Part shown: piece after piece, positions 1 through 40,091 of the stretch
Numbering within the stretch: the first letter of the stretch is position 1
How the letters are laid out: every line of letters begins with the position of its first letter
Assembly (NCBI GenBank): GCA_012518075.1
Contig: JAAYTG010000097.1
Span: 1 to 40,091 of the forward strand
Length of the DNA stretch: 40,091 nt
Direction of reading: 5' to 3'
Source: Clostridiales bacterium
Lineage (GTDB): Bacteria; Bacillota; Clostridia; Caldicoprobacterales; UBA3941
Notes under the pieces: model-generated
What the model saw: only the letters and a program-made list of their open reading frames with translations
The model's database searches: none
Told to the model about the DNA's origin: nothing
Translations under genes and position numbers: made by a program

Positions 1-1
1 T

Positions 2-103
2 AATTACAAGTTTATCTACCATAACAAAAAAGCGACTGCAGAGATAGGGAGAAATGTTTTGTGGAAATATGAACTTACAATTAAAGATAATAAAAAAGTG
101 TGA
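2..103 (+). CDS. 3' end of an unidentified protein gene (truncated by window edge)
   Basis: An open frame of 33 codons runs from the left edge to a TGA at 101-103 and is followed at once by a strong terminator hairpin, which is the position expected for the end of a gene. The visible tail is lysine-rich and ends WKYELTIKDNKKV. I do not recognise the family, and too little is present to assign a function. The stop codon lies inside the terminator stem. It could be chance, but the terminator beside it argues that some gene ends here. Confidence 0.45.
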   Translation, partial: NYKFIYHNKKATAEIGRNVLWKYELTIKDNKKV

Positions 104-133
104 GCAAATATCATCCAATGCTCACCTTTTTTT
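100..133 (+). terminator. Rho-independent terminator of the upstream gene
   Basis: A perfect 7-bp stem GTGAGCA (100-106) / TGCTCAC (119-125) with a 12-nt loop is followed by a run of seven T (127-133). It separates the unknown upstream gene from the ger operon. Confidence 0.8.
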
Positions 134-227
134 GTAAATTATACCGAACAATTCTAAGGGAACATAAGTGAATATCTAGTGTAAGTATTTAGATAGAAAC
201 TTGAATTCATAAGACTTTAGCGAGCTT

Positions 228-257
228 TGAATAAATGCTTTGTTTTTGTGTAACCTA
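228..257 (+). promoter_or_regulatory. candidate sigma-G promoter of the ger operon (weak)
   Basis: TGAATA at 228-233 fits the sigma-G -35 element (GnATR). Seventeen bases later TAACCTA partly fits the CATnnTA -10. GerA-type operons are known sigma-G targets, which is the main reason to list it. The -10 match is poor, so this is a suggestion only. Confidence 0.25.
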
Positions 258-313
258 ATTATAGAAATATAGGATTATAGGATATAAGATAGAAAGTCCA
301 AGCAGGAGGATAT

Positions 314-1918
314 ATGAGGATTTTAAAGAGGAATACAAATCCCAAAAATTTGGAAAAAATTAATCAAAATGATTCCTCTCACCTAAAGTCTGAGGAAAAG
401 GTAGATATAAGATTATCGGATACTGTAGCGGAGAACCTAGAAAAATTTAAGGCTTTCTTAGAGGAAAGCTCAGATTCGGTACTTAGAGAGTTTAAATTAG
501 GGTCCCAAGGCCTTCCCTGTGCCCTTGTATATATAGATGGTTTGGTTAATGCAAGTGTAGTTAGCGAAAATATAATGAAGGCCTTGATGTATGAGATTAC
601 CATGCTTGAACAAGCTAGTGGTAAGATCATTAATTTAGATAATGCATATGATTATGTAAAAGAACACGCCGTATCAGTAGGAGAAATTACTGAAACCAGT
701 ACCTTGGACAAATGTATGTTAAAGGTAATGTCGGGTGAAGTTGCTCTAATAGTGGAAGGTTCTGATAAAATTCTAATTGTCAATGCTAGAGGATGGGCAG
801 CCAGAGGGATATCCAAACCTGATACAGAAGGAACTATTCGCGGGCCCAAAGATGCTTTTACAGAAGGTCTTAGAGTTAACACAGCCTTGTTAAGGAGAAA
901 ATGCAAGGACCCCAACATGGTTATTAAAACCCTGCAATTAGGGCGCAGGAGTAAAACTGATGTATCCTATATATATATAAAAGGAATTACCAATCCAGAG
1001 CTTATAAAAGAGGTAGAGAAGCGACTTGCTCAGATTGACGTAGATGAAATAATAGAAACAGGTCAAATAGAGCAATGGATACAGGATAGTTATCTATCTC
1101 CTTTCCCCCAAGTACAAATTAGCGAGAGACCGGATGTCACTATATCAAACATAATAGAAGGTAGAGTAGCAATACTTGTGGATAATAGCCCTTTTTCAAT
1201 TATTGTTCCTACAGGATTATATCAATTAATGCAATCACCCGAGGATTATTATGATAAATGGATAATAGGTTCATTTTTGCGGACAATTCGATGGGCTGCC
1301 TCCTTGTTAGCTGCTTTTATCCCATCTTTGTATATAGCAGTTATTACATACAATCCCGGCTTTATACCTACTCCCCTGGCTTTAGCCATAGCAGCAAATA
1401 GGACCAATATACCCTTTCCTGCATTTATAGAAGTGCTACTTATGGAACTTACCATTGAACTTTTAAGAGAATCTGGTGCCAGATTACCCAATGCTATAGG
1501 GCAAACCATCGGTATAGTGGGAGGTATAGTAATCGGGGATGCAGCGGTAAGAGCAGGGATAACCAGTCCTTCTATGGTTTTATTGGTATCAATTACGGCA
1601 ATAGCTTCATTTGTAATCCCCACCTACAGCGCCGCTATTGGCCTAAGGTTAATTAGATTCCCACTTATGATATTAGCCGCTACACTTGGCCTTTATGGAG
1701 TGGCGTTAGGTTTTATTGCGGTAAATATTCACCTAGTTAACCTCAAAAGCTTTGGTTTTGATTATATGACTCCTCAAGCACCTTTTATTACACTAGACAC
1801 AAAGGATTGGATCTTGCGTCTGCCACAGCATTTATTAAGGAGTAGACCCATTAGTATTCATCCTATAGATATTGATCGGATGGGTCAAGATTCCTATAAG
1901 GAGAGAAAGAATGCTTAA
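314..1918 (+). CDS. gerKA: spore germinant receptor A subunit (GerA family)
   Basis: The 534-aa protein is the A subunit of an inner-spore-membrane nutrient germinant receptor. It works with the B and C subunits encoded next to it to sense germinants and trigger spore ion and dipicolinate release. The soluble N-terminal half (about residues 30-300) carries the family signature GLPCALVYIDGLVN (about 67) and the RGPKDAF...LRVNTALLRRK segment (about 180-195). From about residue 316 on there are several hydrophobic membrane segments, with the conserved ESGARLPNAIGQTIGIVGG stretch near 390. A GGAGG Shine-Dalgarno sits 5-6 nt before ATG 314. The stop overlaps the start of the next gene by 8 nt (ATGCTTAA), indicating translational coupling. 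The family is certain; which paralogue (gerA, gerK or other) cannot be decided here. Confidence 0.93.
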   Translation: MRILKRNTNPKNLEKINQNDSSHLKSEEKVDIRLSDTVAENLEKFKAFLEESSDSVLREFKLGSQGLPCALVYIDGLVNASVVSENIMKALMYEITMLEQASGKIINLDNAYDYVKEHAVSVGEITETSTLDKCMLKVMSGEVALIVEGSDKILIVNARGWAARGISKPDTEGTIRGPKDAFTEGLRVNTALLRRKCKDPNMVIKTLQLGRRSKTDVSYIYIKGITNPELIKEVEKRLAQIDVDEIIETGQIEQWIQDSYLSPFPQVQISERPDVTISNIIEGRVAILVDNSPFSIIVPTGLYQLMQSPEDYYDKWIIGSFLRTIRWAASLLAAFIPSLYIAVITYNPGFIPTPLALAIAANRTNIPFPAFIEVLLMELTIELLRESGARLPNAIGQTIGIVGGIVIGDAAVRAGITSPSMVLLVSITAIASFVIPTYSAAIGLRLIRFPLMILAATLGLYGVALGFIAVNIHLVNLKSFGFDYMTPQAPFITLDTKDWILRLPQHLLRSRPISIHPIDIDRMGQDSYKERKNA

Positions 1919-3008
1919 GAAAAATGAAGGTTTGACTAATTTTCAATGCTCTGCACTACTAGCCTCAACCATAATTGGTGTAGTTGTGATAAGTTTGCCT
2001 AAAACAGCCGCAGTAAGTGCTCAGGAGGGCGCCGTCATATCTACATTAGTAGCTGGACTGTTAACCATTATAATTGCCACATGTATTGCAGCCCTTGGCA
2101 AACGTTTTCACAATAAAACTATCATAGAATATTCAACCTTGCTTCTAGGGAAGAGTCTAGGAATGCTGTTTGGTGCTATAATTATTTTTTACTATATTTT
2201 AGTAGCTAGTATTATCCTAAGAGGTTTTTCAGATTCCTTAAAGAATTTACTCTTAGAGCATACTCCCTTAGAGATTATAATGATTTCCATGCTTTTAACA
2301 GCAACATACCTAACATTAAATGGGATTAGCGGTATCGCAAAGATATCTGAGATATTTCTTCCAATAATTGTGGGGTCACTACTCCTAGTAATTGGATTAA
2401 GTATGAATAACTTTGATTTTGTTAACTTTAGGCCTGTGCTTATGCCTTCCATTTCTTCTGCCATAAAATGTATACCTGACCTAGTTATTGGCTTTCAAGG
2501 ATATGAAATACTTTTTATAATGATTCCTTTTATGCATGATTACCGAAAGGTAATTCCATACACTGTTGTAGGGGTGGCAATTCCTGTCATACTATATACC
2601 TTACTAGTTGGAATGTCTATTGGAGTTTTTGGAGTACATATAACCCAGCAGCTAAATTATCCTACTATAACATTAGCAGAAACTATCACATTTCCAGGAG
2701 CTTTTATGGAGCGTTTTGATATTTTATTTGTTATACTATGGATTATAGCCGCCTTTACTACTATAGCCAACCTATATTATATGGCTTCATTGACCAGTAT
2801 ACGCCTGTTAGGATTACGACATTATAAGGTCTCTATATATCTCTTGTCTCCTGTAATATACATAGCTGCGATACTGCCACAAAACACACTGGAGATAAGA
2901 AAGGTTACTATGTTAGCTGGATACATAGGTATAGCTATTTCATTTATTACTATAGGCCTACTATTTTTATCATGGATATCGGGTAAAAGGGAGAAAGAAA
3001 ATGTATAA
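1911..3008 (+). CDS. gerKB: spore germinant receptor B subunit (GerAB/amino-acid permease-like)
   Basis: This 365-aa polytopic membrane protein of the spore-permease family (APC superfamily fold) is the likely germinant-binding subunit of the receptor. It begins MLKKNEGLTNFQCSALLAST, typical of GerAB proteins, and shows about ten hydrophobic segments through the whole length with almost no soluble domain. The longest open frame starts 13 codons earlier at 1872. ATG 1911 is preferred because AGGAGAG lies at 1898-1904 just before it and the homologous N-terminus begins there. The gene overlaps gerKA at its 5' end and gerKC at its 3' end (ATGTATAA), so all three are likely made in balanced amounts from one sporulation transcript. 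Confidence 0.92.
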   Translation: MLKKNEGLTNFQCSALLASTIIGVVVISLPKTAAVSAQEGAVISTLVAGLLTIIIATCIAALGKRFHNKTIIEYSTLLLGKSLGMLFGAIIIFYYILVASIILRGFSDSLKNLLLEHTPLEIIMISMLLTATYLTLNGISGIAKISEIFLPIIVGSLLLVIGLSMNNFDFVNFRPVLMPSISSAIKCIPDLVIGFQGYEILFIMIPFMHDYRKVIPYTVVGVAIPVILYTLLVGMSIGVFGVHITQQLNYPTITLAETITFPGAFMERFDILFVILWIIAAFTTIANLYYMASLTSIRLLGLRHYKVSIYLLSPVIYIAAILPQNTLEIRKVTMLAGYIGIAISFITIGLLFLSWISGKREKENV

Positions 3009-4128
3009 ACGGATTCTATTAATATGTTTGATTAGCTTTTGTATGCTTATCATACCGGGATGTTGGGACCGGATTGAGATCGAGCGAAATGCTTTTATCC
3101 TAGGTTTAGGTATAGACTTAAGTGATGATCAACTTCTTATAACTTACCAAATTGCTTTACTCGATGCTTTTAAAGGAGAGGGTGGCGAGCAATCTAAATC
3201 TACTCAGCAAATAAGCATTGTAGCAGATAGTCTCTCTGAAGCTACCAAGGATTTACTGAGTTTTTTCGGGAATATGCCTAATTTCTCTCATTGTAAACTT
3301 ATAGTTTTTGGTGAAAAATATGCTAAAAAAGGCATAAGTGATAGCTTGGACTTTCTCTTTAGGGAAACAGACATGCGAAGAGTAACTTCGGTATGCGTAG
3401 CTGATGGAGAAGCAAAAGAGATACTTAATATTGAGCCTAAGACTGCTCCATCATCGGCCATAGTTATAGATCAAATAATAACTCAAAATTCCCTCAGCAA
3501 TTCAGACATTTTTCCTTTTCAAGATATTGGGTATATTCATCATAATTTTGTAAGGGGATCGGATATTGGCTTGGCCAAGGTATCTGTAGATAAAGGTATT
3601 GTTAAGGTATCAGGTGCCGGTTTATTTAAGGATTATAAATTGATAGGATGGTATACAGATCACGAAGTAACAGGACTGCGTTTTATCTTAGGAGAGCTAA
3701 AGGAAGGTTATCATAGTGTGCATTTGCCCTGGGATGAGGGAGATAGAATTACTATGAATGCATACAACATTAATGCATCCACTATTCCTAAAATTACGGA
3801 TGGAAATATAGTAGTGAAATCCAGAATACTTATAGAGGGAGATATAACTGAAATTGGGAATCCTGTTTTAGTTAACACATCAGAAAGATTGATTAAGTAC
3901 TGGCAAAAGGCCATAGAGGATGATATTCGCTCTACTATAAATTCAGTCTACAAAAAAGGACGAGATATTTATGGTGTGGATGCTTTTGAATTTGATCAGA
4001 AAATCGAAAGCTATTATCCTGAGTTTTGGAAAAAAAATAAAGATAACTGGGATGAACTATTTAAAACTGTGGAATTAGACTTAGAGATAGATGTAAAATT
4101 GAGGAGGCTAGGTATCATCGAACCATAG
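3001..4128 (+). CDS. gerKC: spore germinant receptor C subunit, lipoprotein (GerAC family)
   Basis: The 375-aa lipoprotein is the third subunit of the receptor. A hydrophobic signal peptide (residues 3-20) ends in the lipobox IPGC with the acylated cysteine at residue 21, followed by WDRIEIERNAFILGLGIDL, the hallmark start of GerAC mature proteins. The rest is a soluble alpha/beta protein (about residues 25-370) expected on the outer face of the inner spore membrane. It ends with the LDLEIDVKLRRLGII motif common at the family C-terminus. Its ATG lies 8 nt inside gerKB with GGGAGAAAG before it. Length is normal. No terminator is visible between its stop and the convergent small gene, only 10 nt away. 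Confidence 0.93.
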   Translation: MYKRILLICLISFCMLIIPGCWDRIEIERNAFILGLGIDLSDDQLLITYQIALLDAFKGEGGEQSKSTQQISIVADSLSEATKDLLSFFGNMPNFSHCKLIVFGEKYAKKGISDSLDFLFRETDMRRVTSVCVADGEAKEILNIEPKTAPSSAIVIDQIITQNSLSNSDIFPFQDIGYIHHNFVRGSDIGLAKVSVDKGIVKVSGAGLFKDYKLIGWYTDHEVTGLRFILGELKEGYHSVHLPWDEGDRITMNAYNINASTIPKITDGNIVVKSRILIEGDITEIGNPVLVNTSERLIKYWQKAIEDDIRSTINSVYKKGRDIYGVDAFEFDQKIESYYPEFWKKNKDNWDELFKTVELDLEIDVKLRRLGIIEP

Positions 4129-4138
4129 CTTATCACAA

Positions 4139-4351
4139 TCAGAGAAACAGTCTTACTATAAATAATCCTATTCCTATAGTTACATATGCAATAGACCCAA
4201 ACTTTGCAATCATTGCTTCTTTAGGGAATTCTTCCTGCAAGTGTTGTGTGTTCTGAAAAATGAACAATCCTAATGCTGAAATTATAAAGAGAAACTCAGC
4301 ATAATAAGAAATTATGGATTCTAAGTAATCCATTAAAATAGTAATTGACAT
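4139..4351 (-). CDS. small two-helix membrane protein (possibly CLC_0170 family)
   Basis: This 70-aa protein has two hydrophobic helices (about residues 17-32 and 53-70) separated by a charged stretch QHLQEEFPKEAMIAKFG. Start ATG 4351 is chosen because AAAGGTGG stands about 7 nt upstream; a longer frame begins at 4405 but lacks a ribosome site. It is convergent with gerKC and only 10 nt from it. I recall small membrane proteins of this shape next to clostridial ger operons (CLC_0170 family), so a link to germination is possible, but this rests on memory of the family and on position. No enzymatic motif is visible. Confidence 0.65.
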   Translation of the reverse strand: MSITILMDYLESIISYYAEFLFIISALGLFIFQNTQHLQEEFPKEAMIAKFGSIAYVTIGIGLFIVRLFL

Positions 4352-4397
4352 AATTAATCCACCTTTTATATAGTAATAAAATAACTTCTCTATAGTA

Positions 4398-4427
4398 TTG
4401 GACAAGTAATGAACTTCCTACTATAAT
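4398..4427 (+). promoter_or_regulatory. sigma-A type promoter for miaB-mutS-mutL
   Basis: TTGGAC (4398-4403), an 18-nt spacer and TATAAT (4422-4427) lie about 50 nt upstream of the miaB start, with no other gene between. The -10 is perfect and the -35 matches at four of six positions. Confidence 0.6.
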
Positions 4428-4476
4428 ATTGTTTAACAAAAACATAAAAATATGAATTTTAAAGGTGGAGAAAATC

Positions 4477-5886
4477 TTGAGCAATAGAAAGACCGTAGAT
4501 ATATCTAAAGAAGAAATTCAAGAGCAAAAAGAATATATTGATAATATAAAAGAGCTTATAAAGGGAAGAAGCTTAAAATATCATATTATAACCTATGGGT
4601 GTCAAATGAACATTCACGATTCCGAGAAGTTGGCTGGCATGCTTAATTCTATGGGATACACCGAGACTTCAGATCAGGCTGAAGCGGATCTTATACTCTT
4701 TAACACCTGTTGTGTAAGGGAAAATGCCGAGCACAGGGTATATGGGAATGTTGGGGCTCTTTACCTCAATAAACAGCAGAATCCTAATCTTATTATAGGT
4801 ATATGCGGCTGCATGATGCAACAAAGGGATGTTTCAGACTACATAACTAAGAAATTTCCTTTTGTGGATTTAATCTTTGGAACTCATAATTTGCATCGCT
4901 TTCCCAAACTCCTTCTTGAGGCAATGGACTCTCGTCAAACAGTTGTTGAAGTATTGGATGAAGAAGGTCGTATTGTTGAGAATGTTCCAATAATAAGAAA
5001 TCTAGGAGTAACGGCTTGGACAACGATAATGTATGGATGTGATAATTTCTGTAGTTATTGTATAGTCCCCTATGTTCGTGGCAGGGAGAGAAGTAGGCAG
5101 CCCTCCGATATATTGGATGAAATTAATCAGTTGGCAGAAGAAGGCTATAAAGAGGTGACTTTACTAGGCCAAAATGTTAACTCCTATGGTAAGGACTTTA
5201 ATGAGCCCTATTATTTTTCTAATTTGCTCAGATACATAGATAGGGTAGATGGCATCGAAAGGATTAGATTTATGACATCCCACCCAAAGGATCTTTCCAA
5301 GGATTTAATCCTAGCCATGGCAGAATCTGAAAAGGTATGTGAGCATTTGCATCTTCCTATCCAATCAGGTAGCAATAGAATTCTAAAGCAAATGAATCGG
5401 GGCTATAGTCGTGAGAATTATCTAGAACTAGTTAATGAGATCCGGCACCAGATTCCCAATATTGCCATTACTACCGATATTATTGTAGGATTCCCAGGTG
5501 AGACTGAGGAGGATTTTGCTGATACTTTGGACATGGTTGAAAAAGTCAGGTATGATTCAGCTTTTACCTTTATATACTCTCAGAGGACTGGAACCCCTGC
5601 AGCTAAGATGAGTAAGCAAATAGATGAGAATATAAAGAAGGAAAGGCTTCAAAAACTAATGGATGTACAGGGCAAAATAAGCAAAGAAATCAACGATAAA
5701 GCTCATGACACTATTGTTGACGTATTGGTAGAAGGGCTGAGCAAAAAGAGAGATGATATGTATACTGGTAGAACCCCTCAAAATAAGCTGGTAAATTTTG
5801 CAGCGGATCATAATACAATAGGCAATATAGTAAAGGTAAAAATCACTCAGCCTAAAACTTGGACACTTGAAGGAATCATGATATAA
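4477..5886 (+). CDS. miaB: tRNA-2-methylthio-N6-dimethylallyladenosine synthase
   Basis: MiaB is a radical-SAM methylthiotransferase that converts i6A37 to ms2i6A37 in tRNAs reading UNN codons. The N-terminal domain binds an auxiliary Fe-S cluster through C42 (YGCQMN), C78 (NTCC) and C112 (CGCM). The radical-SAM cluster is C188, C192 and C195 (CDNFCSYC), followed by VRGRERSR. A C-terminal TRAM domain occupies about residues 405-469. I choose TTG 4477 because AAAGGTGG (4461-4468) precedes it by 8 nt; the GTG at 4465 lies inside that ribosome site. This gives 469 aa, slightly long at the N-terminus as in other clostridia. It leads the operon that also carries miaA, which makes its substrate. 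Confidence 0.95.
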   Translation: MSNRKTVDISKEEIQEQKEYIDNIKELIKGRSLKYHIITYGCQMNIHDSEKLAGMLNSMGYTETSDQAEADLILFNTCCVRENAEHRVYGNVGALYLNKQQNPNLIIGICGCMMQQRDVSDYITKKFPFVDLIFGTHNLHRFPKLLLEAMDSRQTVVEVLDEEGRIVENVPIIRNLGVTAWTTIMYGCDNFCSYCIVPYVRGRERSRQPSDILDEINQLAEEGYKEVTLLGQNVNSYGKDFNEPYYFSNLLRYIDRVDGIERIRFMTSHPKDLSKDLILAMAESEKVCEHLHLPIQSGSNRILKQMNRGYSRENYLELVNEIRHQIPNIAITTDIIVGFPGETEEDFADTLDMVEKVRYDSAFTFIYSQRTGTPAAKMSKQIDENIKKERLQKLMDVQGKISKEINDKAHDTIVDVLVEGLSKKRDDMYTGRTPQNKLVNFAADHNTIGNIVKVKITQPKTWTLEGIMI

Positions 5887-5921
5887 TAGATGAAGATAAG
5901 TATACTAACGGGAGGGTTTTT

Positions 5922-8531
5922 ATGGCCAAATTAACCCCAATGATGCAACAATACATGCAGATTAAAGAGCAAAATAAAGATGCTCTTCTTTTTTTTAGAT
6001 TAGGTGATTTTTATGAAATGTTCTTCCAAGACGCTGAAATAGCCTCAAAGGAATTAGAGATTACCCTAACAAGTAGGGACTGCGGTTTATCTGAAAGGGC
6101 TCCTATGTGTGGAGTGCCTTATCATGCAGCTGAAGGCTATATAGCTAAGCTAATTGAAAAAGGATATAAGGTAGCTGTATGTGAACAAATTCAGGATCCT
6201 GCTGAGGCAAAGGGCATTGTTGAGCGAGATGTGGTTAGAATAATTACCCCAGGCACTTTATTGGAAACGTCTATGTTAGACGAAAGAAGTAACAACTATA
6301 TACTAGCAATCTTTAGGGATGATAATGTGTTTGGCCTATCGTGGGCAGATATATCCACCGGTGAGTTTAATATTAGTCAAATATCAGAAGAGAAAGCCTT
6401 GGAAAAGGCCAGGGATATTATATCTGGTATAACACCCCGAGAGATAATTACACCAAGAGATGATGAAGTTGAATCTAAAGTTTTTGATATGGTTAACAAT
6501 CCACACGATGTTACTTCTACTCCATATGATATATGGGCATTCCAATATGATATAGCCTATCAAAAACTCATAGATCATTTTAATGTGCATTCATTAGAAG
6601 GATTCGGATGCCAACATATGAACATTGGTATTTGTGCCGCCGGTGCTCTACTTGGTTATCTAAACGATACCCAAAAAACATTATTGAAACATATCACATC
6701 TATCAAGCCTTATCAGACTCAATCATCGATGGTGTTAGATATCTCTACTCGCAGAAATCTCGAACTAACTGAGACCATACGGGGAAAAAGCAAAAAAGGA
6801 TCATTGCTTTGGCTACTTGACAAATCCAATACAGCCATGGGTGGACGTCTTTTAAGACAATGGATACAGCAACCCCTCACTAAATCCAATCAAATTATGG
6901 ATAGATTGGATGGGGTGGAGGAATTGGTTGAAAATCCCATAGCTATGGAGGAGCTAAAAGATAAACTAAAAAAGATTTATGACCTAGAGCGGCTAGTGGG
7001 CAGGGTTGCCTATGGGAATGCAAATGCTAGGGATCTAATATCCCTTAAGCAGTCCCTTGCCGTACTACCAACAATAAAAAATGTATTAGCAGATTTTAAA
7101 TCTAGGATTCTTAGTGGCTTTTATGCGAATTTGGACTTGCTAGAGGATATATTTGAACTGATAGATTGTTCTATCGACGAAAATCCCCCTATAACCTTAA
7201 GGGATGGTTCTATCATTAAAGATGGCTTTAATGAGCAATTAGATAAATACCGTCTAGCCATGAGCAGGGGCAAGGATTGGTTGGCTGGACTTGAAAAAGA
7301 AGAGAGAGAACGTACTGGCATAAAGAATTTGAAAATTGGATTTAATAAGGTTTTTGGATATTATCTCGATGTTACTAAATCCTATTATGATCTTGTTCCA
7401 GAAAACTATATAAGAAAGCAAACTTTAGCTAACTCGGAAAGATATATAACACCCGAGCTCAAAGAAGTAGAGGATACTATTTTAGGTGCTGAAGAAAAGA
7501 GTGTTACTCTGGAATATAAGCTTTTTGCTGATATTCGAGATAAGATTGCTGATCAAGTGACACGAATACAAAAAACAGCTCATATAATTTCTGCACTAGA
7601 TGTACTATGGGCTTTAGCGAGGGTAGCACTGGAGAATAATTATGTAAGGCCACAAATTGATGATGGAGACACTATTCATATTCGTGATGGGCGTCATCCA
7701 GTTGTAGAAAAGACCTTACCTCATGAGCTATTTGTACCGAACCACACCCACTTGGACAATTCTAACAACCGGGTTGCCATTATAACTGGGCCTAACATGG
7801 CAGGCAAGAGCACATATATGCGGCAAGTAGCTATTATAGTTCTAATGGCGCAGATAGGAAGTTTTGTACCAGCTAGCCAAGCCCGTATAGGAATTGTTGA
7901 TAGAATATTTACTAGAGTGGGGGCATCGGACGATCTGTCTGCAGGCCAAAGTACCTTTATGGTGGAGATGAGTGAATTAGCTAATATACTTAACAATGCT
8001 ACTTCTAAGAGCCTTCTCATCTTAGATGAGATTGGAAGGGGAACTAGTACTTATGATGGGCTAAGCATTGCTTGGGCAGTGGTTGAGTATATTTGCAAAG
8101 AAAAGAATTTAGGATGCAAAACCTTATTCGCCACCCATTACCATGAGTTGACGGATCTTGAGGACAAGGTAGACGGTGTGAAAAACTTTTGTGTTACTGT
8201 AAAGGAACAGGGTAATGATATTATCTTTCTAAGGAAAATAGAAAGAGGAGGGGCTGAAAAGAGTCTTGGTATTCAGGTGGCAAGGTTAGCCGGGCTTCCA
8301 CATCCAGTCATAGACAAGGCTTCAAGAATATTAAGTAGGCTTGAAGAAATAAATATAAATAGGGATAAAAATAGTATTTATATTCAGGAAGAAGACCTAC
8401 AGCTTTCCTTATTTGACAGTAGACCTTCGGGAATCGAAGAGGAGCTTAGAGAGATTGACATACTTAACATAACACCTATGGAAGCTATAAATATATTAAA
8501 CCGCTTAGTTGAGAAATCTAAAAAAAGGTAG
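5922..8531 (+). CDS. mutS: DNA mismatch repair protein MutS
   Basis: The 869-aa MutS recognises mismatches and small loops and recruits MutL using ATP. The mismatch-wedge Phe-x-Glu is F30-Y31-E32 in GDFYEMF. The connector, lever and clamp regions follow. The ATPase has Walker A GPNMAGKS at residues 623-630 and Walker B LLILDE with D702-E703, then the GRGTSTYDG signature and the FATHYHEL switch segment. The C-terminal tail (about 800-869) has the usual helical dimer region. Start ATG 5922 follows GGGAGGG. It lies 35 nt after miaB and 11 nt before mutL, so the genes form one operon. Length is typical of MutS1; all key residues are present. Confidence 0.98.
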   Translation: MAKLTPMMQQYMQIKEQNKDALLFFRLGDFYEMFFQDAEIASKELEITLTSRDCGLSERAPMCGVPYHAAEGYIAKLIEKGYKVAVCEQIQDPAEAKGIVERDVVRIITPGTLLETSMLDERSNNYILAIFRDDNVFGLSWADISTGEFNISQISEEKALEKARDIISGITPREIITPRDDEVESKVFDMVNNPHDVTSTPYDIWAFQYDIAYQKLIDHFNVHSLEGFGCQHMNIGICAAGALLGYLNDTQKTLLKHITSIKPYQTQSSMVLDISTRRNLELTETIRGKSKKGSLLWLLDKSNTAMGGRLLRQWIQQPLTKSNQIMDRLDGVEELVENPIAMEELKDKLKKIYDLERLVGRVAYGNANARDLISLKQSLAVLPTIKNVLADFKSRILSGFYANLDLLEDIFELIDCSIDENPPITLRDGSIIKDGFNEQLDKYRLAMSRGKDWLAGLEKEERERTGIKNLKIGFNKVFGYYLDVTKSYYDLVPENYIRKQTLANSERYITPELKEVEDTILGAEEKSVTLEYKLFADIRDKIADQVTRIQKTAHIISALDVLWALARVALENNYVRPQIDDGDTIHIRDGRHPVVEKTLPHELFVPNHTHLDNSNNRVAIITGPNMAGKSTYMRQVAIIVLMAQIGSFVPASQARIGIVDRIFTRVGASDDLSAGQSTFMVEMSELANILNNATSKSLLILDEIGRGTSTYDGLSIAWAVVEYICKEKNLGCKTLFATHYHELTDLEDKVDGVKNFCVTVKEQGNDIIFLRKIERGGAEKSLGIQVARLAGLPHPVIDKASRILSRLEEININRDKNSIYIQEEDLQLSLFDSRPSGIEEELREIDILNITPMEAINILNRLVEKSKKR

Positions 8532-8542
8532 GGTGCTAGGAT

Positions 8543-10411
8543 ATGAATCAAATTCTTATATTGGATGATACTACTATTAACAAAATAGCGGCTGGAGAGG
8601 TTGTGGAAAGGCCTGCTTCTATAATAAAGGAATTAGTTGAGAATGCCATAGATGCAGATAGTACTGCTATTACTGTTGAAATTAGGGATGGAGGAACATC
8701 ATATATAAGAGTTACCGATAATGGTAATGGTATGAGTCCTCAGGATGCAAGAATATCCTTTGAAAGACACGCAACCAGTAAAATTAATTCGTCTATAGAT
8801 CTGGAGAATATACATACTCTAGGGTTTCGAGGTGAGGCTTTAGCTAGCATTGCGGCAGTAACCCACATGGAAATGATCACACGCCAAAGAGAAAGTATAT
8901 CAGGAGCACAGATAATTAATCATGGAGGTAATATCGTATCAGAAAAGGAGATAGGATGTCCTGAGGGTACAACCATAATAGCTCAGAACCTTTTCTTTAA
9001 TACGCCTGCTAGGCTTAAATTTCTTAAATCTCCTAGGACTGAGACCGCCTATATAAGTGATTTGATTGGTAAATTGATCCTAGCCCATCCCGAAATATCT
9101 TTTAAATATATGAATAATGGAAAGATTGTCTATTATTCGTCTGGAGATGGAGACCTAAAAAATGCTATTTTAAGTGTCTATGGTAAGGATGTGGTGAATG
9201 AAATTCTTCCAATCACTCCTGTAGATACTTCTACTGATATAAAATTATCCGGTTATTTGGGGAAACCATCATTAGGGCGCAGAAATCGCAGTCATCAATC
9301 CTTTTATGTAAATGGGCGCTATGTGAAGAGTAGTTTGTTGGCAGAGACAGTAGAAGATGCCTACAAACCTTATCTTGCAATTAATCTATTTCCCTGGATA
9401 ATCCTTCACATCGAAATAGCCCCTAATATGGTGGATGTAAATGTGCATCCGGCAAAAACTCAAGTTCGCTTTAGACAAGGGGAAAAAATCAGCAATATTA
9501 TACAGTCTCATATAGGGACTATACTAAAGGAGAATCCATATATACCGACATTGAGACAGAGTTCCTATAAATCTTCATCAGCTAGTCAGAATGTAGATGT
9601 AGATAAAGAGGAAGAACAAATTGAAGTATTTTCTTCTATTTCCAGCTATGAAGAACAGGATCAGCGTCATTTAGGTACTGGCTATACTGCATTGCAGGAA
9701 GGGTCATCGGGGAATATTTATACTGCTAATATCAGTAATATATCTTTTCCGAAAGAAGAAAAAGTTAATAAAAACAATATGGATAAAGGCAGTATGAATG
9801 AAAATGAGCATGATAATAATAGAACAAGAGGTGTTCCAATTCCACTCAAAATAGTAGGCAAGATTTTTGCTACCTATATTGTCGTGGAAGGTGAAAAAGA
9901 ATGCCTGCTGATTGATCAACATGCTGCACATGAACGACTTTTATTTGAAAAGTATAAAAAGATGATATCAGAACAAGCAATTGTTACGCAACAATTGCTT
10001 CCACCAGCTATTATTGAAGTAACTCATGCAGAGCAACTTATAATTGAAGATTGTATAGACTTGTTCCACTCCCTAGGGTTTGAAATAGAGGCCTTTGGAG
10101 GAAAATCTTTTGCTGTCCGAGGAGTTCCAGTAATATTGGGTACTAGTCATATAAAAGAATTTTTCCAAGAGTTGCTGGATAATGCAGAGCACTTTAGCCA
10201 AGGTTCTAATTATAAACTTAAGATTGATGACATTATTCAAATGTCTTGCAAGAAAGCCGTAAAGGCTGGGGATAGTTTATCAGATAAAGAGATTTTGGCC
10301 CTGCTCAATGATTTGATGAACAAGAAGATCCCCATGACCTGCCCTCATGGAAGACCTATTATGATCTCAATATCCCAAAACCAATTGGAGAAGATGTTTA
10401 GACGAATATAA
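8543..10411 (+). CDS. mutL: DNA mismatch repair protein MutL (endonuclease type)
   Basis: The 622-aa MutL couples mismatch recognition by MutS to strand incision. The N-terminal GHKL ATPase is intact: AAGEVVERP, catalytic E30 and N34 in KELVENAIDAD, DNGNGM, HATSKI and GFRGEALASI. A poorly conserved linker spans about 335-425. The C-terminal domain carries the metal-binding endonuclease motif DQHAAHERLLFE (from D458), SCKKAVKAGD and CPHGRP. This marks a MutL that nicks DNA itself, as expected for a bacterium without MutH. It starts 11 nt after mutS with a weak ribosome site (GGGTGCTAGG), suggesting coupled translation. Confidence 0.98.
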   Translation: MNQILILDDTTINKIAAGEVVERPASIIKELVENAIDADSTAITVEIRDGGTSYIRVTDNGNGMSPQDARISFERHATSKINSSIDLENIHTLGFRGEALASIAAVTHMEMITRQRESISGAQIINHGGNIVSEKEIGCPEGTTIIAQNLFFNTPARLKFLKSPRTETAYISDLIGKLILAHPEISFKYMNNGKIVYYSSGDGDLKNAILSVYGKDVVNEILPITPVDTSTDIKLSGYLGKPSLGRRNRSHQSFYVNGRYVKSSLLAETVEDAYKPYLAINLFPWIILHIEIAPNMVDVNVHPAKTQVRFRQGEKISNIIQSHIGTILKENPYIPTLRQSSYKSSSASQNVDVDKEEEQIEVFSSISSYEEQDQRHLGTGYTALQEGSSGNIYTANISNISFPKEEKVNKNNMDKGSMNENEHDNNRTRGVPIPLKIVGKIFATYIVVEGEKECLLIDQHAAHERLLFEKYKKMISEQAIVTQQLLPPAIIEVTHAEQLIIEDCIDLFHSLGFEIEAFGGKSFAVRGVPVILGTSHIKEFFQELLDNAEHFSQGSNYKLKIDDIIQMSCKKAVKAGDSLSDKEILALLNDLMNKKIPMTCPHGRPIMISISQNQLEKMFRRI

Positions 10412-10436
10412 AAAACTAACCACGAGGAGAAGTTTT

Positions 10437-11381
10437 ATGGATAAGATACCTATAGTTATTATTTTAGGACCGACAGCAGTTGGTAAAACCGAGATATCTA
10501 TTGAAATCGCAAGGCAACTGGATGGAGAAATTATATCTGCTGATTCCATGCAAATATACAAATATATGGACATAGGGACTGCCAAGCCTAGTATAGAAGA
10601 AAGACAGGGCATTCCCCATTATTTACTGGATGTGGTATATCCAGATGAAAACTTTAATGTATCTTTATATAAAAATCTAGCCCAAAAAGCCATTGGAGAA
10701 ATTTATAGCAAAGGTAAGGTACCTGTTGTAGTTGGTGGGACTGGCCTATACATTAATTCTTTAATATTTCCTTTAGATTTTACTGAAGCTGGGGAGGATA
10801 GGCAATACCGTGAAAGCTTGTTGAAGCAGATGGAGGAGAAGGGTAAAGAGTGGTTGTATAATAAACTAAAAGCAGTGGATCAACAGACTGCCAATCGACT
10901 CCATCCAAATGATGTCCGGCGTATAATTAGAGCCCTAGAAGTATACCATATTACTGGGGAACCCATGTCCAAAAATTATAGAAATAAGGACCAAAATAAT
11001 GATCGATACTCTATTTCTCTAATAGGCCTGACAATGGAACGGCAAAAATTGTATGAGAGGATCAATAAACGAGTCGATATAATGCTGGAGAAGGGGTTAG
11101 TTGAAGAAGTTAGGTGGCTTCTTGAAAAGGGATATAATAGGGATTTAAACTCAATGCAAGGCCTTGGCTACAAAGAAATAGTTGAATTTTTAATAGGAAG
11201 ACGTACCTTAATGGAGTCGGCCTATACTTTGAAAAGGGATACCCGCCGGTTTGCAAAACGTCAATATACCTGGTTTAGACGTCTAACTCATGTCAACTGG
11301 ATTGATGTTGATAGATACAGTGATAAAAATGAGCTAGCCATGTACCTAAACAGCTTACTAGGGAAGAAGATTAAAAGTTAG
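10437..11381 (+). CDS. miaA: tRNA dimethylallyltransferase
   Basis: MiaA transfers a dimethylallyl group to A37 of tRNAs with A36-A37-A38, the step before MiaB. It has P-loop GPTAVGKT (residues 11-18), the catalytic DSMQIYKYMDIGTAKP segment, GGTGLYI, HPNDVRRIIRALEV and the C-terminal RFAKRQYTWFRR motif that contacts tRNA. Length (314 aa) is normal. GAGGAG precedes ATG 10437 by 7 nt. It follows mutL by 25 nt and is followed by hfq, the same miaA-hfq order found in many bacteria. Confidence 0.97.
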   Translation: MDKIPIVIILGPTAVGKTEISIEIARQLDGEIISADSMQIYKYMDIGTAKPSIEERQGIPHYLLDVVYPDENFNVSLYKNLAQKAIGEIYSKGKVPVVVGGTGLYINSLIFPLDFTEAGEDRQYRESLLKQMEEKGKEWLYNKLKAVDQQTANRLHPNDVRRIIRALEVYHITGEPMSKNYRNKDQNNDRYSISLIGLTMERQKLYERINKRVDIMLEKGLVEEVRWLLEKGYNRDLNSMQGLGYKEIVEFLIGRRTLMESAYTLKRDTRRFAKRQYTWFRRLTHVNWIDVDRYSDKNELAMYLNSLLGKKIKS

Positions 11382-11474
11382 GCATATAGGAAAATTAACT
11401 TTTAATACAGCGAGGTATGGTATATAATAGAATTAAGGATACAATGTGAAAAAGTTAGAAGGGTGGCTTTGAAT

Positions 11475-11717
11475 ATGGTAAATAAAGGAACAATAGTATT
11501 CCAGGAGATATTTTTAAATCAGGTACGGAGAGATCATATACCCGTGACTATTCATCTTGTAAATGGTTTTCAAATTCGAGGACTAATAAGGGGATTCGAT
11601 AATTACGTAATAATTGTTGAAAGCGAGGGAAAGCAGATGATGTTGTACAAGCAAGCCGTTTCTACTATAACTCCCTCAAGGGCTGTACCTTTAAATAATG
11701 ATAATAATAATGAATAA
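11475..11717 (+). CDS. hfq: RNA chaperone Hfq (with His-to-Gln change in the Sm2 motif)
   Basis: The 80-aa protein is an Sm-fold hexameric chaperone that binds U- and A-rich RNA. The Sm1 region is FQEIFLNQVRRDHIPVTIHL followed by VNGFQIRGLIRGFDNY. The Sm2 motif reads YKQAVSTITPSR where Hfq proteins normally have YKHA, so the histidine that contacts the uridine tail on the proximal face is glutamine. The rim patch is RRDH. The tail is short and ends in an Asn/Asp run. Start: the longest frame begins at GTG 11463, but GAAGGGTGG (11458-11466) is the ribosome site, 8 nt before ATG 11475. A TATAAT at 11423-11428 may give hfq its own promoter, though its -35 (TTTTAA) is poor. Confidence 0.92.
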   Translation: MVNKGTIVFQEIFLNQVRRDHIPVTIHLVNGFQIRGLIRGFDNYVIIVESEGKQMMLYKQAVSTITPSRAVPLNNDNNNE

Positions 11718-11726
11718 AAACAACAT

Positions 11727-11749
11727 GGCCGTCATATAGATGGTTTTTT
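11727..11749 (+). terminator. weak terminator after hfq
   Basis: Stem CCGTC (11729-11733) / GATGG (11739-11743), with one G-U pair and two possible extra wobble pairs, has loop ATATA and is followed by six T (11744-11749). It lies about 10 nt after the hfq stop. The stem is short, so termination may be partial. Confidence 0.5.
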
Positions 11750-11809
11750 ACATATTAGATAATCACGAATATTTGATTAATAGTTCTTAGTATTAGATAA
11801 ATATAAGCT

Positions 11810-11842
11810 ATTTAAAAGGAACCGGTAAGGTTCCTTTTAAAT
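11810..11842 (+). terminator. strong hairpin terminator between hfq and the PLP enzyme
   Basis: A perfect 14-bp inverted repeat ATTTAAAAGGAACC / GGTTCCTTTTAAAT has loop GGTAA. The right arm supplies CCTTTTAAAT as a T-rich tail and the left arm is A-rich, so it could act on both strands. It is the main end point of the miaB-hfq operon. Confidence 0.7.
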
Positions 11843-11855
11843 GTTGATTATAAAA

Positions 11856-11890
11856 ATTTCTATTTAATAAATCTATTAATAAATAGAAAT
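11856..11890. repeat. 11-bp inverted repeat, possible operator of the PLP enzyme gene
   Basis: ATTTCTATTTA (11856-11866) and TAAATAGAAAT (11880-11890) are perfect reverse complements around a 13-nt spacer, 48 nt before the next start codon. No T-run follows, so it is not a terminator. It overlaps a weak promoter-like pair, TTGATT (11844-11849) and ATAAAT (11867-11872) at 17-nt spacing, which makes an operator possible. Confidence 0.4.
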
Positions 11891-11938
11891 CATCAGAATG
11901 CTAGAGATAACTAAAGATTATATGAGAAGGAGAGCGTT

Positions 11939-13234
11939 ATGGGAAAAAATAAAATTTTGCAATTAAATATGGATATCGATCCAAAGATTGTAGACTTAGT
12001 TGAGAAGGCACAAGAGAGAATCTCAGGGAAACTTCAAGATATAGAAGAATTGGCCCATTACAATCAAATTAGAATTTTAAAAGCTATGAAGGAGTGTAAT
12101 ATCAGCGAAAGGCATTTCCTCCCAACTACAGGTTATGGGTATGGGGATGAAAGCCGTGACCAACTAGAACAATTATATGCCTTAGTATTTGGCTGTGAAG
12201 ACGCTTTAGTGAGACCCCAATGGGGTTCAGGCACCCATGTAATCAGTGATGCCTTGTATGCGGTTCTGCGACCAGGAGATAACCTTATGTCAATCACTGG
12301 CAAGCCCTACGATACCTTAGAGGATACCATAGGTTTTAGCAATGAAAGCACTAATAATGGTTCCCTTACAGACTGGGGTATTTCATATAGCCAAATAGAA
12401 CTTACTGATGATGGGAAGATTGATATTGACAAAGTTCTAGAAGCGTTGAAGAATGCCAATACGAAAGCTATATTTATACAGCGATCAAGGGGTTATGAAT
12501 GGAGGCCTTCTATATCTATCAAAGACATGAATCAATCTATATATGAGATCAAAAAACGATATCCTGAAATCTTTATTATTGTGGACAATTGCTATGGAGA
12601 ATTTACTCAGGATATCGAGCCTGGTCATATTGGCGCTGACTTAACCGTTGGATCATTGATAAAGAATCCGGGGGGAGGCTTAGCACCAACAGGAGGATAT
12701 GCAGTAGGAACTAAAAGGGCTATAGAACTCATGTCCTATAGGTTAACCTCACCGGCTGTTGGTCGTGAAGTAGGATCTTATGCAGCCTCCTATCTGCCTT
12801 TTTATCAGGGGCTATTTATGGCACCTCATATTGTAGGCCAAGCACTAAAAGGTGCTACTTTAGTGGCAAAAACATTTGAGGATTTGGGATATAAAGTATT
12901 ACCCCATTGGAATGAAGATAGGGCGGATATAATCCAGTGTATTAGGTTTAATACTGATAAGGAGCTTATAGCTTTCTGTCAAGCCATTCAAGGGTCTTCC
13001 CCTGTGGACAGTCACGTAACCCCTTTACCTTGGGAGATGCCTGGGTATAGTCACAAAGTTATTATGGCGGCAGGGACTTTTATTCAAGGCGCATCTATTG
13101 AATTAAGTGCTGATGCACCCATTAAAGCCCCCTATACTGCGTATTTGCAAGGAGGCCTCACCTATGGGCATGTTAAATTTGCCTTGATTTCTGTCATATC
13201 TGAGCTTTGTAAGCAAGGTTTTATAATAGTATAA
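11939..13234 (+). CDS. PLP-dependent YnbB/methionine gamma-lyase-like protein (aluminium-resistance family)
   Basis: The 431-aa fold-type I PLP enzyme belongs to the family annotated as methionine gamma-lyase-like or aluminium resistance protein (COG4100). Motifs: FLPTTGYGYGDESRDQLEQLYA near the N-terminus, WGSGTHVIS around residue 98 (cofactor-binding Gly/Thr), QRSRGYEWRPS (about 180), VDNCYGEF with the PLP-ring Asp (about 217), and the probable Schiff-base lysine in GSLIKNPGGG (about residue 240). Substrate is not known with certainty; C-S lyase activity is inferred from fold. B. subtilis ynbB also lies downstream of miaA-hfq, so the neighbourhood is conserved. AAGGAGAG precedes the ATG. 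Bounded by terminators on both sides, it is likely monocistronic. Confidence 0.85.
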   Translation: MGKNKILQLNMDIDPKIVDLVEKAQERISGKLQDIEELAHYNQIRILKAMKECNISERHFLPTTGYGYGDESRDQLEQLYALVFGCEDALVRPQWGSGTHVISDALYAVLRPGDNLMSITGKPYDTLEDTIGFSNESTNNGSLTDWGISYSQIELTDDGKIDIDKVLEALKNANTKAIFIQRSRGYEWRPSISIKDMNQSIYEIKKRYPEIFIIVDNCYGEFTQDIEPGHIGADLTVGSLIKNPGGGLAPTGGYAVGTKRAIELMSYRLTSPAVGREVGSYAASYLPFYQGLFMAPHIVGQALKGATLVAKTFEDLGYKVLPHWNEDRADIIQCIRFNTDKELIAFCQAIQGSSPVDSHVTPLPWEMPGYSHKVIMAAGTFIQGASIELSADAPIKAPYTAYLQGGLTYGHVKFALISVISELCKQGFIIV

Positions 13235-13253
13235 ACTACGTACAAAATTGAAA

Positions 13254-13312
13254 AAACCCGTAACATGCCATATATTACGATATAGCTGGGAGGCATCTTG
13301 CGGGCTTTTTGT
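13254..13312. terminator. long two-part hairpin terminator between convergent genes
   Basis: Outer stem CCCG (13257-13260) / CGGG (13301-13304) and inner stem ATGCC (13265-13269) / GGCAT (13292-13296) are flanked by AAAAAA on the left and CTTTTTG on the right. It can serve both the + PLP enzyme gene and the - lexA gene that converge here. The internal loop is unusually large for a simple terminator. Confidence 0.65.
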
Positions 13313-13364
13313 TTTCAATGATTTAAGCAGTCTTATAGTCTTATCTTTGATGATTATTATTTGA

Positions 13365-13979
13365 TCATCGAAATATACGTATTACACCAATAACCTTTCC
13401 TAGTATATGTACGTCTTGTACTAGAATAGGATCCATATATGGATTTTCAGGCTGTAGCCTGATATGATCAGACTCCTTATAAAAGGTCTTTACTGTAGCC
13501 TCATCTTCGATTAATGCAACTACTATATCTCCATTTTCAGCATGGGATTGCTGTTTGACAATTACATAATCGCCATCTAGTATTCCAACCCCGATCATAC
13601 TTTCTCCGCTGATTGCTAACATAAAAACATCATCATTGTGTAAATACTCAGCTGGAAGGGGAAAGGTATCTTCGATATTTTCCACTGCTAAAATTGGTTG
13701 GCCGGCTGTTACTTTTCCAACTATAGGAACATCCACTAGCTCCTTTCTAGGAAGATCGTCCCTTTGATCAATAACCTCTATAGCCCGAGGCTTAGTAGGA
13801 TCCTTTCGTATAAGTCCTGCTTCTTCCAGTTTTGTCAAATGACTATGAACAGTAGAGGTAGATTTAATACCTACTCCTTGACAGATTTCACGGACAGAGG
13901 GAGGATATCCCTTTTCAGTGACCATTTGTTTTATAAATCTTAAAATAGCTTCTTGACTATCGTTTATATAATTAGGCAT
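13365..13979 (-). CDS. lexA: SOS response repressor LexA
   Basis: The 204-aa repressor represses DNA-damage genes until RecA filaments promote its self-cleavage. The N-terminal winged helix-turn-helix spans about residues 1-65 ([20 protein letters not shown]). The cleavage bond is A92-G93 (VTAGQP). The catalytic dyad is S127 (GESMIG) and K164 (TVKTF). I use ATG 13979, preceded by GAGGTG at 7 nt, rather than the frame's first start five codons upstream, which lies over the ribosome site. Its own promoter has a LexA box overlapping the -35, giving autorepression. It is divergent from a yneA-like gene, as in Bacillus. Confidence 0.97.
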
Positions 13980-14010
13980 TATTACGCACCTCATTTCCTA
14001 AGTTATTAAT

Positions 14011-14039
14011 ATTATAGCACAGTATTAATCTTAACTCAA
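14011..14039 (-). promoter_or_regulatory. lexA promoter
   Basis: On the minus strand TTGAGT (14039-14034), a 17-nt spacer and TATAAT (14016-14011), with an extended TGC before the -10, lie about 30 nt upstream of the lexA start. The -35 overlaps the LexA box at 14037-14050. Confidence 0.8.
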
Positions 14040-14050
14040 ACAAACGTTCG
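14037..14050. promoter_or_regulatory. LexA box 1 (lexA side, one mismatch)
   Basis: CAAAC-AAAC-GTTCG differs from CGAAC-N4-GTTCG at one base. It overlaps the first three bases of the lexA -35, so bound LexA would block its own transcription. Confidence 0.75.
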
Positions 14051-14087
14051 ACCTTTGATTGATAACATTAGATATACCATATTATTC

Positions 14088-14116
14088 TTGACAATGAACA
14101 TGTGTTCGGATATAAT
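14088..14116 (+). promoter_or_regulatory. consensus promoter of the yneA-like gene
   Basis: TTGACA (14088-14093), 17-nt spacer and TATAAT (14111-14116) match the sigma-A consensus at every position. Such a strong promoter needs tight repression, which the two LexA boxes in and after it would provide. Confidence 0.9.
14095..14108. promoter_or_regulatory. LexA box 2 (between -35 and -10 of yneA)
   Basis: TGAAC-ATGT-GTTCG fits the Bacillus-type LexA consensus at all but the first base and fills the spacer of the yneA promoter. Confidence 0.85.
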
Positions 14117-14124
14117 TGTCTATA

Positions 14125-14136
14125 GAACATACGTTC
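14125..14136. promoter_or_regulatory. LexA box 3 (at the yneA transcription start)
   Basis: GAAC-ATAC-GTTC is a perfect core palindrome. It covers about +2 to +14 of the predicted transcript and abuts the AGGAGG ribosome site at 14137. Confidence 0.8.
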
Positions 14137-14149
14137 AGGAGGGGGAAAT

Positions 14150-14464
14150 ATGTATCAAATACATAAAAGATATAATAAGCGCATTAAAGTTATCAGTAAA
14201 GTACGTTTAATAATATTTATATCCATATTATTGCTTATCATATATCCAGCCATACTACTTGCAGTAGGAAATCCTTCTAATAAGCAAGACTCATTTATAA
14301 GAGTCTACATAGAAGCAGGGGATACCCTATGGGATATAGCAAGGGCTAATTTGCCTCCCAGGACTGATATACGGGACTTCGTTTATAGAATCAAAAAAGT
14401 CAATCGATTGGACTCGTCTTTAATTAAAGAAGGAGATTATTTACTAGTTCCAATACAACCATAA
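14150..14464 (+). CDS. yneA: YneA-like SOS cell-division suppressor (membrane anchor plus LysM)
   Basis: The 104-aa protein has a basic N-terminus, one membrane helix (about residues 19-41) and an extracytoplasmic LysM domain (about 50-102: YIEAGDTLWDIARANLP to IKEGDYLLVPIQ). This architecture, together with the divergent lexA gene and two LexA boxes in its promoter, matches B. subtilis YneA, which delays septation during the SOS response. Sequence identity to YneA cannot be measured here, so the call rests on domain order and context. AGGAGGGGG precedes ATG 14150. The serine-recombinase gene yneB that follows yneA in Bacillus is absent; a tyrosine recombinase on the other strand takes that place. 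Confidence 0.85.
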   Translation: MYQIHKRYNKRIKVISKVRLIIFISILLLIIYPAILLAVGNPSNKQDSFIRVYIEAGDTLWDIARANLPPRTDIRDFVYRIKKVNRLDSSLIKEGDYLLVPIQP

Positions 14465-14494
14465 AACTAAGGGAGTTAATCCTCCCTTAGTTTT
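14463..14494. terminator. bidirectional terminator shared by yneA and the recombinase gene
   Basis: Perfect 13-bp stem AAAACTAAGGGAG / CTCCCTTAGTTTT has a 6-nt loop, with A-runs on the left and T-runs on the right. The stop codon of the convergent recombinase gene lies in the loop, so its last codons form the right arm. Confidence 0.8.
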
Positions 14495-15540
14495 ACCACT
14501 CTGGCTGCTATTCTTCGTTTTTCTTCACTAATAGCAGCATAGTGTTTTCTTGTTGTATTTACATCCTTATGACCTAAGACGTCAGCTACTAAGTAGATAT
14601 CTCCAGTCTCTTGATATAGGGTAGTACCATAAGTACTGCGCAGTTTATGAGGGGTAATCTTTTTAAGAGGAGATACTACTTTAGCATACTTTTGCACCAG
14701 GTTTTGCAATGCCCTATGACTGATTCGTCTCCTTTGTATAGAGAGAAAGAGGGCCGATTCGTGGCCAGGCCGTATTTCTATTTGTTTCCTTTTCTCCATA
14801 TAGTCAAGTATAGCATTTTTAACCTCATCACTATAATATAGTATCTCTTGATCGCCACCTTTTCTAATTACCTTGAAGCTATTGTTTTTGAAATCAAAAT
14901 CCGTAAGGTTGAGCCCAATACATTCACTTATTCGAATACCAGTACCTAACAAGAGACTTAAGATTGCTAGGTCCCTAGTTTTTGTGTATTTGTGATATCT
15001 TAGTTGGGTTGGGGTCAGCTTATCTCCTGATTCTACAGCATCAAGGAGTTTTGCAACTTCATCAACATCCAATCTAATAATAGGCTTTTCGGCTAGTTTT
15101 GGCATATCTACAAGATGAGCCACATTTCTATCAATCTTTTCTTTTTTATAAAAATATGATAATAGGGAACGGATGGATGCAAGCTTTCTCGCTTTACCCA
15201 TTTCGCTGTTTTGTCGATCTTGCTGGATATTATTAGGATTAGTATAATAGGTAATGTATTCCAAAAACTTTTCTATATGGATTACCTGAATTTGATTTAG
15301 ATGTTCTAGAGCAAAATCTGAAGAGGGCAGACCAGGGAAATCATCAGTTTCTTGGTTTATTAAATAATCAAAAAAGATCCTTAAATCATAGGCATAGTTG
15401 ATTCTGGTTAAAATAGAAGTTGTATGTTCAATGCCCCGAAAATATTCTTCACAAAAACTGGGCAAATCCTTTATAAGACTACGCAGTTTTTTAGTATTTT
15501 GTTGCTGTTCTTTTATAAAATATGAGTTTTGATTGGACAC
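14476..15540 (-). CDS. XerS-like tyrosine recombinase
   Basis: The 354-aa site-specific recombinase has an N-terminal SAM-like DNA-binding domain (about residues 25-140) and a C-terminal catalytic domain. All catalytic residues are present: R203 (GTGIRISE), K227 (RKGG), H298 and R301 (HKLRSTYGT), H324 (LGHKD) and the nucleophile Y334 (TRKHYAAI). The start motif LPSFCEEYFRG and the length resemble XerS of lactococci and streptococci, a one-protein replacement for XerC/XerD in chromosome dimer resolution. No phage genes or att repeats surround it, so a housekeeping role is more likely than an integrase. GTG 15540 follows AAAGGA by 9 nt. The XerS assignment is by resemblance only. Confidence 0.85.
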   Translation of the reverse strand: MSNQNSYFIKEQQQNTKKLRSLIKDLPSFCEEYFRGIEHTTSILTRINYAYDLRIFFDYLINQETDDFPGLPSSDFALEHLNQIQVIHIEKFLEYITYYTNPNNIQQDRQNSEMGKARKLASIRSLLSYFYKKEKIDRNVAHLVDMPKLAEKPIIRLDVDEVAKLLDAVESGDKLTPTQLRYHKYTKTRDLAILSLLLGTGIRISECIGLNLTDFDFKNNSFKVIRKGGDQEILYYSDEVKNAILDYMEKRKQIEIRPGHESALFLSIQRRRISHRALQNLVQKYAKVVSPLKKITPHKLRSTYGTTLYQETGDIYLVADVLGHKDVNTTRKHYAAISEEKRRIAARVVKLRED

Positions 15541-15811
15541 ATAGACACATCCTTTAATATAAGTTTTCTTGTAAGAAATAGTACTTAAATAAAAATGTTC
15601 ATTAAAGTTAAAGTCATATAGGCCATATAAATAGAATAACTAGAACCAATCCAAATATAATATAAGAAAATTATACCACTTTCCATAAATCTTTGCAATA
15701 CTTTGCTTAAAACTTGTATTTTGCGCATAGTACTAAAGAGCTCTTCTCCAGCTTACAATCAGCTTTCGAATTCGAAGTGTTATTATATGAAATCTATCTT
15801 TATAATAAATA
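15541..15811. other. gene-free interval with the recombinase promoter
   Basis: No coding frame on either strand is convincing here. The interval holds the recombinase promoter (15670-15698), a leader of roughly 120 nt before its GTG start, and a short palindrome-like CGAATTCG (15766-15773). The part beyond 15698 is otherwise featureless. Confidence 0.5.
15670..15698 (-). promoter_or_regulatory. promoter of the XerS-like recombinase gene
   Basis: On the minus strand TTGCAA (15698-15693), a 17-nt spacer and TATAAT (15675-15670) with an extended TGG form a good sigma-A promoter about 125 nt before the start codon. Confidence 0.7.
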
Positions 15812-15837
15812 ACCACCACCAATTAATTGGTGGTGGT
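15812..15837 (-). terminator. palindromic terminator after rnhC
   Basis: A perfect 26-bp palindrome, ACCACCACCAATT and its complement, lies 5 nt after the rnhC stop. The central AATT would open as a loop. The tail on the minus strand (TTATTTATT) is T-rich but interrupted. Confidence 0.6.
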
Positions 15838-15842
15838 CTTCT

Positions 15843-16763
15843 TTATAAGATTATTTGATTCGTAATTTTAAAATGTACTTTTGCTACCCTGTGGATTAAA
15901 TCATTACCGTGTTGCTGAGTAAATTGCTTGGCTGCACTAATCACTTGTGGAGACGCACCTTTTGGAAATTCTGTTTCATACTTGACTTCCAAATCACGTA
16001 TTCTTCTAATAAATTCATCTCTTGCTAAAACACTAGCTGCTGCTACTGCAATATTTCTCTCTGCCTTAGTTTGCTGTTCAAGCTGTATTTTTCTTCCTTT
16101 TGTCATTAGTGCCTCTTGTATTAGCTCAGGTTTACCAAACTGATCGGATAAGGCATATTTACAGTCCACACGTTCTAATAAGTTTTCGATAACCCTAGCA
16201 TGTCCCCAAGCTAATAATTTATTAAGATTCTTAATAGTACTGTACAACTCATTATATTTTTCATTGGAGATAACTACTATATCATAAGGACAGATTTTTT
16301 TAATAGTCTTGGATAATGTCTCAATTCTGCTATCTGCGATTTTTTTGCTATCAGCAACACCTACTGCTTTTAGTATTTTACTAGTCTCTTCATCGGTGTA
16401 AACTCCTGCCACTACTAGTGGGCCAAAATAATCTCCTTTTCCTGATTCATCAATACCGATTAGTCTTTCAGGAAATTGTAGTATATCAGAAGATGATGTG
16501 CTAGAAGGATTTTTTATTATAGTCTTATGATAAGTAGAGTTTGCAGTAATACTCTCAATAAAGGATCTAAATTGGTCATCTTGAATTTGTGAAAAATCCA
16601 AGCGTATACCCTTTTTGCTTTCATAGATTCTAAATATGCCTCTTTGTTGTTCTCTTTTTATTTCAAACTGGATTCCATAGTTTATTTCTTTCTTGTTATC
16701 TATTTTACATTCGTTGGACTCTAGTATTCCTTTAATATGGTCAAAACATTGGTATTTGTTCAT
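15843..16763 (-). CDS. rnhC: ribonuclease HIII
   Basis: The 306-aa RNase HIII removes RNA from RNA:DNA hybrids such as R-loops and Okazaki primers. An N-terminal TBP-like substrate-binding domain (about residues 1-85) precedes the RNase H fold. The start of the catalytic core is GIDESGKGDYFGPLVVAGVY with D105 and E106; later motifs include VADSKKI (about 137), the ALSDQFG acidic strand (about 210) and VAAASVLARDEFIRR (about 245). The GxDESGKGD form and the TBP-like domain separate it from RNase HII. AAAGGATG lies about 10 nt before ATG 16763. It follows proC by about 55 nt and may be co-transcribed. Confidence 0.95.
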   Translation of the reverse strand: MNKYQCFDHIKGILESNECKIDNKKEINYGIQFEIKREQQRGIFRIYESKKGIRLDFSQIQDDQFRSFIESITANSTYHKTIIKNPSSTSSSDILQFPERLIGIDESGKGDYFGPLVVAGVYTDEETSKILKAVGVADSKKIADSRIETLSKTIKKICPYDIVVISNEKYNELYSTIKNLNKLLAWGHARVIENLLERVDCKYALSDQFGKPELIQEALMTKGRKIQLEQQTKAERNIAVAAASVLARDEFIRRIRDLEVKYETEFPKGASPQVISAAKQFTQQHGNDLIHRVAKVHFKITNQIIL

Positions 16764-16818
16764 ATGTTAGTTCATCCTTTTATTGTATTGATTACTATAA
16801 TGGCTTTCACCTAGACCT

Positions 16819-17664
16819 TTAGTCTTCGGTCTCCTCCCTTTCTCTCCTATTACTTCTCCTATCTATTTGTTCTGCCTTAAGTGCGCAGTTCCGTACCGCC
16901 TCCATAACACTACCCCTAAAACTATTCTTTTCTAAAGTATATATAGCTTCGATGGTAGTGCCTCCAGGAGAGCAGACCATATCTTTTAGGACAGCTGGAT
17001 GCTCATTCAACTCCAAAACCATTTTAGCTGAACCCAATACTGATTGGGCTGCAATTCTATAAGCTTGATCCCGTGGCAGACCCATCATCACTCCCCCATC
17101 GGCCAGGGCTTCAATGAACATGTAGATATAGGCAGGACTACTCCCACTAATAGCAGTTACACCATTAATTAAAGCTTCATCTACCATCTCTACCCTACCT
17201 AAGGATGAGAATATTGAGTGTATCATCTTGCTTTCATATTTATTCAACTCAGAGTTAGAACATATAACACTCATCCCTTCCCCTATTAAGGCTGGTGTAT
17301 TGGGCATAACTCTAATTACCTTACACCTATTATCTATTTTTTTATTTATAAAGTCAGTTGATATACCGGCAGCTATGGATATAAGCAGATGTTGCTTGGT
17401 GATACTGTCAACTATCTCATCCAATAGCCTCTTATAAACATTGGGTTTAACAGCAATAATAATAATTTTACATCTCTTAATTAAATCGCTATTGCTGCGC
17501 GCCGGAGTTACAGAGGTTTGGTTGACTAATTGTGACTGTCTATTAGCATCAATGTCGTAGACATATATGTTTTCAGGTTCAATTTTCCCCTTTCTTATTA
17601 CACCTTTTATAATAGCAGAAGCCATGTTACCTGCTCCAATTACTCCAAGGTTTAACTGAGACAT
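16819..17664 (-). CDS. proC: pyrroline-5-carboxylate reductase
   Basis: ProC catalyses the last step of proline synthesis with NAD(P)H. The Rossmann motif GVIGAGNMASAIIKG is at the N-terminus, VMPNTPALIGEG lies mid-protein, and the family signature SGSSPAYIYMFIEALADGG to CSPGGTTIEAI is in the C-terminal dimer domain. I give ATG 17664 (281 aa), preceded by GGAGTGG; GTG 17673, three codons upstream and 6 nt after AAGGAG, is nearly as good. The last 15 residues are unusually charged (RRSNRREREETED). It has its own promoter, back to back with that of tRNA-Trp. Confidence 0.95.
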   Translation of the reverse strand: MSQLNLGVIGAGNMASAIIKGVIRKGKIEPENIYVYDIDANRQSQLVNQTSVTPARSNSDLIKRCKIIIIAVKPNVYKRLLDEIVDSITKQHLLISIAAGISTDFINKKIDNRCKVIRVMPNTPALIGEGMSVICSNSELNKYESKMIHSIFSSLGRVEMVDEALINGVTAISGSSPAYIYMFIEALADGGVMMGLPRDQAYRIAAQSVLGSAKMVLELNEHPAVLKDMVCSPGGTTIEAIYTLEKNSFRGSVMEAVRNCALKAEQIDRRSNRREREETED

Positions 17665-17724
17665 TATTACCACTCCGATCTCCTTGTTGATTTACTAGTA
17701 ATGTAATTATTATGGTTATTGACA

Positions 17725-17754
17725 ATTATATCATAGAACAACAAAAGGTGTCAT
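17725..17754 (-). promoter_or_regulatory. proC promoter
   Basis: On the minus strand ATGACA (17754-17749), an 18-nt spacer and TATAAT (17730-17725) lie about 55 nt before the proC start. Confidence 0.6.
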
Positions 17755-17785
17755 AAAACAATCAAGTATTTACCTAAAAAAACCA

Positions 17786-17814
17786 TTGACTTATTATTTA
17801 AATTGTCCTATAAT
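17786..17814 (+). promoter_or_regulatory. tRNA-Trp promoter
   Basis: TTGACT (17786-17791), 17-nt spacer and TATAAT (17809-17814), 29 nt before the mature tRNA. Eleven of twelve consensus bases match. Confidence 0.85.
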
Positions 17815-17843
17815 ACTAATTGTCGTTGCAAAACTAGCTTTGA

Positions 17844-17919
17844 AGGGGAGTAGCTCAATTGGTAGAGTAGTGGTCTCCAAAACCATTGGTTGCGGGTTCG
17901 ATTCCTGTCTCCCCTGCCA
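17844..17919 (+). tRNA. tRNA-Trp (anticodon CCA)
   Basis: A full cloverleaf can be folded. The acceptor stem is AGGGGAG / CTCCCCT, the D arm is GCTC...GAGT with GG in the loop, and the anticodon stem GTGGT / ACCAT carries loop CTCCAAA. The T arm is GCGGG-TTCGATT-CCTGT, with one G-T pair. Discriminator G and an encoded CCA end the gene at 17919. The anticodon CCA is at 17877-17879 (positions 34-36). A36-A37-A38 makes it a substrate for MiaA and MiaB. It stands alone between its own promoter and terminator. Confidence 0.97.
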
Positions 17920-17921
17920 AG

Positions 17922-17960
17922 AAAATAAAAGAGTGGATATAATATCCACTCTTTTATTTT
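17922..17960 (+). terminator. tRNA-Trp terminator
   Basis: A 19-bp perfect inverted repeat (AAAATAAAAGAGTGGATAT and its complement) starts 2 nt after the CCA end and finishes in CTTTTATTTT. The A-rich left arm means it could also act on transcripts from the minus strand. Confidence 0.85.
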
Positions 17961-18021
17961 TATATTATCTTAATATTATTAAATTGTTAATCTGTATAAG
18001 AATCTATACTAGGATTTTTTG

Positions 18022-19215
18022 CTATTTAAGTTCACCTACAAACATTTCTATGCGGTTCAAACCCTCTTCAATATTCTCATTAGAGGTTGCATAGGATAGT
18101 CTTACATATCCATCTGCCCCAAAAGCAATTCCTGGGACAACGGCAACACTTTGAGATTCTAACAGGGAGTCTGCAAAATCCAAAGACCCTTTAATAATTT
18201 TGCCATTATGATATCTACCAATAACATCCACAATATTTAGCATTACATAAAAAGCACCTTCAGGTTTCAAGCAGGAAATCCCATTAATACTGTTGATTTT
18301 ATCTACCATAAAGGTCCTTCTTTTGTCAAACTGGGATACCATATCCAATACTATATCCTTAGGACCTTCTAAGGCTGCTAAACTCGCATATTGTGCCATA
18401 GAATTAGGGTTGGAAGTAGAATGGCTTTGGATGTTAGCCATGACCTTAATAATTTCTTGATTGCCTGCAGTATAACCAATACGCCATCCGGTCATTGCAT
18501 ATCCTTTTGACATTCCATTTACTAAAAGTGTACGATCTTTTATTTCGGGACCTAGGGATGCGATACTTACATGCTCGACCCCATCATATAAGAGCGATTC
18601 ATATATTTCGTCAGATACGACAAGAAAATCATGCTTTATAGCTAGTTCTGCTATCTTCTCTAATAGTTCTCTATCATATACACATCCGCAAGGATTGTTA
18701 GGACTATTAATAATCAAAGCTTTGGTCTTACTATTTATAGCATCCTCAAGATTCTCTAGATCGATAGAGAAGCCATCTTGTTCTAAAGATTCAATAAACA
18801 CGGGGATTCCACCTGCCATCTTTACCATCTCAGGATAACTAACCCAATACGGTAATGGGATAATAACCTCATCTCCAGGATTTAAGATAGCTTGAAAGAT
18901 GTTATAGAGTGAGTGCTTAGCACCGTTAGATACAAGAATCTCGTCAAGCTTATAGTCTACATTATTATCCTGCATCAATTTTTTACAGATTGCATGCCTT
19001 AATTCTATAATCCCAGAAGAAGGAGTATATTTAGTATAACCGTTATCAAGAGCTTCTTTTGCAGCCTCTATAATATGATTAGGGGTATTAAAATCGGGCT
19101 CACCAGCGCCAAACCCTATCACGTCAATCCCATCAGATCTCATCTTTTTAGCTTTTGCATCTATTGCTAAAGTCAATGATGCGGTAATATTTTGATTCTT
19201 TCTTGATAATTCCAT
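18022..19215 (-). CDS. aspartate/aromatic aminotransferase, class I
   Basis: The 397-aa fold-type I PLP aminotransferase resembles AspB. Motifs: GAGEPDFNTP (about residue 35), NGAKHSLYN (about 97), NSPNNPCGCVYD with the cofactor-contacting Asn (about 170), SDEIYE with the PLP-ring Asp (about 200), Schiff-base lysine in NGMSKGYAMTGWRIGY (about 235), and the substrate carboxylate arginine in YVRLSYAT near the C-terminus. Aspartate is the usual substrate for this subgroup, but other amino acids are possible. ATG 19215 has GGGAGG six nt upstream; the longer frame starts inside that site. It is transcribed alone from its own promoter. Confidence 0.92.
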   Translation of the reverse strand: MELSRKNQNITASLTLAIDAKAKKMRSDGIDVIGFGAGEPDFNTPNHIIEAAKEALDNGYTKYTPSSGIIELRHAICKKLMQDNNVDYKLDEILVSNGAKHSLYNIFQAILNPGDEVIIPLPYWVSYPEMVKMAGGIPVFIESLEQDGFSIDLENLEDAINSKTKALIINSPNNPCGCVYDRELLEKIAELAIKHDFLVVSDEIYESLLYDGVEHVSIASLGPEIKDRTLLVNGMSKGYAMTGWRIGYTAGNQEIIKVMANIQSHSTSNPNSMAQYASLAALEGPKDIVLDMVSQFDKRRTFMVDKINSINGISCLKPEGAFYVMLNIVDVIGRYHNGKIIKGSLDFADSLLESQSVAVVPGIAFGADGYVRLSYATSNENIEEGLNRIEMFVGELK

Positions 19216-19268
19216 TCTCTTGCCTCCCAAAATGAAAGTTAAGTGCTTCGATCCATCATTTTCTACTC

Positions 19269-19297
19269 ATTATACCACATTATATTCCCTTAGTCCA
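19269..19297 (-). promoter_or_regulatory. aminotransferase promoter (extended -10)
   Basis: On the minus strand TGGACT (19297-19292), a 17-nt spacer and TGGTATAAT lie about 55 nt before the start codon. The extended -10 compensates for a moderate -35. Confidence 0.6.
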
Positions 19298-20146
19298 CTA
19301 ATAAGTGAAGGATCTCGATAGCCCTTTTGCAGACTCTCGCAATTTATTTACAGTCTCATAATCTATTACAACATCACCTACCATAGGAACACCCTCCCCA
19401 TGACAATCACTTCCTCCCGTAATTATGAGTTCTTTGTCTGCGGACAATTTAGCATATTTTCTTGATTGCTTAGTTGTATGTTTGCTATGGTAAGCTTCAA
19501 TACCAGCAAATCCGTAAGAAACTAATCGTTCAACGATTGAATCTTCTCCAATAAGGCCGGGATGGGCTAATACTGCTACTCCTCCTGCCTTATTAATTAG
19601 ATTAATTCCTTCCCGGACAGTTATTTTATATCGCTTCACATAAGCTTTACAGTTTTCACCAAGATACTTTTCAAAAGCATCTGGTATATCTTTTACAATA
19701 CCCTTGTCTATCATTGCTCTTGCTATGTGGGGTCTTCCTACATTGTCCCTTCCCCCTGCTTTTTCTTTCACAGATTCAAAATCTAGATCCATTCCGTAAA
19801 TATTGACCAGCTTGTCTACAATTTTTCGTGCTCTATCATACCGGGCAGTTCTTATCCTAGAAAGTGCTTCTTGAAACCAATCTAAATGATAATCTATAAA
19901 ATAACCGAGTACGTGAACTTCCATGTTATTTTCTTGGGTATTTATTTCAATGCCTGGAATTATTTCAATATTGTATTCTTTACCTGCTATTTCTGCTTCA
20001 TTTAATCCATATGTGGTATCGTGATCCGTTACTCCAATGGCAGCCAGTCCTTTAGTGTGAGCATGATAGACTAGTTGCTTAGGGGTATATAAACCATCTG
20101 AAGCGGTAGTATGATTATGCAAATCTGCAAACTTAATATTTTCCAT
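19298..20146 (-). CDS. PHP-domain metal-dependent phosphoesterase
   Basis: The 282-aa PHP protein of the YciV/TrpH type has metal ligands visible in DLHNHTTASDG (H10, H12, D17), VTDHDT (about residues 39-44), PGIEINT (E about 66), HVLGYF, VLAHPGLIG (about 195) and GSDCHGEG (about 245). Characterised relatives are 3',5'-nucleoside bisphosphatases or 5'-3' exoribonucleases acting on short RNA; which applies here is not clear. AAAGGAG precedes the ATG. It follows the membrane dipeptidase gene by 50 nt. Confidence 0.88.
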   Translation of the reverse strand: MENIKFADLHNHTTASDGLYTPKQLVYHAHTKGLAAIGVTDHDTTYGLNEAEIAGKEYNIEIIPGIEINTQENNMEVHVLGYFIDYHLDWFQEALSRIRTARYDRARKIVDKLVNIYGMDLDFESVKEKAGGRDNVGRPHIARAMIDKGIVKDIPDAFEKYLGENCKAYVKRYKITVREGINLINKAGGVAVLAHPGLIGEDSIVERLVSYGFAGIEAYHSKHTTKQSRKYAKLSADKELIITGGSDCHGEGVPMVGDVVIDYETVNKLRESAKGLSRSFTY

Positions 20147-20196
20147 CTTTTCTCCTTTGTTTATATCCTAATCTTTTATCTGTTATATTAATTACT

Positions 20197-21138
20197 TTAC
20201 TTAAGTATAGATTTTATTATCCTATAGTAGTTTCCTGAACAAATCTTTTTTACATCATCTTCTAAATAATTGAGTCGTAGAAGTCTATCAATTATCTTAG
20301 GAAAGTCTTGTGATCCATTAATACCCTCGGGTAATTGATCAATTCCATCAAAATCGGAACCAAATCCCACTACATCCACTCCTACTAGACCGGATATATA
20401 ATCAATGTGTCGTATAATATCGTCCAGGCTACCCTTACTATCGGATAAAAAGGGTGGATAGAAGTTAATACCTATTAATCCATCAGTATTAGCAATGGCC
20501 CGTATCTGTTCATCATCTAAGTTTCTAGGATGGTGGCATAATGCCCTGGCATTAGAATGAGACGCTATAATAGGATCTTTTGAATGTTCTATCACATCCC
20601 AAAAGCCTTGGACCGAAATATGGGATACATCAATGATCATATTCAATTCATTCATTTCACGGACTACTGATATACCGAAATTCGACAAGCCACTCTTGCT
20701 ATTTATTTCCATAATCCCATCACATATTTCATTGCGATGATTCCAGGTCAATGTCATTAATCTGACACCTAGTCTATGAATAATCCTGAGATTAGCTAGA
20801 TCACCCTCCAATATATCACCGCCTTCAACGGTCAATAGAGCTCCTATTTGTTTGTCTTCTAATTGGTCAATGTCTTCACACTTTAGTATTGGTATAATAA
20901 GTTCAGGATTTTCTACTATCATAGTATGATATCTGTCTATTAACTTAATACCTCTTTGAAGTGAAGAGCCATAGAGCTGTTGGACTCCTATCCATGCAGC
21001 AAAGAATTGAACTTTTAAGCCGCCTTTAAGCAACTTGTCTATACTAATGTGATTTGCTGAATCCGCTAGTGTACATGACTTATCTAATAGCTTGGTTAAA
21101 GTATCACAGTGGCCATCAATTATTTTTATATCTTTCAT
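20197..21138 (-). CDS. membrane dipeptidase (peptidase M19, renal dipeptidase family)
   Basis: The 313-aa zinc dipeptidase hydrolyses dipeptides, including some with D-residues. Zinc-site motifs are DGHCDT (residues 8-13, H-x-D), the bridging glutamate in LLTVEGGD (about 105), DVSHIS (about 180), ASHSNARAL (about 200) and GFGSDFDGI near 265. There is no signal peptide, so the protein is probably cytoplasmic, as in other bacterial members. GAGAGGATG precedes ATG 21138. Near sporulation genes it may act in peptide recycling, but this is inference. Confidence 0.9.
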   Translation of the reverse strand: MKDIKIIDGHCDTLTKLLDKSCTLADSANHISIDKLLKGGLKVQFFAAWIGVQQLYGSSLQRGIKLIDRYHTMIVENPELIIPILKCEDIDQLEDKQIGALLTVEGGDILEGDLANLRIIHRLGVRLMTLTWNHRNEICDGIMEINSKSGLSNFGISVVREMNELNMIIDVSHISVQGFWDVIEHSKDPIIASHSNARALCHHPRNLDDEQIRAIANTDGLIGINFYPPFLSDSKGSLDDIIRHIDYISGLVGVDVVGFGSDFDGIDQLPEGINGSQDFPKIIDRLLRLNYLEDDVKKICSGNYYRIIKSILK

Positions 21139-21176
21139 ACAATCATCCTCTCTAAGGGGACCTATGTTAAGGATTA

Positions 21177-21208
21177 TAAAAAAACCTACCTATATATTTG
21201 GTAGGTTT
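21177..21208 (-). terminator. spoVS terminator
   Basis: On the minus strand AAACCTACC / GGTAGGTTT forms a 9-bp stem followed by seven T. The stem begins at the spoVS stop codon. Confidence 0.85.
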
Positions 21209-21467
21209 ATCGGGGTTCAACTATAAGTTTCATTGCAGTCCGCTCTTCTCCGTCGATTGTAATATCAGTGAAAGCCGGGATACACACTAAATCCAATCCT
21301 CCGGGAGCAACAAATCCTCTTGCAATAGCCACTGCTTTAATTGCCTGATTTAAGGCACCAGCGCCAATGGCTTGTAATTCAGCTGTACCACGCTCTCTAA
21401 GTACTCCGGCTAGTGCCCCGGCTACTGAATTAGGACTAGATCTGGCTGATACTTTTAATACTTCCAC
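21207..21467 (-). CDS. spoVS: stage V sporulation protein S
   Basis: The 86-aa, very conserved small alpha/beta protein (Alba-like fold) is needed for coat and core development and affects septation. MEVLKVSARSSPNSVAGALAG and GALNQAIKAVAIARGFVAP are near-invariant family sequence. The start is GTG 21467 with AGGGGG upstream; no ATG is available. A near-perfect sigma-H promoter lies 35 nt before it, agreeing with sigma-H control of spoVS in B. subtilis. It is followed by a strong terminator, so it is a single-gene unit. Confidence 0.97.
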   Translation of the reverse strand: MEVLKVSARSSPNSVAGALAGVLRERGTAELQAIGAGALNQAIKAVAIARGFVAPGGLDLVCIPAFTDITIDGEERTAMKLIVEPR

Positions 21468-21501
21468 GATTTGACCCCCTATTCATTGGTATTTGTTTAT
21501 T

Positions 21502-21530
21502 ATATTCTACACAATAGCAACAAATCCTCT
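21502..21530 (-). promoter_or_regulatory. sigma-H promoter of spoVS
   Basis: On the minus strand AGAGGATTT (21530-21522), 11-nt spacer and GTAGAATAT (21510-21502) fit the sigma-H consensus RnAGGAWWW / RnnGAATWW at every specified base. Confidence 0.85.
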
Positions 21531-21558
21531 TTTTTGAAAGATATTCTCGTTATTTTAT

Positions 21559-21605
21559 CCGGCGATCTTTCAAGCTAATAAGCTATTCGACCGGCTTACT
21601 AGCTT
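21559..21605 (-). other. possible pseudoknotted RNA element upstream of spoVS
   Basis: On the minus strand AAGCTAGTAAGC (21605-21594) pairs with GCTTATTAGCTT (21583-21572) in a 12-bp stem with one G-U pair; read on the plus strand this pair is a mismatch. The loop sequence CCGGTCGA (21594-21587, sharing one base with the stem) can pair with TCGCCGG (21565-21559) downstream. A promoter-like TTGGTA / TATACT with 18-nt spacing lies at 21697-21668. The rest of the gene-free interval 21531-21743 shows nothing clear. Confidence 0.35.
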
Positions 21606-21743
21606 TAATCACATGGGCATAATGATCTGTTAACAAGTGATAAAATGTAGGTTTTATAGTCTCAATAAGTATAGGATTAAATAGAGGTGCATACCAATTA
21701 AATTACTGGTATAAGAGTGGCTTTATCTAGTTTTTTGAAATAC

Positions 21744-21766
21744 AAAAGGTGTAGCAATGCTACACC
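21744..21766 (-). terminator. rny terminator
   Basis: On the minus strand GGTGTAGC / GCTACACC forms an 8-bp stem with a 3-nt loop, followed by TTTTGT. It begins directly after the rny stop. Confidence 0.85.
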
Positions 21767-23308
21767 CTATTTTGCATATTCAATAGCTCTAGTTTCTCGA
21801 ATAACATTAATTTTTATTTGTCCTGGATATTCTAAATCTTTTTCAACACTTTTTACAATGTCTCTAGCCATTAGGATAGCCTGATCATCACTCACTTTTT
21901 CAGGCTTCACAATAATTCTCAATTCACGCCCTGCCTGAATTGCAAAGGATTTTTCAACTCCTGCGAAGGAATTTGCTATTTCTTCTAACTTTTCCAAACG
22001 TTTAATGTATGCTTCTAGAGTTTCGCGTCTAGCACCTGGCCTCGCTGCAGATATAGCATCTGCGGCTTGAACCAATACAGCCTCAACGGTGGTAGCTTCA
22101 ATATCACCGTGATGAGCTAAAATAGCATGTACTACGTCGGGACTTTCTCTATATTTTTTAGCTAAGTCTGCACCGATTTGTATGTGGGGTCCTTCAACCT
22201 CATGGTCTACAGCCTTACCTATATCATGGAGCAATCCTGCACGCTTGGCCAGTCTAGCATCTGCACCTAATTCATCAGCCATTATACTTGCTAAATGAGC
22301 AACTTCAATGGAGTGTCGTAATACATTCTGTCCGTAACTGGTACGATACTTTAAACGTCCAAGTAGCTTAATCAGTTCTGGATGTATTCCATGAATTCCC
22401 ACATCAAAGACGGCCTGCTCTCCTGCTTCACGAATCTCTACTTCCACTTCTTTTTTAGCTTTTTCTACCATTTCTTCAATTCTAGTCGGATGAATTCTTC
22501 CATCTAGAACGAGCTTTTCTAATGAAATTCTGGCTATTTCTCTTCTTATGGGATCAAAACCCGATAAGATGACAGCCTCTGGAGTATCGTCTATAATTAA
22601 GTCAATCCCTGTTGCTGTCTCCAAAGTACGAATGTTGCGTCCTTCTCTACCGATAATTCGTCCTTTCATTTCATCATTTGGTAGTTCAACCACAGAAACA
22701 GTGGCTTCAGCCACATGATCTGCTGCTGATTTTTGTATAGCTAAAGCGGTAATGGAACGAGCTGTCTTTTCGGCTTCTTCCTTAGCTCTGTTCTCATATT
22801 CACGTATCTTGACGGCCACTTCGTGAGCTATATCCCTCTCAACACTTTCTAAAAGCGTTTGACGAGCTTGGTCTCTTGTCATTTCAGAAATCTTCTCTAA
22901 TTCACTTAGCTGTTTTTTGTATAGAGCTTGAATTTCATTTTCAAGTTTCTGTACATCTTTTTTTCTTTTGTTAAGAGAATCTTCTTTTGACTCCAAAGAA
23001 TCCATTTTTCTATCTAAGTTTTCTTCTTTTTGTTGAACTCTGCGCTCAACTCGTTGAATTTCATTGCGACGATCTCTTACTTCTCTATCAAACTCATTTC
23101 GCAGTTTGTGTATTTCTTCCTTTGCTTCCAGTATAGCTTCTCTTTGCGTTGCTTCAGCATGTTTTTCGGCTTCTTCAACAATTCTCTTTGCGGCTTCTTC
23201 TGCACTAGCTATTTTTCCCTCGGCAATCCGTTTGCGATAATTGTATCCGAGCGCCACTCCCCCAATAGCCACTACTACCAGGACAAATACCTGTAGTAGT
23301 TTATCCAC
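21767..23308 (-). CDS. rny: ribonuclease Y
   Basis: RNase Y is the membrane-anchored endoribonuclease that starts mRNA decay in Firmicutes. Order: membrane helix (about residues 4-22), a long charged coiled coil (about 30-200), KH domain with [15 protein letters not shown] (about 215-235), and HD domain with the metal pair in [14 protein letters not shown] (about 360) plus ILAHHGDIE. The longest frame starts at 23329, but that ATG is inside the AGGAGGTG ribosome site. GTG 23308 gives the usual form of 513 aa. The leader is about 220 nt long and structured. spoVS next to rny is a common clostridial and bacillar neighbourhood. Confidence 0.96.
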
Positions 23309-23480
23309 TAGATAGGGACACCTCCTCATTTCTTCTTGATAATAGTCAAGCCAGTTTAATTCATCGGCTCATAACATAATCGAACATTTAATCTCATAAC
23401 TCTAATTGATAATTACTATTGTTATAATCAACCAAGTTAAAGCAATATTTCTTCGTTACATTTACTCGATTGATTTCCAT

Positions 23481-23510
23481 GAATAGCCTTATTAAACAAT
23501 AAGGCTATTC
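23481..23510 (-). other. strong hairpin near the 5' end of the rny leader
   Basis: A perfect 13-bp inverted repeat GAATAGCCTTATT / AATAAGGCTATTC has a 4-nt loop. It has no T-run on either side, so it is not a normal terminator. It begins about 17 nt after the predicted rny transcription start (about 23527). A 5' hairpin of this kind often protects mRNA from 5'-end decay. Confidence 0.55.
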
Positions 23511-23533
23511 GTACCTAATAGCAATGTAAATTC

Positions 23534-23562
23534 ATTTTATCTTTTTTTTAATACTATGTCAA
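23534..23562 (-). promoter_or_regulatory. rny promoter
   Basis: On the minus strand TTGACA (23562-23557), 17-nt spacer and TAAAAT (23539-23534) match the sigma-A consensus at eleven of twelve positions. The interval from here to the spoIIIAH stop (23563-23711) has no gene; AAGAAC / GTTCTT repeats there could be a weak operon end. Confidence 0.75.
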
Positions 23563-23711
23563 GGAAAGAAATCTCTGCTGTGCCTTATTATCTTAAAAGA
23601 TCAAGTATATATTGATTTAAATAGCACATTCATATAGTATACTAAGAACTACACATAAAGAGTATGTTTATAACCCTCTTGGTTCTTATGGAAAGTTAAG
23701 ACTCCATTCTG

Positions 23712-24302
23712 TTATTGATTAGTGGGAATTATTTTTATATTGTCTGCAGCTTTTCCTGATTCTCGTTTTACTATGTCCAAGATTTGTGCAACTTCTTCAG
23801 GAGCCAATTCTTGTTTATCTACAATGACACTTACATAATCTTGATTAAATATAACTATAGAGTCACTGAAACCCTTTGCTTTCAAGAGTCCTTCAATATT
23901 TAACTCTTTTTCCATATTTGATGTGATTTCTAATAGTTGGGCTTGAGCCTCATTTTTCATTTCAGCTTCTGAGTTCGGATTATTCACTATCTCCTTTATA
24001 TAGTCTATTTCTTTTTTTCTTGTGCTTTCTCTTTCAAAGCGATATTCTACAAAAAAGCCACCACTGCTAGATGTTTTAGCTACTTCAGACGATATATCTT
24101 CCTGATTATCTTGGTTATCCTCTTGACCTTTTGATGCATCCTTAACCGTTACAATAGGCTGTTCGTCCTCTTTATTTAATAAATTATCTTCTTGCCTATT
24201 GTTTAGAGTATTTTGATTATATACAAAGTTTAGATAACCCGTTATTACCAGAAGAATTACCAACATCCCTAAAACTAAATTTTTCCTTTTAACTGTTAGC
24301 AT
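23712..24302 (-). CDS. spoIIIAH: stage III sporulation protein AH
   Basis: The 196-aa single-pass protein (helix about residues 8-26) has an acidic linker and a C-terminal ring-building domain (about 80-196) related to YscJ/FliF. In the mother cell it docks to forespore SpoIIQ across the intermembrane space and forms part of the feeding channel, keeping sigma-G active after engulfment. It has the family form: charged helix region MKNEAQAQLLEIT, then SDSIVIFNQDYVSVIVD. AAGGGGG precedes the ATG. It is last in the operon, as in Bacillus. Confidence 0.93.
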   Translation of the reverse strand: MLTVKRKNLVLGMLVILLVITGYLNFVYNQNTLNNRQEDNLLNKEDEQPIVTVKDASKGQEDNQDNQEDISSEVAKTSSSGGFFVEYRFERESTRKKEIDYIKEIVNNPNSEAEMKNEAQAQLLEITSNMEKELNIEGLLKAKGFSDSIVIFNQDYVSVIVDKQELAPEEVAQILDIVKRESGKAADNIKIIPTNQ

Positions 24303-24318
24303 GTTTACTCAATCCCCC

Positions 24319-24918
24319 TTAATTGCTTACTTCCATTGGAAAAACCTCTACTTGATTGGGATTAACCCCTAATGCAACCTGCACAGCCTTCATAAGCTCC
24401 ATTTTTACCCTTATGTCCTCGGCCCCTTCAGAAATGATTATTACCCCTTTTATTTCTGGCTCCACCTCCTTTAAAATAATGGGTTTTGAACCCTCTGAAT
24501 CATTAAACGTTGACGGTTGAAAATTCTTATCCGTTTGATTTATTCTTCTTGTACCGCCGCTGTTATCTTCTTCTTCGGTCACTGTAGTGGATTCTACGGT
24601 GTTCATAGCAGGTATGATTTCTTTACCAGAATTGTAGGTTATCATTACCTCTACTCTACCTGCTCCTTTTATAGCTGATAGTATTTCTTTTAGCCTTTGT
24701 TCATCTTGATTCCCAGTGGCATCATTTTTCTCTACCCAATGCAGTTGGCCTTCATTATCTGCTTGGATATCATCCTGATTTGCACTAGATGGCTTGTTTA
24801 ATGTAGAAGCGTAGATACTTATAATAATTGAGATCACTAGAATAACAACTATCCACTCCACGTTCTTGATTTCTTTAAACTTAGAAATTAAGTCTTTAAA
24901 TGATTTATTTCCCTCCAT
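24319..24918 (-). CDS. spoIIIAG: stage III sporulation protein AG
   Basis: The 199-aa protein has one membrane helix (about residues 22-42). Its extracytoplasmic domain, related to SpoIIIAH, assembles a large ring in the channel between mother cell and forespore. The family pattern is VEVMITYNSGKEI (about 92-105), then an insertion rich in Thr/Glu/Asn, then GVIIISEGAEDIRVKMELMKAVQVAL with the PNQVEVFPM end. GGAGGG stands 6 nt before ATG. It is 16 nt upstream of spoIIIAH. Confidence 0.94.
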   Translation of the reverse strand: MEGNKSFKDLISKFKEIKNVEWIVVILVISIIISIYASTLNKPSSANQDDIQADNEGQLHWVEKNDATGNQDEQRLKEILSAIKGAGRVEVMITYNSGKEIIPAMNTVESTTVTEEEDNSGGTRRINQTDKNFQPSTFNDSEGSKPIILKEVEPEIKGVIIISEGAEDIRVKMELMKAVQVALGVNPNQVEVFPMEVSN

Positions 24919-24944
24919 CTCTGGCCCTCCTTATCATAGGTTTG

Positions 24945-25544
24945 CTATTCATTACTTATGTATATTCTCGAATCATCTATTTCATAAGCATCAGATAGGT
25001 CTTCTTTAATCATTTGATAATCTTTTTTCTCATATTCCGATTGATTAGTAGTAGTCTTTTCATATCTAGTAGATTTTGATCCTATGGATATCTCAACAGG
25101 ATTTATTTCTAATGGATTATGACCACCGATCGTAACATCAATTCTATTTATAGAATATATATTTTCGTCATCGGGTTCTGATATTGTGATTGTTGCTGAA
25201 ACATTGGTAGCATCTGAAAGATACTTCTTAACTCTTCTAATTACATCTTCTTCTAGTTTGTCTTTATATAACTGCATCAAAAGATTTTCCTGATTTATTT
25301 CCAAAGCTTGATTTCGGGTAGTTATAGTTTCAAGTTCTGCCTCCATTGTTTTGAACCAAAGATTGCTCCTAAAATTAGGATAGTGACCTATTAGCTTTAA
25401 CAAAGGTTGTAAAATAACTAGCATAGTAATAAGTCCAACGAAAAAACGAGTATAGGTTTTTAGATTTCCTTTGGGAATAATCATATCCATCAGTGTTCCT
25501 AGAACAATTACACCAACTATATTTGCAATCCATTGATTTATCAT
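24945..25544 (-). CDS. spoIIIAF: stage III sporulation protein AF
   Basis: The 199-aa protein has two membrane helices near the N-terminus (about residues 5-22 and 35-52) followed by a soluble domain with RVKKYLSDATNVSATITI (about 105-122). It is a ring-forming component of the SpoIIIA complex. It has AAGGAG before the ATG and lies 13 nt after spoIIIAE. The last 40 residues are weakly conserved. Confidence 0.93.
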   Translation of the reverse strand: MINQWIANIVGVIVLGTLMDMIIPKGNLKTYTRFFVGLITMLVILQPLLKLIGHYPNFRSNLWFKTMEAELETITTRNQALEINQENLLMQLYKDKLEEDVIRRVKKYLSDATNVSATITISEPDDENIYSINRIDVTIGGHNPLEINPVEISIGSKSTRYEKTTTNQSEYEKKDYQMIKEDLSDAYEIDDSRIYISNE

Positions 25545-25557
25545 TGAAGATTCTCCT

Positions 25558-26751
25558 TTACCTCATCATAATAGTCATATTGCCGATTCCTATAAACAAT
25601 GCTATAGTCAAAAAAAACATAATAGCGATGCCTGCTATCGTAATAAAAAATATTAATAAAATACTACCTATTTCATTTAGACAAGTTACAATTCTTTTAT
25701 CGCTGATTGGTTCCAGCAAAGCACCGCAAATTTTATAAGCAAACATTAGCGACAGAATCTTCAATGTAGGATACAAACATAAGCCTATAGCAACTATTAA
25801 TCCAACTACACCCACTGCATTTTTAAGCATAAGTGAACAACTCACGAGAATATCAACTGTTTGAGAAAACATTTTACCGACTACCGGAACAAAATTTTCG
25901 ATAGCATATTTTGTAGTGCGAATTGAGATCCCATCAAAGGAGGCTGCAAGTATTCCTTGCATGCTAAGAACGCCGATAAATACAGTAAAAACGATACCTA
26001 AGATCCAGTTACAAATATTTTTGGTTAACTTGCTTAGGCTTTTAAGATTGATATTATCATTGATATTGCCTACCAATACAAGAATTGTAGATAGGTAGAT
26101 CAATGGTATCATGACACTTTTAAGAAAAACGCCGGTGATTCCCGATAGTAGCACCGTAGCTGGCTGCATGATCCCTGATGAAGCAATTCCGCCCATTCCA
26201 ATTAAAAGAGCCAAGAGAGCCGGAAATAGAATTTGCATAAATGAGATCATTTGTTCTATTGCATTTTTTCCGATATTAAGTGCCAGGCTTATGCTTTGTA
26301 TTATTAAAACAACTATCATAATATAACAAATCATCCATGCCAATTCACCCACTGATGCATTACTAAAGTTACTTTTAAAATTATTTAGAATCCCGGTAAT
26401 TATTGCTATAGCAAAAATTTTAACCATAAAGGATAAATTCAAGGTGATCTCGTCAAAAAGAGTTGCACCAATTGTCTGGAATACTTGATTCCAATTAAAT
26501 TGGAAATTACCGCTTACAATATTTATTATCATTTCTCTTATACTGACATTTGATGACAGGTAGTCTCCATTCTTATTCAACCCATTAGCAAACTCATCCC
26601 ATTTATCGATATTTAAATAATCCAATTGATCTTCTGCTATTTTACGAATTTCTTCACTTATATCAGTTATATGATCCTCTTTCATAAAAGCTACTTTGGA
26701 GGGGATTAGTATAAGAACAATAATAATCCCAACAATAGCTAAGTTTTTCAT
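25558..26751 (-). CDS. spoIIIAE: stage III sporulation protein AE
   Basis: This 397-aa polytopic protein, the largest membrane part of the SpoIIIA complex, has a cleavable-looking N-terminal hydrophobic segment (residues 4-22), a short soluble region (25-85) and about eight membrane helices. Family motifs are visible: ALLALLIGMGGIASSGIMQPATVLL and the KYAIENFVPVVGKMFSQTVD region (about 275-300). It probably forms the membrane pore platform. AAGGAG lies 9 nt upstream of the ATG. Confidence 0.94.
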   Translation of the reverse strand: MKNLAIVGIIIVLILIPSKVAFMKEDHITDISEEIRKIAEDQLDYLNIDKWDEFANGLNKNGDYLSSNVSIREMIINIVSGNFQFNWNQVFQTIGATLFDEITLNLSFMVKIFAIAIITGILNNFKSNFSNASVGELAWMICYIMIVVLIIQSISLALNIGKNAIEQMISFMQILFPALLALLIGMGGIASSGIMQPATVLLSGITGVFLKSVMIPLIYLSTILVLVGNINDNINLKSLSKLTKNICNWILGIVFTVFIGVLSMQGILAASFDGISIRTTKYAIENFVPVVGKMFSQTVDILVSCSLMLKNAVGVVGLIVAIGLCLYPTLKILSLMFAYKICGALLEPISDKRIVTCLNEIGSILLIFFITIAGIAIMFFLTIALFIGIGNMTIMMR

Positions 26752-26764
26752 ATGTTGAAGCTCC

Positions 26765-27151
26765 TTATGGCAATATTCTCAAAACTGTTTCTGTAAGCAC
26801 TGTCAAGATAGGTAAGCCAAGAATCATTATCATCACCTTACCCCCTAGTTCTATCTTGGATGCTATACCATTTTCCCCCATATCCTTGCATATCTGCGAA
26901 CCAAATTCAGTAATGTATGCTATACCAATTATCTTAATTAAGGTAGATACAAATACAGTGTCGATTTGGGTTTTATTGACTATGTCGTTGAATACTCCTA
27001 GTATATAAGGTAGCTTGTCTGCTATAATGAGAAATATTAAGATGGTTGCTGCAATGCTTATAAGACCAGCGATCTCAGGCTTTTGCTGTTTTATAGTTAT
27101 AGAAAAAATAGCTGCTACAATACCTATTCCAATAATTTGTATTATATCCAT
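26765..27151 (-). CDS. spoIIIAD: stage III sporulation protein AD
   Basis: The 128-aa protein has four hydrophobic helices. It is homologous to SpoIIIAC and contains the conserved FVSTLIKIIGIAYITEFGSQICKDMGENGIASKIELGGK region (about 68-106, shown here only as landmarks: IAYITEF and CKDMGE). It is a membrane component of the mother-cell channel. The GGAGGTGG site is about 12 nt before the ATG, a rather long spacing. Confidence 0.95.
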   Translation of the reverse strand: MDIIQIIGIGIVAAIFSITIKQQKPEIAGLISIAATILIFLIIADKLPYILGVFNDIVNKTQIDTVFVSTLIKIIGIAYITEFGSQICKDMGENGIASKIELGGKVMIMILGLPILTVLTETVLRILP

Positions 27152-27193
27152 CTAAAACCGAGCCACCTCCATCTAATATCTTTTGTTATAGTT

Positions 27194-27391
27194 CTAATAT
27201 AAGCGAAAAATATTCTTCACACTATTGAATAGATCACTAATCAGATTAATCACCATTAGGAGCACTACGACAACACCGGTCAGGGTTGTTAACATGGCCA
27301 TTTCCTCTCTATCTGCCCTTAAGAGTACTTGATTTAATACAGCCACTAATATACCAATTGCAGCTATCTTAAAGATAATATCAATATTCAC
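27194..27391 (-). CDS. spoIIIAC: stage III sporulation protein AC
   Basis: The 65-aa membrane protein has two helices (about residues 5-20 and 32-52) and a basic C-terminal end, as in all SpoIIIAC. The longest frame begins at ATG 27406, but GGAGG falls just inside it; GTG 27391 has that site at 8 nt and gives the usual length and N-terminus (MNIDIIFKIAAIGILVAVL). It is a paralogue of the N-terminal half of SpoIIIAD. Confidence 0.92.
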   Translation of the reverse strand: MNIDIIFKIAAIGILVAVLNQVLLRADREEMAMLTTLTGVVVVLLMVINLISDLFNSVKNIFRLY

Positions 27392-27414
27392 CCTCATTTC
27401 CTCCATTCGAAAAA

Positions 27415-27936
27415 TTAAAACAATACTATAGCTATGCCAATTCCTAATAGTATTCCTAGGCTACGATACATTTTCCCATAGCTTAGACCTATTTGCTGTG
27501 CTTTTTTTTCCTCTGTTTTCAATTGATGCTGGGCAAGTTCAAAATATTTTACTTGGCTTTGTCTATCACCATTTCCTAATTGCAGCCCGAATCTATACAT
27601 AATCTCATATTCTTCCTTGCCTATATATGGATTGTTCCTAATTTTTTTGAGACATTCCTGCCACGCATCTGCCAGAGAATACTCGTTCTTATCCTCTAAG
27701 ACACTTGCCATTTCGACAAAAAATGCCTTCCATTCCCCACTTAATGTTCTAATAGAATTTCTAATGGCTTGAGATAAGAAGGTTGAGTAATAAATCATTT
27801 CTGTTTCCAAGTAAGCTAGAATACTTTGTAAAACCCTAATATTATAGATTCTTCGGTTATATCGGTAGGACATATGCATGCCCAAAAGGGTGCAAGAAAT
27901 AATAATTAGTGTACTCGAGATTACTTTTAACAACAC
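27415..27936 (-). CDS. spoIIIAB: stage III sporulation protein AB
   Basis: The 173-aa protein has one N-terminal and one C-terminal membrane helix and a GspF-like helical domain between them (about 25-150), containing YLETEMIYY and IGLSYGKMYRSLG. It is thought to partner the SpoIIIAA ATPase as the GspF analogue of this secretion-like machine. The open frame extends back to ATG 27990; GTG 27936, with AAAGGAAG 9 nt before it, gives the family length and an N-terminus that starts at the membrane helix. Confidence 0.92.
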   Translation of the reverse strand: MLLKVISSTLIIISCTLLGMHMSYRYNRRIYNIRVLQSILAYLETEMIYYSTFLSQAIRNSIRTLSGEWKAFFVEMASVLEDKNEYSLADAWQECLKKIRNNPYIGKEEYEIMYRFGLQLGNGDRQSQVKYFELAQHQLKTEEKKAQQIGLSYGKMYRSLGILLGIGIAIVLF

Positions 27937-27990
27937 TTCGCTTCTTCCTTTCTTGCAAATTCTTGAGGGTATGCCAGTAGATTTCCTCAT

Positions 27991-28983
27991 TTACCTAATA
28001 GGATGATCGAGCAATTCTTGGCCGTCAAATCCATCGTAGACTTTTTCCAAGGTACCAGTACCTAAACTATTTCCTAGCACCAATATCCTTTTAAAAACCT
28101 TTTTATCTAACAAAGATTTTAATATAGGTCTTTTACGCGCATCTTCCAATCCATGACTGTGAGCAGTTGTTATTATCGTAATGCCAGCATTTAGAGCATC
28201 TTCTATGGCTATAATATCTTCAGGTTTGCCAATTTCATCGGTAACAATAACGTTTGGTGACATTGATCGGATCAGCAAAATCATACCTATAGCTTTTGGA
28301 CATCCATCCAATATATCAGTTCTAATGCCTACATCATTTTGGGGAATCCCCTGAAAACATCCGGCTATCTCGGACCGTTCATCAACAAGCCCTATCTTAA
28401 TGCCTCTGAATCCTGTAAAACCGTTGCTCAACTGTCTTGTGAGATCTCTGAGTAAGGTGGTTTTGCCCATTTGTGGTGGTGACAAAATTAGAGTATGCAA
28501 TACATCATTACCTTTGGTAACATAAGGTATAGTTTTGCTGGCAGCATTAAGAATCTCCCTTGATATTCTTATATTAAAGGAGCTTATATGTTTAAAAGTA
28601 GTAATCCCTTCCTTGTTCAACACTGCTCTCCCAGATAATCCGATGCGATACCCTCCTTGTAAGGTTATATAGCCATTGCGCAGTTCTTCCTCAAAGGCAT
28701 ATATAGAATAATTAGATATTAGTTCCAAAGTTCTTCTAATATCTTCCGCAGTGACACAATAGCCCTTAGCTGGGTGATTAGTAACACTTCCATCTACACA
28801 TAGAAAATAGTCCCTTCCACGGCTGTATACCATGAGGGGACGACCTTGGCGGATTCTGATTTCCTCTAATTCTCCGAGTATTATGGGAGAAACTGATAAA
28901 ATGATTTTCTTTAGGTTACTAGGCAATGCATCTATAACTGGTTGAAAGCTGTATGCTAGATTATTAGCTATCTTTTGTTTCAT
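27991..28983 (-). CDS. spoIIIAA: stage III sporulation protein AA, secretion-type ATPase
   Basis: The 330-aa RecA-fold ATPase, related to GspE/VirB11, powers the SpoIIIA-SpoIIQ channel. Motifs: EIRIRQGRPLMVY in the N-domain (about 40-52), the P-loop SPPQMGKTT (about 170), GLVDERSEIAG, and Walker B-like NVIVTDEIG (about 240). ATG 28983 follows AAAGGAC; the longer frame upstream to 29079 crosses the preceding terminator and is not used. It is the first gene of the eight-gene operon. A sigma-E promoter is expected upstream but I could not identify one clearly. Confidence 0.95.
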   Translation of the reverse strand: MKQKIANNLAYSFQPVIDALPSNLKKIILSVSPIILGELEEIRIRQGRPLMVYSRGRDYFLCVDGSVTNHPAKGYCVTAEDIRRTLELISNYSIYAFEEELRNGYITLQGGYRIGLSGRAVLNKEGITTFKHISSFNIRISREILNAASKTIPYVTKGNDVLHTLILSPPQMGKTTLLRDLTRQLSNGFTGFRGIKIGLVDERSEIAGCFQGIPQNDVGIRTDILDGCPKAIGMILLIRSMSPNVIVTDEIGKPEDIIAIEDALNAGITIITTAHSHGLEDARKRPILKSLLDKKVFKRILVLGNSLGTGTLEKVYDGFDGQELLDHPIR

Positions 28984-29051
28984 ATGGACTCGTCCTTTCT
29001 TTTTGTATAATATATCTATGACGATTAGGACTTGTTTATAACTATTTAAAT

Positions 29052-29077
29052 AAAAAAAGACCGGTATCCAACCGGTC
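29052..29077 (-). terminator. terminator of the comFB-aro-efp transcription unit
   Basis: On the minus strand GACCGGT / ACCGGTC forms a 7-bp stem with a 5-nt loop and is followed by seven T. It separates the zinc-ribbon gene from spoIIIAA. Confidence 0.85.
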
Positions 29078-29115
29078 AATATATAATAGATTCTAAAATC
29101 AAAAATTTTAAGTAA

Positions 29116-29529
29116 TCAGTTATCTGTCTTAAGTGTGCCATCTTCGTCGTAAATTATCTCGTTGCAATTTGGACACAACAGCTCATCTTCAAAATCGAAT
29201 ATATCATCAGCGAAGTATACAGTATCATGACAGTGGGGACATTCTACTTCGATGTACTGGATGTTATCGGAATAGTCATCATCCTCATCATAGTCCTCAT
29301 AACCGTATATTTTATCCTCTAGATTTGATAGATCTTCATCGATAGTCTGGACATACTCTTCAAGTTCAACTTGAGAAGCATTTAATTCTGTAATTTCATC
29401 AACCATATCGTCTAGTACGTCAATAATCTTTATAAGTATTTTTCCTTCATTGGTACTATCATCAACTCCTAGACCATCCATTAAGCCTTTTAAATAGGCA
29501 ACCCGCTCAAGTAAATAGTTCAAACTCAT
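29116..29529 (-). CDS. acidic coiled-coil and zinc-ribbon protein (CD1247 N-terminal domain type)
   Basis: The 137-aa protein has an N-terminal helical part (LLERVAYLKGLMDGLG, residues 5-20) and a coiled coil rich in Glu/Asp (about 25-75). A strongly acidic linker follows (EDYDEDDDYSD), then a C-terminal zinc ribbon CPHC (about 97-100) and CPNC (about 120-123). Such proteins are found downstream of efp in clostridia and named after C. difficile CD1247; function is unknown to me. A zinc-ribbon and coiled-coil design suggests nucleic-acid or protein binding. ATG 29529 is only 2 nt from its GAGGGA site, so TTG 29523 may be the true start. Confidence 0.8.
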   Translation of the reverse strand: MSLNYLLERVAYLKGLMDGLGVDDSTNEGKILIKIIDVLDDMVDEITELNASQVELEEYVQTIDEDLSNLEDKIYGYEDYDEDDDYSDNIQYIEVECPHCHDTVYFADDIFDFEDELLCPNCNEIIYDEDGTLKTDN

Positions 29530-29596
29530 TCCCTCTTTCTATTACTTATTAGCAAATCTTGTACCATGTTAATTATTCAATAGTAATATGATACCC

Positions 29597-30154
29597 CTAA
29601 ACTCTTTCCATATACTCTCCTGATCTGGTATCAACTCGTATAACATCGCCTATGTTAACAAATAATGGGACATGCACTAATGCACCTGTCTCAAGTGTAG
29701 CAGGTTTACTACCTCCAGTAGCAGTATCTCCTTTAAATCCTGGTTCCGTTTCAGTAACTTCTAGCTCTACAAAGAATGGTGGTTCTACAGAGAATGCCTC
29801 TCCTTTAAAGAACTTAATAGTTACATTCATATTTTCCTTTATAAATTTGATTGTATCCTCTACTTGGCTATGATTAAGAGGGATTTGCTCGTAGGTTTCA
29901 GTATCCATGAAATAATACAGATTCCCATCGTTATATAAATACTGCATTTCCTTTGTCTCCACATGAGCTCTTGATACTTTTTCACTGGGGCTAAAGGTTC
30001 TTTCTAGTGTAGTGCCGGTGACAATATTTTTTATCTTTGTTCTTACAAAGGCAGCACCTTTCCCCGGTTTTACATGTTGAAAATCTACGACTGAGTAAAC
30101 CTGATCATCAATTTCAATTGTAATACCTTTTCTAAAATCTCCTGCAGAAATCAT
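29597..30154 (-). CDS. efp: translation elongation factor P
   Basis: The 185-aa EF-P relieves ribosome stalling at proline runs. The three-domain tRNA-mimic fold starts [16 protein letters not shown]. The modified residue is K32 in PGKGAAFVR, at the tip that reaches the peptidyl-transferase centre. The C-terminal OB domain ends with the family signature around [25 protein letters not shown] precedes the ATG. Length and all landmarks are standard. It lies between aroQ and the zinc-ribbon gene; the gap to aroQ is 51 nt, so co-transcription is likely. Confidence 0.98.
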
Positions 30155-30205
30155 TACTTCATCTCCTATTCATAATAGAAATATTATTATAGTTAATTTT
30201 TAAAC

Positions 30206-30652
30206 CTAGTCTGTAGACGGATTAGTCAAATGCTTAACTAGAAAATCTAAGGCTAATCCATAGCCTTCCAACCCTAGGCCACTAATCTGTCCCAGACATA
30301 CGGGAGCTATAACAGACAAATGGCGAAAAGGTTCTCTAGCACTAATGTTTGATATATGTACTTCAATTACCGGGAGATTAACTGACGATACGGCATCCCT
30401 AAGAGCATAGCTATAATGACTAAAAGCTCCAGGATTGAAGATTATACCATGGGTATCTCTTCTAGCTTCATGTATTTGATCAATTAGAGCGCCTTCATTA
30501 TTGGATTGAAAATGATAAATTTCTACACCTAAAGCTTGAGCACTCTTATTCATATATTTGATCAAACTCTCCAAACTGATTTCACCGTAAATAGAAGGCT
30601 CTCTCTCCCCTAGAAGATTTAAATTGGGTCCATTTAAGATTAGAATCTTCAT
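30206..30652 (-). CDS. aroQ: type II 3-dehydroquinate dehydratase
   Basis: The 148-aa dodecameric enzyme of the shikimate pathway converts 3-dehydroquinate to 3-dehydroshikimate. Visible are the active-site loop NGPNLNLLGEREPSIYG with catalytic Arg and Tyr, FQSNNEGALIDQIHEA, NPGAFSHYSYALRDA, and the catalytic histidine in VEVHISNISAREPFR. The frame opens at TTG 30661, but ATG 30652 matches the family N-terminus MKILILNGPN. AAGGGAG lies about 12 nt before it. It shares the transcript with aroK. Confidence 0.95.
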   Translation of the reverse strand: MKILILNGPNLNLLGEREPSIYGEISLESLIKYMNKSAQALGVEIYHFQSNNEGALIDQIHEARRDTHGIIFNPGAFSHYSYALRDAVSSVNLPVIEVHISNISAREPFRHLSVIAPVCLGQISGLGLEGYGLALDFLVKHLTNPSTD

Positions 30653-30693
30653 AACAAACAAGAACTCCCTTAATTAATCTCACATATATATTA

Positions 30694-31581
30694 TCATATA
30701 TTGGTATTTTTGAATAGGTTCAATTTTTCTCGATAAATATCCTTTAGTCTAAGAGCATCTTCGGCCATAACCTCTCTGGATTCACATATTATTGTTGGAG
30801 TCAGTTGTCTTTCAATAATTACTTCTGCTAAAGGTGAGAATTCTGGCCCATACTGAGAATCAGAAATGGTCCAGTGCTTTTTCTCACCACCTGTTGTAAA
30901 TTCGATACGGCTAAAGTGAGAATGAAAAACCTTAGTTCTCTCATAGCCAATAGCATCTTCTACACTATTTAGGATCAATTCGTAATCTTCTTTACTATTT
31001 ATTGCACCTAATCCTCGGGCGTGCAGATGTCCAAAATCCAGAGTAGGAATAATATTTTCATGAAAAGAGCAAAAGTATAGAACTTCTTTTAAATTACCCA
31101 CTTGATTTATTTTGCCCATTGTTTCGGGACACAGAAACATACCCTTTTGGAGGAATGTTCTGGCTTTTTCTATAATTTGCTCTAGGGTGGAAGCAGCCCT
31201 TTCAACTGCTGTTTTTCTAGACATTTTTGCGCAGGAACCTGGATGAAAAACAACCCTCTTTGCTCCAAGCCAACTGGCCACTTTCAAAGAGTCCAATATA
31301 TATTTAATGGATTTTTCTCTTTTATCTTTTTCAGGTGAAGCAAGGTTTATATAATATGGGGCGTGAACACTAAGGGCAATATCATATAGTCTTGCCTGTT
31401 CACCAATTGCTCTTGCTGTTTCTTCCTTTATGTTTATACCCCGAGTTAATGAATACTCATAAGCATTTAAACCCATATCATAAAGCCACTTAGGCATTTG
31501 TACACTAGTTTTATTCCCTTGTTCATAAAATATTTTACTGTTTCCTGAGGGGCCAAATCTAGTTTCTTCACACAAGACCAC
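30694..31581 (-). CDS. TIM-barrel protein of the endonuclease IV / sugar isomerase fold
   Basis: The 295-aa xylose-isomerase-like TIM barrel has metal ligands in the order of endonuclease IV: SVHAPYYINLA (about 71), VVFHPGS (about 110), CPETMGK (about 153), TLDFGHLHARG (about 188), VFHSHFSR (about 223) and CESR near the end. The Asp-x-His pair of true AP endonucleases is not seen; EKKH stands at that place. It may be a DNA repair enzyme, a sugar isomerase or an aro-related dehydratase. GTG 31581 overlaps the aroK stop (TAGTG), so it is translationally coupled to aroK. A start further in cannot be excluded. Confidence 0.75.
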   Translation of the reverse strand: MVLCEETRFGPSGNSKIFYEQGNKTSVQMPKWLYDMGLNAYEYSLTRGINIKEETARAIGEQARLYDIALSVHAPYYINLASPEKDKREKSIKYILDSLKVASWLGAKRVVFHPGSCAKMSRKTAVERAASTLEQIIEKARTFLQKGMFLCPETMGKINQVGNLKEVLYFCSFHENIIPTLDFGHLHARGLGAINSKEDYELILNSVEDAIGYERTKVFHSHFSRIEFTTGGEKKHWTISDSQYGPEFSPLAEVIIERQLTPTIICESREVMAEDALRLKDIYREKLNLFKNTNI

Positions 31582-32096
31582 TATTTATTGTCATCCCTTC
31601 CAATCAACTTTATAATGTCATTCATGATTTGCTCCTTACTTTTCCCATCAGTTGTTACTGTATGGTGAGCCATCATATATATAGGGCGTCTCTGGGTGTA
31701 AAGTTCATCTATCCGTCTTTTTAGGTTACCATGATTTAGCATAGGACGATTACTAGAATCCTTTAATCTATCATACAAGAGGGCTGATGAAGCATCTAAA
31801 TGGATCACTGTACCTTTTGATAACATTGTATTAAATAATTCTCTGTTCATTACTGCACCACCACCAGTGGACACCACAAGCTTATGTAAGTTCATTATGT
31901 CCATTATTGCCTTATATTCCAATCTCCTAAAATATTCTTCTCCATGTCTATTAAAAATATCCGGTATGTCCGTTCCAGCTATTTCCATAATCTTTTCATC
32001 AGTATCAACAAAAGCATAGGACAGTTTTTTTGCTAATTCACTTCCTATTGTAGTCTTGCCTACGCCCATAAATCCAATCAATATAATCTTATTCAT
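31581..32096 (-). CDS. aroK: shikimate kinase
   Basis: The 171-aa kinase phosphorylates shikimate at O3. P-loop GFMGVGKTT with K14, shikimate-binding FVDTDEKI (Asp about 33), EEYFRRLEYKA with the binding Arg (about 57), STGGGAVM (about 78-84), the lid arginine in SSNRPML (about 117) and the adenine-loop RRPIY (about 135). Its ATG overlaps the stop of the ComFB-like gene by 8 nt (ATGAATAA), and its stop overlaps the next start. Confidence 0.96.
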   Translation of the reverse strand: MNKIILIGFMGVGKTTIGSELAKKLSYAFVDTDEKIMEIAGTDIPDIFNRHGEEYFRRLEYKAIMDIMNLHKLVVSTGGGAVMNRELFNTMLSKGTVIHLDASSALLYDRLKDSSNRPMLNHGNLKRRIDELYTQRRPIYMMAHHTVTTDGKSKEQIMNDIIKLIGRDDNK

Positions 32097-32397
32097 TGGA
32101 GTACATTCCTAAATTATGTCTCGGATTCTTACTGACCACATCAATCGCTTTTACAAGAGCCATAATTATATCCACCTCAAATTGTTGTTGAAGGTATGCT
32201 ATCTTTGAATATATTTCACCCTGACTTGTCACGATATATTTAGGCGGTAGTGTATTAAGGGCACAAGCCATAATATCTAAGCGACATCTAGTGCATGTAC
32301 AGAATTCATACTTTTTTGATAGTTCATTCAACACAGTAGGCACAACATCTTCCATGTAATTCTTTAAGAAAATTGAGTCTTTGTTTTTCTGCTTCAC
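32089..32397 (-). CDS. comFB: ComFB-family protein
   Basis: The 102-aa protein has the late-competence ComFB pattern: NYMEDVVPTVLNEL at the start, then the cysteine cluster CTCTRCRLDIMACALNTLPPKY with C33, C35, C38 and C45. The cysteines suggest zinc binding. ComFB proteins from cyanobacteria and Bacillus have been reported to bind cyclic dinucleotides; that is recalled knowledge, not visible here. GTG 32397 follows AAAGGAGG. It is first in a unit with aroK, the TIM-barrel gene, aroQ and efp, but directly follows the pilus cluster, so it may serve pilus control. Confidence 0.85.
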   Translation of the reverse strand: MKQKNKDSIFLKNYMEDVVPTVLNELSKKYEFCTCTRCRLDIMACALNTLPPKYIVTSQGEIYSKIAYLQQQFEVDIIMALVKAIDVVSKNPRHNLGMYSNE

Positions 32398-32419
32398 CTT
32401 TAGGCCTCCTTTTGTAATG

Positions 32420-32447
32420 ATTATAACATTTATACCACGAAAACCAA
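32420..32447 (-). promoter_or_regulatory. promoter of the comFB-aroK-aroQ-efp unit
   Basis: On the minus strand TTGGTT (32447-32442), 16-nt spacer and TGTTATAAT (extended -10, 32425-32420) lie about 25 nt before the comFB start. It would separate this unit from the pilus genes. Confidence 0.6.
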
Positions 32448-32474
32448 AGTCTCATTTATTTATTATAGAAGATA

Positions 32475-33032
32475 TTAATAGTTTTCCTCTGCTTTGAATA
32501 CTAAGAATGACAATATCAACTCAACATCACAATTGTAATCCCTATTAACTGTATTTGATTGCTTCTTATCAATTTTTATATGATTTATTGCCACAGGCCA
32601 AGGTATCTCTTCTATATTGGCAATTATTTTTTTAAGATTAGTATAATTTGTTTCAAGGTTAAGTGAAACAGTTGCAGTATGATAATCATCATATTCAAGG
32701 GCATCCTCAAATTTAAGCTTGGTACTAATCCCTAGCCCTTCAATGGATTCCTCTATAAATATAATAATTTGGGGATTTATTTTTTTGCTATCATATATTG
32801 AAGAAATCCCCTGACTGTCTACTTCCAATTGTGATAGGTTTACTTGCATATCTTGAATTTGAATTTCAGTATAGGAAGAGTCTTCCAAATTGAGTTTATT
32901 TACATGGATTTCATCTTTAATTAGGTTGATTTGACGGTATAAGTCCTTATAGAAGAAATTATAGTATGAGAGTGAAATAATGACTGCCAATGTAACAGAT
33001 ATAAGCTTCTTTTCCCTATTTGAAATCTTCAA
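32475..33032 (-). CDS. pilO: type IV pilus inner-membrane protein PilO-like
   Basis: The 185-aa protein has a short cytoplasmic start, one membrane helix (about residues 10-27), a coiled coil (about 30-75) and a ferredoxin-like C-terminal domain, the PilO layout. It should pair with PilN to link the cytoplasmic ATPase ring to the outside. The start is TTG 33032, with GGAGG 6 nt before it; no other start fits. It overlaps pilN by 17 nt. Sequence conservation in this family is low, so the call leans on gene order pilM-pilN-pilO. Confidence 0.8.
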   Translation of the reverse strand: MKISNREKKLISVTLAVIISLSYYNFFYKDLYRQINLIKDEIHVNKLNLEDSSYTEIQIQDMQVNLSQLEVDSQGISSIYDSKKINPQIIIFIEESIEGLGISTKLKFEDALEYDDYHTATVSLNLETNYTNLKKIIANIEEIPWPVAINHIKIDKKQSNTVNRDYNCDVELILSFLVFKAEENY

Positions 33033-33594
33033 TATCTTCCTCCCCTTCAGTATATATATCCTCTATACAGATATCATTCATCTCAATGGCGGATCTAAGA
33101 AAAAAACGTTGCTTTTCACTTTCTCTATCGAGAGAAATCTCATGAATGTTGACCGATACTATTCTTTTATTCTCATATAATCTTAATATACTATTGGCTA
33201 TTGTTGCTTTACTGGGAGCTATACCTTCAATATCCAAGGTTTCATCGGATAGGCTTATATGGGTTAATTCAATACCTGGGAAGATTGATTCATCTATGGT
33301 ATCTAAAACGGAAACAAAATCCATATTCCTAGATTCTATTTGATAGATAATATCTACCTTCTTTGATAGGCTGTCCGAGTATTCCTTTAGATTTAAGTAT
33401 TCATTGTTAATTTCATTCCAGACTCTTAATTCTTGGTCTAGTTTTTCAGACTCCGATATGAGCCTATTCTTGTAAAGAATAGGCAGAAGGAAAGCAGCCA
33501 TAATTATTAGTAAAACTAAAGCTAAAGTTATTATCATTAGAGCATATCTAGGCCTTTTTACATTCAACGGCATTAGATTTATATCCCTTTTCAT
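33016..33594 (-). CDS. pilN: type IV pilus inner-membrane protein PilN-like
   Basis: The 192-aa protein begins MKRDINLMPL, the conserved PilN tail that binds PilM, then has one membrane helix (about 18-38), a coiled coil and a compact C-terminal domain (Fimbrial assembly family, about 95-190). ATG 33594 has AGGAGG at 8 nt; the frame's first GTG (33600) lies too close to it. The ribosome site is inside the pilM stop region, so the two are coupled. Confidence 0.85.
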   Translation of the reverse strand: MKRDINLMPLNVKRPRYALMIITLALVLLIIMAAFLLPILYKNRLISESEKLDQELRVWNEINNEYLNLKEYSDSLSKKVDIIYQIESRNMDFVSVLDTIDESIFPGIELTHISLSDETLDIEGIAPSKATIANSILRLYENKRIVSVNIHEISLDRESEKQRFFLRSAIEMNDICIEDIYTEGEEDIEDFK

Positions 33595-33596
33595 TA

Positions 33597-34529
33597 TCAC
33601 AGCCTCCTAATAGTAGATCCAATAGCATTGCCTAAAACCATAAGGTCATTCCTCTTTAATCCACCGGCCACTAAATTCACTGAACTTATCCATTCACTAT
33701 ACAATGATACATCTACTCCGACTTCTTGACTTAAATCTTTAATAAAATTTCCACTAGTTGCCTTGGGGCCAAACAGGATAATATTATTAAGATGATTGTC
33801 CTCTGGTACTTGGTTTTGAAAATACCTAAAAACCCCCACTATCTCACCTATTAGTTGTCCTAGGTTTGTATCAAAGGCAAATGATATGGTCTTATCCACG
33901 AAATAGTTACCATTATGTAATATAATGATGCTGCTATAATAATTCTCTATATTGATCAAACATAAGTTACCATTATCTAAAATCAGTTGCTTTTCATGAG
34001 TGGAAAACATTTTTAATAGCTTGTGCAGGCAATTAGATGGAACATCCAAATATATTGGCTTTAAGCCAGCTTTTTTTAGCATCTGAATATAGGGAAATGC
34101 TATCTCTTTTAGAATTGCTACGACCATAATATTCCAAACCTCTACACCATTCAAATCAGATACATCCATAATTCTGTAGTCAATAATGTAATCATCTAAA
34201 CCCTTAGTTAGATAATCCTTTATATCAAAAAGAATATTCTCCCACAGTATTTCAGCGTCCATCTTAGGTAGGGAAATTACTCTTGTTATTATGTGGTGCG
34301 CAGGCAGACATAAGGAACACCTATTAGCCTTGATTCTATTTAAATCCATTATCCTTCTGATAAACTTGGCTAATAATTCCTCAGAAATTATTCTGTCATT
34401 TTCTAATAAGCCTTCTGGAATAGTTTCTATTGCCCATTTGCTACATATGCCGTTTTTAGTTGTTTCTATAATTCTTATCTCACGTGAACCAATATCTACT
34501 CCTAAGGAGACCTTAGCTTTTAATCTCAT
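33597..34529 (-). CDS. pilM: type IV pilus assembly protein PilM, actin-like
   Basis: The 310-aa protein is related to FtsA and actin. The phosphate-1 motif is GVDIGSREIRIIE (about residues 10-22). Family-typical segments include LCLPAHHIITRVISLPKM (about 73-90). It binds nucleotide and the PilN tail at the cytoplasmic face of the pilus base. The GGGAGG site precedes ATG. The protein is somewhat shorter than Gram-negative PilM (about 350) and less conserved at its centre, but gene order supports the call. Confidence 0.85.
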   Translation of the reverse strand: MRLKAKVSLGVDIGSREIRIIETTKNGICSKWAIETIPEGLLENDRIISEELLAKFIRRIMDLNRIKANRCSLCLPAHHIITRVISLPKMDAEILWENILFDIKDYLTKGLDDYIIDYRIMDVSDLNGVEVWNIMVVAILKEIAFPYIQMLKKAGLKPIYLDVPSNCLHKLLKMFSTHEKQLILDNGNLCLINIENYYSSIIILHNGNYFVDKTISFAFDTNLGQLIGEIVGVFRYFQNQVPEDNHLNNIILFGPKATSGNFIKDLSQEVGVDVSLYSEWISSVNLVAGGLKRNDLMVLGNAIGSTIRRL

Positions 34530-34551
34530 ATTTACAACCTCCCTAAATGTT

Positions 34552-35058
34552 TCATCTAGTCTCGATCCATTCTGAGATATAGAAAGAGGAGTGGTCTAAC
34601 TTAAAGTCTTCTTCATTTGGGTCCCTCCAGACTACATGAACTGAAGCTTTAACAGAACGGTTTATATTCCCAATTCTACAGGTAGATATAATTACTATCT
34701 CATCTTTATTCAATACACTATTATTTCTTTTACAGGTAATATTGACTTTTACTTCTTTCCCCTCATAGTCCTCAAATTTAGGAGGATTTATTGGTGTTTG
34801 AAGCAGCCTCATGAGAAAGGATTGTCTGCTAACAACCTTAGGATCCTTATATAATTGTTCCATGTTGTTACATAGGTTTTCTATTTGCTGTGTTAAACCT
34901 GCTTCTGCATAGTAATAAGCTGCTTGATATAGCTTATCCGAGGAAAGAATTTTCATATGAACTATATCCATATTTAACAGAGTTATGCCTAGCAGAGAAA
35001 GAACCAAAAGTACTAAGAGTACTACAATTATAGCAGAGCCTTTTTCGCCAATACTCAT
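34552..35058 (-). CDS. PilX-like pilus protein
   Basis: The 168-aa protein has the PilX N-terminal form: short charged start MSIGEKGSAII, then a hydrophobic helix (about residues 8-29) and AAYYYAEAGLTQQIENL, the segment seen in PilX/GspK-like minor pilins. There is no classic GFTLIE cleavage motif, but G-S-A with no Glu at +5 is common for PilX. AAAGGTG precedes ATG. It is likely a minor component of the pilus tip. Confidence 0.75.
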   Translation of the reverse strand: MSIGEKGSAIIVVLLVLLVLSLLGITLLNMDIVHMKILSSDKLYQAAYYYAEAGLTQQIENLCNNMEQLYKDPKVVSRQSFLMRLLQTPINPPKFEDYEGKEVKVNITCKRNNSVLNKDEIVIISTCRIGNINRSVKASVHVVWRDPNEEDFKLDHSSFYISEWIETR

Positions 35059-35110
35059 TATATATCACCTTTTTCTATACTATCTATCTCCTGACCCAAA
35101 CATAGCATTA

Positions 35111-35557
35111 TTAATCCATTAGGTAAAAATAGGCTTCAAGTGAAAAGGTTTTCTCATTGCTATCAGGAATGCTAGAAATCTTTATGTAGACTAATGATGG
35201 ATTAGGCATAGAAAATGAAAACTCCGATATACCTGTAGCTAGCTGGTTGTTTTTATTCATTAAAACGTCTTTTGATAATCGATAGTTTTCATCACCAACT
35301 ATTAAGAGATCTCCTCTAATGCTTACATTGTTAGTTCGTCTAATATGATAGGTAATATGCTCCATGGCAATCCGCAAATTGGATTGATTCTCTATGGCTG
35401 TTGTATTATTTATATATCCCTGGATTCCAAATAGGTAGATGGAATAAGCCAACGATAGTATTAAAAGAATAAGACTGACAGCGATGAGAAGCTCTATTAG
35501 AGTAACTCCCCTTTGTATTCCATATGATTTCTTTGTTGTAATTAGTGTGTTTTTCAT
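35111..35557 (-). CDS. type IV minor pseudopilin, PilW/GspJ-like
   Basis: The 148-aa prepilin has leader MKNTLITTKKSYGIQRG and cleavage G|VTLIELL at residue 17/18, with Glu at +5 and a hydrophobic helix to about residue 38. The rest is a small soluble domain with LRIAMEHITYHIRRT, as in PilW/GspJ proteins. The ribosome site is weak (GAAGTTGAAG), suggesting coupling with the preceding pseudopilin gene 22 nt upstream. Confidence 0.85.
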   Translation of the reverse strand: MKNTLITTKKSYGIQRGVTLIELLIAVSLILLILSLAYSIYLFGIQGYINNTTAIENQSNLRIAMEHITYHIRRTNNVSIRGDLLIVGDENYRLSKDVLMNKNNQLATGISEFSFSMPNPSLVYIKISSIPDSNEKTFSLEAYFYLMD

Positions 35558-35579
35558 AATTTTATCTTCAACTTCTATT

Positions 35580-36311
35580 TCAATTTTTCAGTCTAATAAT
35601 ATTTTCAATTTGAAATATTGGCTGCCCAAGACTGGTATTATCGAAGGCCTCTATCCTAACCTTGGATATTATGTAATCTCTATAAAAGCATTTATCAGTA
35701 ACCGTGCATTCCTTATCAGATATAATATCCCAGTTGTTATTAGCTCCAGGATATATAGTAATATTGATATCTCCAGTAATATTAAAAGTTATATTATTAT
35801 CTAACTGTCCATGGATCAAGTTGATATACACGTCACATTTTTCAGATGGCATAAGTAGTCCAGACATGGTTTGCTCACCTAAGCTTATATTAAAGGAAGT
35901 CTGTTGAATATCTATGTACATGGTGTAATCATCCATATTTGCTTCTAGTAAGAAATTTCTAAACCCGTCAGGCGAAAAAACTCTTAACTCATCTTGTGAA
36001 TCATTGATATTATTTGATATTATATAAAAACATTGCATATCAGATTTAACGGAATAAGGTGCTATAGAAGTCCGGATAAAAAAATCATCAACCTCTTTAA
36101 CCCCTCTTGATCTATATGCTTCTAAGCAATTTTTGGACATTAATATCTCCAATTCATTTCGGGATAGATAAATTGCTTGAAATTGCCTAGACATAGATTT
36201 GCGTGCTCTCGTCGATTGAAGAAACATACCAGTAAAAGGTCCTACGATGAGAGCAACAAGAAAAATAGCTACAAGGATTTCAATAAGGGAGATACCTTTG
36301 TTTTTATTCAA
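35580..36311 (-). CDS. type IV minor pseudopilin, PilV/GspI-like
   Basis: The 243-aa prepilin has a very short leader MNKNKG and cleavage G|ISLIEIL at residue 6/7, helix to about 30, then FQAIYLSRNELEILM as in PilV-type pilins. The remaining 190 residues form a beta-rich domain. The start is TTG 36311, sharing TTGA with the stop of the preceding gene and using GGTGGAG as ribosome site. Confidence 0.82.
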   Translation of the reverse strand: MNKNKGISLIEILVAIFLVALIVGPFTGMFLQSTRARKSMSRQFQAIYLSRNELEILMSKNCLEAYRSRGVKEVDDFFIRTSIAPYSVKSDMQCFYIISNNINDSQDELRVFSPDGFRNFLLEANMDDYTMYIDIQQTSFNISLGEQTMSGLLMPSEKCDVYINLIHGQLDNNITFNITGDINITIYPGANNNWDIISDKECTVTDKCFYRDYIISKVRIEAFDNTSLGQPIFQIENIIRLKN

Positions 36312-36763
36312 GATTTTATCTCCACCCTTCCTGTACCAACAGCAACGGTTATGGTTAGCTCGTTTCCTTTTTTAGATGTTAAGGTAATACTACCAGTTTG
36401 TGAAGGAATGCCTGTAGGCGAAAAGGTGAGTCTCTTAAAATCACCCTCACTCTTGAAAGTACAAGTAATCTCGGAGATGTTTGGGTTAAACTCTACTCTT
36501 TTAATAGTTGGATCCCGGAGGGCTATACTTCTAATCCTGTATAAGTTCTCCTTTAAATTGACTTCGAAATGATGATAGATGCCCTTAGTGGTGGCCAGAT
36601 GTTGCGTCCATCTAATATCTTCTACTATTTCCTTTGCTGTAGAATCTAATACCCACTTATCTATTGTACTTACAATCTCAGGAATAGCAATTGCTGATAA
36701 TACGCCCAATATAGCGATTATACATAACAATTCTATTAGGGTAACCCCTTTTCCATTATACAC
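36308..36763 (-). CDS. type IV minor pseudopilin, FimT/GspH-like
   Basis: The 151-aa prepilin has leader MYNGKG, cleavage G|VTLIELL at residue 6/7, and helix with the IAIPEI segment of FimT/GspH. After it comes LDSTAKEIVEDIRWTQHLA, typical of GspH, and a beta-domain with the conserved FSPTGIPSQTGSI (about 115-127). GTG 36763 follows AGGCGG. Confidence 0.87.
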   Translation of the reverse strand: MYNGKGVTLIELLCIIAILGVLSAIAIPEIVSTIDKWVLDSTAKEIVEDIRWTQHLATTKGIYHHFEVNLKENLYRIRSIALRDPTIKRVEFNPNISEITCTFKSEGDFKRLTFSPTGIPSQTGSITLTSKKGNELTITVAVGTGRVEIKS

Positions 36764-36776
36764 AGAAATTCACCGC

Positions 36777-37538
36777 CTATAAAAAACTAACCACATACCA
36801 CTGGATTATATCTCTTCCCCATAAAAGTGCGATAAGGCTGGCTAATGAAATGAAAGGGCCAAAGGCAATATATTCTCCTTTATTTTTTATTCCCAGCAGT
36901 AAGAGAAAAATGGAGAAAATTCCGCCAATGTATATAGAAACAAATAGAGTCAATAGGGTTAGCTTCCAGCCTAGAAAGAGCCCGATGACCCCTAACAGTT
37001 TAATATCTCCACCGCCCATTCCTTCTTTTCTTAAAACTAACAATGAAACAAGCCCAATAATTAATAAACTACCTGCACCACTAATAAGGCCTAGTATGGC
37101 ATTCCAAAATTGTGTAGTAAAGCCGGCTAAACTAAATAAAACTCCGAAGATGAAGCCTATAACAACTAATTTATTGGGGATAAATTGTTGTTCAATATCT
37201 ATAAAGGAGATAATTATTAGAAGTCCTGTTAAAAATGTGTAGCTGACAAACTGCCAAGTTAGGCCGTAGGCATTATATAATAAGAGGACCAATACAGCTG
37301 TAATAAGTTCAATAATAGGATATCTTATAGAAATCTTAGCTTTACAATACCTGCACTTACCTAATAGAAAGATGTAGCTTAGTATGGGTATTAGGTCTAA
37401 GGGTGCTAGTGGATGTCGGCATTCTGGGCAATGGGAAGGAGGATATACAATGGATTCACCACTCATAGCCCTATGGATGCATACATTATAAAAACTTCCT
37501 AAAAAGACACTAAATAAAGCCATCAATAGTATTGTCAT
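36777..37538 (-). CDS. pilD: prepilin leader peptidase / N-methyltransferase
   Basis: The 253-aa membrane aspartyl protease cleaves prepilins at the Gly before the Phe-like residue and methylates the new N-terminus. Two zinc-type pairs CPEC (about 37-40) and CRYC (about 62-65) belong to the methylase domain. Catalytic aspartates are in FIDIEQQFIP (about 118) and MGGGDIKLLG (about 175-184). About seven hydrophobic helices follow. It processes the pseudopilins encoded on both sides. It is followed after 13 nt by the FimT-like gene. Confidence 0.95.
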   Translation of the reverse strand: MTILLMALFSVFLGSFYNVCIHRAMSGESIVYPPSHCPECRHPLAPLDLIPILSYIFLLGKCRYCKAKISIRYPIIELITAVLVLLLYNAYGLTWQFVSYTFLTGLLIIISFIDIEQQFIPNKLVVIGFIFGVLFSLAGFTTQFWNAILGLISGAGSLLIIGLVSLLVLRKEGMGGGDIKLLGVIGLFLGWKLTLLTLFVSIYIGGIFSIFLLLLGIKNKGEYIAFGPFISLASLIALLWGRDIIQWYVVSFL

Positions 37539-37554
37539 GAAAATACCCTTTCTT

Positions 37555-38751
37555 TTAGTCTAAATAAACATACAGTTTAAACATGGGCATGGCTACAGAA
37601 ATAACTATAAAAGCTATGATTCCACCTAAGAGGAGTATAGAGATAGGTTCAAGTAAGTCAACAAATTTGTCTATAGCAGCTTCAGCTTCCAACTCACATA
37701 TATCTGCTATCTTTTCAATCATCTCTTCAAGGTACCCGCTTTCTTCACCTATGGCAATTGCATTGATGTTTTCCTGTGAAAATATATCCAATGATCTTAG
37801 CGAATTTGCTAAGCCTTCCCCCTTTCGTATCATGCTACCTGCTTGAGCTAATCTTTTATTTATAAACTCATTCTTTGTTACTTTAGATGAGATAGTCAGG
37901 CTATGATTAATGGATAGTCCAGCTGAAATCAAAATAGCCACTGAACGGTTAAAGCGCGCGGCTATTATCTTGTTGATAATACTACCCAAGTAGGGGATCT
38001 TTAGTACAATCTTATGCAAAAATAGTTTAGTCTTATGGAAAGACAAGAGGAGTCTAAATATTAAATATGTGATTGCTGGCAAAAGTATAAGAAGTATTGA
38101 ATTATGGGAAAAGAAATCACTCATTCTTATAAGAAGACGCGTATATATTGGCAGATCCGCTTGAGCATTTCCAAAGATAATAACAAACTGGGGTACTACT
38201 ATACGCATTAGAAAACAAATAACTAAGATAGCTGTAATAAATAGAATTAGAGGATATGTTAAGGCTTTGCGTATCTTTTGCTTTATTCTATATTGTTTTT
38301 CAAAATAATCCGCCATTTTACCAAAAGATTTTTCTAAAGTTCCGCTCCATTCACCAGATTCAATACTTCTAATCAGTATTGTAGGAAAGCTATTACCTTG
38401 TTTGAGCATTGCTTGAGATAAGGAATGTCCTCCCTGAACTAAATAATAAACCTTTTGTAAAGACTTCGTTAAAGTAGGATTGGTAGTTTGGTTAATTATC
38501 ATATGTAGCCCCTGAACCGAGGGAACACCCGATTTTAAGATTGATGCATATTGCTTGCAAAAAATAAAAAGATCTTTAGAAGTAACACTGGGTATTATAT
38601 TAAATCTCCTGATGGTCTTTACATCTTCCATATATCTTATTGACACTGGAAAGAATTGCTTTTGACGTAATTGCCTAACGACTTCTTTCTTATCTTCAGC
38701 CTCTATAATACCCTCTATCTCTTGCCCTTCTATACTAATAGCACTATACAT
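37555..38751 (-). CDS. pilC: type IV pilus platform protein PilC (GspF family)
   Basis: The 398-aa inner-membrane platform protein has two GspF domains (about residues 60-185 and 265-390), each ending in membrane helices. The N-terminal IEGQEIEGIIEAEDKKEVVRQLR is the usual start, and the repeats show FCKQYASILKSGVPSVQGL and FNRSVAILISAGLSINHSL. It couples the assembly ATPase to pilin insertion. No upstream start exists in frame. The ribosome site is poor (AGG 3-5 nt away). The assembly ATPase PilB is not encoded in the window. Confidence 0.92.
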   Translation of the reverse strand: MYSAISIEGQEIEGIIEAEDKKEVVRQLRQKQFFPVSIRYMEDVKTIRRFNIIPSVTSKDLFIFCKQYASILKSGVPSVQGLHMIINQTTNPTLTKSLQKVYYLVQGGHSLSQAMLKQGNSFPTILIRSIESGEWSGTLEKSFGKMADYFEKQYRIKQKIRKALTYPLILFITAILVICFLMRIVVPQFVIIFGNAQADLPIYTRLLIRMSDFFSHNSILLILLPAITYLIFRLLLSFHKTKLFLHKIVLKIPYLGSIINKIIAARFNRSVAILISAGLSINHSLTISSKVTKNEFINKRLAQAGSMIRKGEGLANSLRSLDIFSQENINAIAIGEESGYLEEMIEKIADICELEAEAAIDKFVDLLEPISILLLGGIIAFIVISVAMPMFKLYVYLD

Positions 38752-38820
38752 AAACCTAGGTATACTTCATCACTCCTTCAAATGCTAGTGATATGTATTT
38801 TAAGTAAAAGGATATATAAC

Positions 38821-38849
38821 ATTATATATGATATAATATAATAATTCAA
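38821..38849 (-). promoter_or_regulatory. candidate promoter for pilC and downstream pilus genes
   Basis: On the minus strand TTGAAT (38849-38844), 17-nt spacer and TATAAT (38826-38821) lie about 75 nt before pilC in a 145-nt gene-free, very AT-rich gap. Such base composition gives chance matches, so confidence is moderate. Confidence 0.5.
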
Positions 38850-38862
38850 CATATTATATCAT
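38828..38862. repeat. 12-bp inverted repeat embracing the pilC promoter -35
   Basis: ATGATATAATAT (38828-38839) and ATATTATATCAT (38851-38862) are perfect reverse complements separated by 11 nt that contain the -35 TTGAAT. No T-run follows. It could be a binding site for a dimeric regulator. Confidence 0.5.
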
Positions 38863-38896
38863 AATTATACATTTATGGAATATGATAGGATGACGG

Positions 38897-39439
38897 CTAG
38901 TCTATAAAAGGACTATAGTAATGCACCCAAGCCCCAGAAGAATTCTCATTAGGAAGCTCTTCAAGGTTAACAAGTGAAATTTTGGAATTAATTCTATACT
39001 GGTCTTCGCTTTCGCCAGCTATAATAGAAAACTCCAATATATTAGTATTCTTATTTAGGCTTAGACTTAACTGTTGAATACTTCCATTAGTTATAAGTCT
39101 AATTTTATCCTTATAATAATATTTAATATACCCTTTTTTAAGGCCTAGGCAACTATTATATAAATCACTTTTTGGGATAGGTATTTCGTCTGAAGCAAGA
39201 CTAATAACTGTAGCCGTTCTCAGTTCTCGAGTTATGAACTCCGCAGCCAATAATGCATCATTTTGCATATCCGATTTCGTCTGTGCTTTATTAAATGTAT
39301 CAGCACTAAATGAGAAAAAAGAAAATATAGAAGTAAACACTATGCCTAACAGAGCTAGAACTATAACAATCTCCACTAAAGTCACACCGCTACTAGAAAT
39401 TATTACTGCATCTTTTAACGAACTTCGTGTGGTATTCAT
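38897..39439 (-). CDS. type IV minor pseudopilin, PilW-like
   Basis: The 180-aa prepilin has leader MNTTRSSLKDAVIISSSG, cleavage G|VTLVEIV at residue 18/19, helix to about 40, then a soluble domain with AAEFITRELRTATVI as in PilW/GspJ. GGAGG sits 6 nt before ATG. It belongs to the first of two pseudopilin sets in this cluster and is followed by the gap with the pilC promoter. Confidence 0.85.
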   Translation of the reverse strand: MNTTRSSLKDAVIISSSGVTLVEIVIVLALLGIVFTSIFSFFSFSADTFNKAQTKSDMQNDALLAAEFITRELRTATVISLASDEIPIPKSDLYNSCLGLKKGYIKYYYKDKIRLITNGSIQQLSLSLNKNTNILEFSIIAGESEDQYRINSKISLVNLEELPNENSSGAWVHYYSPFID

Positions 39440-39500
39440 ACATAGCCTCCATAATTATGAGAAAACATTTATATGTTTGGGTATATTGTGAAATTAAGAA

Positions 39501-39827
39501 TCAATCAGGGACAAATACTGAAATGGACAATTCTTTATCCTTTATTATTATACTTTCCGTTTGAATCCTTCCCGATACTCTTATAGTCTTCTCTAAATCA
39601 GGAAATGAGATGATTAGCTCTTTCTCCTGAGAAGTATCATCAGGGTTAGGGGACTGTTCTAGTCTTTCTTGGATTTCATATAATCCCCTATTATTCATTC
39701 CCGATCTTGTAATATCCCGATAACTGTTTACATATAGGGCTAAGAAGGCAGAACTAATTATTAATAGTATAGCCAGGGCTATTAGTAATTCAATTAATGT
39801 AAATCCTTTATTCTTTGACAAAATCAT
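39501..39827 (-). CDS. type IV minor pseudopilin, PilV/GspI-like
   Basis: The 108-aa prepilin has leader MILSKNKG and a perfect cleavage site G|FTLIELL at residue 8/9, helix to about 30, then a short soluble domain with YEIQERLEQSPN. ATG 39827 has AAGGGA 8 nt upstream; the frame's first ATG (39836) is adjacent to that site and not usable. It starts 13 nt after the stop of the next gene upstream. Confidence 0.85.
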   Translation of the reverse strand: MILSKNKGFTLIELLIALAILLIISSAFLALYVNSYRDITRSGMNNRGLYEIQERLEQSPNPDDTSQEKELIISFPDLEKTIRVSGRIQTESIIIKDKELSISVFVPD

Positions 39828-39840
39828 ATAATGCATCCCT

Positions 39841-40091
39841 TCATTGCCAAAGTCCTTTGCTATAAGAACTTCCTCCCCCAGTGCTAGCTTCTATTATATC
39901 GGCAAAAGCATCCATAATTGAATCATCAAATATTATGTCCGTATTTCCAGTTGCTTCAATTGAGTTGGCTATAACCGAACCCCTTATAGTCCCATTTCCT
40001 TTTATTTCAACCAAAGCATTAGGTGCATATATGGCCCTGACATTAGCTTCAGTATTTCCTCCAATATTAACTTCATTGCCCCCAGTAATAA
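39841..40091 (-). CDS. C-terminal part of a PilX/DUF7305-type pilus protein (truncated by window edge)
   Basis: Eighty-two codons of a minus-strand gene run in from the right edge to TGA 39841. The sequence has the repeating pattern of a short beta-helix: GGNEVNIGGNTEANVRAIYAP, then VEIKGNGTIRGSVIA and TGNTDIIFDDS. This resembles the C-terminal domain (DUF7305) of large PilX-like proteins that stand first in Gram-positive minor-pilin sets. The tail is Gly/Ser-rich, ending GLWQ. The N-terminus and full size cannot be seen. Confidence 0.75.
   Translation of the reverse strand, partial: ITGGNEVNIGGNTEANVRAIYAPNALVEIKGNGTIRGSVIANSIEATGNTDIIFDDSIMDAFADIIEASTGGGSSYSKGLWQ

Follow-up and report, generated by a model that had tools for sequence, protein, structure and literature searches.

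A ComFB-family gene directly behind pilMNO is a candidate link between c-di-GMP and type IV pili in Clostridia

A gene of the ComFB family adjoins type IV pilus genes in the genome of a Clostridiales bacterium (GenBank assembly GCA_012518075.1, contig JAAYTG010000097.1), on a stretch of 40,091 nucleotides referred to here as the window. Does ComFB connect a cyclic dinucleotide to the pili in this lineage, as the original prediction proposed? ComFB is already known from cyanobacteria as a cyclic-dinucleotide receptor affecting pili (PMC12313861). According to the available parts of that paper, the Synechocystis protein (ComFB/CdgR, Slr1970; the CdgR of Nostoc is Alr3277) binds c-di-AMP (2.6 uM) and c-di-GMP (1.7 uM, a value quoted there from another study). 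Deletion of its gene is described there as lowering pilM and PilN, raising PilA1, reducing transformation and causing hyperpiliation. The available text of a second paper reports complexes of cyanobacterial ComFB with SyCRP1 and SyCRP2, and cites a 2025 PNAS paper in which ComFB is called a widespread c-di-NMP receptor family, as well as a 2026 preprint on pili (PMC13249358).

The genes and sites of the window are presented in table 1. The comFB product scores 90.1 bits against PF10719 (cut-off 25), its residues 12-92 covering the complete profile (positions 1-83 of 83), and its assignment to the ComFB family is thereby confirmed. It is the sole ComFB found by profile search in this genome (217 contigs, 92.8% completeness). 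The interval 32089-33032 of the original prediction does contain comFB but spans two genes, the second being pilO-like.

Table 1. Genes and sequence motifs around comFB in the window.
Feature	Positions	Strand	Evidence or remark
TIM-barrel gene, aroQ and efp, 3' of aroK	29597..31581	(-)	AP_endonuc_2 E 1.6e-29; DHquinase_II E 1.2e-58
aroK (shikimate kinase)	31581..32096	(-)	SKI E 1.4e-47
comFB	32089..32397	(-)	102 aa; GTG start behind AGGAGG; PF10719 E 9.7e-26
H94 codon, expected fourth zinc ligand	32116-32118	(-)	His kept in 120/123 ComFBs
Codons of C33-x-C35-x2-C38	32284..32301	(-)	three of four expected zinc ligands
Promoter-like site, TTGGTT-16-TATAAT, extended -10 (TGTTATAAT)	32420..32447	(-)	TATAAT in 10/10 gaps
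pilO-like gene	32475..33032	(-)	185 aa; PilO E 0.013 (sub-threshold) and position
pilN	33016..33600	(-)	PF05137 E 8.6e-7
pilM	33597..34529	(-)	PF11104 (PilM_2) E 8.8e-17; TIGR01175 E 2.3e-26, below its cut-off
Remaining type IV pilus cluster: PilX-like gene, pilins, pilD, pilC	34552..39836	(-)	PilX_N E 2.6e-11 for 34552-35058

Upstream of comFB and on the same strand, the pilus cluster runs nearly to the contig end. Its last three genes before comFB are pilM, pilN and the pilO-like gene, the counterpart of which in a related locus (L018) matches PilO with E 7.4e-7; comFB is thus located directly 3' of the pilus cluster, as predicted. The pilins, pilD and pilC were named from reading of the frames, and their order was matched in relatives by BLASTP. 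A gap of 77 bp (32398-32474) separates the pilO-like gene from comFB. On the other side, comFB overlaps aroK by 8 bp (32089-32096), which couples it to the aro genes too. The efp gene, also named from its frame, shares 79-89% identity with its counterparts in relatives and is followed downstream by spoIIIA. The surroundings of comFB differ from those of its counterpart in Bacillus subtilis, where the gene lies in the comF operon by comFA and comFC. In Synechocystis, comFB is encoded with hfq and not with pil genes, according to the available text, and a link of the protein to type IV pili and pilMNO has been published for that organism (PMC12313861).

A promoter of its own would separate comFB from the pilus genes and tie it to the aro genes, a reservation made with the original prediction. 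All 10 loci that have this gene order carry the sequence TATAAT between pilO and comFB; these belong to two families, include the locus of the window and, being related, are not independent. It was found in 0/10 control stretches of the same length taken within pilO, and shuffling of the gaps yields it in about 5 to 48% of cases, depending on the gap. The promoter at 32420-32447 is therefore likely to be real. Its TATAAT begins 28 to 44 bases upstream of the predicted start codon in the window and in the loci of family f2; the gap in the window holds a second TATAAT, 70 bases before the start codon, and in two relatives from family f1 the distances are 88 and 125 bases. A consensus promoter scan of the window gave 58 sites against 53.2 expected by chance, and did not list 32420-32447 because its -35 element is poor, below the scan threshold. 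None of the seven terminator-like sites of the window (5.7 expected by chance) lies between pilO and comFB, and no inverted repeat was found in 32380-32500. With the promoter likely real, comFB-aroK can be a unit of its own in this genome: for the window genome and its close relatives the reservation is right.

The zinc site described for ComFB of B. subtilis consists of C25, C27, C30 and C88 (PMC4381287, available portion), and the same source provides the residues N, E, D, N and Y of the dimer interface. The window protein has the CxCxxC pattern with a distant Cys or His. In an alignment of 123 ComFBs of the class including that of the window, C33 is kept in 122, C35 in 122, C38 in 123 and H94 in 120, while N13, E16, D41, N48 and Y54 of the predicted dimer interface are each kept in 120-123. 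These residues correspond to the B. subtilis sites if histidine is allowed as fourth ligand; His94 would stand where that protein has Cys88. What had been described as a cysteine-rich protein is, more precisely, a protein with one conserved three-cysteine motif and H94.

An AlphaFold2 model of the window ComFB (pLDDT 82.4, pTM 0.71) is closest to the B. subtilis structure 4wai (Foldseek E 4.1e-6, TM 0.68; VIA Z 11.4, rmsd 2.0 over 85 residues), with which it shares the fold, the three clustered cysteines and the dimer residues. The second match is 8hja, the c-di-GMP-bound CdgR of Synechocystis, which we take from the names to be Slr1970; here the superposition is loose (Foldseek E 1.1e-3, rmsd 6.9; VIA Z 9.4, rmsd 5.5), the chain is longer and the aligned stretch lacks the zinc cysteines. 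The other Foldseek rows, with E above 3, were disregarded. The same two structures are the only ones retrieved from the PDB, at E up to 0.1, by a profile of the ComFB alignment: 4wai with E 1.9e-12 and 8hja with E 1.6e-6, the latter over profile positions 3-59. The protein departs from the B. subtilis type in missing the cut-off of the NCBIfam equivalog NF052654 for late competence protein ComFB (50.8 of 120 bits).

The near-invariant zinc motif, together with its absence from the aligned region of CdgR, could also mean that ComFB of this lineage has no nucleotide ligand and serves to sense zinc or redox state, or as a structural component of competence; for the B. subtilis protein, sensing of zinc or redox state has been suggested (PMC4381287, in the part available). 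The distribution of diguanylate cyclases speaks against this. The GGDEF domain (threshold E <= 1e-20) is present in 267 of the 391 genomes of the class: in 111/111 of those with ComFB, against 156/280 of those without. Outside the class, in a second sample of the phylum (319 genomes), the figures are 181/181 and 108/127, with two unlisted GGDEF-free genomes assigned to this outside group. Pooled over both samples, GGDEF accompanies ComFB in 292/292 genomes, and is found in 264/407 ComFB-free ones; all these co-occurrence counts are raw and ignore kinship. A 2025 PNAS study is moreover said to have measured c-di-GMP binding for the ComFBs of B. subtilis and Thermoanaerobacter brockii, and the latter result would likewise be at odds with a protein that has no nucleotide ligand. 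We regard such a protein as highly improbable.

Is the ligand then c-di-GMP or c-di-AMP? The window genome encodes enzymes for both: of 14 GGDEF candidates, 11 were scored and at least 10 matched at E <= 1e-20, and there is one gene for the c-di-AMP cyclase DAC. It also has a ComEC-type gene, so a competence pilus is possible. Binding of c-di-AMP with a phenotype has been published for Synechocystis, where this ligand was proposed to act in competence (PMC12313861, available text), and ComFB could similarly tie pili or DNA uptake to c-di-AMP in Clostridia. DAC, however, was found in 40/40 chosen ComFB genomes and in 17/20 chosen genomes free of both ComFB and GGDEF; it is therefore not discriminating, whereas GGDEF follows ComFB. 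In two genomes (G116 and G312), the gene immediately 5' of comFB and in the same orientation encodes a PAS-GGDEF protein, at 236 and 152 bp respectively. These are only 2/123 loci. A diguanylate-cyclase label built from a single protein, which may overlook some of these enzymes, marked eight frames in six loci; in one of them, L200, a locus from a named organism, the gene stands beside comFB on the opposite strand. On the whole, c-di-AMP as the physiological ligand appears very unlikely, and binding of c-di-GMP by the window ComFB is, judging from its family and this co-occurrence, quite probable.

Whether the ligand is read out at the pilus is a separate matter, on which the gene order in relatives bears. 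ComFB is present in 12/30 genomes of the order and in 111/391 of the class. Of 124 ComFB-bearing stretches (120 matches from the class sample and four from the order sample), 123 were counted: L123, in which the script missed the ComFB frame, was left out beforehand, as was L027, from a genome without ComFB. Neighbours were labelled as pil or aro by means of profiles built on the window genes and a few relatives, and unlabelled ones may be missed pil genes. On this basis, type IV pilus genes lie within the stretch in 55/123 loci from 15/32 families, and none was found in 68/123.

The arrangement of the window recurs in its close relatives. In families f1 and f2, comFB directly follows pilO in 10/10 ComFB loci (two of them contigs of one genome), and aroK comes next in all nine that have sequence there; in three loci of family f4, comFB is located elsewhere and not behind pilO. 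More distant genomes have other arrangements. There are nine class loci among the 123 in which comFB is flanked by two pil genes: it lies between pilX and pilM in all six loci of family f25, at spacings from -32 to 22 bp, while G279 and G344 have it between pilD and pilM, and G134 between pilD and a pilin. Among the best 80 of 356 loci from named organisms, ranked by their similarity to eight ComFBs, pilM comes immediately after comFB in 17. The comFB-pilM loci of this set include Thermoanaerobacter wiegelii, Caldanaerobacter subterraneus, Thermosediminibacter litoriperuensis, Tepidanaerobacter, Herbivorax and Fervidicola; the set overlaps the class sample (L168 and G137, for example) and is not an independent count. 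Linkage of comFB to pil genes is therefore conserved beyond close kin. No report of comFB inside clostridial pil operons was found in the literature searched, to which the supplement of PMC12313861 and the 2025 PNAS paper, where one may be present, did not belong.

Several other observations were made on these loci. In two f4 loci (L022 and L024), comFB adjoins a putative soluble inorganic pyrophosphatase gene and has a hotdog-thioesterase-like gene close by (both named by eye); cyclic dinucleotide synthesis releases pyrophosphate. In three families whose loci have similar neighbours, the ComFB domain forms the C-terminal end of longer proteins, 303 to 414 aa in length (L134:5986-6897, L135:5098-6249 and L138:5992-7236), the N-terminal parts of which gave no Pfam match over cut-off. 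Four genomes of family f54 (L130 to L133) encode a second ComFB, which is divergent and sits on a long branch; no labelled pil gene is near three of them, and PilT-like genes are near that of L131. Two contigs of genome G004 (L025 and L026) have the same pilM-pilN-pilO-comFB-aroK stretch with differing ComFB sequences, which indicates mixed strains or a duplicated locus. The identical ComFBs of G294 (L077 and L078) lie inverted towards opposite ends of a single 36.9 kb contig and share their neighbours, probably an assembly palindrome.

The conserved order need not reflect function. In 17/17 loci of family f9 and 7/7 of family f28, no pil gene was found within the stretch, and PilM is encoded elsewhere in 12 and seven of these genomes, respectively; comFB remains behind a HAD-family gene or aroE. 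Because comFB keeps its locus in families with their pil genes elsewhere, the pil-comFB-aro block owes its order partly to inheritance. On a ComFB tree (99 columns, with many forks unresolved), the pil label clusters by descent, requiring 11 changes against a mean of 40.6 after shuffling. ComFB could accordingly be a c-di-GMP receptor with a target other than the pilus, such as flagellar motility, cell size or the expression of a neighbour, its position by pilMNO being a relic of old gene order. The promoter of comFB fits this, as does Anabaena CdgR, which is titrated by c-di-GMP and controls cell size through DevH (PMC13075795, available portion). The variety of placements (pilX-comFB-pilM, pilD-comFB-pilM and pilO-comFB-aroK) is, however, hard to explain by linkage to aro genes alone.

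The distribution of PilM (threshold E <= 1e-9) also argues for a connection with pili. PilM is present in 89/111 class genomes with ComFB and in 57/280 without; these counts include matches covering only profile positions ~183-303, which may be other proteins. Among the GGDEF-bearing class genomes alone, the figures are 89/111 with ComFB and 50/156 without, which a target unrelated to pili would not lead one to expect. PilM-bearing genomes have GGDEF in 89/89 cases with ComFB and 50/57 without. The association has exceptions in both directions: PilM gave no match in 22/111 ComFB genomes, and a profile search found no ComFB in any of the 13 genomes of family f3, of which 12 have a PilM-family match (some short and weak) and all 13 an MshEN match. 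In the genomes examined, ComFB follows the c-di-GMP enzymes and, less strictly, the pili.

Other c-di-GMP effectors in the window genome bear on the same choice. Three receptor types were searched: PilZ, MshEN and ComFB. The single PilZ protein is encoded within an apparent flagellar-chemotaxis operon (frames resembling FlhF, MinD and CheA/W/C/D, by eye), from which it follows that c-di-GMP acts on motility too. ComFB of B. subtilis affects motility, another point in favour of a target outside the pilus. Given the varied placements and the PilM counts, we consider such a target rather unlikely. The single MshEN-domain protein is a PilB (L225:42-1628, minus strand, contig C10), encoded 77 bp from aroE. 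MshEN, a domain unrelated to ComFB, is likewise a c-di-GMP input to type IV pili through the PilB/MshE ATPases. In this PilB of 528 aa, the two c-di-GMP-binding MshEN motifs were not found, there being no LG motif, and Walker A is located at 287, compared with 321-326 in four f2 PilBs. With PilZ in the flagellar operon and PilB without the motifs, ComFB is the only one of the three receptor types left beside the pilus.

Similarly short PilBs, likewise without the motifs, are encoded by the family members G021, G022, G024 and G025. Most of the other PilBs read, including the four from f2, have the motifs. A loose MshEN pattern matched 23/37 uncut PilBs, and at least four of the 14 without a match (L104, L219, L221 and L224) carry the motif by eye; the PilBs of L145 and L155 look degenerate, and those of L247 and L248 are short by the start-choice rule. 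A general rule by which ComFB replaces MshEN was rejected, f2 and Herbivorax having both. Nor does the rule hold within f1, where the short PilB occurs with ComFB (G000, G024 and G025) and without it (G021 and G022).

Control by RNA was considered as well. c-di-GMP riboswitches control type IV pili in Clostridium difficile, a c-di-GMP control of clostridial pili like the one considered here, but by RNA. Over Rfam thresholds, no riboswitch was found: the window holds only a tRNA, and 10 more stretches from pil loci, including the region upstream of pilB, gave nothing. Riboswitch control of the pil genes was rejected for the loci searched.

Taken together, these data make the window ComFB a good candidate for a link between c-di-GMP and the pilus in these clostridia. 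The predicted connection from cyclic dinucleotide through ComFB to pili is favoured by comFB inside the pil operons of relatives, by GGDEF in every ComFB genome, by the two genomes with comFB behind a diguanylate cyclase gene and by the cyanobacterial work (PMC12313861, in its available parts); it is weakened by the partly inherited nature of the block. Further counterweights are the own promoter, the aroK overlap, the loci with no pil genes nearby, family f3, the ComFB genomes with PilM unmatched and the rarity of adjoining cyclase genes. The absence of a transformation phenotype after comFB deletion in B. subtilis, as given in the available text of PMC4381287, also weighs against the link.

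The mechanism that we propose from these comparisons is as follows. A zinc-stabilised homodimer of ComFB in the cytoplasm would bind c-di-GMP, and its ligand state would most likely alter contact with a cytoplasmic partner. One candidate partner is PilM, since pilM directly follows comFB in Thermoanaerobacter and others; another is a CRP-type regulator, as described for cyanobacterial ComFB in the portion of PMC13249358 available. The gene would probably be expressed with aroK from its own promoter in the window genome, and within the pil operon in other genomes. The chances that such a dimer binds c-di-GMP and tunes the adjoining type IV pilus seem to us even. Considered separately, a part in pilus control is an evenly balanced proposition, and direct action on PilM is unlikely. 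In a stronger version, ComFB of this lineage would be a dedicated c-di-GMP input on the PilM-PilN-PilO platform that took over from the MshEN motifs lacking in PilB; its location inside the pil operons of relatives would then point to control of the pilus machine itself and not of transcription. This stronger version we judge improbable.

The tie between ComFB and pili through second messengers is recent and comes from cyanobacteria. The presence of comFB inside the pil operons of cultivable Clostridia and thermophiles offers a second case that is directly testable. This arrangement could help to distinguish action on the pilus machine, through PilM, from action via transcription factors. For genomes in which PilB lacks the MshEN motifs, ComFB is a candidate c-di-GMP receptor.
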